From assembly GCA_900109895.1 (NCBI GenBank), contig FOBR01000001.1, positions 1 to 64,000 of the forward strand: a stretch of 64,000 nt of DNA, written 5' to 3'. Positions 1-64,000 of the stretch are shown piece after piece. A program made the translations under genes and the position numbers. Below the pieces are notes generated by a model. It saw only the letters and a list, made by a program, of their open reading frames with translations, had not been told where the DNA came from and did no database searches. Numbering within the stretch: the stretch's first letter is position 1; every line of letters begins with the position of its first letter. The stretch comes from a bacterium A37T11. Its GTDB lineage: Bacteria; Bacteroidota; Bacteroidia; Sphingobacteriales; Sphingobacteriaceae.

Positions 1-120
1 TGACATATTTTTGAAGTATGTCAACACATTCGAAAAATATGTCCATTGAATCCGGACATGTTTCGACGTTATTTTTATTTGCTATGACATTCCTGTAAAG
101 TATGTGCAGACATTTTCCAA
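1..120. promoter_or_regulatory. cluster of GACAT/ATGTC half-sites, probable operator region
   Basis: A perfect 7-base inverted repeat TGACATA/TATGTCA occupies 1-7 and 17-23. A second, ATGTCC/GGACAT, lies at 39-44 and 54-59. Further GACAT half-sites start at 86 and 109. The two ATGTC copies at 18 and 39 are 21 bases apart, two helical turns. The region lies beyond the 3' end of the AraC-type gene, so it probably serves a gene to the left of the window. That the neighbouring AraC-type protein binds here is only a guess. Confidence 0.4.
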
Positions 121-171
121 TGATGGCTACACTATTACAGAAAGTGTCAACAAATAGCACCATTGTGTTTA

Positions 172-1170
172 TCAATTTTCGTCGTTTAATAACGGAAATT
201 CGCGCCGGTCGTTGGCAGGCGACCGGCCAAACAGCTTTTGGTACATCTTGCTTAAGTGTTTGGCATCGGCGAAATGCAGTTCGAATGCGATGTCTTCGAG
301 GGTCATATCGGTTCCCCGAAGCAATTCCCTTGCCCGATGAAGCCTGACCATTCTTATGGTGGAGATGACATTGTTTGATTTCCCTTCAAACGCCCGGGTC
401 AACGTCCGCACACTCACGTAAAGGGCTTCGGCTATACCATCGCGGCTGAGGCCAGCATCCATGTAGTGTTTGCGGATGTATTCCACGGCACGGTGATATA
501 GTGCCACCTGCTGTAGGTTGGTAGATTTTTCAGCGTCCTGCAGGTCGGCCTGGAGGATGTTCATAAACTCCACGAGGGCATTCTGGAGTTTGATAGCTGT
601 TGAATAAGGTTTCTGATGCAGCTGTTGCAGTTTTTTCAGCACTTCTTGTTGCCGGTAGCCAATGGGTAACCCTTGTTGGTGGCTACTGCTAACAGCTGCC
701 GGCCCATCGCCGGCAAATGATAACGGCCATTCTATTTGCATCGCGTCCAATCCGTTATCGGGAATGCCCAGCATCAATGCCCATATTTTGTGCTTGGTGT
801 CAAATCGAAAGCTCTTGGTACCTATACCCGGCTGAAAAAGGCCATAGTATCCTGCTTCCAGTGGAGCGCCGCCCGGCGGTAAAAACGTACCTATGAACTG
901 GAATACCAACCAATACCGGTTTTCAGCGACAGGCAGTTCAACGGTAAAAGGCCCTGTCATTTGCCCTTTGATTTCCATGATGGTTAGCCCGTCCTGCATG
1001 AAGGCGGCCGCAGAAAGTTTTTCGCCCGGCATCGAAAGGGCGTCTTCCGGCCGCCAAAAACGGATGTACCCGTCCCGGGGCAAGGAAAAATTTGCTGGTG
1101 TAGATTTATGCATGCATAACTTTTCAAGTGATTGACTAGGTAAATGTAAAAAATCAGTTCGTATTTGCAT
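172..1170 (-). CDS. AraC-family transcriptional regulator
   Basis: The 332-residue protein has an N-terminal sensing region without recognised motifs and a C-terminal pair of helix-turn-helix segments (about residues 225-320). That part shows the AraC pattern of a first helix around SRDGIAEALYVSVRTLTRAF and a second around LEDIAFELHFADAKHLSKMY, followed by FGRSP near the end. AraC proteins bind promoter DNA as activators and often sense a small molecule through the N-terminal part; the ligand here cannot be read. A second possible start is the ATG at 1113. It diverges from higBA. Confidence 0.85.
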   Translation of the reverse strand: MQIRTDFLHLPSQSLEKLCMHKSTPANFSLPRDGYIRFWRPEDALSMPGEKLSAAAFMQDGLTIMEIKGQMTGPFTVELPVAENRYWLVFQFIGTFLPPGGAPLEAGYYGLFQPGIGTKSFRFDTKHKIWALMLGIPDNGLDAMQIEWPLSFAGDGPAAVSSSHQQGLPIGYRQQEVLKKLQQLHQKPYSTAIKLQNALVEFMNILQADLQDAEKSTNLQQVALYHRAVEYIRKHYMDAGLSRDGIAEALYVSVRTLTRAFEGKSNNVISTIRMVRLHRARELLRGTDMTLEDIAFELHFADAKHLSKMYQKLFGRSPANDRREFPLLNDEN

Positions 1171-1186
1171 AAAATATGGCCAAATA

Positions 1187-1218
1187 TTTGTGATACGATA
1201 TATTACATATTACATTTG
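1187..1218 (+). promoter_or_regulatory. Bacteroidota-type promoter of higBA
   Basis: TTTG at 1187-1190 and TACATTTG at 1211-1218, 20 bases apart, fit the phylum's housekeeping promoter (TTG, then TAnnTTTG). The -7 box ends four bases before the higB start codon at 1223, so the transcript would have almost no leader. Confidence 0.55.
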
Positions 1219-1222
1219 TAAC

Positions 1223-1501
1223 ATGATTGAGCAAATCCGGCATAAGGGATTACGGCTGTTTTGGGAAAAGGGTGACCGATCAAAGTTGCCTGCCGCCCAA
1301 ATTGCTAAAATTCGACTTATCCTGACATTGCTAAATAGCGCCAAAGTTGTAGACGACATTAATTTTCCCGGGTCGGATTTCCATGGATTGAAAGGCGAAC
1401 TTGCCGGGTTTTACGCTGTTAAAGTGACTGGGAATTACCGGATCATTTTTCGCTTTGTCGATGAAAACGCTGTGGATATTGATTATATAGATTATCATTA
1501 G
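1223..1501 (+). CDS. higB: HigB-type toxin, RelE/ParE superfamily
   Basis: The 92-residue protein matches the HigB family in length and pattern: an early KGLRLFWEKGD, a central FPGSDFHGLKGELAGFYAVK, then GNYRIIFRF and the C-terminal DIDYIDYH. HigB toxins are ribosome-associated mRNA interferases that cut mRNA during translation and are neutralised by HigA. I chose the ATG at 1223 over an upstream one at 1190 because it gives the family's usual N-terminus. The gene is followed 14 bases later by its antitoxin, in the toxin-first order typical of higBA. Confidence 0.88.
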   Translation: MIEQIRHKGLRLFWEKGDRSKLPAAQIAKIRLILTLLNSAKVVDDINFPGSDFHGLKGELAGFYAVKVTGNYRIIFRFVDENAVDIDYIDYH

Positions 1502-1508
1502 GAGGAGG
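1501..1508 (+). promoter_or_regulatory. strong Shine-Dalgarno of higA
   Basis: GGAGGAGG stands seven bases before the higA ATG at 1516. Near-perfect Shine-Dalgarno sequences are rare in this phylum and in this window. It overlaps the end of higB and would favour high antitoxin output from the shared message. Confidence 0.6.
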
Positions 1509-1515
1509 ACAAAAA

Positions 1516-1830
1516 ATGGCAACACAGGGCATGCCACCGGCACATCCCGGGGAAGTATTAAAAGGATTGTACCTAGACGCAATGGACAAAACAATTACGC
1601 AAGCGGCTACAGATTTGGGCATTTCCCGCAGAACACTGTCCATGCTGGTCAATGGCCATTTAGGGGTAAGTGCCGAAATGGCACTGCGATTGAGCCAGGC
1701 ATTGGGTACGACACCAGAACTATGGCTTAACATGCAGCAAAGTTTTGATTTGTGGCAAGCTAAGCAGCATATGGATCATATCCATGTTCAGGTGATGCGT
1801 ACAGTAAAAGACCGGATGGTGGCAGAATAA
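1516..1830 (+). CDS. higA: HigA-type antitoxin, XRE DNA-binding family
   Basis: The 104-residue protein shows the HigA/VapI pattern: PPAHPGEVLKGLYLD at the start, a helix-turn-helix across QAATDLGISRRTLSMLVNGH, then MALRLSQALGTTPELWLNMQ and DLWQAKQ. HigA binds HigB and represses the operon promoter. The stop codon abuts the second copy of the guide-RNA-like scaffold sequence that runs on the opposite strand, so the 3' ends of two unrelated systems meet here. Confidence 0.9.
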   Translation: MATQGMPPAHPGEVLKGLYLDAMDKTITQAATDLGISRRTLSMLVNGHLGVSAEMALRLSQALGTTPELWLNMQQSFDLWQAKQHMDHIHVQVMRTVKDRMVAE

Positions 1831-1933
1831 TGATATCCATTCCATAACAACCCTTACGGCTGAACAAGCAGTCTCTGAATTGGGTTTTGGCTATAAGCAA
1901 TAGGCTTTTGGCATGTGCAAAGCCAGCTTTTCG

Positions 1934-1954
1934 CTTTAAGCTTTCCGCTTAAAG
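1934..1954. other. perfect 8-base hairpin after the last repeat
   Basis: CTTTAAGC (1934-1941) and GCTTAAAG (1947-1954) form an uninterrupted stem with a five-base loop. On the minus strand it begins five bases after repeat A ends. No T-run follows, so it is more likely an RNA fold or protective 3' structure of the guide transcript than a standard terminator. Confidence 0.45.
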
Positions 1955-1958
1955 AATT

Positions 1959-2116
1959 CCTTTCAAACTGTGGTCATCAATAACCCAATATTCTTTCTTG
2001 ACGTTAATAGGATTGTTGTATATACCTTTCAACATGTGATCACCAATACAATGAAGGTTCGCACTCCGGTGCGCTGATTATTTATATATATCCTCTAAAT
2101 TATGTTCATCAACAAC
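1959..2116 (-). CRISPR. degenerate CRISPR-like array, three repeats
   Basis: Three related units of 25-26 bases read on the minus strand. C (2092-2116) begins GTTGTTGATGAAC and ends AATTTAGAGG. B (2025-2049) begins GTATTGGTGATC and ends TGTTGAAAGG. A (1959-1984) begins GTTATTGATGACC and ends GTTTGAAAGG. Their low ends are 66 and 67 bases apart, leaving intervals of 42 and 40 bases. The first scaffold copy ends in the same 67-base phase (2159). The repeats are diverged and few, and no cas1 or cas2 is present, so this is at most a fixed, guide-encoding array rather than an adaptive one. One interval contains a small hairpin, CGCAC/GTGCG (2060-2073). Confidence 0.5.
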
Positions 2117-2209
2117 CTAAAATAAATAGATATTCAGCGAGTATCCACACGATCTCACCCTACGGCTGAACAAGCAGCCTCCTATATTTTCAAAGACCAA
2201 AACCAGGGA

Positions 2210-3322
2210 TCATTCCTCAATTACATGAATCCCGGCCTTTTTAGCCTTATAAGCTATTTTTTCTTTCAGTCCATAATAACTCCAATTACGTAACAGGAAT
2301 TCCTCCTCCTTCGCCACTTCTTCCTTTTTAGCTTGATTAACCAGCAATAATGTGCCTGCCTGCGTTTTAATACACGTATCTATTAGGCGCCGGCTGTACA
2401 AATGAAGACGGCTATTTACATAGCTGATCTCCTTAGCCGTATAGTCGTCCAGGCTTTTCAACTTCCTTTTGCGGCCCTTACCTCCTTTATTAAAAGTAGA
2501 CCCGCGTTGCAAGCGGTGCCTGGCGGCCTGAATAGCCAGCCTGCGGTGCAAAAACTCCTCCTTATTACCGATCTGAAAATGCTCTTTCCCCACTTTTACG
2601 ACAATCGGATGTTCCAGTGATAAAGAAGCCTCCGCAATAATCGCATCATTTAAGTGGTGCTCTTCCTGCTCCATCTCAAAGGTGGCCAGCAGGTATAACT
2701 TCCCTTGATCAATTTTTAATGAACTGGTACGTAATTTCAATGTTCCGGCCAATGTACGCTGCAACAAAACCTTTTTGTCCGACCTGTCTTTGCCCAAATA
2801 GGTTTTAAACGGGATATTGAATAAGCTGAACATATAATCATGCCCTTTATCCCCATTGGCCAGTTTCAATTTATCGGCACCAAAAGGCAGCGGAATATTC
2901 CGCTTATAATTACGTAGCGATTTCTCACCCTTCCAATAAGCCTCCCTTTCGGAATTGTAAAGGCTGTTTAGCGTATTATTCAAGTTAGAAAAAATATTGG
3001 AGGGCATCTTGCCCAAAAAGTTACTGGAAAGGATTCGGTAGGTTGTATTCATCCGGGACGAGTTGAGAATACCTTCTTCATCTTTTTTCTTATCGGCAAT
3101 TTTTACTTTCACATCGTCCGTAAAATAAATTAGGTCTTTAACCCGATCTTGCACATACAGGTTAGTGAAGATCAAGTTGGCGGCCTTGGCAGCCATCCAT
3201 TGCCAGTCCCACAACTGTTGGTAATAAGCTTTGCGCTTTTCGGCATCATCGCAATCAATGTGTACCTGGATTTTCCGGGTCAGGATGATCTTTTTGGGCG
3301 CTTTTAGTGTCTCTTGTTCCAT
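2210..3322 (-). CDS. nuclease-dead Cas12f/TnpB-like RNA-guided DNA-binding protein
   Basis: The 370-residue protein has the architecture of compact Cas12f/TnpB proteins but cannot cut. Residues 250-315 carry the Lys/Arg-rich bridge-type segment (IGNKEEFL, RLQRGSTFNKGGKGRKRKLK). Residues 346-365 carry the late family motif NWSYYGLKEKIAYKAKKAGI. The RuvC-I aspartate is replaced by Lys243 in PIVVKVGKE. The RuvC-II glutamate position (about 328-329, LLLVNQ) is Val/Asn. The chain stops at residue 370, before the zinc ribbon and RuvC-III aspartate. Its start overlaps the sigma gene's stop by one base (TAATG), so the two are probably made together. Role by inference: binding of guide RNA and DNA to place the partner sigma factor. 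It resembles the dCas12f-sigmaE systems reported for Bacteroidota, as I recall them. Confidence 0.82.
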   Translation of the reverse strand: MEQETLKAPKKIILTRKIQVHIDCDDAEKRKAYYQQLWDWQWMAAKAANLIFTNLYVQDRVKDLIYFTDDVKVKIADKKKDEEGILNSSRMNTTYRILSSNFLGKMPSNIFSNLNNTLNSLYNSEREAYWKGEKSLRNYKRNIPLPFGADKLKLANGDKGHDYMFSLFNIPFKTYLGKDRSDKKVLLQRTLAGTLKLRTSSLKIDQGKLYLLATFEMEQEEHHLNDAIIAEASLSLEHPIVVKVGKEHFQIGNKEEFLHRRLAIQAARHRLQRGSTFNKGGKGRKRKLKSLDDYTAKEISYVNSRLHLYSRRLIDTCIKTQAGTLLLVNQAKKEEVAKEEEFLLRNWSYYGLKEKIAYKAKKAGIHVIEE

Positions 3323-4140
3323 TACGCAGATTTTTTATTTTTCTTAATCACCGCATGGGCTTGGATGAACAGTTGCTTCACCAACCCATCGTCCAGGTGC
3401 AGGGCTGCCGCTATTTCTTCAAAGCTGTACTGCATTTCATAACGCAGGGTGAATACCTGCGCCTGCTCTTCGCTCAGCATCCCTTCGGTCACCAAGGGTT
3501 TGCTGCGGGTGGCATTGTCCAGCCGGGCGGTATCGGCCAAGGCCGCTTTCAGGTTGGCAATGCATTGCTCCACGCGCATCCCGACCTCATAATCGGAGAT
3601 GCCGCCCAAGTGATGGGCTATGCGTTCGTAATTGAAACTGTATTTGAGGCAGAGCCGGATGAATAACTGCTGCTGTTCATTGACATGTGGAAAAAGTTGG
3701 TTGATCTTTTCCAGTTGTTGCTGTTTTTCCTGTTCCAATTGCTCCAAATAGACCAAATCCTCTTCATCGGCCTCCTCCAGTTCATAGCCCAGCATAAATT
3801 CCTGGTAGTCTTCTATGCCGTCCAGTTGCAGCATGCTCCTGTAAAAGCGGTTTATGGTCTTACCATAGTAGGCTTTACCGGCTTCCCTAATCTGCATGCC
3901 TAGGAATTCATGCAGGTGAGCCACATCCCGGATGTTCACCCGCATGAGCCAAAGCCGCAAAAAGGCTTCCTGTGCCATGCTGCTGGCCACCACTTCTTCT
4001 TTTACAAAACGGATAGCCCGGTAAGCATAGTGCTTATAATAGGCATTGTAAAAATAGTTCAACCCTGTTTCTTCACCGGCCTTTAGTCTTAGCAAGTTCT
4101 TTTCTGCCTGCTGTTTTGATTTGAGTAACGTTCCAGTCAT
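3322..4140 (-). CDS. ECF-like sigma factor, partner of the dead Cas12f-like protein
   Basis: Starting at the ATG at 4140, the protein has 272 residues, well above the usual 170-200 for ECF sigmas. Residues about 14-84 match the sigma-2 region that binds core RNA polymerase and the -10 element (AGEETGLNYFYNAYYKHYAY, then AQEAFLRLWLMR). Two regions resemble sigma-4: about 147-199 (FNYERIAHHLGG) and 218-267 (LSEEQAQVFTLRYEMQYSFE and EIAAALHLDDGLVKQLF). A linker rich in Glu and Gln (about 119-146) lies between. The extra sigma-4-like module may be the docking site for the Cas12f-like partner; that is inference. An upstream in-frame ATG at 4188 lies within the operator block and was not chosen. 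No anti-sigma gene is adjacent. Confidence 0.82.
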   Translation of the reverse strand: MTGTLLKSKQQAEKNLLRLKAGEETGLNYFYNAYYKHYAYRAIRFVKEEVVASSMAQEAFLRLWLMRVNIRDVAHLHEFLGMQIREAGKAYYGKTINRFYRSMLQLDGIEDYQEFMLGYELEEADEEDLVYLEQLEQEKQQQLEKINQLFPHVNEQQQLFIRLCLKYSFNYERIAHHLGGISDYEVGMRVEQCIANLKAALADTARLDNATRSKPLVTEGMLSEEQAQVFTLRYEMQYSFEEIAAALHLDDGLVKQLFIQAHAVIKKNKKSA

Positions 4141-4167
4141 ATTATCTGCGTTTTTCTTACCAACAAT

Positions 4168-4231
4168 ACAAAAGTGGTAAAAACCCACAAAGAAAAAGAG
4201 CGGTAAAAAACCGGTAAATTGGTATTTTACC
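4168..4231. promoter_or_regulatory. duplicated operator block, copy 1
   Basis: This 64-base block matches 5169-5232 without gaps at 51 of 64 positions by my count. It is built from GGTAAAA units and contains the inverted repeat CCGGTAAA/TTTACCGG (4211-4233). It begins 28 bases upstream of the sigma-gene start at 4140. A rightward -7 box TAACTTTG follows at 4236-4243, so it faces both directions. It probably binds the XRE regulator encoded at 5260. Confidence 0.6.
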
Positions 4232-4388
4232 GGATTAACTTTGCCACCACCTCTTCTTTTTAGAAATGGACTGTCAGGCAGGTATAGTCTTTATAATAGG
4301 CCATTTAAAAATTAGACCATCATCTTTGAAAGTTGTTGGATATTGCTTGTTATTTTATTAAGTTTGAAAAAAGACAATACCTAACACG

Positions 4389-4606
4389 ATGGAAGCTACA
4401 AGGAAATTAACGAATGTGTGCAAGTAGAGCTGCTTAAGTTATTTCAATATGATCTGCCGGAAAAGCAATTAACGGAGATTAAAAATATGCTGGCAACATA
4501 TTTTGCAAAAACCGCGGCTGATGAAATGGATCGGTTGTGGGACGAAAATGGCTGGGATAATGATACAATGAAAGAATGGGCTAATGAAAGGATGAGAAAA
4601 TCGTAA
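4389..4606 (+). pseudogene. frameshifted antitoxin of a PIN-type toxin-antitoxin pair
   Basis: The ATG at 4389 opens MEATRKLTNVCK and stops after 12 codons. In the next frame the reading continues from about 4418 for 62 residues (QVELLKLFQYDLPEKQL, then ADEMDRLWDENGWDND). The break fits a duplicated TG dinucleotide (GTGTGCAA where GTGCAA keeps the frame). The pattern, including the closing WANERMRKS, matches small Bacteroidota antitoxin-like proteins encoded before PIN toxins. A GTG at 4418 could still give a shortened product. The toxin remnant follows seven bases later. Confidence 0.6.
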
Positions 4607-4612
4607 AAGTGG

Positions 4613-4699
4613 ATGAAGGTCGTTTTGGATACAAATGCATTATTGGTTTCTATATCCAGTAAATATTTTTACAGACTTCCCCAAAGTAAACTTGGTTAA
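4613..4699 (+). pseudogene. remnant of a PIN-domain toxin
   Basis: An ATG seven bases after the antitoxin opens MKVVLDTNALLVSISSK, the standard start of PIN-domain RNases with the first catalytic aspartate in LDTN. The frame closes after 28 residues, whereas the family needs about 130-140. The rest of the toxin is not found in the following bases. With the frameshifted antitoxin this marks a dead module. Confidence 0.65.
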
Positions 4700-4740
4700 G
4701 ATAGATGATTTTCTGAATTTCTTTTAAAATTGACCATAAT

Positions 4741-5148
4741 TTAAGGCATTTTAGGCTCCTTATCGATGTTCTCTTGTATATCAAGGCCTGCCAAAAACAA
4801 CTCATATTGTGTATTACACCATTATAATAGTGCATCCATTTGCTGAAAAAGCACGTGCAGTTCATGTTGCTGGATATCATAATCATCCCGGTAGCGCACA
4901 AAAGAGGAAAGATGCCCATCCCGATTTTAGATCGGGAAAGAAATGAAGGCCTCCGTCACATTTATGAGTGATGTCAATTGTTTACAGGCCCATTCCTTTG
5001 TTTTTGAAGGCTGCTTACATTTAGTGGGGAGCACTATGAGCAAGTGCTGATAATTGACCCCTAAAAAATCATAGGAATATTGGAATACACGATCTATCTG
5101 GTCATTTTCATTAAATGCCTGGAAAAATAATTCGTTTCTTTCCATCAT
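4741..5148 (-). pseudogene. broken gene of unknown family
   Basis: An ATG at 5148 opens 73 residues (MMERNELFFQAFNENDQ; VNYQHLLIVLPTKCKQPSKT) that stop at TAA 4927-4929. The same frame continues beyond the stop with protein-like sequence (DGHLSSFVRYRDDYDIQQHE) to a second stop at 4822-4824, and further to 4741. The first stop lies inside a perfect 17-base palindrome CCCGATTTTAGATCGGG (4919-4935), which may be a small insertion. I do not recognise the family. It sits behind operator copy 2, so it once shared control with the XRE gene. Confidence 0.5.
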
Positions 5149-5168
5149 CAGATTTTCTTACTAACTTT

Positions 5169-5232
5169 ACAAAAGTGTTAAAAACCTGCACAGAATAGGT
5201 GCGGTAAAATACCGGTAAGCCGGTTTTTAACC
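5169..5232. promoter_or_regulatory. duplicated operator block, copy 2
   Basis: This is the partner of the block at 4168-4231, in the same orientation. It has a wide inverted repeat TTAAAAACC (5178-5186) and GGTTTTTAA (5222-5230), plus an inner GGTAAAATACCGGTAA. It stands between the broken leftward gene (start 5148) and the XRE gene (start 5260), fitting a divergent, self-regulated promoter. Confidence 0.6.
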
Positions 5233-5248
5233 AATAGAACTTAATTCA

Positions 5249-5256
5249 TATATTTG
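5249..5256 (+). promoter_or_regulatory. -7 promoter box of the XRE gene
   Basis: TATATTTG matches TAnnTTTG exactly and ends three bases before the ATG at 5260, implying a leaderless or nearly leaderless message. Confidence 0.6.
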
Positions 5257-5259
5257 ACC

Positions 5260-5715
5260 ATGAATACAGCGTTTCAGGATGAAGAGAAAGTCCACATTGG
5301 GCATAACGTAAAACGGATCCGTGAGATCATGGGCATTAAGCAATCTGCCCTTGGCGGCTTGTGCCGGAGCAAATTTACGCAACAGCGGGTGTCTGAATTT
5401 GAAAACTCCATCTACATAGATGAGCCTATCCTCGGGGAGTTGGCCGAAGCGTTGGGCGTAACCCCGGAGTTTGTCCGGAATTTTAAGGAGGAAAAGGCTA
5501 TTTATAATATTCAACACAATAGTGATTTTCATGACAACGCTTCAACCCAGCAGAATTTTCAACCAGCAATAACCTATGATGCTGCAGACAAGCTGGCCAC
5601 GTTGTTAGAAAAATTCATCGAAGAAGACCGTGCCAAGACTGAATCCATCGCCACGCTTAGCAAAGCCGTGCTTGATCTGGCCGAAGAAGTGAAGAAGTTG
5701 AAGGAGGGTAGGTAG
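5260..5715 (+). CDS. XRE-family transcriptional regulator
   Basis: The 151-residue protein (ATG at 5260) has an N-terminal helix-turn-helix of the Cro/CI type at about residues 13-70 (NVKRIREIMGIKQSALGGLC, then LAEALGVTPEFVRNF) and a C-terminal helical tail at about 105-150 rich in Glu and Lys, likely for oligomer formation. An operator block lies just upstream and a second copy stands before the sigma/Cas12f operon. I therefore infer that it represses its own promoter and tunes the RNA-guided sigma system. Direct evidence of binding is lacking. Confidence 0.85.
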   Translation: MNTAFQDEEKVHIGHNVKRIREIMGIKQSALGGLCRSKFTQQRVSEFENSIYIDEPILGELAEALGVTPEFVRNFKEEKAIYNIQHNSDFHDNASTQQNFQPAITYDAADKLATLLEKFIEEDRAKTESIATLSKAVLDLAEEVKKLKEGR

Positions 5716-5814
5716 CTCTCACTAAAAAATATGAAAAATTAGTTAAGATCAAAAATGTCCACATTTACGAATGTGCTGATGACAGGTATAAATTAGCCTA
5801 AACCAAATTGTGCC

Positions 5815-6162
5815 ATGAACTTCTATGAATTAAATACAGAATTTAATTTCGGAAAGTTTAAAGGGAAGACATTAAAGGAAGTAGCGGGTATCCAAATTAC
5901 ATATTTAAATTGGTGTTCAGTATACCTTGAACATTTCTATTTGGCCGACGAGGTAATTTCACAAATAAAAGAACTGAATCCCACATTCAAACTTTCTGAT
6001 GAAGCTAAAAATTCACTAAACGCCAAATTCCAAAATTGGAAAGCCAAACAAATCCGAAAAAATATACCATATGTAAGCAATGATGACTGGATAAATTGGA
6101 GTAATTACAACGACGATTTAGATATGGATCAACAAAGTCCCGATTTTTGGAACCAATTCTAA
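5815..6162 (+). CDS. small protein with an exonuclease X C-terminal-like motif
   Basis: The 115-residue protein begins with NFGKFKGKTLKEVAGIQITY followed by LNWC, the pattern of the short C-terminal domain of exonuclease X-like proteins and DUF3820 proteins (F/Y-G-K-x-K-G-K-T-L-x-E-V ... Y-L-x-W). No nuclease domain is present, so a nucleic-acid-binding or partner role is more likely than catalysis. It starts the AT-rich island and precedes the PIF1-like helicase by about 110 bases in the same direction. Function unknown. Confidence 0.55.
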   Translation: MNFYELNTEFNFGKFKGKTLKEVAGIQITYLNWCSVYLEHFYLADEVISQIKELNPTFKLSDEAKNSLNAKFQNWKAKQIRKNIPYVSNDDWINWSNYNDDLDMDQQSPDFWNQF

Positions 6163-6271
6163 TCGACTTTTTGTAAAATAATCACTTTATTTGGTTCAAT
6201 GTAATCTGATGCTATTAAAGCCGATTATTATATAAAAAAAATTTAATGATAAACTTACATAATTTGAATTA

Positions 6272-8245
6272 ATGGCAGTAACAATAGACAACATAGAGTT
6301 AGATGAAACAAATGTGGAGTTTAATTACGCATCTGACTTCGTTAGACACACAGACAGACTTGTTTATCTAACCGGAAAAGCAGGAACGGGTAAAACGACT
6401 TTTCTAAAATATCTCAAAGAAACAAGCACCAAGAATGTCGTAATTCTTGCTCCAACAGGTGTAGCTGCAATCAACGCAGGTGGACAAACAATCCATTCGT
6501 TTTTCCAATTACCATTTGGGCCTTTTGTAATCAATGACAAAAGATTACGGACGAGCAAGGACATAAATGAGACAGACGAAACGACGATATACAACACGTT
6601 CCAATATCGTGATGATAAAAGAGCTATCCTTGAAGAACTTGAACTTTTGATAATTGATGAAATCTCAATGGTTCGCTGTGATACTCTAGACGTTATTGAT
6701 AGAATATTAAGAGTTTTTAGAAAAACTCCATATCTTCCATTTGGTGGCGTCCAAGTAATTTTAATAGGTGACACTTTTCAACTTCCGCCAATAGCGGATT
6801 TGGAACAATGGGAAATACTGAAAGATTTATATGACAGTCCATTTTTCTTTAGCTCTAAAGTTCTAAAGGACAACAAACCAATATACATTGAATTAAAGAA
6901 GATATACAGACAAAAAGAGCACGAATTTATTGATTTGTTGAACAAAATAAGAGTAAATCAAATTACAGATATAGAACTAAACAAACTAAATCAAAAATAC
7001 AACCCTGCATTTTCCGATAATGGTTCAGATAACCATATAATTCTTTCTACAACTAATGCTCAAGTAAATCAAACTAATACTACAAAGTTAGGTGATCTAA
7101 AATCTGAACTAAAAATATTCGAAGGGGAAATAACTGGAACATTCCAAAAGGACATTAGAGGAAATTATGTATTACCTACTGAGCTGAATTTGCATTTGAA
7201 AGTTGGTGCGCAAGTAATGATATTGAAAAATGACACCGGCGAATTCAAACGCTACTTCAACGGAAAAATTGGTAAGGTTTCATCCTTAGACAAGGACAAA
7301 ATAATCGTAGAATTTTACAATCAACAAAAAGTCCAAATAGAAAAAGTGTCGTGGAACAACGTTCAGTACACTTGGAATCAAGAAAAAAGAAAAGTTGAAG
7401 AGAAAATAATAGGAACTTTTACGCAATATCCTTTAAGATTAGCTTGGGCTATCACTGTTCATAAAAGTCAAGGGCTTACGTTTGAAAATGTGTACGCTGA
7501 TTTAGGTTCAGCTTTTGAAGATGGTCAAGTTTATGTTGCTCTCAGCCGTTGCACTTCCTATAATGGACTTATTCTAAAATCACAAATTCATCGTTCGAAA
7601 ATAAAAACGAACCCAAAGGTAATTGAATTTGCAAAAACTGAAACTCCAAGCACTTTAATTGTTCAAGAGTTAAATTCAGGCAGAGCAGATTTTTACTACA
7701 AAAAGGTTCGTGAAGAAATCAAAGCATTAAACTTTGCAAATGCATATGATAATTTTGTAAAAGCTGTCAAGTTTAGAAACGATATTGAAACTGACTTGTT
7801 TAAAACATACTTTACTATTTCCGCGGAAAGGTTAAGTTCACATATAAATAAATATAAAAGTGAAAAAAGGCAAAATCAGCTAATAAAAGCTACACAAACC
7901 TATTTGCAATCCCGTATTTCTGAATTAGAGCATATAAATCAGAAATTAACAGAAAAAAGCCATCAACAAAATAACGCTGTTAAAACGCTGTTGGATCAAA
8001 TAAGCAATCTTGAAAAATATGTCTCAGAACTGCAAAAAGAGAAAAATATTTTAATTTTGAAAAACAACGGCTTAAACACCGAAATATCTGAAGTAAAATC
8101 TAATCATTTTGAAAGTGGAGCAAAAATTAAAGAACTGGAGGACAAATCAATTGCAGAAAAGAATTTGACTCGTAAACTTATGACAAGAATCCAAGAACTA
8201 GAAAACAGAAAATGGTACGAAGTTTTACTATCTCGTAAAAAATAA
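6272..8245 (+). CDS. PIF1-like superfamily 1B DNA helicase with C-terminal coiled coil
   Basis: The 657-residue protein has the PIF1/RecD2 helicase motifs: Walker A GKAGTGKTT (residues 35-43), APTGVAAINAGGQTIHSFFQ after it, Walker B LLIIDEISMV near 124, motif III ILIGDTFQLPP, and the late motifs AITVHKSQGLTFENVY and YVALSRC. These enzymes unwind DNA 5'-3' with ATP. From about 530 to 640 the sequence is Lys/Glu/Gln-rich coiled coil, ending shortly after. Base composition is clearly more AT-rich than the core genome to the right, suggesting transfer. The neighbours make an accessory or defence role possible, but this is not established. Confidence 0.85.
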   Translation: MAVTIDNIELDETNVEFNYASDFVRHTDRLVYLTGKAGTGKTTFLKYLKETSTKNVVILAPTGVAAINAGGQTIHSFFQLPFGPFVINDKRLRTSKDINETDETTIYNTFQYRDDKRAILEELELLIIDEISMVRCDTLDVIDRILRVFRKTPYLPFGGVQVILIGDTFQLPPIADLEQWEILKDLYDSPFFFSSKVLKDNKPIYIELKKIYRQKEHEFIDLLNKIRVNQITDIELNKLNQKYNPAFSDNGSDNHIILSTTNAQVNQTNTTKLGDLKSELKIFEGEITGTFQKDIRGNYVLPTELNLHLKVGAQVMILKNDTGEFKRYFNGKIGKVSSLDKDKIIVEFYNQQKVQIEKVSWNNVQYTWNQEKRKVEEKIIGTFTQYPLRLAWAITVHKSQGLTFENVYADLGSAFEDGQVYVALSRCTSYNGLILKSQIHRSKIKTNPKVIEFAKTETPSTLIVQELNSGRADFYYKKVREEIKALNFANAYDNFVKAVKFRNDIETDLFKTYFTISAERLSSHINKYKSEKRQNQLIKATQTYLQSRISELEHINQKLTEKSHQQNNAVKTLLDQISNLEKYVSELQKEKNILILKNNGLNTEISEVKSNHFESGAKIKELEDKSIAEKNLTRKLMTRIQELENRKWYEVLLSRKK

Positions 8246-8262
8246 ATCCCATTCCTATTAGT

Positions 8263-8769
8263 ATGTATAATTATCAATTCATCCCTATAAAGACAAACAC
8301 GCCTTGGATTACAGATCATCGTGTGTTCTATTTTCAGTTAGGAAAAAGACCACGGCATGGAGCGTTGATTCAAAAAAATTACGAAGAGATAAACCGTATT
8401 TCGAGCCAAAATGGATTATCTTTTATATTTCATAAGCATCTTATCGATAATGTTTCCCAAATGGATATTGCTCTTATGGATTACGATTTTATACAAGAAA
8501 TCACCTGCATGGATGAAAAAAAATTTTACGATGAATTAGAATGGCAAATATTTACCCACCAAGCTATAGACCCTGTTTATATTGTAAGAAAATACAATGA
8601 AACTTCTTTAATCGCTTGGGGATATGATGCTTTTAAAAAAGGTAAAAGAGGATTAAGATTCCCTTTTGAATCGTTACTCCCCATTGACAATATTGTTATA
8701 GGAGAGTATTTCCAATTTGACCCCGTTGAATTATTAGCAAAACAAGGTATCTATAATATGAAAGTTTAA
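8263..8769 (+). CDS. hypothetical protein in the AT-rich island
   Basis: The 168-residue protein has no signal peptide, membrane segment or motif I recognise. It starts 17 bases after the helicase gene in the same direction and shares its AT-rich composition and codon use, so the two are probably co-transcribed. It is rich in aromatic residues and looks like a soluble mixed-fold protein. Confidence 0.6.
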   Translation: MYNYQFIPIKTNTPWITDHRVFYFQLGKRPRHGALIQKNYEEINRISSQNGLSFIFHKHLIDNVSQMDIALMDYDFIQEITCMDEKKFYDELEWQIFTHQAIDPVYIVRKYNETSLIAWGYDAFKKGKRGLRFPFESLLPIDNIVIGEYFQFDPVELLAKQGIYNMKV

Positions 8770-8842
8770 TTGGATAACAAAATGCATATGGTCACAAGAA
8801 TTACATCATAATGATGAATGGAACACAAAATAATTTTGATTT

Positions 8843-9010
8843 ATGCCGCAAACCAAGCACATAACACACAAACGAGAGCTCCTCACCGATGTGGCTATTG
8901 AAAAGGACTTAATGGCCTTCTTGAATTACTTTGAGGGCGATACTATTTATATCAGCATTACCAAAACAGGCAAAGTGTTGGATGTTCACGAAAAAGGATT
9001 GTGGAGGTGA
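8843..9010 (+). CDS. small hypothetical protein, first of an overlapping trio
   Basis: An ATG at 8843 opens 55 codons (MPQTKHITHKRELLTDVAIE at the start, ITKTGKVLDVHEKGLWR at the end). The stop overlaps a GTG start of the next frame as GTGA (9007-9010), and that gene in turn overlaps the third as ATGA (9180-9183). This coupling supports translation of all three. Family unknown. Confidence 0.5.
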   Translation: MPQTKHITHKRELLTDVAIEKDLMAFLNYFEGDTIYISITKTGKVLDVHEKGLWR

Positions 9011-9183
9011 CTAACAATTACCACCTAAAAATGAAGATCAGTAGGAATCGGGAATTGATTCGGGAGTATCTGGATTTGGAATTGGTCGACCCTAACAATC
9101 CAACAAGCAGCAAGCAACATTATGTATTGACGGCGTTGGAAAAGCAGATGGCAAAAAAATTGATAAGGATTAAAATGACATGA
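9007..9183 (+). CDS. small hypothetical protein, second of an overlapping trio
   Basis: From the GTG at 9007 it encodes 58 residues, highly charged (KMKISRNRELIREYLDLE; ending EKQMAKKLIRIKMT), with no recognised domain. Its start overlaps the previous stop and its stop overlaps the next start, each by four bases, which favours the GTG at 9007 over the one at 9001. Confidence 0.45.
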   Translation: MTNNYHLKMKISRNRELIREYLDLELVDPNNPTSSKQHYVLTALEKQMAKKLIRIKMT

Positions 9184-9530
9184 GCATAGAGAAACCACTT
9201 ATTTCAATGGTCGAAGTTCAATTAAGTAGCTTTATTGAAACCTTACGGCCAGCAGACGAGGAAATCCGTAAGCAGTTGGATGTTGGTTATTCTTGGGATG
9301 GACAAACAGCTTTATTGTTTGAAATCAGGCCACAATGGAATGACCCGACGAAAATCTCAGAACTACCATTTGCGAAACTTCGTTTTGTTAAATCTTCTAT
9401 AATATGGAAATTGTATTGGATGCGCGCATCAGGTAAATGGGAAGCTTATGAGCCGCTACAGGAGAGCACTGACCTCCATAAATTGTTGACCGAAATTAAA
9501 AATGACGCGTACGGTTGTTTTTTTGGCTAA
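9180..9530 (+). CDS. DUF3024 family protein
   Basis: The 116-residue protein fits DUF3024: YSWDGQTALLFEIRPQW, then FAKLRFVKSSIIWKLYWMRA, a W-x-x-Y-E-P segment, and the C-terminal DAYGCFFG. The function of this family is unknown; members are small cytoplasmic proteins often found in accessory regions. It closes the three-gene overlapping operon. Confidence 0.75.
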   Translation: MSIEKPLISMVEVQLSSFIETLRPADEEIRKQLDVGYSWDGQTALLFEIRPQWNDPTKISELPFAKLRFVKSSIIWKLYWMRASGKWEAYEPLQESTDLHKLLTEIKNDAYGCFFG

Positions 9531-9666
9531 TGGGAAAGGGCGAACTGGAACCTCAGTGGAAGTGCATTCCCGATTGCGAACGATTGTTTGGTTGGGGATA
9601 GCGGATGATAACCTACCTACTGACAATTCCGGGAAACAGTTAAACGATAAAGACTAAAAAAAGCTG

Positions 9667-9674
9667 TACCTTTG
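9667..9674 (+). promoter_or_regulatory. -7 promoter box of rlmN
   Basis: TACCTTTG ends four bases before the GTG start of rlmN and marks the left edge of the housekeeping region. Confidence 0.5.
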
Positions 9675-9678
9675 TACC

Positions 9679-10734
9679 GTGGACAAATTGTACATCAAAA
9701 AGGATATCCGTAGCCTTAGCCTTTCAGAACTTAGCAAGCAGCTGGTAGATTTGGGCGAACAGGCATTCAGGGCTAAACAGGTCTATGAATGGCTATGGGT
9801 AAAGTCTTGTACGAGCTTTGATTCCATGAGTAACCTAAGCAAATCTCTTCGTGACAAGCTGGCAGAGCATTATAAAATTCACGGCGTGCAGGTGCATAAA
9901 TCGCAGTTCAGCGCAGACAAGACCATCAAAAGTACGTTTAAGCTACACGACCATCACCTGATAGAGGGGGTGCTGATTCCAGCCCCGGACCGCATGACCG
10001 CTTGTGTCAGTTCACAAGTGGGCTGCAGCCTCACTTGTAAATTCTGCGCAACGGGCTATATGGATCGGAAGCGGAACCTAAATGCAGACGAGATTTATGA
10101 CCAGGTAGTACTCATCGCTCAACAGGCGGAGCAGAACTACAAACAGCCATTGACCAACATCGTATATATGGGCATGGGTGAACCTTTGCTCAATTATGCC
10201 AATGTGCTCCGATCCATTGACCGTATTACTGCACCTGATGGCCTTAATATGGCCTCCAAACGAATTACGGTATCAACTGCGGGCATTGCCAAGATGATCA
10301 AAAAACTGGGAGATGATGAAGTTAGATTTAATTTAGCACTTTCACTGCATGCGGCAAACGATGCCAAACGCAATGAGATTATGCCCATCAATGAGCAGAA
10401 TTCATTGATGGCGCTGGCTGAAGCATTGAAATACTATTATGCCAAGACCAAAAACTCCGTTACGTATGAATACATCGTGTTTAACGACTTTAATGATGAA
10501 CTAACAGATGCGGCTGAGCTGGCGGCTTTTTGCAAACATGTCCCTTGCAAGGTCAACATCATCGAATATAATCCGATCTCATTTGCCGATTTCAAGAACG
10601 CAGACGGAGACAAGATCGACGCTTTTGCGAATTTCCTGAAAAAGAAAGGTATTATTACGAACGTTAGACGAAGCCGGGGTAAAGACATTGATGCTGCCTG
10701 CGGTCAACTGGCTGTTAAAGAGAAGGCATCGTAA
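9679..10734 (+). CDS. rlmN: 23S rRNA (adenine-2503-C2)-methyltransferase RlmN
   Basis: This radical-SAM enzyme methylates C2 of A2503 in 23S rRNA, and of A37 in some tRNAs, tuning accuracy of translation. The 351-residue protein has the full family pattern: an N-terminal HhH-like region (EQAFRAKQVYEWLW), the CxxxCxxC iron-sulphur motif in CSLTCKFCATGYMD, VYMGMGEPLLNY, RITVSTAGI, and the C-terminal RSRGKDIDAACGQL with the methyl-accepting cysteine. It starts at a GTG. comF follows after 13 bases. Confidence 0.95.
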   Translation: MDKLYIKKDIRSLSLSELSKQLVDLGEQAFRAKQVYEWLWVKSCTSFDSMSNLSKSLRDKLAEHYKIHGVQVHKSQFSADKTIKSTFKLHDHHLIEGVLIPAPDRMTACVSSQVGCSLTCKFCATGYMDRKRNLNADEIYDQVVLIAQQAEQNYKQPLTNIVYMGMGEPLLNYANVLRSIDRITAPDGLNMASKRITVSTAGIAKMIKKLGDDEVRFNLALSLHAANDAKRNEIMPINEQNSLMALAEALKYYYAKTKNSVTYEYIVFNDFNDELTDAAELAAFCKHVPCKVNIIEYNPISFADFKNADGDKIDAFANFLKKKGIITNVRRSRGKDIDAACGQLAVKEKAS

Positions 10735-10747
10735 ACCGCATTATAGT

Positions 10748-11443
10748 ATGAAGATAGGGCAATACCTGCATGATTTTGGATCCCTGTTTTTCCCGGAGCT
10801 TTGCCCGGGCTGCGGAAAGGCTTTGATACATCAGGAAAAGTGCATTTGCACGGATTGCCTATATAAACTGCCCTACACAAATTTTCATCAGGATCCAGAA
10901 AATTTATTAGCCAAGCAACTCTGGGGATTAGCCCGGGTGGAGGCGGCTACGGCTTACCTTCATTTCTCCAAAGAATCGAAAGTACAACGAATTATCCACC
11001 AATTAAAATACGGCCATGCTCCGCAACTGGGTGAATGGTTGGGTGAACGTTTTGGGTCTCAATTAGCCCTAACGGCTCCTTATCATGCTGCGGACCTCAT
11101 TATCCCCGTGCCTTTGCATCCGGCGAAGCTGCGAATAAGAGGCTACAACCAGGCATTGTACATTGCCAAAGGATTAAGCAAAAAAATGGGTATACCGGTT
11201 ATTGACGGCCACTTGATCAGACATTCCAATAATAAAAGCCAGACCAGAAAAAACCGGTATGAGCGTTATGAGAATTCAAAAGATATCTTTAGCGTCCGAA
11301 GGCCTCAAATATTAGCTCATCGCCGTCTTCTGCTGGTAGATGATGTAGTAACTACAGGGGCGACAGCGGAGGCTTGCTTACGGGAACTTTTAAAAATCGA
11401 AGGAACTAGCGTTATGCTGGTCACGCTGGCCCATGGACATTAA
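10748..11443 (+). CDS. ComF family phosphoribosyltransferase-like protein
   Basis: The 231-residue protein (ATG at 10748, after the rlmN stop) has an N-terminal zinc-binding segment with CPGCGKAL and CICTDCLYKLP, and a C-terminal PRTase fold with the PRPP loop LLLVDDVVTTGATAEACL. The central IPVPLHPAKLRIRGYNQA is a ComF signature. ComF proteins are linked to DNA uptake for transformation; whether this organism is competent cannot be seen. A longer frame from 10688 overlaps rlmN and was not chosen. Confidence 0.9.
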   Translation: MKIGQYLHDFGSLFFPELCPGCGKALIHQEKCICTDCLYKLPYTNFHQDPENLLAKQLWGLARVEAATAYLHFSKESKVQRIIHQLKYGHAPQLGEWLGERFGSQLALTAPYHAADLIIPVPLHPAKLRIRGYNQALYIAKGLSKKMGIPVIDGHLIRHSNNKSQTRKNRYERYENSKDIFSVRRPQILAHRRLLLVDDVVTTGATAEACLRELLKIEGTSVMLVTLAHGH

Positions 11444-11452
11444 TAGCACACC

Positions 11453-12373
11453 ATGAAGGGATTGGTCACAAAATCTACCGGAAGTTGGTATCAGGTGCTA
11501 ACCGATGAAGGCAAAGCCTATGATTGCCGTATCAAGGGTAAGTTCCGAACAAAGGATATACAAACTACAAACCCCGTTGCTGTGGGCGACTGGGTGGAAA
11601 TAGAGCCGGAGAATGAACCAAATGTGGCTGTAATAACCCTGCTTCATGAGCGAAAAAATTACATCATCCGCAAATCAGTCAATCTTTCCAAACAAGCCCA
11701 AATTTTGGCAGCTAATCTTGACCAGGCTTTTTTGGTTGTGACGTTGGCGTCGCCTTATACCTCTCTGGGTTTCATAGACCGCTTTTTAGTGACGGCAGAG
11801 GCTTATGATGTTCCCGCCGGACTTATCTTTAATAAACTCGACCTCTTTAGCGACGAAGGTCTCGAAATTTTACAGGACTACCGCCTCTTATATGAGTCCA
11901 TTGGTTATCCCTGCTTCGAGGTTTCTGCGCTCCGCAAAACCGGTATTGAAGCAGTATCGGCACAATTGAAGGATAAGGTGACGTTGATATCCGGGCATTC
12001 GGGGGTTGGAAAATCGACGCTGATCAATGCCATTGTACCCCGGGCAGACCTGCGTACGGGAACTATTTCAGATTGGTCTGATAAGGGCAAGCATACGACT
12101 ACTTTTGCAGAGATGATCGGGTTGACCTATGGCGGATCGATCATTGATACTCCGGGCATACGCGAACTGGGTATTATCGATATTGAGCAACAGGAATTGG
12201 GGCATTATTTCCCGGAGATGCGCGAACGGATGCACAACTGTCGTTTTTCAAATTGCAGGCACATCAATGAACCGGGTTGTGCGGTGCTTGAAGCGGTGGA
12301 GGATGGCGATATCAGCGCTAGCCGTTATGACAGTTATCTGAGCATTTACCACGGCAATGATACCCGATCTTAA
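11453..12373 (+). CDS. rsgA: ribosome small-subunit-dependent GTPase A
   Basis: RsgA is a circularly permuted GTPase that helps late maturation of the 30S subunit. The 306-residue protein has an N-terminal OB-fold (KGKFR, VAVGDWVEIEPENEP), the permuted GTPase motifs NKLD, GHSGVGKSTLINAI and DTPGIRELG, and a C-terminal zinc finger with Cys and His in CRFSNCRHINEPGCAV. It follows comF closely and precedes dtd, suggesting one transcript for small translation-quality genes. Confidence 0.95.
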   Translation: MKGLVTKSTGSWYQVLTDEGKAYDCRIKGKFRTKDIQTTNPVAVGDWVEIEPENEPNVAVITLLHERKNYIIRKSVNLSKQAQILAANLDQAFLVVTLASPYTSLGFIDRFLVTAEAYDVPAGLIFNKLDLFSDEGLEILQDYRLLYESIGYPCFEVSALRKTGIEAVSAQLKDKVTLISGHSGVGKSTLINAIVPRADLRTGTISDWSDKGKHTTTFAEMIGLTYGGSIIDTPGIRELGIIDIEQQELGHYFPEMRERMHNCRFSNCRHINEPGCAVLEAVEDGDISASRYDSYLSIYHGNDTRS

Positions 12374-12396
12374 TGCGCATAAAATAAATACGAAGT

Positions 12397-12858
12397 ATGA
12401 GAGCGGTTATACAGCGAGTTAGTGAAGCAACATGCCGGGTTGATGGCCAGATCACAGGAAGTATTGGAAACGGTTTGCTGGTCCTGCTTGGCATTGAAGA
12501 CCGGGATACTGATCAGGATGTAGTTTGGCTAGCTCAAAAAGTGGTAAATATGCGCATCTTTGGTGATGATGCAGGGCTGATGAATAAGGCGTTGGCAGAC
12601 ATACCTCATGGCGGAATCCTTTTGATCCCGCAATTCACCTTATTCGCGCTTACGAAAAAGGGCAACCGGCCTTCTTTTATCCGGGCAGCGAAACCTGACA
12701 AAGCGATCCCGTTGTATGAGGCTATGGTGATGGCTATGGAACAACTCCTTCAGCGAAAAGTGGAAACAGGAGTTTTTGGGGCTGATATGAAGGTTAGCCT
12801 GTTGAATGATGGCCCGGTTACCTTGGTAATGGACACGCATGACCGAGACAATTTTTAA
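12397..12858 (+). CDS. dtd: D-aminoacyl-tRNA deacylase
   Basis: Dtd removes D-amino acids, and glycine from tRNA-Ala, that have been wrongly attached to tRNA. The 153-residue protein is of usual length. It starts MRAVIQRVSEATCRV and contains the active-site segments LIPQFTLFALTKKGNRPSF and LNDGPVTLVMDT. The usual S-Q-F-T-L reads P-Q-F-T-L here. It lies 23 bases after rsgA. Confidence 0.95.
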   Translation: MRAVIQRVSEATCRVDGQITGSIGNGLLVLLGIEDRDTDQDVVWLAQKVVNMRIFGDDAGLMNKALADIPHGGILLIPQFTLFALTKKGNRPSFIRAAKPDKAIPLYEAMVMAMEQLLQRKVETGVFGADMKVSLLNDGPVTLVMDTHDRDNF

Positions 12859-12878
12859 AAATAAATAATTAATAGCGT

Positions 12879-13205
12879 ATGACTATAAAAGAGGCACAGC
12901 AAGTGGTAGATAACTGGATTAATACAACAGGTATCCGCTATTTTAATGAACTGACCAATACGGCCATCCTCATGGAGGAGGTAGGAGAAGTCGCCCGCAT
13001 TATGGCCCGCCGGTATGGTGAACAGTCTTTTAAAAAGTCAGATACGGAAGTAAACCTGGCCGATGAAATGGCTGATGTACTTTTTGTACTGATCTGTTTG
13101 GCTAACCAAACGGGTATTGACCTGACAGATGCTTTAACAAAGAATTTGGATAAAAAAACGGCCCGTGATGCGGACCGTCATAAAAATAATGAAAAGCTGA
13201 TTTAG
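12879..13205 (+). CDS. MazG-like nucleotide pyrophosphohydrolase
   Basis: The 108-residue, all-helical protein has the metal-binding pattern of the MazG/dUTPase-like group: MEEVGEVARIMAR followed by NLADEMADVLFVLICLANQT (E-x-x-E ... E-x-x-D). Such enzymes hydrolyse nucleoside triphosphates to monophosphates, as house-cleaning or stress control; the substrate is not evident. It ends five bases from the convergent gcvT. Confidence 0.88.
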   Translation: MTIKEAQQVVDNWINTTGIRYFNELTNTAILMEEVGEVARIMARRYGEQSFKKSDTEVNLADEMADVLFVLICLANQTGIDLTDALTKNLDKKTARDADRHKNNEKLI

Positions 13206-13210
13206 CTAGC

Positions 13211-14293
13211 CTATTTTACAAAAGGCGGCTTAGTGACCACGGCTTTTAATTGTTTATCCCGGACGGAGATATAGATCTCACTTCCTTCTTTGGCATAGGC
13301 AGCAGGTACATAGCCCAAACCAATCGATTTCTGTAAGGTAGGCGATTGGGTACCAGAGGTAACGCGGCCAATCGTTTTTCCTTCAGCATCCACGATCGGA
13401 TAGTCATGGCGGGCAATACCCCTATCAACCATTTGGAAGCCAACTAACCGCTGGGAGACCCCTTCTTCCTTTTGTCTTTTTATCTCTTTGCTATTGACGA
13501 AATCTTTGGTAAAACGGGTTACCCAGCCTAAACCGGCTTCAATGGGCGATGTGCTGTCATCGATATCATTGCCGTACAGACAGAATCCCATCTCCAGGCG
13601 CAGCGTGTCACGTGCTCCTAATCCGACGGGCTTAATACCAACGGATTCACCTGCTTTAAATATAGCTTCCCAAACGGAAACCGCGTTTTCATTGTCTACA
13701 TAGATCTCATAACCGCCGGCACCGGTATAACCTGTGGCCGAAACCAATACATTTTCTATGCCGGCAAACGTCCCTTTTTTGAAGGTGTAATATTCCATAG
13801 ACCCCAAATCTATATCCGTCAGCGACTGAATAGCTTCGGTAGCCTTCGGCCCCTGAATAGCAAACAGAGAAGTACGGTCAGAAATATTTTTCATTTCTAC
13901 GCCATAGTCATTGTATTTACTGATCCAGTTCCAATCCTTTTCAATGTTTGAGGCATTCACCACCAAAAAATAGGTTTTCTCATCAATTCGGTATACCAAA
14001 AAATCATCCACAATACCACCAGTTTCATTGGGAATATAAGCATATTGGATCTTTCCATCATATAGCTTGGCGGCATCGTTTGAACTGATCTTTTGCACCA
14101 GATCAAGCGCCCGATCGCCTTTTAGGATAAATTCGCCCATGTGGCTTACGTCAAACACACCCACACCGTTGCGCACGGTCTCATGCTCCGCATTGATCCC
14201 AGCATATTGAACAGGCATATTAAATCCGGCAAATGGTACCATCTTGGCCCCCAACGCTACATGTACATCTGTTAGCGCAGTATTTTTAAGCAT
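13211..14293 (-). CDS. gcvT: glycine cleavage system aminomethyltransferase (T protein)
   Basis: GcvT transfers the methylene group from the aminomethyl-lipoyl H protein to tetrahydrofolate, releasing ammonia. The protein from the ATG at 14293 has 360 residues, the normal length, with [20 protein letters not shown] and [10 protein letters not shown] near the start, the folate-binding region around [13 protein letters not shown], and [20 protein letters not shown]. An ATG 27 bases further upstream is less likely. Other gcv genes are not in the window. Confidence 0.95.
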
Positions 14294-14373
14294 ATGAAAT
14301 TGAATTAAATGTGGATGCAAACTTACCTTTTTTCCAAATGGGAAAATAAAGAAAAATTTCCTTCCAATAGTTA

Positions 14374-14973
14374 TTAAAAAGAAAATTTTAGTTGCGGATC
14401 AGTGATACGAAATGTTTTTCGGTGAAATGGCGTCAATCCGTAGTTTAAAACCGCTTCGCGATGCTCTATTGTAGGATAGCCTTTATTTTGTTTCCAATTA
14501 TAGTGTGGAAACTGTACAGACAAAGTATGCATATGGTCATCGCGGTAAGTTTTTGCAAGGATGGATGCAGCAGCAATAGATAAGTATTTGCTGTCACCCT
14601 TCACGATGCATGCATGAGGTATGTCTTTGTAATTTCTAAAACGATTACCATCTACCAAGATAAAGCCCGCCTGGATGGTTAAAATATCCAATGCGCGGTG
14701 CATGGCCAAATAGGATGCGTTCAGAATGTTTATCTCATCAATTTCCTGATGGCTTACACTGGCTACGGCGAAGGCCTGTGCTTCTTTCTCAATCAAAGGG
14801 CGCAGTTGATATCTTTGTGCCTCGGTGAGTTTTTTTGAATCGTTCAATAGTTCATTCCTGAAATCAGGCGGAAAAATTACGGCTGCTGCGAAAACCGGCC
14901 CCGCCAGGCATCCCCGCCCGGCTTCATCACACCCCGCTTCAATATGTTCTTTTTGATAGTATGAAAGTAGCAT
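14374..14973 (-). CDS. rnhB: ribonuclease HII
   Basis: RNase HII cuts RNA in RNA-DNA hybrids and single ribonucleotides in DNA. From the ATG at 14973 the protein has 199 residues, with the first catalytic acids in [14 protein letters not shown], then [31 protein letters not shown] and the late W-x-x-N-x-G-Y-P-T segment. The family's usual start favours this ATG over the one at 15006. Confidence 0.95.
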
Positions 14974-15109
14974 ATGTAACGATTTAAATAACGATTTTGG
15001 ATACAAACGTAATGTTTTAACAGTTATTTACAGAATAGTTTTTATCATTGTGAATCAGTTTTATAAAAATGTATTATTTCTTAGATAATTAAACTTTATA
15101 GCGTTTCCG

Positions 15110-15925
15110 ATGTCGAAACAATGCAAACATATAAACAAAAATGTTTTGAATATCTTTTCTGTCGCTTTATTGCTTCTTTTATTTTTTCCGAATGAGTTAA
15201 GTGCTCAATCGAAAAAAAAGGAAAAGGAAAAACCTGAGCTTGAATGGCTGACAAAGGTGACTATCGATGGCAAATTGGATGAGTGGAAGGATTCGTTAAG
15301 CTATCTGTATGACTCGCAAAAACTGCGTTATTCTGTTGCAAATAACGGTTTTGCTGTTTTTGTAGCCATGCGGGTAAGTGGTATGGATAAACAGATTCAA
15401 GCCCTTTCTCAGGGTTTTAGTTTTATGGTAAATACGGATGGGAAGAAAAAACCGGGGCCAAGAGTTGTCTTTCCAATCCCTGATAGGGAGTCACTTCGGG
15501 CGATCATGTCGGCTGATAATGAGAACCGACCCAAGGATATGCGCGAAGGGGCATTGAAAGCCATACGATCTTTTTATGTAGTTGGATTTAATGACATCGT
15601 GGACGGACAAATTTCATTGGAGAACCAATATGGCATCCGCGCGGCTGTAGCAATTGACAGTACAGATGCCTTGTGTTTTGAAGCAGTTATCCCATTGCAG
15701 CGATTGGACATCAGCTCAAATAGCGGGAAAGAGTTGGCCTTTAATGTTAAAATAAATGGAGTAATCATGCCCTCCAGAAATAATTTGAATCCCTATGGTC
15801 GCGGCATGTATCCTTATGGTTATGGATATGGCTATCCTTATGGTTACGGGCAAAGTGAGCGAAGTGGTCCGAAGGAAGAGCCGGGCATTTGGTTCACAGC
15901 GAAGCTTAAACAAGAATCCAGATAA
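15110..15925 (+). CDS. exported protein with a CBM9/DOMON-like beta-sandwich
   Basis: The 271-residue protein starts with a signal peptide (hydrophobic run to LSAQ near residue 33). After a Lys-rich patch comes VTIDGKLDEWKDSL, typical of the start of CBM9-like or DOMON-like domains. A Tyr/Gly-rich repeat, PYGYGYGYPYGYG, occupies about 227-247. It ends 24 bases before a large outer-membrane barrel in the same direction, so the two probably act together at the cell surface. The ligand is unknown. Confidence 0.6.
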   Translation: MSKQCKHINKNVLNIFSVALLLLLFFPNELSAQSKKKEKEKPELEWLTKVTIDGKLDEWKDSLSYLYDSQKLRYSVANNGFAVFVAMRVSGMDKQIQALSQGFSFMVNTDGKKKPGPRVVFPIPDRESLRAIMSADNENRPKDMREGALKAIRSFYVVGFNDIVDGQISLENQYGIRAAVAIDSTDALCFEAVIPLQRLDISSNSGKELAFNVKINGVIMPSRNNLNPYGRGMYPYGYGYGYPYGYGQSERSGPKEEPGIWFTAKLKQESR

Positions 15926-15949
15926 TTAAACAATCTTTTTAAAGAATAT

Positions 15950-18850
15950 ATGTCAATATTACCGATCTCTACTCAAAAGCTGTTGCATTCTGTTAAAATT
16001 CTATTAACAATTTTTTTATGTTCCTTCGTTTTTTTTGCAACTGCCCAGCAAACCGGTTCGGTAAATGGTATAGTGCAGGATAGTACAGGACTGAGTGTGA
16101 TCGCTGCTTCTGTCCGACTAAAATCACCCACAGACAGCTTTCAAACCAATACGGACGTAAATGGTAAATTCACTTTTTCAAATGTAAAGGGAAAAAGTTT
16201 TACCATTTCAATTGAAAGCTTGGGGTATAAAACTATATCCCGCACCTATACTTTTGGGAACGGCCAACACCTAATGGCACTGAAACCCATCTTACTTAAG
16301 GAATCTTCTACGATGCTTGATGAGGTGACCATTGAAGGCGAACCTAAAGTAACCATCAAAGAGGACACAATTGAGTACCGCATAAAAGACTTACGCCTTC
16401 GGGAAGGTGCGCTTGCCGAAGATGCGCTTAAAAAACTGGATGGGGTACAAGTAGATAAGGACGGCAATGTGACCGCTCAGGGAGAACAAGTAACCCGGGT
16501 ACGCATTAATGGAAAAGATTATTTTGGCGGTGATGTTAAGACGGCCACCCAAAACCTGCCGGCTAACATTATTGAAAAGATGCAGATTGTGGATGATTAC
16601 GGAGATATGGCCAATATTACTGGTAACCGTACTGGTGATCCGGAACGGGTGTTGAATATAGAGCTGGCACCCGGCATGAATAAAGGAGACTTGGGCAATA
16701 TCAAAGCGGGCGTAGGCAACGAGGATCGCTACCAAGCCACGGCGATGTATCGCCGGATGGATGATAAGCAAAGTTTTTCGGTGCTTGGTAATATGAACAA
16801 TGTTAATGCTTCTTTGTTTGATTTTAACATCCGGGGTGGCGGAGCCAGACGGATGCCCGGTGGTGGTGGGTATGGACGCGGTAGTCGTATGGGAGGCGGT
16901 GGAGGCAGTTTCGGGCCTGGTGGCTTTGCAGGAGGCTCAGATGGTCTCACCAATACTCAATCTATTGGTTTTGATTATAGGAATGACTTTAGTAAGAAGC
17001 TGAGCATGTATGGTACATACAGCTATAGCCATAATAACAACAGATCCCTCAATACTACGATCACTAATTGGACATTTCCGGACAGTCTGGTTTATCAGGA
17101 CAACGAAAGTAATAGCCAGACCATTGGCAATAACCACCGCTTCGATTGGAACGTCGAATGGAAACCCGATTCGGTTAATTATGTAAAGATCTCCCCGACA
17201 TTTAGTTTTGGCAAGAATAACAGCAATCAATTGAACGACATTAATGAGAAGCTGAACGGCATCCCCTCAAATGGGCGCTCGCTGAATACACTCAACAGCT
17301 CGAAGAACCCAAGTTATGGTGGGAGCGCATTATTTAATCACCGCCTCAATGCGAAAGGCCGGAATATTTTTGTCAACTTTTCATTAAACTCTAATGCAAC
17401 CGATCAGGACCAGGACCTGATCACCCGGACAGCAAAATATGAATCTACCAATCCAGACAGTGCCTATCAGCGTCAATTGGTCGACTTGCGAAATAAAGGA
17501 TTAAATGGAGGGACGACGTTGTCCTATACCGAACCCGTGGGAAAGTTTTCGACCATGGAACTGACCTATGATTATAATTTTGCAAACTACAAAAATAATC
17601 GGGATGGCTATTCGGCCTATGCAACGGGCGACCAGCTTGCCTATAACGACAGCCTTAGCAACGATTATAAGTACTCGTTCATCACCAACAGGGTAGGACT
17701 AACCTACCGTTTCCGGAACAACAATTACAATTATTCCATCGGGGCGGCTGTGCAGCCAAATGTACTTAAAGGTAATACGGTTATTGATGGGGAAAAACAA
17801 TCTTTTCATCGTTCCGGATTTAATTTTATGCCCATAGCCCGCTTTGAATACAAATTCTCACGTTCACGTTCTTTCAACGTAAACTACACCGGCAGTTCCA
17901 ATGAACCCAGCTTCTCACAACTTCAACCCATTAACGACCGGTCAAATCCAAACTCAATTGTTGTGGGAAATCCGGATCTTTCTGCGGCGTTTACGCATAA
18001 CCTACGCATCCGTTATAACAATTTTGACTGGAACTCCGGAAATGTCCTGTTTACCAACCTCGATATTACCATGACCCAGGATAAGATTGTTTCGGACCGA
18101 AGTTCTTATTTAGATCCGAAACTCGGTTTGGTCCAAACTACCCGCTATCGCAATGCGGGAGGCTATTATACGGCTAGAGGGTTTTACAATTATTCAAAAC
18201 CATTTAGCGATCGTAAATATACCCTGACATTCCGTGGCATGGCTAATTATAACAATAATGTATCCTTTACCAATTCGCAAAAGAACATCGCCCGCAACTG
18301 GATATTAAACCAGGCCGTCAACTTTCGGATCAATCCTACCGAACTGATCGAGATCACGCCAGAAATTGGCTATACCTACAATACCACTGCAAATACACTG
18401 CAGTCATCCCAGAGCAGCAATATATCCACATGGGCATTCACGCTAAACAGCGCTGTCAATATTTTCCAGACGTTGACCTGGGGGGTTGACTTTTCCAAAA
18501 CCACCAATAACGGATATAACAGCAACGTAGGCGCGAACCCCATGATCATCAATACATATCTTGAAAAACAATTTTTTGCAGGGAAGAAGGGAGCTGTTCG
18601 CTTTACCGGATTTGATTTGCTCAACGAGCAAACAAGTGTTTCCAGAACCATCACAGACAATTCAATTGTGGATAGCCGCGCCAACCGTCTTGCCCGATAT
18701 TTCATGATCACGTTGTCTTATCGCTTCCAAAATTTCCCGGGAGGCGGCAATATGGATGAGCGTCAAAACAGAGGCGATTGGGGGCATGGAGGAGGCCCCG
18801 GTGGCCAAAGTGGAGGCGGTGGGCGTGAGAGCAGCGGCAGACCTTTTTAG
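15950..18850 (+). CDS. outer-membrane beta-barrel protein with carboxypeptidase-regulatory domain
   Basis: The 966-residue protein has a signal peptide ending near FFATAQQ, an N-terminal carboxypeptidase-regulatory-like domain (GSVNGIVQDSTGLSVIAASV), a plug-like region (LREGALAEDALKKLDGVQVD, VRINGKDYFGG) and a long C-terminal barrel with many aromatic strands, as in the TonB-receptor-like outer membrane beta-barrel family. Unusual features are a Gly/Arg-rich insertion (about 295-330) and a Gly/Ser-rich C-terminus ending in Phe. No SusD partner is adjacent. The upstream exported protein is the likely partner. Confidence 0.85.
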   Translation: MSILPISTQKLLHSVKILLTIFLCSFVFFATAQQTGSVNGIVQDSTGLSVIAASVRLKSPTDSFQTNTDVNGKFTFSNVKGKSFTISIESLGYKTISRTYTFGNGQHLMALKPILLKESSTMLDEVTIEGEPKVTIKEDTIEYRIKDLRLREGALAEDALKKLDGVQVDKDGNVTAQGEQVTRVRINGKDYFGGDVKTATQNLPANIIEKMQIVDDYGDMANITGNRTGDPERVLNIELAPGMNKGDLGNIKAGVGNEDRYQATAMYRRMDDKQSFSVLGNMNNVNASLFDFNIRGGGARRMPGGGGYGRGSRMGGGGGSFGPGGFAGGSDGLTNTQSIGFDYRNDFSKKLSMYGTYSYSHNNNRSLNTTITNWTFPDSLVYQDNESNSQTIGNNHRFDWNVEWKPDSVNYVKISPTFSFGKNNSNQLNDINEKLNGIPSNGRSLNTLNSSKNPSYGGSALFNHRLNAKGRNIFVNFSLNSNATDQDQDLITRTAKYESTNPDSAYQRQLVDLRNKGLNGGTTLSYTEPVGKFSTMELTYDYNFANYKNNRDGYSAYATGDQLAYNDSLSNDYKYSFITNRVGLTYRFRNNNYNYSIGAAVQPNVLKGNTVIDGEKQSFHRSGFNFMPIARFEYKFSRSRSFNVNYTGSSNEPSFSQLQPINDRSNPNSIVVGNPDLSAAFTHNLRIRYNNFDWNSGNVLFTNLDITMTQDKIVSDRSSYLDPKLGLVQTTRYRNAGGYYTARGFYNYSKPFSDRKYTLTFRGMANYNNNVSFTNSQKNIARNWILNQAVNFRINPTELIEITPEIGYTYNTTANTLQSSQSSNISTWAFTLNSAVNIFQTLTWGVDFSKTTNNGYNSNVGANPMIINTYLEKQFFAGKKGAVRFTGFDLLNEQTSVSRTITDNSIVDSRANRLARYFMITLSYRFQNFPGGGNMDERQNRGDWGHGGGPGGQSGGGGRESSGRPF

Positions 18851-18879
18851 CACGCGCTTCATAAGCTTTTATTTTTCGT

Positions 18880-18887
18880 TACCTTTG
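18880..18887 (+). promoter_or_regulatory. -7 promoter box of the M16 peptidase gene
   Basis: TACCTTTG lies five bases before the ATG at 18893, another case of a very short leader. Confidence 0.5.
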
Positions 18888-18892
18888 CCAAA

Positions 18893-20131
18893 ATGGAGTA
18901 TCAGTTAATTACGTTGTCCAATGGTTTACGTATTGTGTTTAAACCAGTACGATCCGTCATTGCGCACGCCTGTCTGCTGGTCAATACCGGTTCAAGGGAC
19001 GAAAAACATGGGACATTTGGTATGGCCCATTTTATCGAACATCTGCTCTTTAAACGCACAGAGAAGCGGTCTACCAACCAAATCCTTAACCGTTTAGAAC
19101 AAGTGGGTGCAGACCTGAACGCCTATACTACCAAGGAATACACGTGCTTACAGGCCTCTTTTTTAAATCAATACCTCGAAAGGAGTCTCGACCTTTTTGA
19201 GGACCTGGTCTTCCACAGCACCTTTCCAGAAAATGAGATGGTCAAAGAAAAAGGTGTGATTCTTGACGAAATAGATTCGTACTTAGACAGCCCGGAAGAA
19301 GCCATAGCTGATGATTTTGAAGATCTTCTCTTTCGGGAACATCCCCTTGGGCACAACATATTAGGCACGAAAGAGGATCTAATATCCATTCAGCGAAATG
19401 ATATAGTCGATTTTATCAAAGGCAATTATCTGCTGGAAGAAATGGTGATCGGCATCATCGGTGAGTATGAAGAGAAAAAAGTAAAACACCTCTCAGAAAA
19501 GCTATTCGGACATTTGTCTGCACCCGCCGGCCGGCCAAACCGAGCTTCTATACCCCTCCTTTCAGCAATACAGCAAACCCATAAAAAACCGATCAATCAG
19601 GTACATTGCAGTACGGGTAACCAAGCCTACGATCTTCACCACCCGAAAAAGATCGGCCTGTTGCTGCTCAATAACTATTTAGGGGGCATGGGTATGAGCT
19701 CACGGCTAAATCTTGAGATTCGCGAAAAATACGGAATTGCCTATACCATCGAATCTAACTATACCCCTTATTCTGACACCGGGATCTTTTCCATTTATTT
19801 TGGAACCGACGCGGAGAAGGCTGAAAAAGCGCGGAAGATGGTATTGAAAGAACTTAGGACCTTGCGTGAAAAAAAACTGGGAAATAACCAGCTGCACCTT
19901 GCCAAGCAAAAATTTATCGGACAGATCGCCTTGGGTGAAGAGAATCGCATGGGTCTCATTATCTCACTGGCAAAAAGCATACTGGACTACCAGAAAGCCG
20001 AAAGTATGGCAGAGATCTTTCAAAAGATTCAAGCAGTTACGGCTGATGAGCTGTTGTCCATCGCTAACGAAATATTTGAAGAAAGCTCCCTCACTTCCTT
20101 GTTCTTTGTTCCTTCAAACGAAGCTTTTTAG
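18893..20131 (+). CDS. M16 family zinc metallopeptidase
   Basis: The 412-residue protein has the inverted zinc motif HFIEH (residues 46-50) with the downstream acidic ligand region around EKGVILDEIDSYLDSPEE, and the Arg/Tyr segment of the second half (EIREKYGIAYTIES). This two-lobe architecture is typical of PqqL/YmxG-type processing proteases that degrade small peptides. No signal peptide is visible, so it is probably cytoplasmic. Substrate unknown. Confidence 0.92.
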   Translation: MEYQLITLSNGLRIVFKPVRSVIAHACLLVNTGSRDEKHGTFGMAHFIEHLLFKRTEKRSTNQILNRLEQVGADLNAYTTKEYTCLQASFLNQYLERSLDLFEDLVFHSTFPENEMVKEKGVILDEIDSYLDSPEEAIADDFEDLLFREHPLGHNILGTKEDLISIQRNDIVDFIKGNYLLEEMVIGIIGEYEEKKVKHLSEKLFGHLSAPAGRPNRASIPLLSAIQQTHKKPINQVHCSTGNQAYDLHHPKKIGLLLLNNYLGGMGMSSRLNLEIREKYGIAYTIESNYTPYSDTGIFSIYFGTDAEKAEKARKMVLKELRTLREKKLGNNQLHLAKQKFIGQIALGEENRMGLIISLAKSILDYQKAESMAEIFQKIQAVTADELLSIANEIFEESSLTSLFFVPSNEAF

Positions 20132-20149
20132 CATTTCAAACAAAAATTG

Positions 20150-20157
20150 TAACTTTG
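20150..20157 (+). promoter_or_regulatory. -7 promoter box of def
   Basis: TAACTTTG lies 22 bases before the ATG of def at 20180. Confidence 0.45.
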
Positions 20158-20179
20158 TACTTTTTAAGAAACTGATAGC

Positions 20180-20752
20180 ATGAAGCTTCCCATTATCGCC
20201 TATGGCGATCCCGTCTTACGTCGTAAATGTACCCCTATTGAAAAGGGATACCCAGAATTGGACACACTGATTGAAAACATGTTTGAAACCATGTATGCTG
20301 CCCATGGCGTCGGCATCGCAGCCCCGCAGGTTGGCCTTTCCATCCGGTTATTTGTCATTGACGCCAGCCCGTTTGCCGACGAAAATTCCCCTGAAGTAAA
20401 GGATTTTAAGAAGGTCTTTATTAACGCTCAAATACTGGAAGAAAGCGGCGAAAAATGGGCATTCAATGAAGGTTGCTTAAGCATCCCGGATATTCGGGAA
20501 GACATAAGCCGCTGTGCTACAATTACTATTAACTATTTAGATGAGCTATGGGAAGCACATACGGAAACGTATAGCGGCCTGGCAGCACGCGTTATCCAGC
20601 ATGAATACGACCATATTGAGGGAAAATTGTTTACCGACAAAATAAGCCCGCTGCGCAAGGCTATGCTAAAAAATAAATTGGATAGTATCTCCAAGGGCCA
20701 GGTAAGCGTGGAATACAAAATGAAATTTCCGGTACAGAAGAAGAATCGCTAA
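20180..20752 (+). CDS. def: peptide deformylase
   Basis: Def removes the formyl group from the first methionine of new proteins. The 190-residue protein has all three motifs: GVGIAAPQVG, EGCLSIP with the metal-binding cysteine, and QHEYDH with the metal-binding histidines and catalytic glutamate. Length and order are normal for the bacterial enzyme. Confidence 0.97.
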   Translation: MKLPIIAYGDPVLRRKCTPIEKGYPELDTLIENMFETMYAAHGVGIAAPQVGLSIRLFVIDASPFADENSPEVKDFKKVFINAQILEESGEKWAFNEGCLSIPDIREDISRCATITINYLDELWEAHTETYSGLAARVIQHEYDHIEGKLFTDKISPLRKAMLKNKLDSISKGQVSVEYKMKFPVQKKNR

Positions 20753-20814
20753 TCCCCAATCAGCGGAAGCGACCACCTAAGAAATCATGCCGCAGGTTTT
20801 CACAGCCCAGTAGG

Positions 20815-21465
20815 TCAATGCAGTAAATGGGTTGCATCATGCAAAATTTGAAGATATTCCTCAGCCGGGATCATACGGGCGCCCAACGACGCTAAATGAT
20901 CTGTATATACTTGGCAATCAATAAGCCGATAGCTAAATTGAGTACACAATTCTATCAAAGCCATCTTGGAACTATTCGGCTGCAAACTGAACATGCTTTC
21001 ACCACAAAACACATTTCCCACTTCCACTCCGTACAACCCCCCTACTAAGTTTGGACCTGCCCAGACTTCTACGGAAGTAGCACAGCCCTGTTCATGCAGC
21101 ACTTGATAAGCTCTTTCCATATCCCCAGTAATCCAGGTACCATCTTGCCCCTCGCGTTTAACTTGCGCGCAATGGCTAATAACGCGCGCAAACGCCTCAT
21201 TGACACTAACCCGATATTGTCCTAAGCGTATCACCTTACGCATACTTTTGCTAATTTTCAACTCATCCGGAAAAAGCACAAAACGTTCATGAGGCGCATA
21301 CCAGAGGATTGGGGTGTCGTCACTGTACCAAGGAAAAATACCCTTCCGGTATGCCAGTTTTAACCGATCCGCTCGCAAATCACCACCAATGGCGAGTAAG
21401 CCATCTTTATCAGACAAATTAGGATCGGGAAACCAAAAATCTTCGTTGTGCAACTGAAAAACCAC
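20815..21465 (-). CDS. aat: leucyl/phenylalanyl-tRNA-protein transferase
   Basis: Aat attaches Leu or Phe to proteins with N-terminal Arg or Lys, marking them for ClpAP breakdown. The 216-residue protein shows FWFPDPNLSDKDGLLAIGGD at the start, then AYRKGIFPWYSDDTPILWY and GGLYGVEVGNVFCGESMFS, all hallmark segments. It begins 13 bases after rbfA ends, in the same direction. Confidence 0.95.
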   Translation of the reverse strand: MVFQLHNEDFWFPDPNLSDKDGLLAIGGDLRADRLKLAYRKGIFPWYSDDTPILWYAPHERFVLFPDELKISKSMRKVIRLGQYRVSVNEAFARVISHCAQVKREGQDGTWITGDMERAYQVLHEQGCATSVEVWAGPNLVGGLYGVEVGNVFCGESMFSLQPNSSKMALIELCTQFSYRLIDCQVYTDHLASLGARMIPAEEYLQILHDATHLLH

Positions 21466-21478
21466 TTTCTAGTTGCCG

Positions 21479-21850
21479 TTAATCTTCCTGGTGCGGTTCT
21501 TTGCCAATCTGTTCGAACAGGCGGTCCATGCGTGCCACATATTCATTGGTATCATCCAGGAAAAACTCAAGCTGCGGTACCACCCGTGTTTGATTTTTGA
21601 TTTTTCCTCCCAGTTTATAGCGGATCTCATTACCGTGCACTTTGATAGCCGATAACGTAGCTTTTGTATCTTTGCTGTTTAGGAAACTCAGATAAACACG
21701 CGCCATCGCCAGATCTGGCGTTACCCTCACCCTGGTCACGGTCACCAGCGTCCCTGGTGTCCATTCCGCACCTTCCCGTTGCAGGATCTCAGCCAGATCC
21801 TGCTGTACCACACCGGCAAACCGTAGTTGCCTCTTGCTCTCCGTACTCAT
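21479..21850 (-). CDS. rbfA: 30S ribosome-binding factor RbfA
   Basis: The 123-residue protein fits RbfA, a KH-fold factor that binds free 30S subunits and helps mature the 5' end of 16S rRNA. Seen are the early helix (RVAG-type RFAGVVQQDLAEILQRE), the strand VTVTRVRVTPDLAMARVYLS, and the late VPQLEFFLDDTNEYVARMDR. It precedes aat and follows hflX in one leftward run. Confidence 0.92.
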   Translation of the reverse strand: MSTESKRQLRFAGVVQQDLAEILQREGAEWTPGTLVTVTRVRVTPDLAMARVYLSFLNSKDTKATLSAIKVHGNEIRYKLGGKIKNQTRVVPQLEFFLDDTNEYVARMDRLFEQIGKEPHQED

Positions 21851-21916
21851 CGTCTTTTATATTTAATACTACTAATTATTGGGCAGGTTTGTCCTCAACC
21901 CACCGCAAAGAGATCA

Positions 21917-23080
21917 TCAATACAGCAGATGATCATAAGGATAGCGTTTAGTGTGTATTGCCGCCGCCAGCTGATAAATTAATGCTTTCAATTCATCTAA
22001 ATGCTGTTTTTCGGTAGCAGAGATAAAAACTGCAGGACTACTATGCTTGGCCATCCAGCTATTCTTAAAATCATCAATGCTGGTATCCACGCCTTGTTGG
22101 TAAGCATCAATTTTGTTAAAAACCGTAATAATTGTTTTATCCACCGCATCAAGGTCTTTCAGCGTTTCATTAACAGCTACCATCTGCTCTTCAAAACCCG
22201 GATGGGAAATATCTACCACATGAATAAGAATATCCGCTTCTCGCACCTCATCTAATGTAGACTTAAAGCACTCCACCAGATGATGAGGCAATTTACGGAT
22301 GAAACCAACCGTATCAGAAAGCAAAAAAGGCAAATTGTCTATAACCACTTTCCGCACGGTAGTATCCAGTGTTGCGAACAGCTTATTTTCGGCAAAAACT
22401 TCGGCTTTCGCGAGTAAATTGAGGATCGTAGATTTACCCACGTTCGTATATCCGACCAAGGCTACCCGAACCAACTGCGTGCGGTTCTTACGTTGGGTCT
22501 CATTTTGCTTGTCAATGAGTTTTAGTTTCTCCTTGAGCAGGGAGATCTTATTTAAGATCAACCGGCGGTCACTTTCTATTTGGCTTTCACCTGGACCACG
22601 CATACCTATACCCCCCTTCTGTCGCTCCAAATGTGTCCACATCCTGGTCAGGCGGGGTAGCAAATACTGTAATTGTGCCAATTCTACCTGAGTTTTTGCT
22701 TGAGCAGTTTGCGCCCGCCTTGCAAAAATATCTAAAATCAGGTTGCTGCGGTCGAGCACTTTAATCTGAAGTTCATTCTCGATGTTACGCACTTGCGAGG
22801 GCGACAATTCATCGTCAAAAACAGCGATATCAATTTCTTCCGAATCGATATAGGCCTTGATCTCGTCAAGTTTACCACTACCTACAAATGTCGCCCTGTC
22901 CGGACGTTGCACCTTTTGGGTGAAAGTATGTTGGGTCACCCCTCCCGCCGTGTCAACTAAAAATGCCAGTTCCTCCAGATACTCGCGTTCCTGTTCTTCA
23001 CTCTCATCGGGTGTAATCACACCAATAAGTACTGCCTTTTCGGGGCTTATAGCGGTATCATATAATTTTTTAACAGCCAT
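21917..23080 (-). CDS. hflX: ribosome-associated GTPase HflX
   Basis: HflX binds 50S subunits and can split stalled ribosomes under stress. The 387-residue protein has the N-terminal nucleotide-binding-like domain (VGSGKLDEIKAYI, then AVFDDELSPSQVRNIE), the helical linker ending in RRLILNKI, and the GTPase motifs GYTNVGKSTILN, DTVGFIRKLPHHLVE and NKID. Length is normal for the family. Confidence 0.95.
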   Translation of the reverse strand: MAVKKLYDTAISPEKAVLIGVITPDESEEQEREYLEELAFLVDTAGGVTQHTFTQKVQRPDRATFVGSGKLDEIKAYIDSEEIDIAVFDDELSPSQVRNIENELQIKVLDRSNLILDIFARRAQTAQAKTQVELAQLQYLLPRLTRMWTHLERQKGGIGMRGPGESQIESDRRLILNKISLLKEKLKLIDKQNETQRKNRTQLVRVALVGYTNVGKSTILNLLAKAEVFAENKLFATLDTTVRKVVIDNLPFLLSDTVGFIRKLPHHLVECFKSTLDEVREADILIHVVDISHPGFEEQMVAVNETLKDLDAVDKTIITVFNKIDAYQQGVDTSIDDFKNSWMAKHSSPAVFISATEKQHLDELKALIYQLAAAIHTKRYPYDHLLY

Positions 23081-23232
23081 TTCTCTCGTTTCTTTCTATT
23101 TTTTTAGGAATTTAAAAATGAACACATGAGTCCTCATTTCGTGAATTTATGAAAAGGTGGGCTGTTATAATCACATGGCTTATCTCCGTTTTAGGGTATA
23201 TTAATTTACAAAGATAAGAGTTTTTGTTCTTT

Positions 23233-25338
23233 TCAGGATATTTTATCCCAACTTATTCCGGGCTGCTGATGCATTAGGTAGGCTTTTAAAAGAGCATTCT
23301 CAGGGCGGGCCAACTCCGGATCATCCGTAAAGATCCTGATTATACCCTCGCGCACTTGCTGTAATAAAAGTTGATCGGTTATCAGATCGGCTAGTTTGAG
23401 TTCAAGTAGCCCGCTTTGTTGTGTACCTGAGAGATCTCCGGGCCCACGCAGTTCAAGGTCTGCTTCTGCAATTTCAAATCCGTCATTGGTTCTCACCATG
23501 GTTTCTAATCTCTGCCTGCTTTGCTTGCTGATTTTATTGCCCGACATAAGGATACAAAATGACTGCTCTGCACCCCGGCCTACCCTGCCTCTAAGTTGGT
23601 GTAACTGAGATAACCCGAAGCGCTCGGCATTTTCAATGATCATGACAGATGCATTGGGTACATTAACTCCCACCTCAATCACCGTGGTTGCAACCAAAAT
23701 TTGCGTTTCTCCTTTTACAAATCGCTGCATTTCAAAATCCTTATCTTTCGGTTTCATTTTGCCATGGACAACACTGATGCGGTATTCGGGCAGAGGGAAT
23801 TCACGTGCCAAATGTTCTATACCTGCTTCCAAGTATAGTAAATCTAATTTTTCACTTTCTTTAATTAATGGATAAACTACATAAACTTGCCGTCCTTTGG
23901 CGATTTCGTATCGCATAAATCCAAACATTCTTAGACGGCTACTTTCAGTCATATGTAACGTTTTTATGGGTTTTCGTCCGGCGGGCAATTCATCAATCAC
24001 AGACACGTCCAAGTCACCATACATGGTCATGGCCAAGGTACGGGGAATAGGAGTAGCCGTCATAACAAGCATATGTGGAGGAATACTATTCTTTTTCCAA
24101 AGTTTGGACCGCTGTTCTACGCCGAAGCGATGCTGTTCATCGATAACAACCAAACCCAGATTCTTAAATTTAACCACATCTTCAATTAAAGCATGTGTTC
24201 CTACAAGTAGATGAAGACTCCCATTTTCCAATGCAGCATGGATGTGTTTTCTTTCTCTTTTAGGAGTAGAACCAGTTAAAATAGAAAGTTGAACAAATCC
24301 TTCTCCCGTGAGCCCCTTGAGTCCTTGATAATGTTGTCTGGCTAGGATCTCGGTGGGTGCCATCAAACAAGCCTGATAACCATTATCCACAGCGAGCAAC
24401 ATGCTCATGAGAGCTACAATGGTTTTACCGCTCCCTACGTCTCCTTGAAGTAGCCGGTTCATCTGTGCTCCAGTATTGGTATCAACCCTTATTTCGCGAA
24501 TGACCCGTTTTTGGGCATTTGTCAGCGGAAAAGGTAATTTGGTTAGAAAAAAATCATTGAATTTTTGGCCTACCTTTACAAATTTTAGTCCTTCAAAACG
24601 TCGGGAATTGACAAACTTCGTACGAAGTAGTTTTAATTGAATAAAAAACAATTCATTAAATTTTAGCCGGGTACGTGATAATTCCAAACTTACCTTGTCA
24701 GTTGGGAAATGAATTCCTTTTAAGGCTTCTGGTAAAGATATGAGACCGTATTTAACACGCAGATATTCAGGAAGATCGTCAGTTAATGTTGGATACAATA
24801 ATTCAAAGGTGCTGGCCTGCAAGCGTTGAATGCCCTTTGTATCCAACGAGAGTCTTTTAAGTTTTTCCGTTGATCCATATACTGGCTGAAGATGAATGTT
24901 ACCAGTACTGTTAGCACTCCGGTCATAAACTTCTAGCTCTGGGTGTGTAATGGATAGTTGGTTGTTAAAAAAATTAGGTTTACCGAAAAGTAAATAAACC
25001 GTATTGACTTTAAGATGTTCTTCCAACCAACGGACGCCCTGAAACCAAACAAGTTCTATACTCGCAGTATCATCCGTGAACTGTCCTACTAATCGCCGGC
25101 TTTTCTTTTCTCCGAAAATTTCGAGTTTTTTTAGCATCCCGATAACCTGAACTGCAGGCATTTCGGCCGTCAAATCACGTATTTTAAAGATTTTAGTTCG
25201 GTCTATATATCTAAAAGGATAATAATGCAGAAGATCTCCAAGTGTAAAAACACCCAATTCTTTTTTAAGTAGTTCTGCACGCTGCGTGCCAACCCCTTTT
25301 AAGTATTCAATGGGTGTTTTAATTGTATATTCGGCCAT
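23233..25338 (-). CDS. recG: ATP-dependent DNA helicase RecG
   Basis: RecG remodels stalled replication forks and branched DNA. From the ATG at 25338 it has 701 residues: an N-terminal wedge OB-fold (about 40-150), then helicase motifs GDVGSGKTIVAL, MAPTEILARQHYQG, DEQHRFGVEQR, MTATPIPRT, ATTVIEVGVNVPNAS and HQLRGRVGRG. A longer frame from 25374 would run into ridA and was rejected. Confidence 0.96.
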   Translation of the reverse strand: MAEYTIKTPIEYLKGVGTQRAELLKKELGVFTLGDLLHYYPFRYIDRTKIFKIRDLTAEMPAVQVIGMLKKLEIFGEKKSRRLVGQFTDDTASIELVWFQGVRWLEEHLKVNTVYLLFGKPNFFNNQLSITHPELEVYDRSANSTGNIHLQPVYGSTEKLKRLSLDTKGIQRLQASTFELLYPTLTDDLPEYLRVKYGLISLPEALKGIHFPTDKVSLELSRTRLKFNELFFIQLKLLRTKFVNSRRFEGLKFVKVGQKFNDFFLTKLPFPLTNAQKRVIREIRVDTNTGAQMNRLLQGDVGSGKTIVALMSMLLAVDNGYQACLMAPTEILARQHYQGLKGLTGEGFVQLSILTGSTPKRERKHIHAALENGSLHLLVGTHALIEDVVKFKNLGLVVIDEQHRFGVEQRSKLWKKNSIPPHMLVMTATPIPRTLAMTMYGDLDVSVIDELPAGRKPIKTLHMTESSRLRMFGFMRYEIAKGRQVYVVYPLIKESEKLDLLYLEAGIEHLAREFPLPEYRISVVHGKMKPKDKDFEMQRFVKGETQILVATTVIEVGVNVPNASVMIIENAERFGLSQLHQLRGRVGRGAEQSFCILMSGNKISKQSRQRLETMVRTNDGFEIAEADLELRGPGDLSGTQQSGLLELKLADLITDQLLLQQVREGIIRIFTDDPELARPENALLKAYLMHQQPGISWDKIS

Positions 25339-25357
25339 GGCGACTGCACAACCTGCA

Positions 25358-25738
25358 TTAATTCTTATAGGCAATTACTGAGATTTCCACATTTACCCCT
25401 TTGGGAAGCCCTTTAACGGCCACCGTTTCACGCGCAGGTTCATTCTCAGTAAAGTATTTAGCATATACATTATTAACTTCATTAAAATAATTCATATCGC
25501 TGAGAAAAATCGTTACTTTTACTACCTCTGCAAAAGTGTACCCGGCTTCATCCAGTATAAAGCCAATATTTTTTAAAACCTGGCTAGCTTCATCAGATAT
25601 ATTATTATTAATTAACGCTCCACTTTCAGCAGAAAGGGGTATCTGACCAGAAATATACAAGGTATTCCCTGCTTTAACAGCTTGATTGTAGGGTCCTATT
25701 GGGGCTGGGGCATTTGGCGTATTAATTATTTGACTCAT
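25358..25738 (-). CDS. ridA: RidA family enamine/imine deaminase
   Basis: RidA hydrolyses reactive 2-aminoacrylate and related imines made by PLP enzymes. The 126-residue protein has the standard pattern: APAPIGPYNQAVKAGNTLYI and SGQIPL near the start, VLKNIGFILDEAGYTFAEVV, then PARETVAVKGLPKGVNVEIS with the substrate arginine. It lies 19 bases upstream of recG on the same strand. Confidence 0.95.
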   Translation of the reverse strand: MSQIINTPNAPAPIGPYNQAVKAGNTLYISGQIPLSAESGALINNNISDEASQVLKNIGFILDEAGYTFAEVVKVTIFLSDMNYFNEVNNVYAKYFTENEPARETVAVKGLPKGVNVEISVIAYKN

Positions 25739-25813
25739 TTTTTAATTACGTTGGTTTGCATGTTTACGAATGTACGGTTGAAAAAACTTAAATCAAAAAC
25801 TTACTGTATAAAA

Positions 25814-25842
25814 AAGAGGCCTGACAAATTGCCAGGCCTCTT
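25814..25842. terminator. hairpin terminator after the OmpA gene
   Basis: AAGAGGCCTG (25814-25823) pairs with CAGGCCTCTT (25833-25842) across a nine-base loop, with T-rich tracts on both sides. It stands 36 bases after the leftward ompA-like gene and upstream of ridA. Confidence 0.85.
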
Positions 25843-25878
25843 TCTTTTATAGGAAACTGCTTAATATACAGTTCTCAA

Positions 25879-27246
25879 TTATGGTTTTATTTCAACACGA
25901 CGGTTTTGTACACGTCCAGCTTCAGTTGAATTTGATGCTATTGGATTGGCTTCACCATTACCATTTACAATCACTTTAGAAGCGTCAACTCCTGAATTAA
26001 CCAGGTAATTCTTTACAGAGTTAGCACGATCTTTAGAAAGTTGCAGGTTATAAGCTTCAGAACCTTCTGCAGAAGCATATCCATCAAGCGTGACATTACC
26101 ACCACTGGCTTTCAAATCTGAGGACAACTTATCCAAGATGGAATATGACTCGGTTTTCAAAACAGAGCTATCAAATTCAAATTGGATATTGGAATAAGAA
26201 CCTAAACTTCCAGTTTGAGCAACTGGTTCAGGGAATTTAATAGGACATCCTGAACCATCAACTTGGGTTCCGGCAGGAGTGTTAGGACATTTATCAAATT
26301 TATCAGATACACCATCACCATCTGAATCTTTACCCAATTCGTCAACAGTTGCTTCCAATGTAGAAACACGTTGCTTCAAAGCTTCAACTTCATTACGTAA
26401 GGTAGGATCTTTTAACTCGTCATACAAGTTGGCAACAGGATTTGACCAAGTAAGATTTTCTTTGTCTTTGCTACCCAATGAGAATTCAAGACCTAAATTA
26501 GTCTGAGAAAATTTGCTGCTTTTAGCTCCGTCAACAATGCCATAAAAATTTTGACCACGGCTGTAATTCATGGTATGTTTCAGATCCAAAGCTACACGAT
26601 CAGAAAGTCTAAACTTAATTCCTACACCTACTGGTATAAAACTTTCTGCAATATTTTTCTTGTCACCATCGTCACCGTAATGTTCTTCGCCGGTATATTT
26701 AGTACCTTCCTGATCAATATCAGTGTAGTTAGTAGGGCTGTAAGCCATATAACCATAACCTACGCTAGCGTAGAAATTTACAGAATTTTGCCTTCTAAGA
26801 AAATCAATAGTTAATAATTGAAAAACTGCATTTAAACTTCCTGCATATTCAATATCCGTTGACGAAGATTTGTAAGGAACGCCAGCAGCTAATCCAGCTC
26901 CAGCCCGGCTATAAACAATTTTGTCATCACCGTCGCCAACACTTGATTTAACTTGTCCACGAAAGGCATTACCCTCAATGCTGAACAAATGAGAAAATTG
27001 TTTTCTCAAAGAGATTCCATAATTGTAAGATGGCTGCCATGGGAATTTATTCGTATTAAAAGGACTAGAACTTCCCGTAATAACACCTGGCAATGTAACA
27101 CCACCAAAAACACCTAAACTCCAAGTTCTGTATTGGCCTCTTCCGCCAAAAATTTTAGCGGGCTCCTGGGCTTGTACTGCCCCGGTTATCCCAAGCGCTG
27201 CTATCATAGAACAAGCAACCGCTTTTTTGATTGTAGAATAGTTCAT
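25879..27246 (-). CDS. OmpA family outer-membrane protein
   Basis: From the ATG at 27246 the protein has 455 residues: a signal peptide ending AVQAQ, an N-terminal barrel (about 30-250), a coiled-coil linker (EVEALKQRVSTLEATVDELG), a thrombospondin-3 calcium repeat (DSDGDGVSDKFDKCPNTPAG), and a C-terminal peptidoglycan-binding OmpA domain (IQFEFDSSVLK, DGYASAEGSEAYN, LSKDRANSVKNYLV, RRVEI). It should anchor the outer membrane to the cell wall and is probably abundant, given its strong promoter and terminator. Confidence 0.95.
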   Translation of the reverse strand: MNYSTIKKAVACSMIAALGITGAVQAQEPAKIFGGRGQYRTWSLGVFGGVTLPGVITGSSSPFNTNKFPWQPSYNYGISLRKQFSHLFSIEGNAFRGQVKSSVGDGDDKIVYSRAGAGLAAGVPYKSSSTDIEYAGSLNAVFQLLTIDFLRRQNSVNFYASVGYGYMAYSPTNYTDIDQEGTKYTGEEHYGDDGDKKNIAESFIPVGVGIKFRLSDRVALDLKHTMNYSRGQNFYGIVDGAKSSKFSQTNLGLEFSLGSKDKENLTWSNPVANLYDELKDPTLRNEVEALKQRVSTLEATVDELGKDSDGDGVSDKFDKCPNTPAGTQVDGSGCPIKFPEPVAQTGSLGSYSNIQFEFDSSVLKTESYSILDKLSSDLKASGGNVTLDGYASAEGSEAYNLQLSKDRANSVKNYLVNSGVDASKVIVNGNGEANPIASNSTEAGRVQNRRVEIKP

Positions 27247-27295
27247 ACTCTGTTTTTTAATAAAGGTTAAAAACAATTTAATTGTGTAATTTTTA

Positions 27296-27325
27296 CAAAA
27301 GTAACTAATAGTTTCATTGATGCAA
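27296..27325 (-). promoter_or_regulatory. promoter of the OmpA gene
   Basis: On the minus strand TTG (27325-27323), 19 bases, then TACTTTTG (27303-27296) match the Bacteroidota consensus. The leader to the ATG at 27246 is about 45 bases. Confidence 0.65.
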
Positions 27326-27658
27326 CATATGCAAATACTATTCCAGTTTTTAATCTGTGCTTTTTTTTCTGGTCATGTAAAAATTTTAATAAGAGCAATG
27401 TACCTAAAAATAAGTCTTAATGACCTTAAAATAAGCCCATAAATCATTACACGAAATGCGATTTGATCCACAAAACATCTATTTAATGACCAAAAAGAAC
27501 GTACAAATTAAATTAAATTTAATAGATATCGTGTGTATTTGAAAGTTTTATATTTTGATAAACTGTCCAGTTTTTTGAGCATTCTGTATCCTATTAAGTG
27601 TTAATAGATGGTTGTGCCATGCTTTATAGAGGTATGGATTAGCTTGGAGTTCTTCAAA
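27326..27658. other. AT-rich intergenic stretch without visible genes
   Basis: Between the ompA promoter and the rhodanese gene I see no coding frame with protein-like sequence, no clear hairpin and no repeat. It may hold further upstream elements of the ompA promoter or a small RNA, but nothing in the bases shows this. Confidence 0.4.
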
Positions 27659-27973
27659 CTAATATACTTCCATATCGGGATCATAAGCATCACGCCACGC
27701 CAATATACCACCCTGCAAATTTGACAGGTTATTATATCCATGCCCTTCTAATAGCATAATGGCTTGGGCACTCCGTTTGCCACTTCGGCAGTGAATAACC
27801 ACGGGTTTGTTCTTGGATATTTTGTCCTTTTCCAGGATAATATTAGCTAATGGAATATTTTCCCCGTTTAAATTCGAGGTATCATATTCAAATTCTTCCC
27901 TAACATCAATTAGCTGAAAGTCCTCCTGACTATCTATTCTGAACTTAAGCTCTTCTACGGTTATCTCTTTCAT
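27659..27973 (-). CDS. rhodanese-like domain protein
   Basis: The 104-residue protein is a single rhodanese domain: FQLIDVREEFEYD at the start, the active-site loop CRSGKRSAQA with the sulphur-carrying cysteine, and GGILAWRDAYD at the end. Such proteins carry sulphane sulphur or act in sulphur relay; the partner is unknown. No signal peptide, so cytoplasmic. Confidence 0.92.
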   Translation of the reverse strand: MKEITVEELKFRIDSQEDFQLIDVREEFEYDTSNLNGENIPLANIILEKDKISKNKPVVIHCRSGKRSAQAIMLLEGHGYNNLSNLQGGILAWRDAYDPDMEVY

Positions 27974-28064
27974 ACGATAATTGTTTATTACGAATATTTG
28001 GGACTAAATTTTAAGTGAGCTGCTATTACTAGGCAGCTCTCTTATTTTGATTTTATAAGAATGG

Positions 28065-29747
28065 TTACACCAACAAACGGATTGGCTCTTCCATTAACGA
28101 TTTAAGCGTTTGAAGGAAGGCAGCACCTGTGGCCCCATCCACTACCCGGTGATCACAGGTGAGTGTCACTTTCATAATATTACCCGGTATAATTGCGCCA
28201 TTCTTGACAATAGGGACTTGTTCGATTCCGCCAATGGCCAAAATACAGGAATCTGGTGGGTTAATGATTGCCGTAAATTCATCAATACCAAACATTCCCA
28301 GGTTAGAAACGGTGAATGTAGAACCTTCCCAGTCAGCAGGCTGTAATTTTTTAGCCTTTGCACGTAGTGCAAAGGCTTTAACCTCTGCAGAAATATGTGC
28401 CAATCCCTTGCCATCTGCAAAACGCACAACTGGAACAAGCAGCCCGTCTTCTACAGCAACTGCGACCCCTATATTTACATGCTCGTTAAACCGGATCTTA
28501 TCCCCTTGCCAAGAAGCATTGACATAGGGATGTTGTTTTAAGGCAACCGCAGCTGCTTTGATTACTAAATCATTAAAAGATACTTTGACAGGAGCTACCT
28601 CATTTATTTTGGAACGTGCCTGAATGGCACTATCCATATTAATTTTGATGGTTAAATAAAAATGGGGGATAAGGAATGACTCAGTTAAACGCTTGCTGAT
28701 CGTTTTTCGCATTTGCGTTACAGGCTTTTCGGTATAGCGCTCTTCGCCGATAAATTGCGGTATACTAATCGATTTTTCCTTAACTGGCGCCGCTGTAGCG
28801 GTAGTTGTTGTACCCTTCGATGAATTTGCAACTACCGGACTAAAGTTTTCTACGTCCTTTTTGACGATCCGGCCGCCTTCGGCACTACCTTTTACCTCGC
28901 TTAAACTAATTCCTTTATCTTTAGCGATCTTACGAGCTAAGGGCGATGCCTTAACGCGCGTATCACTATTGTCAATAGTAGTTGGAGCAGAAACCGACTC
29001 CGAATGATCACTCTTACCTTCCTCCTCTTCGCTTTTCCCGGACTCAACAACTCCGTTATCTTTCTTAACTGAAAGATTTGCAGCTTTTTGTTTCAACAAT
29101 GGCGTGACATCCGTACCCTCTTTACCAACAATCGCAATAATATCATTCACTTTGGCAGCTTGTCCCTTTTCTACCCCTACATATAATAAGGTACCATCGG
29201 CATAAGCTGTGACCTCCATGGTTGCTTTGTCGGTTTCTACATCGGCTATGACGTCATCACTTTTAATTTTATCCCCTACTTTAAAATGCCACTCAGCAAT
29301 TACCCCTTCGGTCATTGTATCACTTAACAAAGGCATGGTAACAACCGTAGCACCCAATGATTCTGGCGTTATCTGCTCACCATTATCCGTTTCGGTAGTT
29401 GTTTCTTTTGGCGAAACCGCCTCTTTAGATGTATTGGTGGTTTCCGTTGCCGCTTGATTTTCTGTCTTCACAACAGCTCCGCTTTCAAGCAAAGATTTAT
29501 AATCCTCCCCTTCTTGGCCCAATACTGCAATGACCGCATCAACCGGAACAGCCTCCCCTTCTTTCGGACCAATATATAATAAGGTGCCTTCTTGATAGGA
29601 CTCAAAATCCATGGTAGCCTTATCTGTTTCTATTTCAGCAACCAGATCTCCTGAATTAACTTTATCGCCTACTTTTTTGTGCCACTTTGCAATAACGCCT
29701 TCGGTCATTGTGTCACTCATTTTAGGCATTTTAACTACTTCAGCCAT
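28065..29747 (-). CDS. pdhC: pyruvate dehydrogenase E2, dihydrolipoamide acetyltransferase
   Basis: E2 transfers the acetyl group from the lipoyl arm to CoA, forming acetyl-CoA. The 560-residue protein has two N-terminal lipoyl domains, each with the lipoylated lysine in ETDKATM (about residues 40-46 and 170-176), linkers rich in Thr, Glu and Ser, a peripheral-subunit-binding domain (SPLARKIAKDKGISL), and a catalytic domain ending with the active-site segment TCDHRVVDGATGAAFL. It follows E1-alpha by 80 bases. E1-beta and E3 are not in the window. Confidence 0.95.
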   Translation of the reverse strand: MAEVVKMPKMSDTMTEGVIAKWHKKVGDKVNSGDLVAEIETDKATMDFESYQEGTLLYIGPKEGEAVPVDAVIAVLGQEGEDYKSLLESGAVVKTENQAATETTNTSKEAVSPKETTTETDNGEQITPESLGATVVTMPLLSDTMTEGVIAEWHFKVGDKIKSDDVIADVETDKATMEVTAYADGTLLYVGVEKGQAAKVNDIIAIVGKEGTDVTPLLKQKAANLSVKKDNGVVESGKSEEEEGKSDHSESVSAPTTIDNSDTRVKASPLARKIAKDKGISLSEVKGSAEGGRIVKKDVENFSPVVANSSKGTTTTATAAPVKEKSISIPQFIGEERYTEKPVTQMRKTISKRLTESFLIPHFYLTIKINMDSAIQARSKINEVAPVKVSFNDLVIKAAAVALKQHPYVNASWQGDKIRFNEHVNIGVAVAVEDGLLVPVVRFADGKGLAHISAEVKAFALRAKAKKLQPADWEGSTFTVSNLGMFGIDEFTAIINPPDSCILAIGGIEQVPIVKNGAIIPGNIMKVTLTCDHRVVDGATGAAFLQTLKSLMEEPIRLLV

Positions 29748-29827
29748 TGTTCTCCTCTGTGTTTCGTTTAAAAACTATCTTCCGTTTTTTGCTTACTCTC
29801 TGTAAAAAATGTATTTCCTGTACCTCT

Positions 29828-30823
29828 TTAATCCAAAATAAATGGATAGTCTTCCTGCACATATACATCTTTGTATAATTCTTCTACATCCGGATAGGGT
29901 GATTCTTCAGCGAACTTCACCGAATCATCGATACGCTGTTTTACATCAGCCTCTACCTCCTCAAACCATTTGTCATCCGCATATTTATTATTGACGATGG
30001 TCGCTTTAACAGCAAGGATTGGATCGCGGTGCTTGTATTCCTCCAACTCTTCTTTGGTACGATACTTAGCAGGGTCAGACATAGAGTGGCCTTTATAGCG
30101 GTAGGTCCGGATCTCCAAGAACGTAGGACCGTCACCTTTACGCGCCCGTTGTACCGCTTCATCCATGGCATTGTGAACCGCGACAACATCCATTCCGTCT
30201 ACGGGAGCAGATGGCATATCAAAACCGAGTCCCATTTTGTAGATATCAATCATATTGGTGGTCCGTGCAACCGATGTTCCCATCGCATATCCATTGTTCT
30301 CGCAAACAAATATCACTGGAAGTTTCCAAAGCATGGCCATATTTAGTGCTTCATTAAAGGCACCCTGCCTTACAGCGCCATCGCCCATATAACACACACA
30401 AACATTATTGTTTCCATTGTATTTTTCAGCGAAAGCAATGCCGGCACCCAATGGGATCTGCCCACCAACGATACCATGCCCACCCATAAATTTGTGTTCC
30501 TTGCTAAAAAAGTGCATAGAACCCCCTTTACCCTTAGAGCAACCCGTAATCTTTCCATACAATTCTGCCATCGCTTCGTTTGGCGTAACGCCCTTTGCAA
30601 TGGCATGCGCATGATCCCGATAAGCGGTAATCATGGAATCTTCCGGCTTTAAAACAGAAATAGCCCCGGCTACCACCGCTTCCTGGCCAATATATAAGTG
30701 ACAAAACCCACGAATCTTTTGCTGACCGTATAGTTGTCCTGCCTTTTCCTCAAACTTACGCAAGAGCAGCATTAGTTTATACCACTCCAAATAGGTTTCT
30801 TTTGTAATCGCTATTGAACTCAT
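29828..30823 (-). CDS. pdhA: pyruvate dehydrogenase E1 component, alpha subunit
   Basis: E1 decarboxylates pyruvate with thiamine diphosphate and passes acetyl to E2. The 331-residue alpha subunit has the thiamine diphosphate motif GDGAVRQGAFNEALNMAM ending in CENN, the phosphorylation-loop-like RYKGHSMSDPAKYRTKEEL, and GQEAVVAGA near the start. It is upstream of the E2 gene. The beta subunit must be elsewhere, as in other Sphingobacteria where pdhB is often unlinked. Confidence 0.96.
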   Translation of the reverse strand: MSSIAITKETYLEWYKLMLLLRKFEEKAGQLYGQQKIRGFCHLYIGQEAVVAGAISVLKPEDSMITAYRDHAHAIAKGVTPNEAMAELYGKITGCSKGKGGSMHFFSKEHKFMGGHGIVGGQIPLGAGIAFAEKYNGNNNVCVCYMGDGAVRQGAFNEALNMAMLWKLPVIFVCENNGYAMGTSVARTTNMIDIYKMGLGFDMPSAPVDGMDVVAVHNAMDEAVQRARKGDGPTFLEIRTYRYKGHSMSDPAKYRTKEELEEYKHRDPILAVKATIVNNKYADDKWFEEVEADVKQRIDDSVKFAEESPYPDVEELYKDVYVQEDYPFILD

Positions 30824-30964
30824 TATGCTGAATAAGTGCTTATATTAAAATTTGGAAGGCAAATCTAATCAATTCCTTTGAGAAATACAGAAACCTGCAC
30901 ACAGATATTTCATTAATCCCAAAATATCCATTTAATTTTGACAGATTTTGTATTTTAGCCGTTT

Positions 30965-31708
30965 ATGCGCAGCAAACTTTATTTTGCCTCTGACTTTCAC
31001 TTGGGGGCTTTGACCCTAGAAAAAAGCCGTGAACGGGAAGACCGGATTGTGCGGTGGCTTGAATTTATCAGTAAGGATGCGGCCGAACTTTACCTCTTAG
31101 GTGACGTATTTGACTTTTGGTTTGAATATGCCAGTGTCGTCCCAAAGGGATACATCCGATTTCTAGGGAAACTTGCTTCTCTTGCCGATGCAGGTGTAAA
31201 GATTACCCTATTTAAAGGTAACCATGATATGTGGATGTTTGGTTACCTAACCGAAGAACTCGGTGCAACCATCATCAGCAATGAACTTATCATACAACAT
31301 GCCGGCAAAAAATTCTACCTGCATCACGGAGATGGGCTGGGGCCCGGCGACCAAAAATATAAAATCCTGAAACGTTTTTTCCGGAGCAAAACTTGCCAAT
31401 GGCTCTTTGCCAGAATCCATCCAAACCTTGGCGTTGGCATAGCCAATCGGTGGTCACGCAAAAGTCGATTGGTCAACGGGGCGCACGACGAGTTTATCAG
31501 TGAAGAAAAAGAATGGCTAGCCCTTCACTCAAAAAAGGTGCTCCAGCAACAGCCCATTGACTACTTTATTTATGGCCATCGGCACCTGCCTCTCGATATC
31601 ACGATCCCTCCCAACAGCCGGTACATTAATCTGGGCGAATGGATCAACTACAACACTTACGCCGTCTTTGATGGTGAGCAACTTCACCTATGCACTTGGA
31701 ACGGTTAA
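30965..31708 (+). CDS. lpxH: UDP-2,3-diacylglucosamine diphosphatase
   Basis: The 247-residue metallophosphoesterase matches LpxH of the lipid A pathway, which makes 2,3-diacylglucosamine 1-phosphate. Metal-binding motifs: SDFHLGALT, LYLLGDVFDFWFEY, LFKGNHDMWMFGYL, LHHGDGLGPGD and YGHRHLP. It is cytoplasmic and membrane-associated. It precedes prfA in the same direction. Confidence 0.88.
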   Translation: MRSKLYFASDFHLGALTLEKSREREDRIVRWLEFISKDAAELYLLGDVFDFWFEYASVVPKGYIRFLGKLASLADAGVKITLFKGNHDMWMFGYLTEELGATIISNELIIQHAGKKFYLHHGDGLGPGDQKYKILKRFFRSKTCQWLFARIHPNLGVGIANRWSRKSRLVNGAHDEFISEEKEWLALHSKKVLQQQPIDYFIYGHRHLPLDITIPPNSRYINLGEWINYNTYAVFDGEQLHLCTWNG

Positions 31709-31735
31709 CAAATGACGGATTAGGTCAAAAATCGT

Positions 31736-31743
31736 TATCTTTG
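31736..31743 (+). promoter_or_regulatory. -7 promoter box of prfA
   Basis: TATCTTTG stands 16 bases before the prfA ATG at 31760. Confidence 0.5.
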
Positions 31744-31759
31744 CAGTCCAGTAATTGTT

Positions 31760-32833
31760 ATGATAGAAAAATTAAAAGCGATTAAGGATCGTTGGGAAGA
31801 AGTAGAGCGAGAACTGAGCAACCCTGACACCATAAACGACATGAAGCGCTTTGCGCGACTCAATAAAGAATATAAAGATCTTGGAAAAATAGTAGATGAG
31901 TACCACATTTACCGGAATATCGTAAGCAATATCGAGACCAATCGGGATATCCTGGCTCACGAGAAGGATCAGGAATTACGGGAAATGGCCAAAGAAGAAC
32001 TGGACCTGCTGCTAGTCCAAAAAGAAGAGCTGGAAGCTAAGGTCCGGCTCATGTTGATCCCCAAAGACCCCGAAGACGAAAAGAATGCCATGCTCGAGAT
32101 CCGCGGAGGTACAGGTGGCGATGAAGCAGCTCTATTTGCCGGCGACCTTTATCGCATGTATACTCGCTTTTTTGAAAAGAAAGGCTGGCGTGCCGAAGTG
32201 ATGGACGTTACTGAGGGTACTGCAGGCGGTTATAAAGAAGTCATTTTAAAAGTATCCGGCGAAGACGTATATGGACAGTTAAAATATGAATCGGGCGTAC
32301 ATCGCGTACAACGGGTACCTGACACAGAAACCCAAGGGCGCGTCCATACTTCCGCCGCTTCTGTAGCCGTACTGCCAGAAGCCGAAGAGCTGGATGTGCA
32401 AATCAATCCTGCCGATGTAGATCTGCAAACATCCCGTTCAGGAGGCGCAGGAGGCCAGAACGTCAACAAAGTGGAAACCAAAGTACAGCTAACTCACCGT
32501 CCCAGCGGTATCGTCGTTGTTTGTCAGGTAGAACGCTCGCAACTTGCCAACCGGGAGCTGGCCATGGAAATGCTTCGTTCTAAATTATATGAACTAGAAC
32601 TTCAGAAAAAAAATGGAGATATTGCCGCCAAACGGAAAACCATGGTATCCACAGGAGATCGTTCTGCCAAAATAAGAACCTATAATTACCCGCAAGGCCG
32701 GGTTACTGAACATCGCATTGGACTTACGATGTATAACTTGACGGCCATTATGGATGGTGATATACAGGACATTATAGATGCCCTACAATTTGCTGAAAAT
32801 GCAGAAAAAATGAAAGAGGGGTCACTCGTTTAA
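31760..32833 (+). CDS. prfA: peptide chain release factor 1
   Basis: RF1 recognises UAA and UAG stop codons and releases the finished chain. The 357-residue protein has the catalytic GGQ in [11 protein letters not shown] and the RF1-type P-x-T codon-reading tripeptide in [15 protein letters not shown], and lacks the RF2 S-P-F. Length is normal. Confidence 0.96.
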
Positions 32834-32850
32834 TTATTTTAAAAAAAATA

Positions 32851-32880
32851 TTTGCAAATAGATAAAAGACGCTATATTTG
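32851..32880 (+). promoter_or_regulatory. promoter of tRNA-Asp
   Basis: TTTG (32851-32854), 18 bases, then TATATTTG (32873-32880) form one of the clearest consensus promoters in the window, 17 bases before the mature tRNA. Confidence 0.75.
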
Positions 32881-32897
32881 CAAACCCAAAAGGGAAC

Positions 32898-32971
32898 GGT
32901 TTGGTAGTTCAGCTGGTTAGAATACATGCCTGTCACGCATGGGGTCGCGGGTTCGAGTCCCGTCCAGACCG
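32898..32971 (+). tRNA. tRNA-Asp (anticodon GTC)
   Basis: The 74-base cloverleaf is complete. The acceptor stem is GGTTTGG with CCAGACC (one G-U pair). The anticodon stem CATGC/GCATG encloses the loop CTGTCAC with GTC at 32932-32934. The T arm is CGGGTTCGAGTCCCG. Discriminator G at 32971. CCA is not encoded (CCG follows), so it is added after transcription. Confidence 0.96.
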
Positions 32972-32978
32972 CCGAAAA

Positions 32979-33014
32979 TAAAAAAACCCGATCTTTGCAG
33001 ATCGGGTTTTTTTT
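32979..33014. terminator. bidirectional hairpin terminator
   Basis: CCCGATCT (32987-32994) pairs with AGATCGGG (32999-33006) across a TTGC loop, flanked by A-run and T-run. It ends the tRNA-Asp transcript rightward and the pentose-phosphate operon leftward. Confidence 0.92.
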
Positions 33015-33039
33015 ATTAACACCGGGGTTTTTTATTTGC

Positions 33040-33762
33040 TTATTTTTTTAATTTTTCTGCACCAGCTTTATCAGTCATCCAAATTACTTCCCCATTCAGC
33101 GGATTAATTAACTGAGCCGGATATAGATTTGTATTTCGTTCCCCTTGCAACACTTCATACAATGCGTGTGCCTTATTAGTACCATATGTTATTACGAAGA
33201 TTTGTTTCGCTTTATTAATCACCGGCGCTGTCAACGTGATCCGATACATCTGCTGCGCATCCAGATAGTAAGCAGATACCCAACTATCCCTTTCCTGCAA
33301 AACGTCAGTCCCTGGAAATAATGAGGCCGTATGACCATCGTCTCCCATCCCTAATAAGATCAGATCAAAGCCTCCCTCCTCACCCAATATATCTTTTAAC
33401 TTTTGTTCATACAATAATGCATATTCTTCAGCTTGTTTATCACGGGCCCACATCGGAAAAATTTGCTTTTTAGGCACAGGAACGTGATTTAATAAGGTTT
33501 CGTAAGCCATTTTGGCATTACTACGCTCATCCTCAAGGGGTACCCAACGTTCATCACCCCAAAATATAAAAGTTTTTTCCCAGGGCACTTGCCCCCGGAA
33601 CGGCGCGGCTGCTAACAATTTATATAGCTGTATCGGAGAAGATCCTCCAGTTAGCGCTACTGTAAACCGCCCCCGGCTATGTACCGCTTCATTAGCTGCC
33701 TCTACAAATCGTTCAGCAGCGTCAAAACTAAGTTTGCCGGCATCTTCAAATATTTTTATCAT
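33040..33762 (-). CDS. pgl: 6-phosphogluconolactonase
   Basis: Pgl hydrolyses 6-phosphogluconolactone, the second step of the oxidative pentose-phosphate pathway. The 240-residue protein has VALTGGSSPIQLYKLLA, FIFWGDERWVPLEDERSNAK and LILLGMGDDGHTASLFPG, all typical of the DevB/Pgl type. It is the last gene of the tkt-rpiB-gnd-zwf-pgl run, eight bases after zwf. Confidence 0.95.
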   Translation of the reverse strand: MIKIFEDAGKLSFDAAERFVEAANEAVHSRGRFTVALTGGSSPIQLYKLLAAAPFRGQVPWEKTFIFWGDERWVPLEDERSNAKMAYETLLNHVPVPKKQIFPMWARDKQAEEYALLYEQKLKDILGEEGGFDLILLGMGDDGHTASLFPGTDVLQERDSWVSAYYLDAQQMYRITLTAPVINKAKQIFVITYGTNKAHALYEVLQGERNTNLYPAQLINPLNGEVIWMTDKAGAEKLKK

Positions 33763-33770
33763 TATCGGGA

Positions 33771-35288
33771 TTATTTGGTTTTTTCCTTAGCATGATGGTT
33801 CAGTGCCCACACATGCCCCTGCCTTGCAATAAGGGCCTCGGCATTTTCAGGACCCCATGATCCAGCAGCATAATTAGGGAAATCAATGGAATCGCGTGAA
33901 CCCCATACTTCCAATATAGGCGTAATGACATCCCAAGCTTCTTCCACCTGATCTGATCGCATAAACAATGTAGCATCTCCCAACATTGCATCCAGCAACA
34001 AGGTTTCATATGCCTCTGGTGTCTGCGTGGAGCAGTTATCATAATTAAACACCATCTCTGCCGGATTAAGATTCATATCCAAGCCCGTTTTTTTCGCCAT
34101 AAAACGCAAGCGAATATCCATTTGGGGCTGTATATTAATCGTTAGCCGGTTAGGCATTAAGGTGTCAGATTGGTTATCGTTGAAGGTAGAATGTGGTACC
34201 GGCCGGAACTGAATCGTAATGGAAGATGTCTTTTCCTGCATGCGTTTTCCAGTACGCAGATAAAAGGGAACACCCTGCCAGCGCCAATTATCCAAATAAA
34301 ACTTAATAGCTACAAAGGTCTCCGTATTACTATTGGCATTCACATCAGGTTCTTCACGATAACCGGGTACTTTTTTACCTTGTATCCATCCGGCATCATA
34401 TTGCCCTCTTACCGCATATCGATGTACTTCTTCGGGTTTTATACGACGTACAGCCCGCATAACATCTACTTTCCGGTTGCGTATTTCTTCTGCTTCAAAA
34501 GAAACAGGGGCCTCCATGGCAACCATACAAAGAATTTGTAGCAGGTGATTTTGGATCATATCCCGTAAAGCCCCCGAACTCTCATAATAATCACCCCGGT
34601 CCTCTACCCCTACTTGTTCTGCTACCGTAATCTGAACATAATCGATATAATTTCGATTCCACAGCGGTTCAAAAAGAGCATTTGCAAACCGAAATGCCAG
34701 GATATTTTGTACGGTTTCTTTTCCCAAATAATGGTCTATACGATAAATTTGTTCTTCCTGAAAAGTGCGCGTCAATAACTGATTTAGCTCAATTGCCGTT
34801 TCCTTATTATGACCAAAGGGTTTTTCAATCACTATACGATCGGTAGATGGATTTGCTGCCAATCCATGATCATGAATATTAACGGTAACAGCTTCGATAA
34901 ACTGAGGTGCCACTGATAAATAGAATAATCTATTAGCACGCGTACCCCATTCCTGGTCAAAGCCATCCAACCTCCCGGCCAATTCCTGATACGAAGCCGG
35001 ATCGTTAATATTTGACCTAAAATAAGTGATATGCTCACTAAATTCAGCCCATTTGTCATTAGCAGGAGCGCCATTTCGAGAAAATTCGGCTACTCCTTCT
35101 TTAAGGCGTTCGCGGTAAGCTGATTCCTCAAGCTCTGTCCTTCCAAGCCCAAAAATTTCATATTTTCCAGGCATCCAACCATCCAGGAACAAGTTATAAA
35201 ATGCGGGTATTAACTTACGCTTCGCCAAATCACCAGTACCACCGAAAATCACTACGATGGTAGGAATGGCTTTTTTATTTGTTTTCAT
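33771..35288 (-). CDS. zwf: glucose-6-phosphate dehydrogenase
   Basis: Zwf oxidises glucose 6-phosphate to the lactone and makes NADPH. The 505-residue protein has the nucleotide motif [15 protein letters not shown], the EKPFGHN segment and the substrate motif RIDHYLGKE. Normal length. It sits between gnd and pgl in the pathway operon. Confidence 0.97.
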
Positions 35289-35332
35289 ATTTAACCTGCT
35301 TATGCTTATGTAAGCAAAACTTTAATAGTTAA

Positions 35333-36736
35333 CTAATCCCATTGTGTATGAAAAACGCCTGTTTTATCAATACGCTCATACGTATGGGCACCAAAATAAT
35401 CGCGCTGCGCCTGTACCAGGTTGGTAGGCAGCTTTTCGCTACGATATCCATCAAAATAGCCCAATGCTGCCATTAATGCAGGCACCGGTACACCTTGATC
35501 AATGGCTAATTTGACCACATCCCGAATAGCACGCTGCTTACTTATCAAAATATCGCCAATATTCTTATCCAGTAATAAATTAGGCAATGATGGATCTTTT
35601 TGATACGCCTGCCGGAAATCTTCCAGTAAGGACGCCCGGATGATACAACCACCTCGCCAAATTTTGGCAATAACTTCTAAGTTCAAACCATACTGGTACT
35701 CAATAGAAGCCAAATGCAATTGTACCAATCCCTGTGCATACGTACTAATCATTGCAAAGTAGAGCGCATCTTTCAGTTTATTTCCCCAATCATCTGCAGA
35801 TGGAACTGATTCCTTTTCTACAAGCAATGCCGCAGCAGCTTTAACACGTTCTTCTTTGTATTTAGAAAGATCACGCATATTTACAGCCGCATCAATTACC
35901 GGAATAGGTGCCTGCAAATCCATAGCATTTTGGGATGTCCATTTCCCAGTGCCTTTGGCTTTGGCCTGATCTGAAATTAAGTTAACTAAATATTTACCGG
36001 TTTCTTCATCTTTCTTTTTAAGAACAATTGCGGTGATTTCCACCAAAAAAGATTGCAATTCTTCCTGATTCCAAGCCTCAAACAGTTTCTGGATTTGGTC
36101 ATCCTCATAATTAAGTGCTTTTTTCAGCACATCATACACTTCTGATATCAGTTGCATGATACCATACTCTATACCATTATGGACCATTTTTACGTAATTT
36201 CCAGCAGAGCCACTACCTAAATAAGCCACACATGGCTCCCCATTTACCTTTGCAGCTATCGCTTCAAAAATAGGACGGAGACGTTCGTATGCTTGCTTGT
36301 CGCCTCCCGGCATCATGCTAGGACCAAATCGTGCACCTTTTTCACCACCGGAAATGCCCATGCCAAAGAAATGAAGGTTCTTTTCTTTCAGTTCCTTCAC
36401 GCGCCGGTCTGTATCCGGAAAGTTAGTATTGCCACCATCCACAATAATATCTCCATCCTCCAAAAACGGCAATAAGCTATTAATAGCAGAATCTACCGGT
36501 TTGCCGGCCGGTACTAATAACATAATTGCCCGAGGTTTGCGGATTGACTTTACAAATTCTTCAGCAGAGGTAGTGCCTTTAACTTTTTGTTCGGCAGTTG
36601 CTTCTTTCACTAATGAGGCCGCTTTTTCACTATCCAGGTCAAGTCCCGCTACGGCAAAATGATGGTCAGCCATGTTCAAGAGCAGGTTTCTGCCCATAAC
36701 ACCCAAACCTACAATGCCAAAATCATATTCTTCCAT
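35333..36736 (-). CDS. gnd: 6-phosphogluconate dehydrogenase (decarboxylating)
   Basis: Gnd converts 6-phosphogluconate to ribulose 5-phosphate and CO2. The 467-residue protein has GLGVMGRNLLLNMADH, IIDGGNTNFPDT-like IVDGGNTNFPDTDRRVK, the active-site MVHNGIEYGIMQLISE, and KGTGKWTSQNAMDLQAPIPV. Length and motif order are those of the common long form. Confidence 0.97.
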   Translation of the reverse strand: MEEYDFGIVGLGVMGRNLLLNMADHHFAVAGLDLDSEKAASLVKEATAEQKVKGTTSAEEFVKSIRKPRAIMLLVPAGKPVDSAINSLLPFLEDGDIIVDGGNTNFPDTDRRVKELKEKNLHFFGMGISGGEKGARFGPSMMPGGDKQAYERLRPIFEAIAAKVNGEPCVAYLGSGSAGNYVKMVHNGIEYGIMQLISEVYDVLKKALNYEDDQIQKLFEAWNQEELQSFLVEITAIVLKKKDEETGKYLVNLISDQAKAKGTGKWTSQNAMDLQAPIPVIDAAVNMRDLSKYKEERVKAAAALLVEKESVPSADDWGNKLKDALYFAMISTYAQGLVQLHLASIEYQYGLNLEVIAKIWRGGCIIRASLLEDFRQAYQKDPSLPNLLLDKNIGDILISKQRAIRDVVKLAIDQGVPVPALMAALGYFDGYRSEKLPTNLVQAQRDYFGAHTYERIDKTGVFHTQWD

Positions 36737-36746
36737 TGAAATTTAA

Positions 36747-37196
36747 TTAACTTTTATTTTCTAATGCATTTACTTTATCCAATCGCCGCTGAAAACGCTC
36801 TTCCCCCAAGTAATGGGCATTTAGGAAGGCCCGTGACAACTCCAGCATCAATACAGTACCCATAACACGACCACCCATACATAACAAATTCATGGCATCG
36901 TGTTCTACTCCCTGATGGGCTGAATAGGTTTCATTGATCAGGGCCGCCCGTACGCCTGCAATCTTATTGGCCGCAATGGATACACCCACCCCGCTACCGC
37001 ATACAGCAATTCCTTTATCAACTTCCCCACTGGCAATTGCCCGCGCAAGCGGTAAAACTACATCCGGATAATCGTCACCTGGATCATATTTAAAAGCGCC
37101 ATAATCGACCACCGTATATCCCTCCTCCGATAGTTGTTTTAGGAGCTCATTCTTCTGTTCAAAACCAGCATGATCGCCAGCAATTCCTATTTTCAT
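36747..37196 (-). CDS. rpiB: ribose-5-phosphate isomerase B
   Basis: RpiB interconverts ribulose 5-phosphate and ribose 5-phosphate. The 149-residue protein has GIAGDHAGFEQK, VDYGAFKYDPGDDYPD, and the active-site GIAVCGSGVGVSIAANKI with the catalytic cysteine. It lies ten bases after tkt and ten before gnd. Confidence 0.96.
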   Translation of the reverse strand: MKIGIAGDHAGFEQKNELLKQLSEEGYTVVDYGAFKYDPGDDYPDVVLPLARAIASGEVDKGIAVCGSGVGVSIAANKIAGVRAALINETYSAHQGVEHDAMNLLCMGGRVMGTVLMLELSRAFLNAHYLGEERFQRRLDKVNALENKS

Positions 37197-37206
37197 GGCC
37201 TTATGC

Positions 37207-39213
37207 CTATTTTTTTACTAATTGTCGAGCTTTTGCAACCACATTGCTTACTGTAAAGCCAAAGTGTGTAAGCACCTCTTCACCTGGACCCGACTCGCCA
37301 AAAGTGTCAATTCCAATAGTTAAACCTTCGGCTGTCACATATTTATACCAGGGCTGCGTTACGCCAGCTTCAATTGAAATCCGCTGGTGAATGTGGGGTG
37401 GTAAAACACTATCTTTATATGCCTGATCCTGCTGTTCAAAAAGCTCCATTGTAGGCATACTAACTACACGAGCCTCAATTCCATCCTTTCGAAGTTCTTC
37501 CTGGGCACCAAGGGCCAGTTGAACTTCAGATCCTGTAGCAATAAAAATTATGTCAGGGGCACCTTTGGAGTCGCTCAGAATATAAGCACCCTTCTCTACA
37601 TTCTTGGCAGAAGCAACAGCAGGATCGAGGGTAGGAAGTTTTTGACGCGTCAATATCAACGCCACCGGACCTTTTTTCCGTTGAATTGCTATTTTCCAGG
37701 CATGTACCGTTTCATTGGCATCTGCCGGACGGATAACGGTCAGGTTAGGCACAGCGCGTAAAGAAGTGACATGTTCTATTGGTTGGTGGGTAGGCCCGTC
37801 TTCTCCAAGCGCGATACTGTCGTGAGTAAATATATACGTAACCGGCGCTTTCGTCAGTGCAGCCAAACGGATTGAACCACGCATATAGTCTGAAAATGTT
37901 AAAAAGGTAGCCCCGTACGTTTCCACACCACCGTGAGAAGCCAAACCATTCAGGATAGAACCCATTCCATGCTCCCGGACCCCAAACCAGATATTCCGCT
38001 GATCGTAGTGCTTAGGTTGAAAACTTTCTTCAAAGCCACCTGGCGTTTCGTTGGAACTGGCCAAATCAGCCGAACCGCCAAAAATCCAAGGAATAACTTT
38101 TCGTATGGCGGTTAAAGCTTTTCCGGATGCCTGACGGGTAGCCAACGATTCTGTCATTTGGAATACTGGGAGTGAATTAGCCCATCCTTCCGGTAAGTTA
38201 CCAGAAAAACTAAGTTCAAATTGTTTGGCAAGATCCGCATGGCCTACCTTAAATTCGTCAAACTTGGCCTTCCAATTTTCACTCAGTTCTTTGCCTGATT
38301 GTCCGGGCTTCAGCATATGTACTTTTACCTCTTCCGGAATAACAAACGTTTTTTCAGGATCCCAACCGAAAAATTCTTTGGTTTTTTTCAGGTTCTCCAC
38401 ACCCAAGGCACTTCCGTGTACTTTATTAGTACCTTGTTGTGGGCTACCATATCCAATGATTGTTTTGACAGAAATCAGCGAAGGCTTATCAGTCACAGCC
38501 TGCGCATCCAATATAGCCTTTTCTATAGTGGCCAAGTCATTTCCATCTTCCACCGTTAACGTATGCCAGCCGTAAGCTTCAAACCGTTGCTGCACATTCT
38601 CGGTAAAAGCCAAATTAGTCGGGCCATCGAGTGAAATTAAATTGTCATCATACAAATAAATGAGCTTTCCTAACTTCAGGTGGCCAGCCAACGATGCAGC
38701 TTCAGAAGCCACGCCCTCCATTAAATCGCCATCACTAACTATACCATATGTATAGTGATCTACAAGTGGGAAACCATCCTGGTTAAAAGTGGTTGCTAGA
38801 TGAGCCTCGGCCATTGCCATACCCACACCGTTCCCGAAACCCTGTCCAAGCGGACCTGTAGTTACCTCAATACCCGGCGTAAGTGTAGATTCAGGATGCC
38901 CGGGTGTCTTTGAACCAAGCTGCCTGAACTTTTTAAGCTCCTCAAGAGGCAAGTCATACCCCGTCAAATGAAGTAAGCTGTATAATAAAGCTGAGCCATG
39001 ACCTGCAGATAACACAAACCGATCACGATTGGACCATTTTGGCTCCGCAGGATTAAATCGTAAAAAACGGGTCCAAAGCACATAAGCCATCGGTGCAGCC
39101 CCAAGTGGCAAACCAGGGTGACCAGAATTAGCTTGCTGAACCATGTCAACAGAAAGAAACCGAATAGTATTTACACTCAGTTCGTCAAGGGAATTAAAAT
39201 TGTTATTCGACAT
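37207..39213 (-). CDS. tkt: transketolase
   Basis: Transketolase moves two-carbon units between sugar phosphates with thiamine diphosphate. The 668-residue protein has [44 protein letters not shown], the thiamine motif GDGDLMEGV-type [13 protein letters not shown], and [18 protein letters not shown]. As first gene of the leftward operon it probably carries the promoter for the five enzymes. Confidence 0.97.
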
Positions 39214-39386
39214 TAGACTATGGGTTTTATTTCAATTTTTGCTGTTCCTGTATCTGAAACAGCGTCAAACAAGTATTGTTTCGATCGTTTTTGAAAAACA
39301 AATACAGTTTCAAAAACACCGCCCAATTTAGAAATAAAAAACCGGTCTATGCAAGAAAAAACATTTATTTACTCCCGATTTACAAA

Positions 39387-40367
39387 CTATCTGGACCTGA
39401 TTTCTTTACGCATGAACGAATAGTAAGAAAGCGCAAAACAAATAACAGTTGCTGCGACCAATCCTGTCAATTGAGGCCACACGATAAGCAAACTTTGTCC
39501 CAAATGCAGTGGTTTTGGCACAGCTCCATATACCTGTTCCATGGTCATTGGCCCCAAACTTCGTACAGAAGGCATCAATAACGTCGTAGTTCCGTCGGCA
39601 AAAAGCTGGCTGGGTACAATCCGCATCAGATTAATGACAAATTGCTGATAGGCTAGCAGCTGATCCGGCGACGCCATCTGTGATGGCGCTATAGCGCGGG
39701 CAATAAGATTTACGATGAGTTGATAAAATACTGTAAAGAATAACCATACTGCTATTGACGTTAAGGCCGAAGTGGCCGCCTGCTTAAAGCGGATGGAGAA
39801 AAAGATGGACAGATTCAACCAAAAAGCCACATACAGTACGCTCAACAATAAAAAGAAAATAATTCGCAAAAACTCTTCCGGGGAAGGAGGAATACCGATC
39901 AGGTACAGTCCCAAACCCATGGTCAAAAAACCCATGGCAAAAAATAACGTACTGATGACGATAAGTGAGGAAGCGAATTTGGCATTAATTAAGTAATCCC
40001 GGTGTATTGGCTGCGACAAAATACGGCTTAGCGTGCCCCCATTTTGTTCTGAATTAATAGCGTCAAAACCAAGACCTATACCCAATAATGGTCCTAAAAA
40101 ACCAATAAATACATGGAAAGGAGGCAGAGAGCCGTCCGTATCCGTAAACAAACGTAAAAAGAAAAAAGCATCATCGGGTTTTGGTGCTTTGGCGGGGTTC
40201 CCCATATTAGTAATCGACGTATATAAAGAACCAAAACAAGTTAGCAATATTAGAAATAACAAAATGATAAAACGCCAGCTGCGCACCTGATCGGATATTT
40301 CCTTACCCACAATAACCCAAAATGGATGCATCACACCACGTTCACGGTGTACTAAGTTGTTGATCAT
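39387..40367 (-). CDS. ABC-2 type transporter permease
   Basis: The 326-residue protein has about six hydrophobic membrane segments, beginning with FIILLFLILLTCFGSLYT, and the extended loop after the first, as in NosY/GldF-like ABC-2 permeases. Its start overlaps the ATPase stop by four bases (40364-40367), showing that the two are made as a unit. A second ATG 36 bases downstream could also serve. Substrate unknown. Confidence 0.88.
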   Translation of the reverse strand: MINNLVHRERGVMHPFWVIVGKEISDQVRSWRFIILLFLILLTCFGSLYTSITNMGNPAKAPKPDDAFFFLRLFTDTDGSLPPFHVFIGFLGPLLGIGLGFDAINSEQNGGTLSRILSQPIHRDYLINAKFASSLIVISTLFFAMGFLTMGLGLYLIGIPPSPEEFLRIIFFLLLSVLYVAFWLNLSIFFSIRFKQAATSALTSIAVWLFFTVFYQLIVNLIARAIAPSQMASPDQLLAYQQFVINLMRIVPSQLFADGTTTLLMPSVRSLGPMTMEQVYGAVPKPLHLGQSLLIVWPQLTGLVAATVICFALSYYSFMRKEIRSR

Positions 40368-41311
40368 ATGACTGCTCCTTCAAAATAACGGTTATAAATA
40401 TCATCCAGGCCATATTCTTTTTTATGTAAATGGGTAAGTCCATAGCCCGATTCAATAACCACACGTGCAATGTGGGGCGTGATATCTGTACTACAGCCGA
40501 TTAAGTACTCCCCATTTAAAAATTTAACTGTATTGACGCTAGCCAAATTCTCCAAAGACGACAATAAGCGCTCATCCCGTTCAGTAGACTCAACAGCCAC
40601 TTGGATCATAAACGGCTCTGCAGAAAACAATTGTTTGGATAAGGTAGGAATATCACCTTGGGCAATCAATTTGCCTGACACAAAGATTCCCACCCGGTCG
40701 CATACTTGCTGTACCTGATGCAGATGATGGGAAGAAAGTAATACGGTGAGCTGTTCTTCCTTACTAAGCTGCGCTATGAGTTCCAGAAACTCCCTTACCC
40801 CTTTTGGGTCAATACCCAGGGTAGGCTCGTCAAGGATAATGACCTCCGGGTCTTTAATAAGTACATCTGCCAATCCAAGCCGCTGTCGCATACCCCGGGA
40901 AAATTTTCCTGATTTTTTAGCTCCCACATCGCTTAAACCTACCCGCTCTAACAGTTCAACAGCACGAGCTCGCGCCACATTTTCGGGTATACTGTTCAAA
41001 CGGGCAGTAAACATTAAGTTTTCAATGGCACTCCTGTTGTCATAAAAACCTACGTCATCAGGCAAATAACCCACCCTACGTTTCACCTCAATAGGGTTGG
41101 TTGTCGAGTTTATACCACAAACCTGTACCGACCCCGAAGTCGGCTCCGTCAGCCCCAGCATCATCAGGATCGTTGTAGACTTACCGGCACCATTGGGGCC
41201 CAGCAGCCCAAAAACCTCACCTTTCTGTATGGTCAGACTCAGGTGATCGACTGCCGTAAGGCTATCGTAGCGTTTGGTTAAATCGGATAATTGAATGATC
41301 TCCTGACTCAC
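40364..41311 (-). CDS. ABC transporter ATP-binding protein
   Basis: The 315-residue ATPase has Walker A GPNGAGKSTT, the Q-loop region VGYLPDDVGFYD, signature FSRGMRQRLGLA, Walker B VIILDEPTLGIDP and the switch histidine in SSHH. A C-terminal extension of about 90 residues follows. It pairs with the downstream permease and the upstream NEW3 protein, which lies only three bases away. Confidence 0.95.
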   Translation of the reverse strand: MSQEIIQLSDLTKRYDSLTAVDHLSLTIQKGEVFGLLGPNGAGKSTTILMMLGLTEPTSGSVQVCGINSTTNPIEVKRRVGYLPDDVGFYDNRSAIENLMFTARLNSIPENVARARAVELLERVGLSDVGAKKSGKFSRGMRQRLGLADVLIKDPEVIILDEPTLGIDPKGVREFLELIAQLSKEEQLTVLLSSHHLHQVQQVCDRVGIFVSGKLIAQGDIPTLSKQLFSAEPFMIQVAVESTERDERLLSSLENLASVNTVKFLNGEYLIGCSTDITPHIARVVIESGYGLTHLHKKEYGLDDIYNRYFEGAVI

Positions 41312-41314
41312 GGA

Positions 41315-42487
41315 TCACCTCCTCCCGTATTTTCTAAACAAGTAGTAAACACTGTAGAGAGCCGCAGCGATGATCAGGATACCTATCCAGCCCCAAATCA
41401 TGGAAGTTTCTATAGATACTCTGTATTCTGCTTTAGAAGAGGTTTCAGCGGTTTTGGCCGTTAAATTACACACATAATCGCCCGGAATCGCTTTTTTGTC
41501 AGCCTTCACCGTCGCATATACCTGCGCAGTGGCACCTGGGTTTAATAATTCTATCTTGGCCGGCTCAAAGGTTACGGTCCAGTTGGATGGATTAGAAGAA
41601 ATAAGCTCAATATTTTTTAATGGTGCTGAACCAGTGTTGCGTACCGAAAATTCGATTTTCTTGTCATCTCCAGCCGTCAAGTCCGTACTCAAAAGTCCGG
41701 TAGGCGTAGTCAAGGCCACCCCGTAAGAGCCAGTCACTACTACCTCCAACGTTAAATCGGCAGATGTATTGCTTGTAGAGGCTATCACGGGCACCTTATA
41801 TGTGCCTGCCTTTGTTTCATCAGGCGGATCGACTTCGATGGTCAAATCCTGAGTTTTGTTTGCCAAAATATTCGTAGAAGAAACCTGCTTATAATTGGCC
41901 TTAAAGGTTACATTCCATCCCTCCGGTGCTTCAGATCTGAAAGCGTATACCTGGTCGTCGGCCGTACTATTGCGCAATTTAGCATTAAATGTAAAGGTAG
42001 AATTGGCCGCCCCCTCCATATTTGCCTGGTCAGTGGTAAACTCCGTCTTGAAGGTACCTTGCGCTGACACTTCAACCGTCAATGGCAAACTAGCCTTTCC
42101 TTTGGCCAGCACCTGAAAATGATAAACTCCTTTGTTAACCTTAAAAGGCACTTGTACTGTCAACGAAAAATTTTTTTTCTCTGTCTTAAGCACAGAAATC
42201 TGCCCAAGCGTCCATCCGCCGGACTTAAGATCATACGTCCATCCTTTTGGCAGACCAACTACAGCAATGTCGGCATTCTGAACTCCACCACCATTGTTTA
42301 TTACGTCAATCGAATAATCGATGGACTGACCCGGAGGCACCGATATTCGGGTGTAAGGGGTGTAGAGGGTTATTCCCTGTGCAGAACAAATAGACTGGAA
42401 CGCTCCTGGAAACAGCCCTGTGATTACTAGATAAAATAAGCTTAAAAAAGGTCTTTTAGCACGTGCAAACATAAAAAATCTACTCAT
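41315..42487 (-). CDS. exported NEW3-domain protein with C-terminal membrane anchor
   Basis: From the ATG at 42487 the protein has 390 residues: a signal peptide ending near ICSAQG, tandem immunoglobulin-like NEW3 (alpha-galactosidase-associated) domains rich in Thr, Val and Asn, and a C-terminal membrane helix (IGILIIAAALYSVYYLF) with a basic tail. It probably sits in the inner membrane facing the periplasm and works with the ABC-2 exporter encoded directly downstream. NEW3 proteins next to ABC-2 genes recur in bacteria; their role is not settled. Confidence 0.82.
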   Translation of the reverse strand: MSRFFMFARAKRPFLSLFYLVITGLFPGAFQSICSAQGITLYTPYTRISVPPGQSIDYSIDVINNGGGVQNADIAVVGLPKGWTYDLKSGGWTLGQISVLKTEKKNFSLTVQVPFKVNKGVYHFQVLAKGKASLPLTVEVSAQGTFKTEFTTDQANMEGAANSTFTFNAKLRNSTADDQVYAFRSEAPEGWNVTFKANYKQVSSTNILANKTQDLTIEVDPPDETKAGTYKVPVIASTSNTSADLTLEVVVTGSYGVALTTPTGLLSTDLTAGDDKKIEFSVRNTGSAPLKNIELISSNPSNWTVTFEPAKIELLNPGATAQVYATVKADKKAIPGDYVCNLTAKTAETSSKAEYRVSIETSMIWGWIGILIIAAALYSVYYLFRKYGRR

Positions 42488-42607
42488 AGTTTTTAATGAA
42501 TAACAGTACATCCGATTATTCGGGTGTGGTTAATTAATGTGTGTCAAAGTAATGTACAATTTTTCAATCCATCAAGGGTGTACAGGGCTTTGAACTGTTA
42601 ATAATTG

Positions 42608-44470
42608 TTAAATTTTCTTTTGATTATCGGCCGGTGTAGGGTCCAGGTACAAACCCCCATCTAGCACAACAGTGTTTACACCTTTTGTGGCTTTAAACGG
42701 CACAGAAACCTTTGTTGGATTCGATTTCCATATAGCCGGCGATTGGTGAAATTTATCCCGAGTACCATCCTTATAAATAATCACTACATCAAAAGGTATG
42801 GCAAATCCGCCTACATTATCCACTTCCACAGCCTTATCGCTTATACCTGCGATCCGCAGGTCAATGTAATTATTGGTAAAAAACCAATTTTGCCAAAACC
42901 AATTGAGATTCTGGCCAGCCCCGGCATTCATTGCATTGAAAAAATCCCAAGGTATTGGGTGCTTCCCATTCCAGGCGTCCATATACCGGTGCAGGGCTTT
43001 TTTAAACAATTCATCCCCCAACAGATCTTTTAATGCCAGATACGCCAGCGACGGCTTTCCATAGGCATTATTGCCATATCCGCTGCCGCTTTCCTGCGAG
43101 GACATTGTAATAATTGGCTGATCCTCTTCGGTAGAGGTATCATATATATAGCGCTTTACGCGAAAATCAATATAATTTGAATCGGCTGCCTCCTTACCTC
43201 TATAAGCTTTGCCAATGAGGTATTCCAGCGTCGTGGCCCAGCCCTCATCCATATAGGCATACCGCGTTTCATTAATGCCCATATAAAATGGAAAATACGT
43301 GTGCGCTATCTCATGATCCTGCACAAATCTGCCAAATGCATCGTTTCCAGTGTTGGAGTCGTTTACCATCATCGGGAATTCCATATCTGCAAAACCCTGG
43401 AAAGCCGTCATCTTAGAGAATGGATATGGTACTCCAGGCCAGTTTTCGGAAAACCAGTTTAAGGCATAGCTATTGTATTTTACCGAATTGACAAAATCGG
43501 TTCCCTTTTCATCATACGCAGCCTGCGTACTAGCCCTCCTTCCAGTCTTACGATCTACTAAGGTACTTGAAGCATCCCATATATAATGGTTGCTTAAGCC
43601 AAAACATACATCAGAAATATGGTCTGCGGCAAATTTCCAGGTATTCCATTCCTTTTGGAGGGTCACCTGCCCAGCCTTCATCTGGGCCGCCGTTGCAATG
43701 TGTAGCACCTCACTTGCCGCATAAGAAGTCTTTAGCCGGGTAGCCACTTGGGGCTGAAGCACCTCGTCCGCATTGAGTAAGTCTCCAGTCGCCCATACCA
43801 CATAGTTTTTGGGCACCGATACCTGGTAGGCATAGTTGTTAAAATCATTGTAGAATTCCTGCCGGCCATTATGAGGCAACAGATCCCAACCATTATAATC
43901 GTCATATACTGAAATACGCGGATAGGAATAGGCTACATAAAATGTCGTGCTGTCTATCTGACCCTCACGTCCACTTTCCTTAGACAAGGGATATTCCCAA
44001 TTTATTTTCACATCTACCGATGAACGGGGCAGAACGGGACTAGTTAGCTTCACACGCTCTACCGTACCCCATCCCCTTGTATCGACGGGAAAGGATTCAC
44101 CGCCTATTTCCAATAAATGAATGGTCAGTCCATCCGTCAAGAAGTCGGGGCCATTAATACCACCTCTTACTGCACCAGGTTTATGCAAATTGTTTACAAA
44201 ACGAATGGCCAGACTTTTAAGTGTGTCTGGGCTATTATTACTGTAATGGATCGTTTCCTGCCCGCTCACTATCCGGGTAGACGGATCCACTTTTATATCC
44301 ATCACATATTTCCCCTTATTCTGCCAGTAATTCTTTCCTGGATTACCATCATTTGACCGCGTACCACGCGCATAAGCCGCTAAAATATTTCGAGGACGGT
44401 AAAGTTCCTGGGAAAAAACCCGAAAACCCAACAGAAAGACACCTATTATGACAAAAAAAACCTTCTTCAT
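42608..44470 (-). CDS. M1 family aminopeptidase, secreted
   Basis: The 620-residue protein (ATG at 44470) has a signal peptide (VFFVIIGVFLLGFRVFSQ), an N-terminal beta domain and the M1 zinc site HEIAH with the third ligand in DEGWATTLEY about 18 residues later. The usual G-x-M-E-N exopeptidase motif is replaced by a divergent GFADMEFP. M1 enzymes remove N-terminal residues from peptides. Secreted members in this phylum feed on peptides in the periplasm. Confidence 0.92.
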   Translation of the reverse strand: MKKVFFVIIGVFLLGFRVFSQELYRPRNILAAYARGTRSNDGNPGKNYWQNKGKYVMDIKVDPSTRIVSGQETIHYSNNSPDTLKSLAIRFVNNLHKPGAVRGGINGPDFLTDGLTIHLLEIGGESFPVDTRGWGTVERVKLTSPVLPRSSVDVKINWEYPLSKESGREGQIDSTTFYVAYSYPRISVYDDYNGWDLLPHNGRQEFYNDFNNYAYQVSVPKNYVVWATGDLLNADEVLQPQVATRLKTSYAASEVLHIATAAQMKAGQVTLQKEWNTWKFAADHISDVCFGLSNHYIWDASSTLVDRKTGRRASTQAAYDEKGTDFVNSVKYNSYALNWFSENWPGVPYPFSKMTAFQGFADMEFPMMVNDSNTGNDAFGRFVQDHEIAHTYFPFYMGINETRYAYMDEGWATTLEYLIGKAYRGKEAADSNYIDFRVKRYIYDTSTEEDQPIITMSSQESGSGYGNNAYGKPSLAYLALKDLLGDELFKKALHRYMDAWNGKHPIPWDFFNAMNAGAGQNLNWFWQNWFFTNNYIDLRIAGISDKAVEVDNVGGFAIPFDVVIIYKDGTRDKFHQSPAIWKSNPTKVSVPFKATKGVNTVVLDGGLYLDPTPADNQKKI

Positions 44471-44568
44471 GAACATATTTTCAAAAAACCACTATTAACC
44501 GGCGCTAAGTTAAAAAAAATTAGCCCAATTTAGGGTCGTTGCTAAATTATGCTGAAGGTCCCTTCCTA

Positions 44569-45189
44569 TTATTCTTCCAAACCAAAGGCCTTGAAAGCCT
44601 CCCGGGTGCTCGCAATATCAACATGATGGAGCGTATGAAGACCCAATGCCGCTGCTGCCTGAATAAATACCGGGCGGTCATCCACGTACAGGGTTTCCTC
44701 GGCGGCCACTTGCCCAAAGTCAAGTGCAGTTTGCCAAATATCCTTGTCAGGCTTGCGTTCATGCACATAACAGGATGAAGCAAAAAAATCAATAAACGAT
44801 TTTAGGTTAAATTGCTTAATGCGGTACTCATTCAGCTCGCGACCTTCATTATTAACCGCAATAGTTTGCAATTTATATTTATGTTTCAACGTGCTGACCA
44901 ATTCGATCATTTCCGGATAAGCCTTAGATTGGTCCATCATAAATTGCTTCACCTCATCCGGGCTAAATGGGCGTGGCTGATAGAAAATCAACAAATGCAA
45001 GTATTCATCCAGGGTCATTTTACCGGCTTCATACGCATCAAAAATAATGCGGTGCCGCTCGTTAAAGTCTTCAAAATCGAGATTAAATAGTTCGGCAGCT
45101 TTCTGACGGGACTTCCGGTCCCAGCCGTTGGTTAAAAATACGCCGCCAATATCCAGAAAGAGGGCCTTGATGGGGGTGTTTTGAGACAT
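44569..45189 (-). CDS. HAD superfamily hydrolase, YihX-like
   Basis: The 206-residue protein has motif I LFLDIGGVFLTNG (D-x-G instead of the common D-x-D, as in YihX-type glucose-1-phosphate phosphatases), motif II around IAVNNEGRELN, and the late motif IV TLYVDDRPVFIQAAAALG. It should be a small-molecule phosphatase of the cytoplasm. Substrate not evident. Confidence 0.88.
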   Translation of the reverse strand: MSQNTPIKALFLDIGGVFLTNGWDRKSRQKAAELFNLDFEDFNERHRIIFDAYEAGKMTLDEYLHLLIFYQPRPFSPDEVKQFMMDQSKAYPEMIELVSTLKHKYKLQTIAVNNEGRELNEYRIKQFNLKSFIDFFASSCYVHERKPDKDIWQTALDFGQVAAEETLYVDDRPVFIQAAAALGLHTLHHVDIASTREAFKAFGLEE

Positions 45190-45291
45190 ATACTATGTTA
45201 TTTATAAAAAATCCCGTAGGGAAGAAGCTAAGATAATTATAAATAGTTATCCGAACATCCCTAGAGGATTCTTTGACGGTACAAATATATT

Positions 45292-46332
45292 CTAAAGTGT
45301 AGCAATATCGATTACAAAGCGGTAGCGCACATCGCCTTTTACCATGCGATCATAAGCATTATGGATATCTTTGATATCAATAAGCTCGATATCTGAGACA
45401 ATATTATGCTCGGCACAATAGTCCAGCATTTCCTGAGTTTCGGCAATTCCACCAATACCGGATCCGGCGATGCTCTTTCGTCCGCCAAGTAATGAGCCTT
45501 GGTTAATTTTCATGGGTTCTGGTGGTGCTCCTACACAAATCTGAATGCCATTTGTTTTAAGCAAAGACAGGTAAAAATCAAAGTCATGCGGGGCACTCAC
45601 CGTGTCCAGAATAAAATCAAAAGATCCTTTAACCGCCGCTACCTGCTCCTCATTTGTCGTAACGACAAAATGGTGGGCGCCCAGTTTTTCGGCATCTTCT
45701 TTTTTGGAGGGTGACGTACTCAAAACGGTCACATCGGCACCGAAAGCCACGCCCCATTTTACGGCCATATGACCCAAACCGCCCAATCCGAGAACGGCTA
45801 GTTTGTGTCCCTTACCCACTTTCCAGAAGCGAAGCGGTGAGTAGGTGGTGATACCTGCACAAAGTAAGGGCGCCACAGCTGGCAATGAGAGCTTATCAGA
45901 TACGTGCAGGACAAATTCTTCTTTAACTACAATGGTATTAGAATAACCCCCATATGTAGGTAAGCCATCTTTACCCAGGTTATTGTATGTCTGTACATTG
46001 CCTACCTCACAGTATTGTTCCAGTCCGTCCTTGCAATTGCCACACTCCCCGCAAGAATCCACCATACAGCCTACTCCTGCTAATTCGCCAACAGCAAATT
46101 TTTTAACATGGTCGCCTACTTTAATGATCTTGCCAACAATCTCGTGGCCAGGCACCATCGGGAAGATGCCGGGAAACCATTCATCTTTTATCTGGTGCAA
46201 GTCTGAATGACACACACCGCAATACTGTATTTCAATTTGCACGTCATGGGGTCCTACTTCCCGACGTTCAAAATTCCAGGGGGCTAGGTCTGAAGTGGGG
46301 CTTTGTGCTGCATATCCTTTTGTTGCGATCAT
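45292..46332 (-). CDS. zinc-dependent NAD(P) alcohol dehydrogenase
   Basis: The 346-residue protein belongs to the medium-chain dehydrogenases of the YahK/cinnamyl alcohol type. Catalytic zinc: CGVCHSDLHQ and GHEIVG. Structural zinc: the four cysteines in CGECGNCKDGLEQYCE. Nucleotide motif: LGLGGLGHMAVKWG. These reduce aldehydes with NADPH. Its neighbours give no pathway. Confidence 0.94.
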   Translation of the reverse strand: MIATKGYAAQSPTSDLAPWNFERREVGPHDVQIEIQYCGVCHSDLHQIKDEWFPGIFPMVPGHEIVGKIIKVGDHVKKFAVGELAGVGCMVDSCGECGNCKDGLEQYCEVGNVQTYNNLGKDGLPTYGGYSNTIVVKEEFVLHVSDKLSLPAVAPLLCAGITTYSPLRFWKVGKGHKLAVLGLGGLGHMAVKWGVAFGADVTVLSTSPSKKEDAEKLGAHHFVVTTNEEQVAAVKGSFDFILDTVSAPHDFDFYLSLLKTNGIQICVGAPPEPMKINQGSLLGGRKSIAGSGIGGIAETQEMLDYCAEHNIVSDIELIDIKDIHNAYDRMVKGDVRYRFVIDIATL

Positions 46333-46456
46333 TTTTCTCTATTTATTTTTATTTAATGGTTTCCCAAAGTTCAGCATTTTTGAATAAAATTGGAGAGATG
46401 AATCATTAACTTTACACAAAAAATATAAAGAAGAACTAATTATTATAATTAACTGT

Positions 46457-48373
46457 TTAAAACTTCATTCGCTGTATTCTAACAGCATTGAGGATGGCTA
46501 GCATAGCCACACCCACATCGGCAAAGACAGCTTCCCACATGGTAGCAAGGCCTCCTGCACCTAAAATGAGTACGGCAGCTTTGACCGCGAATGCCAGCCC
46601 TACGTTCTGGAATACGATCCGGCGAGTAGCCCTTCCTATTTGTATAGCTGTAGCAATTCGGGATGGTCGATCGGTTTGAATGACCACATCTGCCGTTTCA
46701 ATAGCTGCATCACTACCCATAGCGCCCATAGCAATACCCACGTCGCTCAATGCCAGGACAGGCGCATCATTGATGCCATCTCCAACAAAAGCGATGACCC
46801 GCCCCTGATCTTTTTTTAATTCTTCTACGCGCTCCACTTTTTGTTCGGGCAACAGATCGCCATAGGCTTGGCCGATGCCGAGTTGGGTAGCGATCTGCTG
46901 TGTGATGGCATTTTTGTCACCACTCAGCATGATCGTATCCTTTACTCCAGCCTGCTTCAACGCTGCCACAGCATCTCCGGCATCTGGCTTCAACTCATCG
47001 GCTACCAAGACGTAACCAGCGTATTGCTGATCGATAGCAACCACCACAATGCTTTCTGGAATGGTTTCCAAGACGGCGTCATACGGCACTCCAAACTTCT
47101 TTAAGAGCTTTGTATTGCCAGCCAACACTGATTTTCCGTTTACCTTTCCCTGCAATCCATGCCCGGCTATTTCTTCAGTTTCACTGGCCTTGATGATCTC
47201 TGATTCCGAATCTTTTTGATATGCTGCTACAGCTTTGGCAATGGGATGGGTAGAATTGCTCTCCAAAGCGGCGAGTACAGTCATAAATGAGGATTCATCC
47301 ATTCCCTGAGTTACGATGTTCTGAACTTTAAAAACGCCTTGGGTCAGCGTACCGGTCTTGTCCATCACAACGGTATTGACCTTGCTGATCAGATCCAGGA
47401 AATTGCCTCCTTTAAAAAGGATGCCATGCTTAGATGCAGCCCCAATCCCGCCAAAATACCCTAGGGGTATGGAGATGACTAGCGCACAGGGGCATGAAAC
47501 CACCAAAAACACCAATCCTCGATACAGCCAGTCAGAAAAGACATAATCACTGACCACAAAATAAGGGATAGCAACCAAGGCTACAGCCAGAAAAAACACA
47601 ATGGGGGTGTAAATGCGCGCAAAGTGACGAATAAACAATTCGGTTTTGGCTTTGCGAGCAGTAGCGTGCTGTACCATGTCCAGGATACGGGCCAGAGAGC
47701 TGTCTGCAAATTTTTTACTCACATTTAGCTCGATGACCTTCTCCAGGTTGAGCATTCCGGCCAATACCTGTTCATCCTTTTGGATGGACCTGGGCTTACT
47801 CTCTCCAGTAAGCGCAGCGGTGTTAAAACTACTGCCTTCTGACAGCAGCGTACCATCAAGGGGTACCTTCTCCCCAGCCTTGATCTGAATCGTTTCTCCT
47901 ATTTGTACAGTTTCAGGTTTTACAGAGCTGTATTTACCCTCCCGCAGTACCGAAGCGCTCTCAGGCCTGACGTCCATCAGAGCCGTGATGCTTCGTTTAG
48001 CCTGCTTAACCGCAGCGCCCTGAAATAGTTCACCTATGGTGTAAAACAGCATTACGGCAACCCCTTCCGGATATTGCTTAATGAAAAATGCGCCAATAGT
48101 TGCCACTAGCATCAACGTAAATTCCGTAAAAACATCGCCCTTTATAATAGTCTCGCCCGCCTCCCTCATCACAGGCCATCCCACAGGGATGTATGCCAGG
48201 ATGTACCAAGCCAGGCGTATGTATCCGTCGAAAAATGCAGGTTTTACTAAATTATCCAGCACTATTCCGATGAGCAACAATAACAAGCTGCTGAGGGCAG
48301 GGCCGTATAAGCGCCAATTACGGGTATTTTTATTTTGTTCGTGATCTTCGTCGTGATCGTGCTGATGAGCCAT
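46457..48373 (-). CDS. heavy-metal P1B-type ATPase (Zn/Cd/Co efflux)
   Basis: The 638-residue pump has a His/Asp-rich N-terminus (HQHDHDEDHEQ) in place of the usual HMA domain, eight predicted membrane helices, the ion-site SCPCALV, phosphorylation site DKTGTLT, hinge GDGINDAPV, and the late NVGLAFAVKAAVL with Lys and DVGVAM with Asp, as in Zn/Cd-type P1B-2 pumps. The Fur-family regulator lies 75 bases upstream on the same strand, suggesting metal-controlled export. Confidence 0.94.
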   Translation of the reverse strand: MAHQHDHDEDHEQNKNTRNWRLYGPALSSLLLLLIGIVLDNLVKPAFFDGYIRLAWYILAYIPVGWPVMREAGETIIKGDVFTEFTLMLVATIGAFFIKQYPEGVAVMLFYTIGELFQGAAVKQAKRSITALMDVRPESASVLREGKYSSVKPETVQIGETIQIKAGEKVPLDGTLLSEGSSFNTAALTGESKPRSIQKDEQVLAGMLNLEKVIELNVSKKFADSSLARILDMVQHATARKAKTELFIRHFARIYTPIVFFLAVALVAIPYFVVSDYVFSDWLYRGLVFLVVSCPCALVISIPLGYFGGIGAASKHGILFKGGNFLDLISKVNTVVMDKTGTLTQGVFKVQNIVTQGMDESSFMTVLAALESNSTHPIAKAVAAYQKDSESEIIKASETEEIAGHGLQGKVNGKSVLAGNTKLLKKFGVPYDAVLETIPESIVVVAIDQQYAGYVLVADELKPDAGDAVAALKQAGVKDTIMLSGDKNAITQQIATQLGIGQAYGDLLPEQKVERVEELKKDQGRVIAFVGDGINDAPVLALSDVGIAMGAMGSDAAIETADVVIQTDRPSRIATAIQIGRATRRIVFQNVGLAFAVKAAVLILGAGGLATMWEAVFADVGVAMLAILNAVRIQRMKF

Positions 48374-48448
48374 TGTATCCTTTTAAATCTGTATTCTTTA
48401 TTAAATGATACAAATTTCGGGCCTTTGAGATGCAATCCGATTGCAAAG

Positions 48449-48877
48449 TTAGGTTCCGTCCGAACAGTGGTCGCATAGCCCTTTGATCACCAGGTTCATC
48501 TCCTGCATAACGAAATGTTTGGGTAGTGAAGCCCTTTGCAGGTGAAAATCGTTTAGACAAATAGTAAGATCGCACTTATTGCAGTGAAAGTGGGCATGCT
48601 GCTCTTCAGGTCTGCATTCGCACTGGTCACTGCACAGGGCATATTTAACCGAACCAGTACCATCGTCAATGCTGTGAACAAGCTTATTTTTCTGGAAAGT
48701 CTTAAGGGTACGATATAGTGTAATCCGATCCGCCCGGTCAAAATTTGCCTCCAGCTCATTCAGGCTGACTGCAACTTGCAGTTTCTGCAATTCTTCCAAT
48801 ACCAGCAGCCGCATGGCCGTAGGCTGGATATGCCGGTCAAGCAATGTTTGTTCCCGTTTTGTTTGAAGAGCATCCAT
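48449..48877 (-). CDS. Fur-family metal-responsive regulator
   Basis: The 142-residue protein has the Fur winged helix (DRADRITLYRTLKTFQKN), a metal site rich in His and Cys (HAHFHCNKCDLTICL) and a second Cys pair CDHCS at the end. With the Zn/Cd pump downstream it is likelier a zinc-type (Zur-like) sensor than an iron sensor, but this is inference. Start chosen at the ATG at 48877, giving MDALQTKREQ. Confidence 0.88.
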   Translation of the reverse strand: MDALQTKREQTLLDRHIQPTAMRLLVLEELQKLQVAVSLNELEANFDRADRITLYRTLKTFQKNKLVHSIDDGTGSVKYALCSDQCECRPEEQHAHFHCNKCDLTICLNDFHLQRASLPKHFVMQEMNLVIKGLCDHCSDGT

Positions 48878-48922
48878 ATACAAAGTTACGAAAAAATGGC
48901 GTTATATCTCCTCATTCACCGT

Positions 48923-48930
48923 TATCTTTG
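48923..48930 (+). promoter_or_regulatory. -7 promoter box of the luciferase-like gene
   Basis: TATCTTTG ends four bases before the ATG at 48935. It lies in the short gap between the divergent fur-family and monooxygenase genes, so the Fur-family protein could affect both. Confidence 0.5.
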
Positions 48931-48934
48931 TCAT

Positions 48935-49951
48935 ATGAGCAAAGAATCCCTAAAATTAAGCATCTTGGATCAATCGCCCGTACGTAAGGGTACTACCGCA
49001 CGTCAGGCCATCCTGGAGACCACAGAACTGGCCAAGCTAGCAGACCAACTAGGGTATTCCCGCTTTTGGGTGTCTGAGCATCACAATACCGGTAGTCTGG
49101 CCGGCTCAACGCCAGAAGTGCTCATTGCGCACCTGGCTGGCGAAACTCAGCGGATCCGTTTAGGGTCTGGGGGCATTATGCTACCCAACCACAGTGCACT
49201 CAAAGTGGCCGAAAACTTCCGCATGCTGGAAGTGTTGTTTCCAGGACGTATCGACCTGGGTATGGGGAGGGCACCAGGAACAGATCGCGTTACGGCCTCG
49301 GTGTTGAACCCCTCCAATCATTTTAAAGAGCAGGATTTTATAGAGCAACTGGATGACCTTCAGCATTACTTTCACGACGAAGGGGACGAAGTTGCCGGTA
49401 CCACGACCGGACGTATCCTGGCCATCCCGCAGGCGCAGACTGTCCCTGAGCAATGGTTGTTAAGTTCCAGTGGGCAAAGTGGATTGTTTGCCGGTTATTT
49501 TGGCATGGGCCTGGCCTTCGCCCATTTTATCAACCCATTTGGAGGCCCTGAGGCCGTAGAAATGTACCGCAAGAATTTTAAAAAATCGACTGACCTGAAA
49601 AAGCCTGAGGCACTTTTAGCCATTTTTGTCTTCTGCTCAGAAGACCCGGAGGTGGTCAAACATCAACAGGCACTCATGGATTATCGTTTCCTGGAACTGG
49701 AAAAACATGGCCGTCTCAGTTCGCTGGGTTATCAGGACATTAAAGACGTCGCATACAGCGCACCTGAGCAAGAACGGATCGCCCACAACCGCCTCCGAAC
49801 AGTTTTTGGCAGCCCTGAAGTGGTCAAATCGCGGCTCACCAAACTTGCAGCGGCCTATAAGGTCAATGAGATCATGGCTGTGACGATTACTGAGCATTTT
49901 CAAGACCGGGTTACATCTTATGAGCTCCTGGCAAAACAGTTTGGCTTGTAG
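48935..49951 (+). CDS. LLM-class flavin-dependent oxidoreductase
   Basis: From the ATG at 48935 it has 338 residues with the bacterial luciferase-like pattern: LSILDQSPVRKG, LGYSRFWVSEHHNTGSLAGS, IRLGSGGIMLPNHSALKVAE and GRIDLGMGRAPGTD. Such proteins use reduced FMN to oxidise small organic compounds; the substrate is unknown. A longer frame from 48776 would overlap the Fur-family gene and was not chosen. Confidence 0.93.
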   Translation: MSKESLKLSILDQSPVRKGTTARQAILETTELAKLADQLGYSRFWVSEHHNTGSLAGSTPEVLIAHLAGETQRIRLGSGGIMLPNHSALKVAENFRMLEVLFPGRIDLGMGRAPGTDRVTASVLNPSNHFKEQDFIEQLDDLQHYFHDEGDEVAGTTTGRILAIPQAQTVPEQWLLSSSGQSGLFAGYFGMGLAFAHFINPFGGPEAVEMYRKNFKKSTDLKKPEALLAIFVFCSEDPEVVKHQQALMDYRFLELEKHGRLSSLGYQDIKDVAYSAPEQERIAHNRLRTVFGSPEVVKSRLTKLAAAYKVNEIMAVTITEHFQDRVTSYELLAKQFGL

Positions 49952-49958
49952 TAATGGA

Positions 49959-51137
49959 TCAACGTCCAAAGGTATAGCCGGTGGTCCATTCTATATAGTC
50001 AGCCTTACCTTTATGTGCTTTGATGGACATCCCCACAAAAAAATCACGAAAAACGTTCCTTCGTATGCCTATACGCAGGTAGTAGGGCTGCAACTCACCA
50101 TTAAATTCATTGTGGTGCAGGTAGTAGCCTACATTGCCATTCAGGTATAAGTTGTGCGTGAGGACGTGATCTATGTAGAGTACTGTACCTACTGAAAACA
50201 GGGAGCCAAACTTGCCTTCCTGTTCACCTGCAAAACGCGTATAGTTTCCTGAGCTGGAGTAAAAGACATCCATCCCCGCCCCCAGCCGCCATTTATAGCC
50301 CAGAGAGTGGCTCCAATAAGCCCCCAATGTAGATTTAAAAAATTGCTGCCGGTCATCGGGCTTAAACTCCTTGACCCCCGCTGCAATCTGCAGGTGAAAC
50401 TGGTTATTGGGTTGCAGGTGCGGTACCTGCCCTTTGCTGAAATCCGGCTCCTGGGTAGAAGGAATGTAAGTCACCGCCACCGTAAACGGTATGAGGTTGA
50501 TGCCCTTGTTGGGCTGCACCAGCGATCCGTTTGAAAAATGGTGAAATGCCAGGCCTGCCCCAACCTGAAAATGCTGGGTGAGCCGGTAGTTGGTCTGAAA
50601 GCCTACGTCTATAAAGGCATTTTTATGGCTCCCGACAAGCGTATTAACCGGGTTAGTTTCCTGATTGTAGGGATTAAAATTACCAGAAAGCCCTAAAGAG
50701 ATGCGGTAATTAAAGTTCCAGCGGCTATCAAATCGCGGGCTGATGGGGATGGCCACAAAGCCGTATACGGCCCATGGCTTTCCGATGGATTCCAGGCCAA
50801 ACGTGCTGGCATAAAAACCAATTCCATATATTGGGTAATTATAAAGCTGCTGGTAAATATCATCGCTGCGGTCTGATTGCCAGCCTACCTTGAGGTTGAG
50901 GCCATTATAGTATATATCCTTAAACCGTTCTTTTATTTCGGGGTTATTGGGCAGCATCCCGCCATTTTCATGTTCCAGCTGCAGTATGAGGCGCTGTTTA
51001 ATATTGGGTTTTCGAGTCGTATCTGCCCTTGCAAAATCAGATGAGTGTCGGGGATACATTTGGGCACGGGCTTTAAATTCACTTGTAATCGCAAATAAAA
51101 AAAAAGACAGGGTTAAAACAATGTTTTTTCGGATCAT
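49959..51137 (-). CDS. PagL-like acyloxyacyl hydrolase, outer-membrane lipid A deacylase
   Basis: From the ATG at 51137 the protein has 392 residues with a signal peptide ending near KARAQ and a beta-barrel rich in aromatic residues. The segment AFHHFSNGS matches the PagL catalytic histidine-serine motif. PagL removes a 3-O acyl chain from lipid A. The barrel is about twice the length of PagL itself, as usual in Bacteroidota members. It diverges from the oxidoreductase gene to the right and meets the luciferase-like gene tail to tail. Confidence 0.82.
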   Translation of the reverse strand: MIRKNIVLTLSFFLFAITSEFKARAQMYPRHSSDFARADTTRKPNIKQRLILQLEHENGGMLPNNPEIKERFKDIYYNGLNLKVGWQSDRSDDIYQQLYNYPIYGIGFYASTFGLESIGKPWAVYGFVAIPISPRFDSRWNFNYRISLGLSGNFNPYNQETNPVNTLVGSHKNAFIDVGFQTNYRLTQHFQVGAGLAFHHFSNGSLVQPNKGINLIPFTVAVTYIPSTQEPDFSKGQVPHLQPNNQFHLQIAAGVKEFKPDDRQQFFKSTLGAYWSHSLGYKWRLGAGMDVFYSSSGNYTRFAGEQEGKFGSLFSVGTVLYIDHVLTHNLYLNGNVGYYLHHNEFNGELQPYYLRIGIRRNVFRDFFVGMSIKAHKGKADYIEWTTGYTFGR

Positions 51138-51172
51138 GTATATCAAAAGTCGAATTAAAAACAACCTAATAG

Positions 51173-51180
51173 TATATTTG
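51173..51180 (+). promoter_or_regulatory. -7 promoter box of the Gfo/Idh/MocA gene
   Basis: TATATTTG stands 31 bases before the ATG at 51212, in the divergent gap with the PagL-like gene. Confidence 0.5.
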
Positions 51181-51211
51181 TTGTTAATTCGTGAACCATA
51201 AATGTGAAAAA

Positions 51212-52342
51212 ATGAACTCTCGTCGTGACTTCTTGCAAAAAATAGGCCTTTCGGCCCTCGCCATCCCCATTTTACATACCAATAATTTACTGCCCTCGGG
51301 AAGGCTTGATCCAAGACATTTATCTAAGCCTTTAGACGGACCTATGCTCCGCGTGGCGATTATGGGCTTGGGAGGTTATGGCGGCCGGGTAGCCGAAGCG
51401 ATGCTTAACTGTAAACGGGCCAAACTGACCGGCCTCATCAGTGGCACCCCAGCCAAGGTCAAGGCGTGGCAGGAGAAATATGGCATCCCCGCCAAAAACT
51501 GTTATACCTACCAAACCTTTGACCAAGTAAAGGACAATCCAGATATCGATGCAGTCTATATCACCACCCCCAATGCATTGCACCACGACCAGGTGATCCG
51601 GGTGGCCAAAGCCGGCAAACAAGTCATCTGCGAGAAGCCCATGGCCCTGAATGCTCTCCAGGGGCAGGAAATGGTGGATGCCTGCCAGAAAGCCGGGGTA
51701 AAACTGCTGGTCGGCTACCGTATGCATTTTGAACCCAAAACTTTGGAGATCGTACGCATGCGTACATCCGGAGAGTTGGGAAAGATCCGGTTTTTTCAGG
51801 GCCTTAGTGGTTTTACAATCGGCGACCCTACGCAATGGCGGCTTAATAAGGAGCTCGCCGGTGGGGGATCTATGATGGATATCGGTATTTATTCGGTGAA
51901 TGGAGCCCGCTATATGGTAGGCGAGGATCCCATTTGGGTGACGGCACAGGAAACCAAGACAGACCCGGTAAAGTTTAAAGAAGGCGTTGACGAGACGATC
52001 CAGTTTCAGCTGGGTTTTCCAGGCGGTGCCGTGGCCTCGTGCTTATCCACCTATAATATGAACAACCTGGACCGGTTTTTTCTGGATGCTGAAAAAGGTT
52101 TTGCCGAACTACAGCCGGCCACGGGATACGGTCCTATTAAAGGACGCACCAACGAGGGTGAACTCACCCAACCACATGTGACCCATCAAACCGTGCAAAT
52201 GGATGAGATGGCTCAAATCCTGCTGGATGGGAAAACCCCAATTATACCCGTAGACGGAAATGAAGCCGTCAAAGACCTCAAAGTGTTGGATGCGGTGTAT
52301 GAAGCCTGCCGTACGGGCAGTAAGCAAACTCTTAACCTTTGA
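51212..52342 (+). CDS. Gfo/Idh/MocA family oxidoreductase with twin-arginine signal
   Basis: The 376-residue protein starts with a twin-arginine-like signal (SRRDFLQKIGLSALAIPIL), then a Rossmann fold (VAIMGLGGYGGRVAEAML) and the family motif CEKPMA. Similar proteins oxidise or reduce sugars with a tightly held NAD(P) in the periplasm. The substrate cannot be read. Confidence 0.9.
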   Translation: MNSRRDFLQKIGLSALAIPILHTNNLLPSGRLDPRHLSKPLDGPMLRVAIMGLGGYGGRVAEAMLNCKRAKLTGLISGTPAKVKAWQEKYGIPAKNCYTYQTFDQVKDNPDIDAVYITTPNALHHDQVIRVAKAGKQVICEKPMALNALQGQEMVDACQKAGVKLLVGYRMHFEPKTLEIVRMRTSGELGKIRFFQGLSGFTIGDPTQWRLNKELAGGGSMMDIGIYSVNGARYMVGEDPIWVTAQETKTDPVKFKEGVDETIQFQLGFPGGAVASCLSTYNMNNLDRFFLDAEKGFAELQPATGYGPIKGRTNEGELTQPHVTHQTVQMDEMAQILLDGKTPIIPVDGNEAVKDLKVLDAVYEACRTGSKQTLNL

Positions 52343-52441
52343 AAGAAAAATTTATATTAAATAAAAAATGAACTAAATGCTTATAACGATTGAATATAGG
52401 AAAAAGCACTTAAATTATTTGGTTTTAGGTTTGACGTCAAG

Positions 52442-53221
52442 TTAAACGCCACCTATGGACAAGCGGTTATTTTTGCCCCATTCCGTTGACTCAAAATCAA
52501 AAAACAGATTGATAGAAGAAGGTGCTAATAGACCAGTATCAATCCAATTCGAATAATAACCTGCCGGAATGTCCGGGGAAATAAATTTGATGGATTTCCT
52601 GTCCTGTCCTACAATATTTAAAGCTATTGGCTTATCATATAATTCTGTCGGGAAAGCTGTCAGTCCTTCGTAGCTTTGAAACGTTACACCTGCAACTGAA
52701 CCAGGAGTATAAGGGTGCGCACTGCTGAACTCAAAATATATAGCCGATATTCCGGTATTTACCCCGCTTTGTCCCATAACATTCAATGTCACGTTATCGA
52801 CAATTGTATAGGTTTTACCTAAATAATCAAACACTGGCCTTTTATAAATCAAATGTATGGTTGGAAGGGTGTCTTTTCTTCCCAAATGTTCCACTTCAAT
52901 GTGGTAATATCCACTATCCACATCCGCCGATACAGCTGTGGTCATGTAATGGAATTCTGTACTGCGGATAACAATTACCAGCTTCATGCCATTTGGTACC
53001 TCTTCATTGGTTTTATTGCTAATCAATGTAATTTTGCCATTGCTGCTGCTGGATTCAAAGTTACCATAGATAAAGAAACTGCTGTTTACTAAAACCTCTG
53101 CGGTAGCAATAGTATCGGCAACATAATCCTTCGGCATCAATTTTGAGCGAATACCCAGTTTCGAGTGGCTTGTAATAAGGCTTAATCTGAATTTATAGCG
53201 TATACGTCCGCTCCTCTCCAT
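52442..53221 (-). CDS. hypothetical beta-rich protein, possibly lacking its N-terminus
   Basis: The frame encodes up to 259 residues with alternating hydrophobic and polar stretches typical of a surface-exposed beta-sandwich (for example GKITLISNKTNEEV and LGKTYTIVDNVTLNVMG). There is no signal peptide or lipobox, although its neighbours suggest an exported lipoprotein. Its first part overlaps the end of the HmuY pseudogene, so the true 5' end may be lost. A start at 53137 (MPKDYV) is equally possible. Confidence 0.45.
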   Translation of the reverse strand: MERSGRIRYKFRLSLITSHSKLGIRSKLMPKDYVADTIATAEVLVNSSFFIYGNFESSSSNGKITLISNKTNEEVPNGMKLVIVIRSTEFHYMTTAVSADVDSGYYHIEVEHLGRKDTLPTIHLIYKRPVFDYLGKTYTIVDNVTLNVMGQSGVNTGISAIYFEFSSAHPYTPGSVAGVTFQSYEGLTAFPTELYDKPIALNIVGQDRKSIKFISPDIPAGYYSNWIDTGLLAPSSINLFFDFESTEWGKNNRLSIGGV

Positions 53222-53956
53222 TGCCGTCTTTAACGGTATAGATATATCCTTCTGTATTTACAAGCACGTGTGTTCAGGTTCTTGCTCCCATCCTGTTGCA
53301 CAAAATATCGGAATGTAAAATAGGGCGCCGGCCAGTATATGTCGGTTACGGCCGGTGGGTTGCTCTTATAGGCACTCAACAATTGTGGCTTGGCATATTT
53401 TCCATGGGCAACTTCAGCACATAGGTGCGGTTTGGAAGGCCTTTCATAATGTGGCTGGTTTGGCCGTATGAGAACCACCCCCTGTCACTCTCTGACTGAT
53501 TCCAGCCAATTTTGGTCAGCGAACTTTGGTCAAATTTAGCATCCGATGGCGCCTCGGTTACGGCCTCTTAAGATTGCTGCTTCAGCAGGATAGCCGTATG
53601 GTTGGCCGGTCCGCCAAAATCAGGATTACCGGCATCCGTAGCATTGTTAAGGTACATTTCGCTGTTATTGTTGCCGTAAAAGCAATATCCCAGTCGGCAG
53701 TTTGCAGCCACTGAGTTGAATCTGCTTTTGTCTTGAGCCAAATATGTTTTTTGTCATTAAAACGAAAAAGAAACGAATAAAATGGCCTGTTTTCTTTTCC
53801 ATCCACACCTCCCGCCACTGATGCTTGCGTATCACCCGCCAAATCATAGATCACCGTACTTTTGCCATCTTCAAGCGAAGGACTAGTTGCATTATCTTTG
53901 CCACAAGACGCTGCAACTGTCACCAGTAAGAAAAAGAAAATTTTAATTATGTTGTT
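53193..53956 (-). pseudogene. HmuY-like lipoprotein, multiply disrupted
   Basis: Pieces in three frames add up to one HmuY-type protein. They are a lipoprotein signal with lipobox VAASC whose start codon reads ATA in frame; STVIYDLAGDTQASVAGG to QTADWDIAFT; after a one-base shift near 53674, NSEMYLNNATDAGNPDFGG; an in-frame TAA at 53570-53572; SDAKFDQSSLTKIGWNQSES; after another shift near 53406, GKYAKPQLLSAYKSNPPAV; and after a last shift, NTEGYIYTVKDGNGEERTY, stopping at 53193. HmuY proteins bind haem at the cell surface. The gene is beyond repair by a single reversion. Confidence 0.75.
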
Positions 53957-54148
53957 CTAAATAAATTCATGCCGCAAAAATGCGGAATGAACACCGGTTA
54001 GCGTATATTCAATCCGTATTATTTTATATGCAATCCGTATTATTTGCCAGCAAGCCTATATGGTTTCTTTCAGCCCTTGCAGATCCACGTCGCCACAACG
54101 CCGTGGTCCAGCAAATATTATTGTCAATTCCCTTTCCTTCAAATAAAG

Positions 54149-54700
54149 CTAGTCGGGGGGGCCGATCAGGTTCACAGATTGGGTTTTGAGTGCAGCCAGG
54201 GCCCGGTAGATCAGTTTATAAACCGCTTCCGTGCGGATATGGAAGATCTGGCCGATTTCCTGGTAACTGAAATCTTCGACGTAATACAGATAAATGGCTT
54301 CTTTTTGGCGGCTGGTGAGGGTTTGGAGCAATTGGATGAGGGAAGGAGAAAGGTGGTCGGTATGTATTTCAAATGTCGGCTCAACGTCTGCATGAAGGGC
54401 CTCGAGATCGGCAGCGTCGCCATAATACACCATGCGGCTTTTGAGGGCATTTTTATTATAGATGATGTTCCGCAACGCCCGTAGAAGGTAGTGTTTCTGG
54501 GATGACGGACAGCTCAGACGATCGCGTTTCGTCCAAATATTGATGAAAAGGTCCTGGATGCACTCGCCAATAAAGCTTTCGTCTGTACTATATTGCCGGG
54601 CATACCGTACCAAACAGGGATACATGCCCTCATATAGCCGTTTAAAGGCTGCCTGGTCGCCCTCGATAATCTGTTGCCAAAGCGCAGTGTCAGCTGTCAT
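54149..54700 (-). CDS. orphan ECF RNA polymerase sigma factor
   Basis: The 183-residue protein is a normal-length ECF sigma: sigma-2 about residues 10-80 (GDQAAFKRLYEGMYPCLVRY, then CIQDLFINIWTKRDRL) and sigma-4 about 120-170 (LTSRQKEAIYLYYVEDFSYQ, EIGQIFHIRTEAVYKLI). In Bacteroidota such sigmas usually stand beside a FecR-type anti-sigma and a receptor. Here only the broken HmuY gene follows, so it is an orphan, perhaps the remnant of a haem uptake locus. Confidence 0.92.
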   Translation of the reverse strand: MTADTALWQQIIEGDQAAFKRLYEGMYPCLVRYARQYSTDESFIGECIQDLFINIWTKRDRLSCPSSQKHYLLRALRNIIYNKNALKSRMVYYGDAADLEALHADVEPTFEIHTDHLSPSLIQLLQTLTSRQKEAIYLYYVEDFSYQEIGQIFHIRTEAVYKLIYRALAALKTQSVNLIGPPD

Positions 54701-54768
54701 ACCGTGGCAAAATTAATATTATTTAGAATTAATAAAAATAATAAAATGAATATTACAGTAGGATTATC

Positions 54769-54800
54769 ATCGAATGCCGGGTTATGCCCCGGCATTCGAT
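54769..54800. terminator. 13-base-pair hairpin after the C25-like gene
   Basis: ATCGAATGCCGGG (54769-54781) pairs perfectly with CCCGGCATTCGAT (54788-54800) over a six-base loop, ten bases after the leftward gene. No T-run follows, so it may stabilise the message end or stop transcription in a less usual way. Confidence 0.65.
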
Positions 54801-54810
54801 GGGGAGAAAA

Positions 54811-57024
54811 TTACTTTTTGCCTGCGGGCTCGGGCAGGCCTAGGATAGCGGCGGTGCGCCTGGCCTGCTCCTTTAACGCTTCGGGACCATTTTCCAATAA
54901 ACGTGTGCACAGAGCCTGAATAAGGGGCTTTTGATACGATAGCTTATACCAGCTAAGTGCTTCAAGGGCAGCGATGCGGTTGGCTGGAACCTGGCTACCG
55001 TCTTCCACAAAGGCGACCGCCTGTGGTACGGCCTGGTGATAGCGGTAAGCTCGCAGGCTGCGTACACTAAACATCCGGCTTTTTATTGCGATGCTGCTAT
55101 CCAGGAGCGTTTGGTAATCATTCTTGAGTTTGGCAGCGGTGTTTTTCTGCGAAAGGAGCAACTGCTTCTCAAGGGCAGGCCCATCCACCAGGTAAGCTGC
55201 TGCGGCAATCTGTCGTTTGATCTCCTCGCTCATCTTCTCCGGGCTCATGAACGACGCTGCGGTGTTAGCCCGGTACAATACGCGTTCAGATTGTCGGTCG
55301 TTGATGAGTGAAGAAACGAGCACAGGAATAAGTTCATCGTTGCCCGCTTCACCGATCAGGCCGATGGCCAGCCGGCGGGTAAGTTCATAGGGGTCGTTGG
55401 CTGCCGCGCGCAGCACCTCCAGATAATCGGCATTGGCCAGCTGGCTGAGCAGTTTAAGTGCTTCCAGGCGCAGGGTGGCATTGGCCGACTGGAAATAGGT
55501 TTTCCTGAGGAGGGCCGAGCTGCGTTCCCCTTGCAGGCGGAACAGGTGGATGAGGGCCAATGACTGTACATCGGGGTTTTCAGCTGCCAGCAGTTTTTGC
55601 CAGGAAGCGGGTTTTTGGTCGCCATATGCGATCACCTGGTTCAGGTCGTCGGAATGCTGGCTTGAAAAGGCAAAGGTGGGGTCGCCCAGCAGGTGGGTTT
55701 CCAAATAAGCTGTCTCCTTAAACCAGTTACCCAGGCGTACGCCATGGTCCAGCAATCCGAGCAGTTTATCGGGCCACTGGTCTTGCAGCACGGCAACACT
55801 GTTGGCCAGTACAGCGATGCTGTTGCCATTACCAAAAACATAATGGGCGCCGATGTAATCGTCCAATAGAAAGGCTCCGTTGGTACAGGCATCCATGATG
55901 ACCAGGCGGGCATTGGGTTTGAGCTGCTGCAGGTCAGGAATAAGGATCTCCGTGTAGGTATTCAGGATAGAATCTGCCGCTTTGACCGGATTAAGCAGGG
56001 CATCATCCATCCAGCTATAAGGTACACCCAGGCTTTCGTGGTAGCGTTTTTTAGTGGCAGCGGTATCACCTTTATCTTCGGCAACCGCCTGGATCTTGGC
56101 ACGCAGATATCGCCGGATATTGTCGATAGCGGGTTGCGGCGCGCTCACTTCAGGATAGCCATTGATGAGTTGCGAGTCTTCACTGCCGTGGTCGTGGAAA
56201 ATGGCAATATCAAGGTCCGGCCGTTGTATTTCAGACAAAATACGGTCTTTCATGCGCAGATCCATGCTAAAACGCAGAAACTTGGCCTGGCCACCGGGGC
56301 GGAAAAGGACGGGAAGCTGTTCACGCAGGGCCACCTGTTCGCCCGCCCAGGCATTGAGCGATTCTGAATGGTAGCCATGCCCGGTGTAAACGGCCAGTTG
56401 CCGCAGCGCTTGCTGCTGCTTTGCCTGGGCGACGGCTTTTTTGAGATATCGCCGTATGCCTTCATAAAAGTCTGAAGGGCTGGTTTTTGGAGGCTTGATA
56501 CGCGCACTGTAAATATCCATTTGGATATATTGGGGCGAGGCCGGGTCAAGGCTGTAGTAATAATAGGCCTTCTGCAGCGAATCTTGTTTAAGGTATTGAA
56601 AGCGAAGGTCGAAGTCATCGTAAAATCGGTCGGAAGGCACGGATGATCGTTTCCAGTCCATGCGTTGGTCCATTTTGAACGTGGAAGTAAGATGTTGGGC
56701 ATCCCTGATCATCGGGACGGGGATATCGCCAACGAGCAACGTGCCTTCGAGCTTTGGCTTTTGCTGATATAGCCGCAGCAGGACGTCGCGCACCTGTTCC
56801 GGATTTTTCCAGTCATGGTGGATGAGATAAGCACCAAGGCCTTTGGCCTCAACCGATGCTTTATAGGCTTCAAGTTCCGCTTTTGCTTGCTGATAAGTCG
56901 CCTCATCGGCGATGATGGCAAAGGTGGTTGTGAAATGCTGGCCGGATGGCTGTTCAATGGTCTGTGCGCTGAGCGGCTGGCTGTAGGCCAGCAGTAAAAT
57001 TAGAAGAAAAGGCATTTTGTTCAT
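54811..57024 (-). CDS. C25-like (gingipain-fold) exported protein with HEAT-type repeats
   Basis: From the ATG at 57024 the protein has 737 residues: a signal peptide ending PLSAQ, a caspase/gingipain-like region with likely catalytic histidine in FHDHGSEDSQL and cysteine in VIMDACTNGAFLL, a segment FGNGNSIAVLANS typical of C25 proteins, then from about residue 505 helical repeats of HEAT type (for example ANATLRLEALKLLSQLANAD). There is no C-terminal sorting domain, so it may stay in the periplasm. Proteolytic activity is inferred from the fold. Confidence 0.78.
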   Translation of the reverse strand: MNKMPFLLILLLAYSQPLSAQTIEQPSGQHFTTTFAIIADEATYQQAKAELEAYKASVEAKGLGAYLIHHDWKNPEQVRDVLLRLYQQKPKLEGTLLVGDIPVPMIRDAQHLTSTFKMDQRMDWKRSSVPSDRFYDDFDLRFQYLKQDSLQKAYYYYSLDPASPQYIQMDIYSARIKPPKTSPSDFYEGIRRYLKKAVAQAKQQQALRQLAVYTGHGYHSESLNAWAGEQVALREQLPVLFRPGGQAKFLRFSMDLRMKDRILSEIQRPDLDIAIFHDHGSEDSQLINGYPEVSAPQPAIDNIRRYLRAKIQAVAEDKGDTAATKKRYHESLGVPYSWMDDALLNPVKAADSILNTYTEILIPDLQQLKPNARLVIMDACTNGAFLLDDYIGAHYVFGNGNSIAVLANSVAVLQDQWPDKLLGLLDHGVRLGNWFKETAYLETHLLGDPTFAFSSQHSDDLNQVIAYGDQKPASWQKLLAAENPDVQSLALIHLFRLQGERSSALLRKTYFQSANATLRLEALKLLSQLANADYLEVLRAAANDPYELTRRLAIGLIGEAGNDELIPVLVSSLINDRQSERVLYRANTAASFMSPEKMSEEIKRQIAAAAYLVDGPALEKQLLLSQKNTAAKLKNDYQTLLDSSIAIKSRMFSVRSLRAYRYHQAVPQAVAFVEDGSQVPANRIAALEALSWYKLSYQKPLIQALCTRLLENGPEALKEQARRTAAILGLPEPAGKK

Positions 57025-57082
57025 GTTTGGGAAAATTAATGTTGGCCGTGATCCATACTGAGGTTTTCCGGATTCATCATGA

Positions 57083-59554
57083 TGTGACCATGCCATCGCA
57101 AAAGATGCTGCAGAGGTACTGAAAACGCAGGTTTTTCTATACGATGCTGATACGGATCGCTTGGCAAAAGCATTCAGGAACGGTAACCCCATCGCCAAAG
57201 ATATTCTGGAAAGTTATGCGAAAGCAGAATTCTACACCAAGTTGCCGGATATCCCTGAAGTGATCGAACTGATCACCTTTGTTGCAGGCATTGGTGATAT
57301 CTCTACGGATTTGCTCTCTCCGGGAAGCGATGCGCACTCCAGATCAGACCGTGAACTTCATGGTCAGTGTATGTTTGAGCACAACAAAGAACAACAACAA
57401 AAGTTACAGGAACTTAAAGAAAAACATCCGGACAAAAGGGTCATGCTGGTTGCTGAAAAAGGCACCATGGGTGTCGGTTCCTCAAGAATGTCCGGTGTGA
57501 ACAACGTAGCGCTGTGGATCGGCAAACCAGCGAGCCCATACGTGCCATTCATCAACATCGCACCGGTGGTAGCAGGCACAAACGGTATTTCCCCCATATT
57601 TCTAACTACCGTTGGCGTAACGGGAGGGATTGGCCTGGACCTTCAAAACTGGGTAAAAAAGTTCGATGAAAACGGTAAGTTGGTGGTAGATGCGGAGGGA
57701 CAGCCCATTTTAGAACAAACTTATTCAGTTGATACAGGAACCTTTCTTACCATCAACACAAGCACCATGAAGCTGTATAAAGATGGGTTGGAGGTTATGG
57801 ATATCAGTTCGGCATTCACCCCGCAGAAAATTGAGTTAATGAAAGCCGGAGGGTCCTATTCCATCGAGTTTGGAAAAAAATTACAGACGTTTGCCGCCCA
57901 TACCCTGGGTGTTGCAGCCCCGCTCGTATTCGCCCCGTCCAAAGAAATTTCATATCCAGGGCAAGGCCTTACCGCAGTAGAAAAAATATTCAATAAGAAT
58001 GCCGTGGGCACCTCAGGTGCAACTTTACATGCAGGTTCCTATGTCCGGGTAAAGGTGAATATTGTGGGCTCACAGGATACAACCGGATTGATGACTTCCC
58101 AGGAGTTGGAGGCAATGGCTGCAACGGTCATTTCCCCGATAGTAGACGCAGGCTACCAATCGGGCTGCCACACAGCCTCCGTTTGGGACAGTAAATCCCA
58201 GCAGAATATCCCGCGGCTAATGAAATTTATGAATGACTTTGGTCTTATAACTGCCCGGGACCCGAAAGATGTATACCATGCAATGACGGATGTGATCCAT
58301 AAGGTGCTTAATGACCTCACGGTGGATGATTGGGCGATCATTATTGGTGGCGACTCACACACCAGGATGTCCAAAGGCGTTGCTTTTGGTGCAGACTCCG
58401 GCACAGTAGCCCTTGCATTGGCCACAGGGGAAGCTTCTATGCCCATTCCTGAATCGGTAAAAGTGACGTTCAAAGGTAACATGAGGGATCATTTGGATTT
58501 CCGTGATGTGGTACATGCTACCCAATTGCAGATGTTAAAGGCATTTAATGGCGAAAATGTTTTCCAGGGCAGGGTGATTGAAGTACACATTGGCACCTTG
58601 CTTTCTGACCAGGCATTCACATTTACCGATTGGACGGCAGAAATGAAAGCCAAAGCATCCATTTGTATTTCCCAGCCAGATACCCTCATTCAATCGTTAG
58701 AGATTGCTAAGGATAGGATCAAAATCATGATCGAAAAGGGCATGGACAATGAGAAATGCATATTGAAAGGCCTTATAGACAAAGCAAACAAGCGAATCGA
58801 TGAAATCAAATTGGGGGAAAAACCACCATTAGCGCCCGATGAGAACGCTAAATATTATGCAAAATTTGTCGTTGACCTGGATATAATTGACGAGCCCATG
58901 ATTGCAGATCCTGATGTAAACAATGTCGATGCCTCAAAACGCTACACGCACGATACCATCCGCGATCTTTCTTATTACGGGGGCCAAAAGCATGTTGACC
59001 TTGGTTTTGTCGGGTCTTGCATGGTGCATAAAGGAGATATCAAAATTGTGTCCAAAATGTTGAAAAACCTGGAAGAACAATACGGGAAAATTGAATTCCA
59101 GGCTCCTTTGGTAGTGGCTGCCCCTACCTATAATATTATTGATGAACTCAAAGAAGAGGGAGATTGGGAGGTGCTGGAAAAATATTCAGGTTTTGAATTT
59201 AATGATGCCGCCCCTAAAACTGCTGCCCGCACGAAATATGATAACATCCTCTATTTGGAGCGGCCCGGCTGTAACCTTTGCATGGGTAACCAGGAAAAGG
59301 CAGAGAATGGCGATACCGTCATGGCTACATCTACCCGTCTGTTCCAGGGGCGTGTGGTTAAAGACTCAGACCGCAAGAAAGGGGAGTCATTATTAGCATC
59401 CACCCCAGTGGTTGTACTTTCTGCCGTTTTTGGCAGAACCCCTACTATTGAAGAATATAAGGTTGCCGTAAAAGGTATCAAGCTTACTCAATTTTCACCG
59501 CCCATTAAAAAAATGACAATGAGCCCTTCAATGGCACACCAGGTTTCTTTTTAG
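57083..59554 (+). pseudogene. acnB: aconitate hydratase B, 5'-truncated
   Basis: AcnB interconverts citrate and isocitrate. The frame is open from 57083, just after TGA at 57080, with aconitase-like sequence at once (HAIAKDAAEVLKTQVFLYD), but no ATG; the first usable start is a TTG at 57161 giving 797 residues. Full proteins are about 860-930. Most of the N-terminal HEAT-like domain is missing. The rest is intact: swivel domain SGDAHSRSD-type GSDAHSRSDRELH, GGDSHTRM, and the iron-sulphur cysteines in GSCMVHKGD and CNLCMGN. It is probably a fragment of a second copy left by recombination, or possibly a shortened active enzyme. Confidence 0.7.
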
Positions 59555-59580
59555 ATTTCCCATTTTTTTAGGCTGTGAAG

Positions 59581-60036
59581 ATGGATAAAATACGTTTTGA
59601 GAATGTGAAGTCGCAATTGGAGGATTATTTGACTGCAGCCATCTATATAAATGGGGTTGACCTCCGGATAATCATTGAAAAAATGGAGGCAGAACAATTG
59701 GCTAAAAATGGACTGTATGTGCGAAGTGGCTGCTATGAGGGCATCTCATCCTTTATCGCCTTTGATAACCAGAACCATTTTCTATGTAAGACCTTAACTG
59801 ACTATATCTATTCTAATCAACGATATGCACTATACGATTATAAGTACTCCGGTATCCCCGGAGATCACAGCCTTACCTGTAAAATATCCATTGGGCCCAA
59901 AGAGGTAATTTGGCATGACTTTAAAAACTTTTCTAAAGTTATTTCAGTTGAGTTAAACTACGAGGACCTTGCATTTCGTTTCTGCATAGACCAATACCTT
60001 GACGCAATAAATACAGTTAGAATGGCGTCTAGTTGA
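59581..60036 (+). CDS. hypothetical protein
   Basis: The 151-residue protein (ATG at 59581, about 26 bases after acnB) has no signal peptide or membrane segment and no motif I recognise. The composition looks like a soluble mixed alpha/beta protein (IIIEKMEAEQLAKNGLYVRS). It could be co-transcribed with the truncated acnB. Its end overlaps the remnant on the other strand. Confidence 0.6.
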   Translation: MDKIRFENVKSQLEDYLTAAIYINGVDLRIIIEKMEAEQLAKNGLYVRSGCYEGISSFIAFDNQNHFLCKTLTDYIYSNQRYALYDYKYSGIPGDHSLTCKISIGPKEVIWHDFKNFSKVISVELNYEDLAFRFCIDQYLDAINTVRMASS

Positions 60037-60190
60037 TCAGCTCTACCACCTTCACCCACGGGGTATACTCCGTAGGGGCCGCTGTTTCTAATATATCGCC
60101 GTAATTTTTTAATGTGGATATAACCATAACACTTAAATGAGAAACGGTCACATCTTGCGTCCTTACTTGGATAAATGATGTGCGAAACTT
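60029..60190 (-). pseudogene. C-terminal remnant of an unknown gene
   Basis: A leftward frame reads SFIQVRTQDVTVSHLSVMVI, then LKNYGDILETAAPTEYTPWV and KVVELIN before TAG. It looks like the genuine last 50 residues of a protein but has no start region, and a stop lies just upstream. I do not recognise the family. Confidence 0.3.
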
Positions 60191-60281
60191 TAGTCAATAA
60201 GGAACACGCAGTTTTAGATCAAAGGTTTACGTATTTGGCTTCTTCCGCCATTATAGCATTATAGGCAAAATAATAGCCGGT

Positions 60282-61064
60282 TTATAGCAACGTATCACGG
60301 GCTATAATAAAAGGCTTAAGTGTATATGGATTGGTAAACGTTGTTACGTCAATCTCAAAGATCTCAAAGATCTGGCGCGGTTTAAGCACTTCTATGGGAG
60401 TACCGTCATACCATTTACGTCCATTTTTAAGCATTATCACACGGTCGCCATATTGCGCTGCCAGGTTTATATCGTGCAGCACGGCTACTACAGTAAATCC
60501 TTTTTTGCTGAGCTGTTTGGCAATGGCCATTGTTTGCTGCTGATATTGAATATCCAATCCGGCCACCGGCTCATCCATGAGCAACAGTGCACCCGGCACA
60601 TCCCAAATTTGAGCCAAAACACGGGCAAGCTGCGCCCGTTGTTGTTCACCTCCAGAAAGGGTAAGATATGAACGATCTGCCAGGCGATCTAATCCGGTGT
60701 GAGCCATAACAGCTTCAAGCACTTCCAGATCGTGCGCCGAAGGCTTATTTTGGAAATGCGGATACCGCCCCATCATCACTAAATCTTCAACCCGGAAAGC
60801 TACGTTCACCACATTTTGCTGGGCCAATACAGATCTTTTCAAGGCTAGTTGTGCTTTGCTGTATTGGCCAATATCTTTTCCGGCCAGCAACAAGCTGCCA
60901 GCGCTTGCCTTCTTGTCGCCACTCAGCAAGCGGAGCAGCGATGACTTGCCTGCCCCATTCGCACCCAACAATACAACTAGTTCGCCCGTTCGGATATGGA
61001 AAGAAAGCTGGTTCACCAATTTATAGGTTCCTATGGCGTACGTAAGATTGTCTGCTATGAGCAT
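60282..61064 (-). CDS. hmuV: haem ABC transporter ATP-binding protein
   Basis: The 260-residue ATPase has Walker A GANGAGKSSLLRLLSG, signature LSGGEQQRAQLARVL, Walker B LLMDEPVAGLDIQYQ and the switch histidine in VLHDINLA. This is the form that partners FecCD permeases for iron and haem. Its ATG overlaps the permease stop by one base (TAATG). Confidence 0.93.
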   Translation of the reverse strand: MLIADNLTYAIGTYKLVNQLSFHIRTGELVVLLGANGAGKSSLLRLLSGDKKASAGSLLLAGKDIGQYSKAQLALKRSVLAQQNVVNVAFRVEDLVMMGRYPHFQNKPSAHDLEVLEAVMAHTGLDRLADRSYLTLSGGEQQRAQLARVLAQIWDVPGALLLMDEPVAGLDIQYQQQTMAIAKQLSKKGFTVVAVLHDINLAAQYGDRVIMLKNGRKWYDGTPIEVLKPRQIFEIFEIDVTTFTNPYTLKPFIIARDTLL

Positions 61065-62107
61065 TATAAACTATGTTTCTTTTTCTCTTTCATCAGGATA
61101 TACAAAAATACCGGTGTGCCCAACAAAGAAGTAATCACACCAATGGGCAACTCCATGGGGGCGATCACGGTGCGGCAAAGCAGATCCGCCAATGTAAGGG
61201 TAAGAGCTCCCAGGAGTGCCGAAGCAGGAACGAGTGTCCGGTTGTCCACCCCGGCCATGAGGCGCACCATATGCGGTACCAGCAGACCAACAAAGCCAAT
61301 AATGCCAGAAACAGCCACCGATGCTCCCACAGCCATCGTAGCCAATATAACCACCTGTGTTTTTATCCTGTTCACATCAATGCCCAAGTGATCTGACTGC
61401 ATCTCGCCCAAGGCAAAAGTATTTAACGATTTGCCCAATCGTGGTAGCAACAATAAAGGGAACAGGACAAATGGCAACAAAGCCGACACCGTTTGCCAGG
61501 TAGCCCCTCCCAGGCTACCAAGCATCCAAAAGGTGATATTTCGTAGCTGCTGGTCATCTGCCATGTAAGTGATGAGCCCGGTTAATGAACCAGCTAATGC
61601 ATTGATAGCAATTCCTGCAAGCAACATCGTGCCTACATCCGGCCGGCCATCGCTCTTTGACATATGGTATACCACAAAAGCGGAAAGAGCAGCGCCGCAA
61701 AATGCGCCGATTCCGAGTAAGTAATACCCTAACAAGTTGCTAAGCCCGGCAAAGAGCGTCAGCTCCAGCCCAATGATGAGGACGGCCATTAACGAAGCCC
61801 CGGCAGAAATGCCGATGAGCCCCGGCTCGGCCAAAGGGTTGCGGAATATACCCTGTATGGCCGCTCCCGCGACACCCAGACTGGCACCTACCAACAGCCC
61901 CAACACCGTCCGCGGGAAACGCACCGACCACAGGATAGCGGCCTGTTGCAAATGAATACCATTACCTGTATCACATCCAAGCTTTTCACAAAATATCTTC
62001 CATATTTGATCCGGAGGTATGGGCAGGGCACCAATAGATAAGGACAAGAGCAATGCCGTAAACAAGCCACCCGACAATAACAGGTACAACAGCCAGGGTT
62101 TAATCAT
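61064..62107 (-). CDS. hmuU: FecCD-type haem/iron permease
   Basis: From the ATG at 62107 the protein has 347 residues with about nine or ten membrane segments. It carries family motifs RFPRTVLGLLVGASLGVAGA, GIFRNPLAEPGLIGISAGAS and FVGLLVPHMVRLMAG. The start overlaps the hmuT end by eight bases. It moves haem or iron across the inner membrane with HmuV. Confidence 0.93.
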   Translation of the reverse strand: MIKPWLLYLLLSGGLFTALLLSLSIGALPIPPDQIWKIFCEKLGCDTGNGIHLQQAAILWSVRFPRTVLGLLVGASLGVAGAAIQGIFRNPLAEPGLIGISAGASLMAVLIIGLELTLFAGLSNLLGYYLLGIGAFCGAALSAFVVYHMSKSDGRPDVGTMLLAGIAINALAGSLTGLITYMADDQQLRNITFWMLGSLGGATWQTVSALLPFVLFPLLLLPRLGKSLNTFALGEMQSDHLGIDVNRIKTQVVILATMAVGASVAVSGIIGFVGLLVPHMVRLMAGVDNRTLVPASALLGALTLTLADLLCRTVIAPMELPIGVITSLLGTPVFLYILMKEKKKHSL

Positions 62108-62945
62108 ACCCGTAGATTCTTTGATTGAGTTGCTTGATCGCCTGTGGCAGGCGTAAGCTAAAGTTATTAAGCAATGTACTTTCCATTTGCACAATGCGCC
62201 CGTTTTTGCCAGCAGGTGTTTGTGCGATGCCCGGCATTTTCAGGATATCGGAGGCTCCTCCAAGACTTTTATAACCAAAATCAAACATCAGGATCACGTC
62301 AGGATTGGCCCTTGCGAGCGATTCGGCTGTATAGGGCTTGAAACCTTCAAAGGACGTTACAGCGTTTTTGCCACCAGCAAGATCTACCATGCCGTCGATG
62401 CTGGTTTTTTTGCCTGCCACGAGCATTGTGCCCGTACCACGCGCGTAAATGAATAAAACTTTGGGCAAAGGGTTGCTCTTATGCAGTGTGTTCTGTATTT
62501 GTTTCACACTTTGCTGGTTTTCCGCTGCCAGTTGCCTGCCCTTTTGAGGCACTCCAAGGGCGGCGCCAATAGCTTTTATAAATGTTGCCGTACCTGCCAG
62601 GGAATAGTCCTGATCAAGCTGTACTACCCTAACCCCTGCGCTGCTAAGCTGATATTCCAATTCTTTGGACACAGCCCCTTTTGGCGCGAGTAGCAAGTTG
62701 GGCATAAAAGAAAGCAGGCCTTCTGCCGAAAGACCTCGGCCTTTGCTGGCTTTGGGAAGAGTAGCAATAGACGACGGATAGGCGCTGGTCATATCAACCG
62801 CCACGATCTGCTTTTCAAAACCCAGAGCAGCCACCGTTTCTGTGATGGAGCCACTCAAGCTGATGATACGTTTGGGTTGGGCAATGGCAATAAAGGAGCC
62901 AAAGCAACAATAAACACCAAGTAAAATTTTGAGCACACTGGTCAT
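62100..62945 (-). CDS. hmuT: haem ABC transporter substrate-binding protein
   Basis: The 281-residue protein has a signal peptide (to AIAQ) and the class III binding-protein fold: RIISLSGSITETVAALGFEK, VDMTSAYPSSIATLPKASKG and the helix-linked second lobe (ANPDVILMFDFGYKSLGGAS). HmuT-type Tyr ligand cannot be placed with certainty. The ATG overlaps the end of hmuY by four bases. Confidence 0.93.
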   Translation of the reverse strand: MTSVLKILLGVYCCFGSFIAIAQPKRIISLSGSITETVAALGFEKQIVAVDMTSAYPSSIATLPKASKGRGLSAEGLLSFMPNLLLAPKGAVSKELEYQLSSAGVRVVQLDQDYSLAGTATFIKAIGAALGVPQKGRQLAAENQQSVKQIQNTLHKSNPLPKVLFIYARGTGTMLVAGKKTSIDGMVDLAGGKNAVTSFEGFKPYTAESLARANPDVILMFDFGYKSLGGASDILKMPGIAQTPAGKNGRIVQMESTLLNNFSLRLPQAIKQLNQRIYGYD

Positions 62946-63451
62946 TTTACTGCAGGAATAAATTGATAGCGGAACGTGATATAGCCTGGATATTCGATAT
63001 CATCGTCGCGATAATAAGTCAAGAACTCCAACTTGGCAATCATACCGCCGGCTGTACGCAGCAAGAGCAACCTGCCGGGAATGGGTTGTACATAGTGGTC
63101 AATCAGGTCGTAATTATACCAAGCCTTTCCACTTCCTGTTGGGATGGCCGGCCCTTTATGGCCGTCCTTTCTATAACCCTTTGCCGGTGCTTGACGCAGC
63201 TGGTCAAAAGTTGTATTTTTAACTAACTGGGCGCTGACATCCGGATGCAACCTGATCCCGGTTTTATAAAAAATCACGTCCCATCTGCCCGTCGCAGAAT
63301 CGATAGTGCTGCCTGATTGCAAATCAAAATAAACAGGCCCCTCGTTCACGTCGATATTTTTTGAAAAGCGGAGGCTGTCTTCGGCAAGTGCAGTCCCACC
63401 CATGCCCATCATCGTAAAAATGATCATTTTCAACAGGTTCATTCCACTCAT
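62942..63451 (-). CDS. hmuY: HmuY-like haem-binding protein
   Basis: The 169-residue protein has a signal peptide ending ALAED with no lipobox, unlike lipoprotein HmuY. Seen are YFDLQSGSTIDSATGRWDVI, FYKTGI, WYNYDLIDHYVQPIPGRLLL and GYITFRYQF, the short HmuY pattern. HmuY binds haem and passes it to the receptor. It is first of the leftward hmuYTUV operon and divergent from a receptor gene. Confidence 0.78.
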   Translation of the reverse strand: MSGMNLLKMIIFTMMGMGGTALAEDSLRFSKNIDVNEGPVYFDLQSGSTIDSATGRWDVIFYKTGIRLHPDVSAQLVKNTTFDQLRQAPAKGYRKDGHKGPAIPTGSGKAWYNYDLIDHYVQPIPGRLLLLRTAGGMIAKLEFLTYYRDDDIEYPGYITFRYQFIPAVK

Positions 63452-63825
63452 TTTCTCGCTTTGTTACAAATTCGATCGCAAAGGAATCTACTATCTATAA
63501 TTATTCCAAATAAAACAACCTTCTTTTTCCGGAAAAGGGATTGGAAAAATACTGTTCAATTAAACCACCGCTTCTTACATCCCATTAACAGCTTTTATAT
63601 AACACACTAATTATCAAATCATCATAGATTATACATCCATAAAAAAAATTCCAGGCAAAACAGTTTTTTATCCCGATTCCGTAAAAACATATCCAAAAGT
63701 CATAAATAATAATCCTTTAGCCGCTATCTATTTCAAACGCAAAGTTATCATATTTGCTTCATTATTATTTAGACTGGTTAAAAACAAATAACAAATTGCC
63801 ATTTTTAAAACAGGTTTCGGGCATT
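63452..63825. promoter_or_regulatory. divergent hmuY / receptor control region
   Basis: This 374-base AT-rich gap should hold both promoters. On the right strand CATATTTG (63749-63756) is one mismatch from the -7 consensus, leaving a leader of 69 bases to the receptor ATG. I see no clear Fur box and no hairpin. Confidence 0.4.
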
Positions 63826-64000
63826 ATGGTTTGGCTCAAGTTAATTTCAGTTTTCATCCCTCTCCCCGTAATGGGTCAGCAAAACAGGGTCCATTTAACG
63901 GGCAGGGTTGAAAATAGCCAACATGAAAAAATGGCTGGTGTTTCTGTAGTCCTGATTCAGACTGGACAAGGGGGAGTTACCGCAAGCGACGGCAGTTTCC
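63826..64000 (+). CDS. TonB-dependent outer-membrane receptor, 3' end outside the window
   Basis: The first 58 codons show a signal peptide (WLKLISVFIPLPVMGQ) and the opening of a carboxypeptidase-regulatory-like domain (RVHLTGRVENSQHEKMAGVS, then TASDGSF), the usual start of SusC-like and HmuR-like receptors in this phylum. Divergent from hmuY, it is most probably the haem receptor. Confidence 0.75.
   Translation, partial: MVWLKLISVFIPLPVMGQQNRVHLTGRVENSQHEKMAGVSVVLIQTGQGGVTASDGSF

What the first reader, a model, noticed from the sequence alone, without database searches (positions are those of the whole stretch)
1829..4140. RNA-guided sigma factor system: ECF-like sigma, dead Cas12f-like protein and guide locus
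Seen: an ECF-like sigma gene overlaps by one base a Cas12f/TnpB-like gene that has lost the RuvC-I aspartate (Lys243), the RuvC-II glutamate (Val/Asn at 328-329) and the whole zinc-ribbon/RuvC-III end. A repeat-bearing, non-coding stretch follows on the same strand. Known: TnpB/Cas12f proteins bind guide RNA made from DNA next to their genes; dead relatives act as RNA-guided repressors (TldR), and paired dCas12f-sigmaE systems in Bacteroidota have been reported to start transcription at guide-matched sites, as I recall. Inferred: this locus is such a system, with its own guides choosing which promoter the sigma factor serves.
Basis: partly seen in the sequence, partly recalled or inferred. Interest (0 to 1): 0.96.

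Follow-up and report, generated by a model that had tools for sequence, protein, structure and literature searches.

The report
RNA-guided sigma factor with predicted target
This bacterium carries a disabled CRISPR protein paired with a sigma factor and a guide RNA, and the guide matches DNA just upstream of a nutrient-uptake operon, so the system most likely switches that operon on by RNA guidance; systems of this kind are already known, and what is new here is this member and its likely target.

Summary
Window 2210-3322(-) encodes a 370-aa Cas12f homologue with no nuclease residues: the RuvC-I Asp is replaced by Ser233 (not Lys243), the RuvC-II Glu by Val328, and RuvC-III/zinc ribbon is absent. 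Its start overlaps the stop of an ECF sigma gene (3322-4140) by one base. Both proteins match chains of one solved complex, PDB 9n9q ('Nuclease-deactivated Cas12f' E=9.5e-123; 'RpoE' E=2.2e-32), so this kind of system is known. Of 71 related loci, nearly all Bacteroidota, 65 have a large (sigma-like) reading frame just upstream.

The 'repeat-bearing stretch' is a guide locus. A covariance model built without the window finds one guide scaffold at 2131-2181(-) (E=2e-15). A decayed CRISPR-like mini-array follows (three 36-nt repeats, two 30-nt spacers). Spacer 1 matches 26 of its first 29 bases to one other genome site (about 4e-6 expected by chance), preceded by G and 118 nt upstream of a susC-susD-redoxin operon. 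Guides of relatives also hit sites upstream of susC operons.

Verdict: a real dCas12f-sigma RNA-guided transcription system, a new member of a known kind. Function is inferred from sequence. Unexpected lead: terminator-like hairpins at five of nine targets.

The parts
3322..4140 (-). ECF-type sigma factor gene (272 aa), first gene of a two-gene operon; TAATG overlap with the next gene
   Evidence: Pfam Sigma70_r4 E=1.3e-8; TIGR02937 above cut-off; PDB 9n9q_C RpoE E=2.2e-32
2210..3322 (-). nuclease-dead Cas12f (dCas12f, 370 aa): Ser233 at the RuvC-I Asp, Val328 at the RuvC-II Glu, no RuvC-III/zinc ribbon
   Evidence: PDB 9n9c/9n9q dCas12f E=9.5e-123; alignments
2131..2181 (-). guide-RNA scaffold (two stem-loops)
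   Evidence: covariance model R1 built from 31 relatives without the window: 58.7 bits, E=2.1e-15 in the window, 1.6e-13 genome-wide; covariation
2081..2116 (-). repeat R1 (36 nt, degenerate), directly before spacer 1
   Evidence: read against the Parapedobacter repeat GTTGTTGGTGATCACAATTTGAAAGGTATATACAAC
2051..2080 (-). spacer/guide 1, TAATCAGCGCACCGGAGTGCGAACCTTCAT; matches a site upstream of susC on contig C52
2015..2050 (-). repeat R2 (36 nt, 3' end intact: GAAAGGTATATACAAC)
1985..2014 (-). spacer 2, AATCCTATTAACGTCAAGAAAGAATATTGG; no convincing target in the genome
1949..1984 (-). repeat R3, 3' end lost (decayed)
   Evidence: sequence
1834..1875 (-). partial second guide scaffold (first stem-loop only), probably a relic
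   Evidence: R1 19.7 bits

Best explanation
This is a dCas12f-sigma RNA-guided transcription system. The operon makes an ECF sigma factor and a nuclease-dead Cas12f. The RNA made downstream (scaffold 2181-2131, repeat R1, spacer 1) loads onto dCas12f. The complex binds a site with a 5' G next to it, 118 nt upstream of a susC-susD-redoxin operon on another contig, and the attached sigma brings RNA polymerase to start transcription a fixed distance downstream. Shown here: the gene pair, the lost nuclease residues, the conserved covarying scaffold, and the guide-target match. Inferred from homology to the solved complex and from recall of published work: guide loading, sigma recruitment and activation.
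For: Both proteins match chains of one solved structure, PDB 9n9q. 65 of 71 relatives have a reading frame of at least 150 codons ending next to or overlapping the dCas12f start, usually overlapping by a few bases. The RuvC-I Ser is conserved; dN is low (0.13 to the closest relative) while the synonymous distance could not be scored, which fits saturation and suggests purifying selection. The scaffold covaries: 6 pairs changed on both sides, 48 such cells, 0 of 500 shuffles reach it, and the model finds it in the window. Guide 1 matches 26 of 29 at one other genome site with a 5' G, 118 nt before a susC-susD-redoxin operon. In Parapedobacter, spacers hit sites 125-141 nt before SusC or redoxin-SusC genes, all with a 5' G. 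In Mesonia and Salegentibacter, a shared guide hits G-flanked sites upstream of SusC-type genes.
Against: No RNA, binding or expression data. Guide 1 and target differ at positions 11, 17 and 20 of the first 29, so targeting may be weakened. Spacer 2 has no target; R3 and the second scaffold are decayed, so the locus may be losing function. The anti-repeat/repeat duplex is not better than shuffled repeats. Guides of Mucilaginibacter and Rhinopithecimicrobium gave no convincing target.
Confidence: 0.88

Rival explanations
1. The genes belong to the family but the locus is decaying and no longer regulates: the guide no longer matches well enough and the array is a relic.
For: Three mismatches between guide 1 and its target, no target for spacer 2, truncated R3, half-lost second scaffold.
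Against: Both genes are intact; dN is low with synonymous distance apparently saturated; the main scaffold is full length with a good score; positions 1-10 of the guide match perfectly next to a 5' G.
Confidence: 0.1
2. A guide-directed repressor like TldR: dCas12f blocks the susC promoter and the sigma gene is only a neighbour.
For: TnpB-derived dead proteins are known to repress (TldR, PMC13418256). The target lies upstream of a gene.
Against: The sigma gene overlaps the dCas12f gene and a reading frame sits in the same place in nearly all relatives; a homologous pair was solved in one structure; the nearest relatives are Cas12f, not TldR.
Confidence: 0.05
3. An active type V-F CRISPR defence system that cuts DNA.
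For: CRISPR-like repeats and spacers; some Parapedobacter spacers hit sites inside genes with a T-rich 5' flank typical of Cas12f.
Against: No RuvC Asp or Glu, no RuvC-III; no Cas1 in the window's genome; spacer 1 targets the organism's own genome.
Confidence: 0.01

Closest known systems
dCas12f-sigmaE complex of PDB 9n9c/9n9m/9n9o/9n9q (from recall: RNA-guided transcription systems of Bacteroidota, Sternberg and Chang laboratories, 2025; paper not in the library)
   Same: Both proteins homologous over nearly full length; same dead RuvC-I motif (EASLS) and truncated C-terminus; 5' G next to the target and susC-type targets, as recalled from that work
   Different: A different species; here the guide sits in a decayed CRISPR-like mini-array after the scaffold, and a specific susC-susD-redoxin target is proposed
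Parapedobacter dCas12f-sigma loci (P. luteus, P. composti, P. koreensis, P. defluvii, P. soli)
   Same: 74-77% identical dCas12f, same scaffold and 36-nt repeat, targets upstream of SusC or redoxin-SusC operons
   Different: They have longer arrays of 30-nt spacers; the window has two spacers
Cas12f (type V-F) nucleases, e.g. PDB 9nzr
   Same: Homologous by sequence (E=8e-42)
   Different: Active enzymes keep the RuvC triad and zinc ribbon and are 506-508 aa
TldR (dead TnpB repressors)
   Same: Dead RNA-guided DNA-binding proteins that regulate genes
   Different: TldR derives from TnpB and represses; no sigma partner

Membership tests
dCas12f-sigma RNA-guided transcription system | Cas12f homologue without RuvC catalytic residues | tested here: met
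   Ser233, Val328, no RuvC-III
dCas12f-sigma RNA-guided transcription system | ECF sigma gene in the same operon | tested here: met
   TAATG overlap, sigma domains; reading frame in the same place in 65 of 71 relatives
dCas12f-sigma RNA-guided transcription system | Homology of both proteins to the solved dCas12f and RpoE | tested here: met
   9n9q chains, E=9.5e-123 and 2.2e-32
dCas12f-sigma RNA-guided transcription system | Guide RNA encoded next to the genes | tested here: met
   covariance model E=2e-15; expression not tested
dCas12f-sigma RNA-guided transcription system | Guide matches a 5'-G site upstream of a gene | tested here: met
   26 of the first 29 bases, 5' G, 118 nt before susC; the G rule itself is from recall
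dCas12f-sigma RNA-guided transcription system | Guide-dependent recruitment of sigma and RNA polymerase and start of transcription | not testable with these tools
   needs experiment
type V-F CRISPR-Cas12f nuclease | Intact RuvC triad | tested here: not met
type V-F CRISPR-Cas12f nuclease | Adaptation genes (Cas1) in the genome | tested here: not met
   no Cas1 in G000; not required by all such systems
TldR | TnpB-derived repressor without sigma partner | tested here: not met
   closest relatives are dCas12f with sigma

The most novel reading that the evidence does not exclude
Guide-directed initiation serves to skip a built-in terminator: targets lie in or just before an intrinsic terminator in the leader of susC-type genes, and the RNA-guided start falls inside the hairpin, so only guided transcripts escape termination. 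At the window's target an 11-bp hairpin followed by six T spans +35 to +73. In Mesonia and Salegentibacter the target overlaps the 5' arm of a stronger hairpin (z about -5), including one site in front of a sigma gene of the same system.
Probability: 0.35. Interest if true: 0.7.

Novelty: new member of a known kind. Interest (0 to 1): 0.55.

Why it matters
It gives a concrete, testable guide-target pair for RNA-guided transcription in a family of environmental Bacteroidota, and suggests that these systems choose which nutrient-uptake (SusCD) operons are expressed. Related species carry different spacers in otherwise similar loci, which could allow rapid rewiring of uptake genes. The terminator overlap, if it holds, would explain why guided initiation is used at these leaders.

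Tried and rejected
Spacer 2 targets: the 20-nt search found only itself; a looser 16-nt search gave 23 hits including spacer 2 itself, fewer than the 42 of the reversed control, none convincing.

Guides of Mucilaginibacter rigui and Rhinopithecimicrobium: no convincing targets.

General autoregulation: only Mesonia algae shows a clear guide match upstream of a sigma gene; a first, unfiltered scan was swamped by tandem guide copies.

Anti-repeat pairing as support for R1: not better than shuffles, so not used. The fold of the whole guide region is also not better than shuffles (z -0.75); the support for structure comes from covariation alone.

Rfam has no family for the guide locus or for the target leaders.

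A genome-contig scan with the single protein found nothing; the alignment query worked.

The original papers on dCas12f-sigma were not found in the library.

Full report
Observation. On the minus strand an ECF-type sigma gene (3322-4140) and a Cas12f-like gene (2210-3322) overlap by one base, TAATG. The sigma matches Pfam region 4 and TIGR02937. The Cas12f-like protein matches PADLOC Cas12f. Its best PDB match is a nuclease-deactivated Cas12f (9n9c, 9n9m, 9n9o, 9n9q; E=9.5e-123), and the sigma's best match is the RpoE chain of 9n9q (E=2.2e-32). I could not read the papers on that complex; what I say of their findings (5' G next to the target, start a fixed distance of about 46 nt downstream, susC targets) is from memory.

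Dead nuclease. Against active Cas12f (506-508 aa) the RuvC-I Asp column is Ser233, the RuvC-II Glu column is Val328, and the protein ends before RuvC-III and the zinc ribbon. In an alignment of 64 sequences the first column is Ser in 57 and Asp in one; the second is never Glu. dN to the nearest relatives is 0.13-0.19, while the synonymous distance could not be scored, which fits saturation; purifying selection is inferred from this.

Distribution. An alignment-based scan found 71 loci in Parapedobacter, Pedobacter, Sphingobacterium, Mucilaginibacter, Mesonia, Salegentibacter, Chitinophaga, Paenimyroides and others (one MAG is labelled Neobacillus). In 65 of them a reading frame of at least 150 codons ends next to or overlapping the dCas12f start; I did not scan each of these frames for sigma domains.

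Guide RNA. Downstream of many of these genes lies a conserved sequence GAGGCTGCTTGTACAGCCGTAGGGTGAGG...CACTCACTAA. I aligned 31 distinct copies from relatives, left the window out, and wrote down two stems by eye. 95.8% of cells pair; 6 of 13 pairs change on both sides, in 48 cells, against a shuffled mean of 17.9, and sliding the partners destroys the pairing. The alignment is MAFFT's, not fitted to the structure, but the stems were chosen on these same sequences. The model finds the window's copy at 2131-2181 with 58.7 bits (E=2.1e-15), and it is the only strong copy in the genome. A partial second copy sits at 1834-1875 (19.7 bits).

Array. After the scaffold come three degenerate 36-nt repeats, R1 2116-2081, R2 2050-2015, R3 1984-1949, with spacers 2080-2051 and 2014-1985. 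They are recognisable because five Parapedobacter genomes carry longer arrays of the same 36-nt repeat with 30-nt spacers directly after their dCas12f and scaffold. R3 has lost its 3' end.

Target. The first 20 nt of spacer 1 find only themselves and one other site in the genome (3 mismatches; the reversed control finds none). Over the first 29 nt the match is 26, with mismatches at 11, 17 and 20. For about 1.02e7 positions the expected number of such matches is about 4e-6 (my arithmetic, equal base frequencies). The site is preceded by G and lies 118 nt before the ATG of a gene that scores above the curated cut-off for SusC/RagA (TIGR04056), followed by susD and a redoxin gene. Spacer 2 has no convincing target.

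Relatives agree. Spacers of Parapedobacter arrays match sites outside the arrays in the same genus. Of 14 hits with at most 2 mismatches in 30, 12 have as next same-strand gene a SusC gene, a redoxin gene (followed by SusC in the cases checked) or a gene with the same type of N-terminus, including a zinc-protease gene; some of these lie 1 to 2.7 kb away. The sites 125-141 nt from the start codon all carry a 5' G. Three of those four are the same spacer hitting homologous leaders, so they are not independent. Mesonia and Salegentibacter guides (GCGTGGGYTCTCT) hit sites with a 5' G, 511-959 nt upstream of SusC-type genes, and in M. algae also 165 nt upstream of a sigma gene.

Terminators. At the window's target a hairpin GGCTGCTTGCC...GGCGGGCAGCC followed by TTTTTT spans +35 to +73 (local fold -22.9 kcal/mol; in the longer context z is only -1.6; the simple terminator scan did not list it; its loop limit of 8 is the likely reason). 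At four Mesonia/Salegentibacter sites the target is the 5' arm of a hairpin of -31 to -35 kcal/mol, z about -5, followed by a T run. A transcript starting at about +46 cannot form these hairpins. Four Parapedobacter sites show no such hairpin. The +46 figure is recalled, the four strong sites share one conserved sequence, and the shuffles kept only base composition. So this is a lead, not a finding.

Verdict. It is a new member of a known kind, with a specific predicted target. How it works in the cell is inferred from homology, not shown.

Noticed in passing
window 1190-1830 (+): A toxin-antitoxin pair next to the guide locus: HigA antitoxin (TIGR02607, E=5e-30) at 1516-1830 and a weak RelE-like toxin match at 1190-1501.
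   Followed up: partly
L018, L017, L015, L014, L016 (Parapedobacter): CRISPR arrays of about 6 to 32 repeat-like units directly after dCas12f and scaffold; P. luteus and P. composti have nearly identical sigma genes but different spacers. Cas1 is present in these genomes, but at other places.
   Followed up: partly
L058, L059, L067, L158: A second class of Parapedobacter spacer hits lies inside genes on the opposite strand with T-rich 5' flanks (TTTT, TTTA, TTA, TTCA), more like Cas12f nuclease targets than the 5'-G sites.
   Followed up: partly
L183, L185, L212, L213: Pedobacter, Salegentibacter and a Sphingobacteriales MAG carry 4 to 6 tandem copies of the guide scaffold instead of a CRISPR array.
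   Followed up: no
L251: In Mesonia algae the guide matches a site 165 nt upstream of a sigma gene near the dCas12f locus, preceded by G, suggesting self-activation.
   Followed up: partly
L247, L253, L256, L251: The Mesonia/Salegentibacter targets sit in leaders with a strong terminator-like hairpin and upstream sequence that also looks able to pair with it, like an attenuator; no Rfam family matches L247, L253 or L256.
   Followed up: partly
window 4160-4190 and 5165-5200 (-): A similar motif, roughly GGTTTTTANCACTTTTGTA, lies upstream of the sigma operon and of the ORF at 4927-5148; seen by eye.
   Followed up: no

What the first reader, a model, noticed from the sequence alone, without database searches (positions are those of the whole stretch)
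1829..2190. Two copies of a hairpin scaffold flank the array
A 17-base core (CTGCTTGTTCAGCCGTA on minus) occurs at 1855-1871 and 2161-2177 with wider similarity of about 45 bases. The copy upstream of the repeats keeps a perfect GGCTG/CAGCC stem. The downstream copy has a mismatch and ends against the higA stop. The first could be the tracr-like part of the guide RNA. The second may be a relic of a larger duplicated guide unit cut by the arrival of higBA, or a second guide whose spacer reads into higA.
Basis: partly seen in the sequence, partly recalled or inferred. Interest (0 to 1): 0.72.

Follow-up and report, generated by a model that had tools for sequence, protein, structure and literature searches.

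The report
Guide-RNA scaffold plus its broken copy
A bacterial gene-switching system that uses a disarmed CRISPR protein and a sigma factor carries one intact guide-RNA scaffold, whose first guide matches the DNA just ahead of a nutrient-uptake operon, and one broken leftover scaffold next to a toxin-antitoxin pair.

Summary
The 17-mer lies at 1855-1871 and 2161-2177 and nowhere else in the 5.09-Mb genome. Copy A (minus 2183-2125) is the guide-RNA scaffold of a dCas12f-sigmaE (RpoE) RNA-guided transcription system; both proteins match the solved complex by sequence (PDB 9n9c/9n9q). A covariance model from 79 scaffolds at dCas12f loci, with clear compensatory changes, scores copy A 66 bits. Three degenerate repeats follow. 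Spacer 1 matches a genomic site at 25/28 positions over its exact length, with a G on the 5' side, 118 bp upstream of a SusC/SusD operon (chance about 1e-5). Copy B (minus 1877-1828) is a genuine homologue (20.6 bits, E 3e-5 genome-wide) but keeps only the first ~26 nt: its first stem has a mismatch, and the second stem, the repeat end and a guide are missing. Tandem scaffold units are usual: 43 of 80 related loci have two or more, spaced 111-3327 nt (here 306). Copy B is best read as the remnant of a second guide unit, cut at the edge shared with higBA. A live guide reading into higA is not supported. Known kind of system; modest novelty.

The parts
2125..2183 (-). Copy A: intact gRNA (tracr-like) scaffold; stem 1 at 2164-2179, stem 2 at 2136-2159, antirepeat AATATC about 2129-2134
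   Evidence: CM R1 66.3 bits, E 1.4e-28 genome-wide; consensus fold with compensatory pairs; window fold
1828..1877 (-). Copy B: 5' fragment of a second scaffold; stem 1 with one mismatch, stem 2 and repeat end missing; reaches the higA stop
   Evidence: CM R1 20.6 bits, E 2.7e-5 genome-wide; only ~26 nt significantly alike
2081..2117 (-). Repeat R1 (degenerate); its 3' part GGATATATATAAA can pair with the antirepeat of copy A
   Evidence: 26 identities to the 36-nt Parapedobacter consensus repeat; fold
2053..2080 (-). Spacer/guide 1, TAATCAGCGCACCGGAGTGCGAACCTTC; target upstream of a SusC/SusD operon on G000:C52
   Evidence: 25/28 match with 5'-G; expected by chance 1.3e-5 in the genome
2015..2052 (-). 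Repeat R2 (3' end GAAAGGTATATACAAC as in relatives)
1990..2014 (-). Spacer/guide 2; no target found
1949..1989 (-). Repeat R3, 3' end degraded (GAAAGGAATTCTTTAA)
2184..2198 (-). TCTTTGAAA element just 5' of copy A, shared with the first scaffold of several Parapedobacter and Olivibacter loci; promoter-like by position (inferred)
   Evidence: absent before copy B
2210..3322 (-). dCas12f, 370 aa, RuvC catalytic residues lost
   Evidence: profile hit to PDB 9n9c 'Nuclease-deactivated Cas12f' E 1.3e-148
3322..4140 (-). RpoE/ECF-like sigma factor, 272 aa
   Evidence: PDB 9n9q_C 'RpoE' E 2.2e-32; Pfam sigma-70 region 4
1223..1501 (+). higB toxin
   Evidence: Pfam PF05015 6.3e-19
1516..1830 (+). higA antitoxin, convergent with the guide cluster; patchy accessory gene
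   Evidence: Pfam HTH_3; found in 21 of 399 family genomes at E<=1e-20

Best explanation
The two copies are guide-RNA scaffolds of a dCas12f-sigmaE RNA-guided transcription locus. Copy A is intact. Its RNA folds into stem 1 (GGCUG/CAGCC) and stem 2 (GUGAGAUC/GAU.CUCGC); its tail (AAUAUC) pairs with the end of repeat R1 (GAUAU), so that guide 1 is presented to dCas12f (stems 1 and 2 shown by covariation; the third pairing predicted; loading inferred). dCas12f with guide 1 would bind the G-flanked site upstream of a SusC/SusD operon, and sigmaE would start transcription there (target match shown; binding and activation inferred from the solved family). Copy B is the 5' stub of a second tandem guide unit, whose rest was lost at the junction with the separately acquired higBA pair. 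It should not make a working guide (inferred).
For: Proteins match the solved dCas12f and RpoE. The scaffold is present at 77 of 80 related loci, 160 model hits in all; 43 loci have two or more copies, with spacings of 111-3327 nt around the window's 306. Seven of 12 consensus pairs have compensatory changes. The closest relatives have tandem copies: Olivibacter XZL3 has 4 and Parapedobacter tibetensis 3. Guide 1 matches its target at 25/28 over the exact spacer length, with a 5'-G, 118 bp before a TonB-plug/SusC gene followed by SusD. B lacks stem 2. Other stubs of the scaffold occur at cluster edges in L038 and L078. higA homologues align only up to 1811 or less and none has a scaffold behind it.
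Against: No expression data. Guide 2 has no target, and two guides of the 81%-identical Olivibacter locus gave no convincing target. Guide 1 has 3 mismatches to its target. No other genome of the same genus is held, so the empty or intact state of unit B could not be seen. Internal scaffolds of relatives also lack the TCTTTGAAA element, so its absence before B proves nothing.
Confidence: 0.85

Rival explanations
1. Copy B is a live second guide whose spacer reads into higA, so the system acts on higBA.
For: B keeps most of stem 1 and its loop, the most conserved part of the scaffold.
Against: No stem 2, no TATACAAC-type repeat end, and stem 1 has a mismatch. The sequence after it is higA coding DNA; its only other genomic matches have 3 mismatches, as expected by chance.
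Confidence: 0.04
2. Copy B is kept as a 3' boundary hairpin (terminator or processing site) of the array transcript.
For: Truncated scaffolds also sit at the distal edge of clusters in Parapedobacter koreensis (L038) and Pedobacter cryoconitis (L078).
Against: The terminator scan finds no terminator on the minus strand; most clusters have no such stub; the local fold of B is different and weaker.
Confidence: 0.05
3. The two copies are an unrelated repeat or a chance similarity.
For: Only 24-26 nt are clearly alike.
Against: A 17-mer found only twice in 5.09 Mb, 306 nt apart and in the same orientation, with a covariance-model score for B above all other genomic places.
Confidence: 0.02

Closest known systems
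dCas12f-sigmaE (RpoE) RNA-guided transcription systems of Bacteroidota (PDB 9n9c, 9n9m, 9n9o, 9n9q; a 2025 report of the Sternberg group, recalled from memory and not in the library)
   Same: dCas12f and RpoE neighbours, scaffold sequence and structure as at related loci, 5'-G next to the target, target upstream of SusC/SusD
   Different: Scaffold is followed by a decayed three-repeat array instead of one fused guide; a second, truncated scaffold is present
Type V-F CRISPR-Cas12f with tracrRNA
   Same: Cas12f family by sequence, tracr-like scaffold and repeat-spacer array
   Different: RuvC residues lost, sigma factor partner, degenerate repeats, target in own genome
TldR (TnpB-derived RNA-guided transcription factors; PMC13418256)
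   Same: Nuclease-dead relative used for gene control
   Different: Regulates flagellin expression, no sigma factor partner known to me; guide RNA not compared here

Membership tests
dCas12f-sigmaE RNA-guided transcription | dCas12f homologue | tested here: met
   E 1.3e-148 to 9n9c over its whole length
dCas12f-sigmaE RNA-guided transcription | Loss of RuvC catalytic residues | tested here: met
   The Asp of the conserved GVDLG motif of active Cas12f aligns with S233; the Glu segment is not aligned; protein ends before RuvC III (which residues are catalytic is from memory)
dCas12f-sigmaE RNA-guided transcription | Adjacent RpoE-type sigma factor of the same subfamily | tested here: met
   9n9q_C RpoE E 2.2e-32
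dCas12f-sigmaE RNA-guided transcription | Conserved guide-RNA scaffold at the locus | tested here: met
   Copy A 66.3 bits
dCas12f-sigmaE RNA-guided transcription | Guide match with 5'-G upstream of a gene in the same genome | tested here: met
   25/28, G at -1, 118 bp before the susC start; one guide only
dCas12f-sigmaE RNA-guided transcription | Guide-dependent transcription start | not testable with these tools
   needs RNA-seq or a reporter
Complete guide unit (copy B) | Stem 2 and repeat end before a spacer | tested here: not met
Type V-F adaptive CRISPR | cas1/cas2 adaptation genes | not tested
   only genes near the locus were looked at

The most novel reading that the evidence does not exclude
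dCas12f-sigmaE may act as a switch that starts transcription at or beyond an intrinsic terminator in the leader of its target genes. In the window's genome the guide-1 site is followed at once by a strong terminator-like hairpin and then susC. In Flavobacteriaceae a near-invariant guide matches a conserved, structured, terminator-bearing ~150-nt leader that lies before SusC genes and before the system's own rpoE, and that has no Rfam match.
Probability: 0.3. Interest if true: 0.75.

Novelty: new member of a known kind. Interest (0 to 1): 0.42.

Why it matters
It names a specific chromosomal target (a SusC/SusD uptake operon) for a native RNA-guided transcription system in a further genus, and shows that these loci carry tandem scaffold units that multiply, decay and get truncated. 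The scaffold covariance model makes such units easy to find and to separate into live ones and relics.

Tried and rejected
Library searches for a dCas12f-sigma paper found none. Rfam has no family for the scaffold or the C52 target region. An exact pattern for the scaffold core gave nothing in viral contigs, and the copy-A/R1/spacer-1 stretch gave nothing in plasmids. Guide 2 has no target. Two Olivibacter guides have no target at 2 or fewer mismatches. Weak scaffold hits elsewhere in the genome (14.9 bits and below) were read as chance; the two printed (C26, C14) show only GAGGCTGCT- or AAGGCTGCT-like starts. A same-genus comparison was impossible.

Full report
What was checked. All relevant features are on the minus strand, in the order dCas12f - copy A - R1 - spacer 1 - R2 - spacer 2 - R3 - copy B, with higA convergent. 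The similarity is strong over about 26 nt; the claimed 45 bases are reached only by a gapped alignment whose extra part is no better than shuffles.

What system it is. The 370-aa protein matches PDB 9n9c 'Nuclease-deactivated Cas12f' over its full length. The Asp of the GVDLG motif of active Cas12f aligns with Ser233, and the Glu segment and third RuvC motif are gone. The neighbour is an RpoE-like sigma factor matching chain C of 9n9q. The published report on these complexes is known to me from memory only; it is not in the library searched.

What copy A is. In relatives from Parapedobacter, Olivibacter, Sphingobacterium, Pedobacter and Flavobacteriaceae the same element, GAGGCTGCTTGTACAGCCGTAGGGTGAG...CACTCACTAAATAC, lies at the dCas12f locus, downstream of the gene or some way upstream of it. 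An alignment of 79 copies folds into two stems, with compensatory changes in 7 of 12 pairs. The covariance model gives copy A 66.3 bits; copy A is one of the 79 sequences, so this score is partly by construction, but the element was found in the relatives independently. In Flavobacteriaceae the scaffold is fused to a third short stem and a guide (ATGC..GCATATACAAC + guide); that stem varies as ATGC/GCAT, ATGT/ACAT and ATAC/GTAT (sequences, read by eye). In the window the tail AATATC can pair with R1 GATAT, the same helix with further changes, across a longer loop. Pairing of tail and R1 is a prediction.

What the array does. Spacer 1 (28 nt, 2080-2053) matches G000:C52:112842-112815 (minus) at 25 of 28 positions. 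The match covers the spacer length, starting at the end of R1 and ending at the start of R2, and has a G immediately 5'. By chance 1.3e-5 such matches are expected in the genome. The site is 118 bp upstream of a 1052-aa TonB-plug protein of SusC type, followed by a SusD protein and a thioredoxin-like protein. Binding and activation are inferred from the family. Spacer 2 has no target and R3 is degraded, so probably only guide 1 is in use.

What copy B is. The model, which was built without B, finds it with 20.6 bits (E 2.7e-5 genome-wide), above the rest of the genome, but only through the 5' part. The first stem has an A-C mismatch and the second stem and repeat end are missing. Tandem scaffolds are usual: 43 of 80 loci have two or more, and the spacing of 306 nt is ordinary. 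The nearest relatives have three or four. Stubs comparable to B lie at the outer edge of the cluster in L038 and L078 beside convergent genes. HigBA is patchy in the family (21 of 399 genomes), its nucleotide homology ends between ~1755 and ~1811 depending on the relative, and none of the five relatives' higA tails that were printed shows a scaffold. So B is the remnant of a second unit with its boundary at the higBA edge. Whether higBA arrival cut it, or filled a gap already there, cannot be told without another genome of the genus.

Side result. In five Flavobacteriaceae genomes searched, the near-invariant guide GCGTGGGCTCTCTTATTT has several extra matches per genome, above the reversed-pattern control in total; many lie in a conserved ~150-nt element with compensatory helices and a terminator-like hairpin, absent from Rfam 15. 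Its model finds it directly upstream of rpoE-dCas12f in 10 of the 58 related loci searched, in Flavobacteriaceae and Pedobacter. The local guide matches it with 1-3 mismatches in 17 in five of six Flavobacteriaceae loci but not in Allomuricauda taeanensis or Pedobacter. The window's own target is also followed by a terminator-like hairpin (-22.9 kcal/mol, z -3.1), though it is not the same element. This suggests autoregulation and start of transcription at or past a terminator; it is a lead, not a demonstration.

Noticed in passing
L183 1446-1595 (-), L175, L182, L187, L188, L111 4905-5055, L109 4940-5090, L083 4990-5144: A conserved ~150-nt structured element with a terminator-like hairpin lies upstream of SusC genes, ECF sigma genes and the rpoE-dCas12f operon itself; the near-invariant Flavobacteriaceae guide matches one arm of that hairpin, and Rfam has no family for it.
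   Followed up: partly
L153 about 8750-8815 (-), just 3' of the guide-1 target: The guide-1 target is followed at once by a strong intrinsic-terminator-like hairpin before the susC start.
   Followed up: partly
L036 8448-8885 and 9998-10284, L038 9437-10587, L095 8216-9905: In Parapedobacter, PIN and RelE-type toxin-antitoxin genes sit inside the guide cluster, with gene ends 11-60 nt before a scaffold copy in four cases.
   Followed up: partly
L071 5297-7073, L076 7094-8573, L084 2946-4828: Some Pedobacter and Sphingobacterium loci carry 6-10 tandem scaffold units, apparently with different guides.
   Followed up: no
window 1934-1954: An inverted repeat CTTTAAGCTTTCCGCTTAAAG lies between R3 and copy B; origin not determined.
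   Followed up: no

What the first reader, a model, noticed from the sequence alone, without database searches (positions are those of the whole stretch)
1959..2116. Three-repeat array with a 66-67-base period beside the dead Cas12f gene
The repeats at 1959-1984, 2025-2049 and 2092-2116 share ends (T/C-rich on plus, TGAAAGG or TAGAGG on minus) and a GTTnTTGATGA-like start. The period is constant although the repeats have diverged, and the intervals of 40 and 42 bases differ in sequence. Two intervals share A/T-rich first bases after the repeat (TATATACAACAATC and ATATATATAAATAATC). This fits a small fixed set of guides that evolves slowly, rather than an array that gains spacers.
Basis: seen in the sequence. 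Interest (0 to 1): 0.88.

Follow-up and report, generated by a model that had tools for sequence, protein, structure and literature searches.

The report
RNA guides steering a sigma factor
This is a short CRISPR-like array that appears to make guide RNAs for a DNA-binding but non-cutting Cas12f and its partner sigma factor, and its first guide matches the stretch just upstream of a nutrient-uptake operon in the same genome, so it looks like a natural RNA-addressed gene switch rather than an immune system.

Summary
The three-repeat array is real. Scanning the whole window with the Parapedobacter composti array repeat returns exactly three sites, all on the minus strand and 66 bases apart (31, 27 and 25 of 36; next best 21). 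It lies downstream of a sigma factor-dCas12f operon whose proteins are homologous to solved chains (PDB 9n9c, 9n9q: nuclease-deactivated Cas12f; RpoE). RuvC residues are replaced, and a conserved tracr-like scaffold sits between gene and array. Scaffold-repeat pairing is supported by covariation.

Guide 1 matches one site in the same genome: 26 of its first 29 bases, flanked by G, 118 bases before the start codon of a SusC gene followed by SusD. Chance expectation is about 1e-5. Two Parapedobacter luteus sites matched by its guides also lie upstream of SusC genes. Guide 2 has no convincing target; repeat 3 and guide 3 look degenerate. The assembly has no Cas1.

Most likely: RNA-guided transcription activation, a known kind, here with array-encoded guides rather than the single natural sgRNA of Flavobacteriaceae. 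Guides evolve fast: almost none are shared between species.

The parts
3325..4140 (-). Sigma-70 family ECF-like sigma factor (about 272 aa), first gene of the operon; its stop overlaps the next gene's start (TAATG)
   Evidence: Pfam Sigma70_r4 1.3e-8; TIGR02937 6.1e-14; PDB 9n9q chain C 'RpoE' E 2e-32; found upstream of dCas12f in 77 of 80 named relatives
2210..3322 (-). Nuclease-dead Cas12f (370 aa), lacking RuvC-I Asp (Ser233 in the conserved AE.SLS motif), RuvC-II Glu (Asn329) and everything past residue 370
   Evidence: PDB 9n9c/9n9m/9n9q 'Nuclease-deactivated Cas12f' E 1e-122; structure match Z 27; 18- and 23-sequence alignments
2127..2179 (-). tracrRNA-like guide scaffold: hairpin GGCTG/CAGCC, hairpin GTGAG/CTCGC, then anti-repeat AATATC
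   Evidence: 77 raw pattern sites (about 75 genuine) in 37 of the 81 regions searched downstream of dCas12f; covariation; RNA fold pairs it with repeat 1
2081..2116 (-). Repeat 1 (GTTGTTGATGAACATAATTTAGAGGATATATATAAA)
   Evidence: 27/36 to P. composti repeat; GATAT arm pairs with scaffold ATATC
2051..2080 (-). Guide 1 (TAATCAGCGCACCGGAGTGCGAACCTTCAT); target G000:C52 112842 down to 112814, minus strand, upstream of SusC-SusD
   Evidence: 26 of first 29 bases identical, 5' G, same orientation as SusC
2015..2050 (-). Repeat 2 (TGTATTGGTGATCACATGTTGAAAGGTATATACAAC), the best preserved
   Evidence: 31/36 to P. composti repeat
1985..2014 (-). Guide 2 (AATCCTATTAACGTCAAGAAAGAATATTGG), target not found
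   Evidence: best genomic matches are at chance level
1949..1984 (-). Repeat 3, degenerate at its 3' end (GGAATTCTTTAA)
   Evidence: 25/36 to P. composti repeat
1919..1948 (-). Sequence after repeat 3; runs into AAAGCTTAAAGC-type sequence dispersed in the genome, probably not a working guide
   Evidence: many near-identical copies in the genome
1845..1876 (-). Partial second scaffold copy (ACTGCTTGTTCAGCCGTAAGGG), probably a remnant
   Evidence: 24-base direct repeat with the scaffold, 92%

Best explanation
The locus is a dCas12f-sigma factor RNA-guided transcription system whose guides are stored in a short CRISPR-like array. The scaffold (2179-2127) and the array are read from the minus strand downstream of the sigma-dCas12f operon. 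The scaffold's anti-repeat pairs with the 3' part of a repeat, so a scaffold-repeat-guide RNA forms. dCas12f carries this RNA to a matching site without cutting, and the partner sigma factor brings RNA polymerase there to start transcription downstream. Guide 1 addresses the region 118 bases upstream of a SusC start codon (SusC-SusD-thioredoxin-like genes), so that operon should be switched on. Shown here: homology and dead active site, operon conservation, scaffold and pairing by covariation, array in relatives, guide-target match. Inferred from the solved relative and recalled publications: recruitment of sigma and polymerase, activation rather than repression, transcript start. Not shown: expression, processing, or any effect on the target.
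For: dCas12f and sigma factor are homologous to chains of one deposited complex: 9n9c/9n9m/9n9q 'Nuclease-deactivated Cas12f' E 1e-122 and 9n9q 'RpoE' E 2e-32; titles 'dCas12f-gRNA complex' and 'dCas12f-gRNA-DNA complex (partial R-Loop)'. RuvC Asp and Glu replaced and C-terminus missing. Sigma gene adjacent in 77 of 80 named relatives. Scaffold at about 75 sites (77 raw hits) in 37 regions; stem and scaffold-repeat helix covary (94% paired, score 0.456 versus 0.177 in shuffles and at most 0.165 when slid). Guide 1 matches 26/29 at one site upstream of SusC (TIGR04056 over cut-off) and SusD; chance expectation about 1e-5. P. luteus guides match two sites upstream of SusC genes.
Against: Only one of the three guides has a target. 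Most of the 29 distinct P. luteus guides have none by BLAST of its genome or in the 1.7 Mb scanned. The base before the target is G here but C and T at the two P. luteus targets, so no common flanking base is shown. P. luteus target distances vary (about 70 and 336 bases). Sigma function was not tested, and no expression data exist here.
Confidence: 0.78

Rival explanations
1. RNA-guided repressor: dCas12f with guide 1 blocks transcription of the SusC operon, like TldR or CRISPR interference.
For: A dead nuclease bound near a gene start could block polymerase; a nuclease-dead TnpB relative (TldR) does so in flagellin control (PMC13418256).
Against: The sigma factor is adjacent in 77 of 80 relatives and is solved together with dCas12f (9n9q). 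No sigma-70-type promoter was found at the target, though that scan does not cover Bacteroidota promoters. The target lies upstream of, not within, the gene.
Confidence: 0.07
2. Decaying remnant: the array once worked but is no longer used, and the guide 1 match is a relic.
For: Repeats have diverged to about 22-23 of 36 identical, repeat 3 is degenerate, guides 2 and 3 have no target.
Against: Both genes are intact; repeat 1 and the scaffold have changed together so that pairing is kept; guide 1 keeps 26 of 29 bases.
Confidence: 0.11
3. Immune type V-F CRISPR array against phages or plasmids.
For: Repeat, scaffold and protein descend from Cas12f; relatives have long arrays with unrelated spacers, and Cas1 is encoded elsewhere in 5 of 8 genomes.
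Against: Active-site residues are replaced; no Cas1 in this assembly; the only convincing guide match is a chromosomal upstream region. Guides were not tested against viral collections one by one.
Confidence: 0.03
4. Chance tandem similarity, not an array.
For: Repeats are divergent.
Against: One search excludes it statistically, and relatives have the same repeat and period at the same place.
Confidence: 0.01

Closest known systems
dCas12f-sigma-E RNA-guided transcription system (PDB 9n9c, 9n9m, 9n9q; preprints of 2025 from the Sternberg and Chang groups, recalled from memory, not held in the library)
   Same: Homologous dCas12f and sigma factor in one operon; same dead motif; scaffold and ATACAAC handle of the same design as in Flavobacteriaceae relatives; a guide that addresses the region upstream of a gene
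   Different: Flavobacteriaceae relatives encode one scaffold fused to one guide, whereas here and in Parapedobacter one scaffold precedes a 36+30 repeat-guide array. I could not check whether the original work reported this.
Type V-F CRISPR-Cas12f (Un1Cas12f1, AsCas12f, CnCas12f1)
   Same: Fold, tracr-like scaffold, repeat-spacer array
   Different: RuvC residues lost, protein shortened, no Cas1 in the assembly, guide matches own chromosome
TldR (TnpB-derived RNA-guided repressors)
   Same: Nuclease-dead, RNA-guided control of host genes
   Different: TnpB lineage, repression, no sigma factor, no array

Membership tests
dCas12f-sigma-E RNA-guided transcription system | Cas12f homologue with inactivated RuvC | tested here: met
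   Ser and Asn at the RuvC Asp and Glu positions, truncated at 370 aa
dCas12f-sigma-E RNA-guided transcription system | Adjacent ECF-like sigma factor homologous to the solved RpoE partner | tested here: met
   9n9q chain C, E 2e-32; operon overlap TAATG; 77 of 80 relatives
dCas12f-sigma-E RNA-guided transcription system | Guide RNA scaffold encoded next to dCas12f | tested here: met
   Scaffold at 2179-2127 matching relatives, with covariation
dCas12f-sigma-E RNA-guided transcription system | Guide matches a chromosomal site upstream of a gene | tested here: met
   Guide 1, 26/29, upstream of SusC-SusD
dCas12f-sigma-E RNA-guided transcription system | 5'-G flanking motif (from memory of the preprint) | tested here: inconclusive
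   G at the window's target, but C and T at two P. luteus targets
dCas12f-sigma-E RNA-guided transcription system | Guide-dependent transcription start in vivo | not testable with these tools
   No expression data
Type V-F CRISPR-Cas immunity | Catalytic RuvC residues | tested here: not met
Type V-F CRISPR-Cas immunity | Adaptation gene cas1 in the genome | tested here: not met
   No PF01867 match in the 97.5% complete own assembly
CRISPR array (sequence architecture only) | Direct repeats with unique spacers at a regular period, homologous to longer arrays in relatives | tested here: met
TldR-like RNA-guided repressor | Repression of the target gene | not testable with these tools
   No expression data; sigma partner argues for activation

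The most novel reading that the evidence does not exclude
A lineage of Sphingobacteriaceae uses whole CRISPR-like arrays (up to 31 repeats in P. luteus, with some guides duplicated between array blocks and several aimed at the same upstream regions) as an editable address book that assigns one sigma factor to nutrient-uptake operons, and guide sets are rewired between species faster than the proteins change.
Probability: 0.4. Interest if true: 0.82.

Novelty: new variant of a known kind. Interest (0 to 1): 0.66.

Why it matters
Bacteroidota carry many ECF sigma factors and SusC-SusD operons whose regulation is often unclear. A sigma factor addressed by an RNA can be read directly from sequence: here the guide names its operon. 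The array form also gives an intermediate between CRISPR-Cas12f immunity (array, active nuclease) and the single-guide regulator of Flavobacteriaceae, so the path from defence to gene control can be tested by comparing species.

Tried and rejected
Exact-match search of guides within the window gave only 10-12-base chance hits. BLAST of the array against the own genome at E up to 10 missed the guide 1 target and mostly returned the dispersed AAGCGGAAAGCTTAAAGC sequence after repeat 3; the anchored pattern search found the target. Guide 2: 44 sites (the array itself and 43 others) at up to 3 mismatches in 16, against 60 for the reversed control pattern, none convincing. Upstream regions of 53 own SusC genes gave nothing for guides 2 or 3 above shuffles. 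BLAST of guide regions of P. tibetensis and Olivibacter gave no anchored upstream target. Start-anchored scan of 29 P. luteus guides over 1.7 Mb: only three guides, at two sites, exceed the reversed controls. No plasmid match to the array. Rfam: nothing. The primary papers were not in the library. A first genome-contig scan with the single protein found nothing; the alignment found 212 relatives.

Full report
1. The observation. Three similar 27-base stretches at 66-base spacing are found without prior assumption. The summed pairwise identity of the three copies is 57, against at most 41 in 500 shuffles of the region. The better test came from relatives: the repeat of the Parapedobacter composti array, scanned over the whole 64 kb on both strands, has its three best hits exactly here, in register (minus strand 2050-2015, 2116-2081, 1984-1949; 31, 27 and 25 of 36; next best 21). 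The unit is therefore a 36-base repeat and a 30-base guide read on the minus strand.

2. The neighbours. On the same strand and upstream lies an operon of two genes overlapping as TAATG: a sigma-70 family factor and a 370-aa Cas12f. The sigma factor matches PDB 9n9q chain C 'RpoE' at E 2e-32 and the Cas12f matches 'Nuclease-deactivated Cas12f' of 9n9c, 9n9m, 9n9o and 9n9q at E 1e-122. A predicted model matches the same entries best (Z 27, entitled dCas12f-gRNA and dCas12f-gRNA-DNA complex; the rmsd is large over the whole chain, so this supports the sequence match rather than adding to it). Against active Cas12f the RuvC-I Asp is Ser and the RuvC-II Glu is Asn, and the protein stops before the third catalytic part. 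The motif AE.SLS is invariant or nearly so in relatives.

3. The scaffold. Between the dCas12f stop and repeat 1 lies GGCTGCTTGTTCAGCCGTAGGGTGAGATCGTGTGGATACTCGCTGAATATC (2179 down). The same design occurs downstream of dCas12f in 37 of the 81 regions searched (80 named relatives plus the window), at 77 raw pattern hits, of which two were set aside as spurious. In Flavobacteriaceae it continues directly into a handle and guide (...AATGC...GCATATACAAC then guide), a natural single guide RNA. In several Pedobacter species many complete scaffold-guide units follow each other. In Parapedobacter one scaffold precedes an array, and P. luteus has three such blocks with 31 repeats. The anti-repeat pairs with the repeat just before the handle: AATGC with GCAT, AATACC with GGTAT, and in the window AATATC with GATAT. 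Counted on 24 sequences, the stem and this helix pair in 94% of cells with 38 double changes, covariation score 0.456 against 0.177 in shuffles and at most 0.165 when slid. The segments were chosen by me from the motif and joined, so the slid control is the more telling one. The window RNA folds with this pairing at repeat 1, although its total energy is not exceptional.

4. The target. Guide 1 searched over the own genome with up to 3 mismatches in 16 bases gives one site with a single mismatch. Extended, 26 of the first 29 bases agree, and complementarity begins exactly at the predicted guide start, after a G. The site begins 118 bases before the start codon, in the same direction as a SusC/RagA gene (TIGR04056, 395.5 bits over a cut-off of 368.25), followed by SusD (PF14322 1e-32) and a thioredoxin-like gene. 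The chance expectation of a match this good is about 1e-5 for a 5.09 Mb genome. The genome has at least 53 SusC genes; none of those gave a comparable match. Guide 2 has no match above chance and guide 3 runs into a dispersed low-complexity sequence.

5. Relatives' guides. One of its guides, present in two array blocks (TTCAATCCAACATAAAGAACG...), matches 22 of 23 bases 336 bases upstream of a SusC-type ORF followed by SusD, and two related guides match one site about 70 bases upstream of an ORF that precedes another SusC. The first of these upstream regions and the window's target share a divergent HTH gene (65% identical) and the string TATAAAGAACGT; the two species' guides fall on neighbouring stretches of it. 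Most other P. luteus guides have no match, so either the seed is short, the targets have drifted, or many guides are idle. Guides are almost all species-specific: among 87 collected from eight loci none is shared whole between species, and two partial cores recur (GGGTCGGTTTTTGAAAAA and GCCTTGCTGTGAAAC).

6. Mechanism. From sequence alone the system should form a scaffold-repeat-guide RNA, bind DNA upstream of SusC without cutting, and bring the sigma factor. That the sigma factor then recruits polymerase rests on the solved complex and on published work recalled from memory, not on anything measured here. A detail worth testing: between the target and the start codon lies an 11-pair hairpin followed by T6. 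If transcription starts within it, as the published start distance (about 46 bases, from memory) would predict, the hairpin cannot form, so it would stop transcripts from upstream but not guided ones. This is inference; the simple terminator scan, which allows loops of 3-8 only, did not list it.

7. Known or new. It works like, and by the sequence criteria that could be tested belongs to, the dCas12f-sigma RNA-guided transcription family; the flanking-base criterion was inconclusive and function is untested. What differs is guide encoding by a CRISPR-like array. The primary papers are not in the library, so whether this form has been reported is unknown to me; the novelty label carries that caveat. 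No adaptation gene Cas1 is found in the own assembly.

Noticed in passing
window 1190-1830 (+): HigB-like toxin (PF05015) and HigA antitoxin (TIGR02607) pair lies directly beside the array, convergent to it.
   Followed up: no
L402:755-843 (G000:C52): Strong 11-pair hairpin plus T6, terminator-like, between the guide 1 target and the SusC start codon; it would be split if transcription starts inside it.
   Followed up: partly
L238, L239, L243, L245-L249 downstream of dCas12f: Guide core GCGTGGGCTCTCTTATT is conserved across Allomuricauda, Maribacter, Flagellimonas, Muricauda and, in part, Mesonia, suggesting one conserved target in Flavobacteriaceae.
   Followed up: no
L212, L217 (Pedobacter): About eight to ten complete scaffold-guide units in tandem downstream of dCas12f, many with guides containing GGGCT or GGGTCT cores.
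   Followed up: no
L028, L025, L035 between array blocks: A conserved stretch, possibly a small gene, separates array blocks in P. luteus, P. koreensis and P. indicus.
   Followed up: no
L180-L206 (Sphingobacterium): Most Sphingobacterium loci have the sigma-dCas12f pair but no recognisable scaffold downstream; the guide RNA must be elsewhere or different.
   Followed up: no
L015, L021, L241 (Parapedobacter indicus): dCas12f is split into two overlapping frames by a frameshift although the arrays are long; pseudogene or sequencing error.
   Followed up: no
L185: A contig labelled Neobacillus MAG carries a Sphingobacteriaceae-type dCas12f locus, probably mis-binned.
   Followed up: no
G110 (L013, L020); Sphingobacterium alkalisoli (L181, L184): Two divergent dCas12f copies in one genome.
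   Followed up: no
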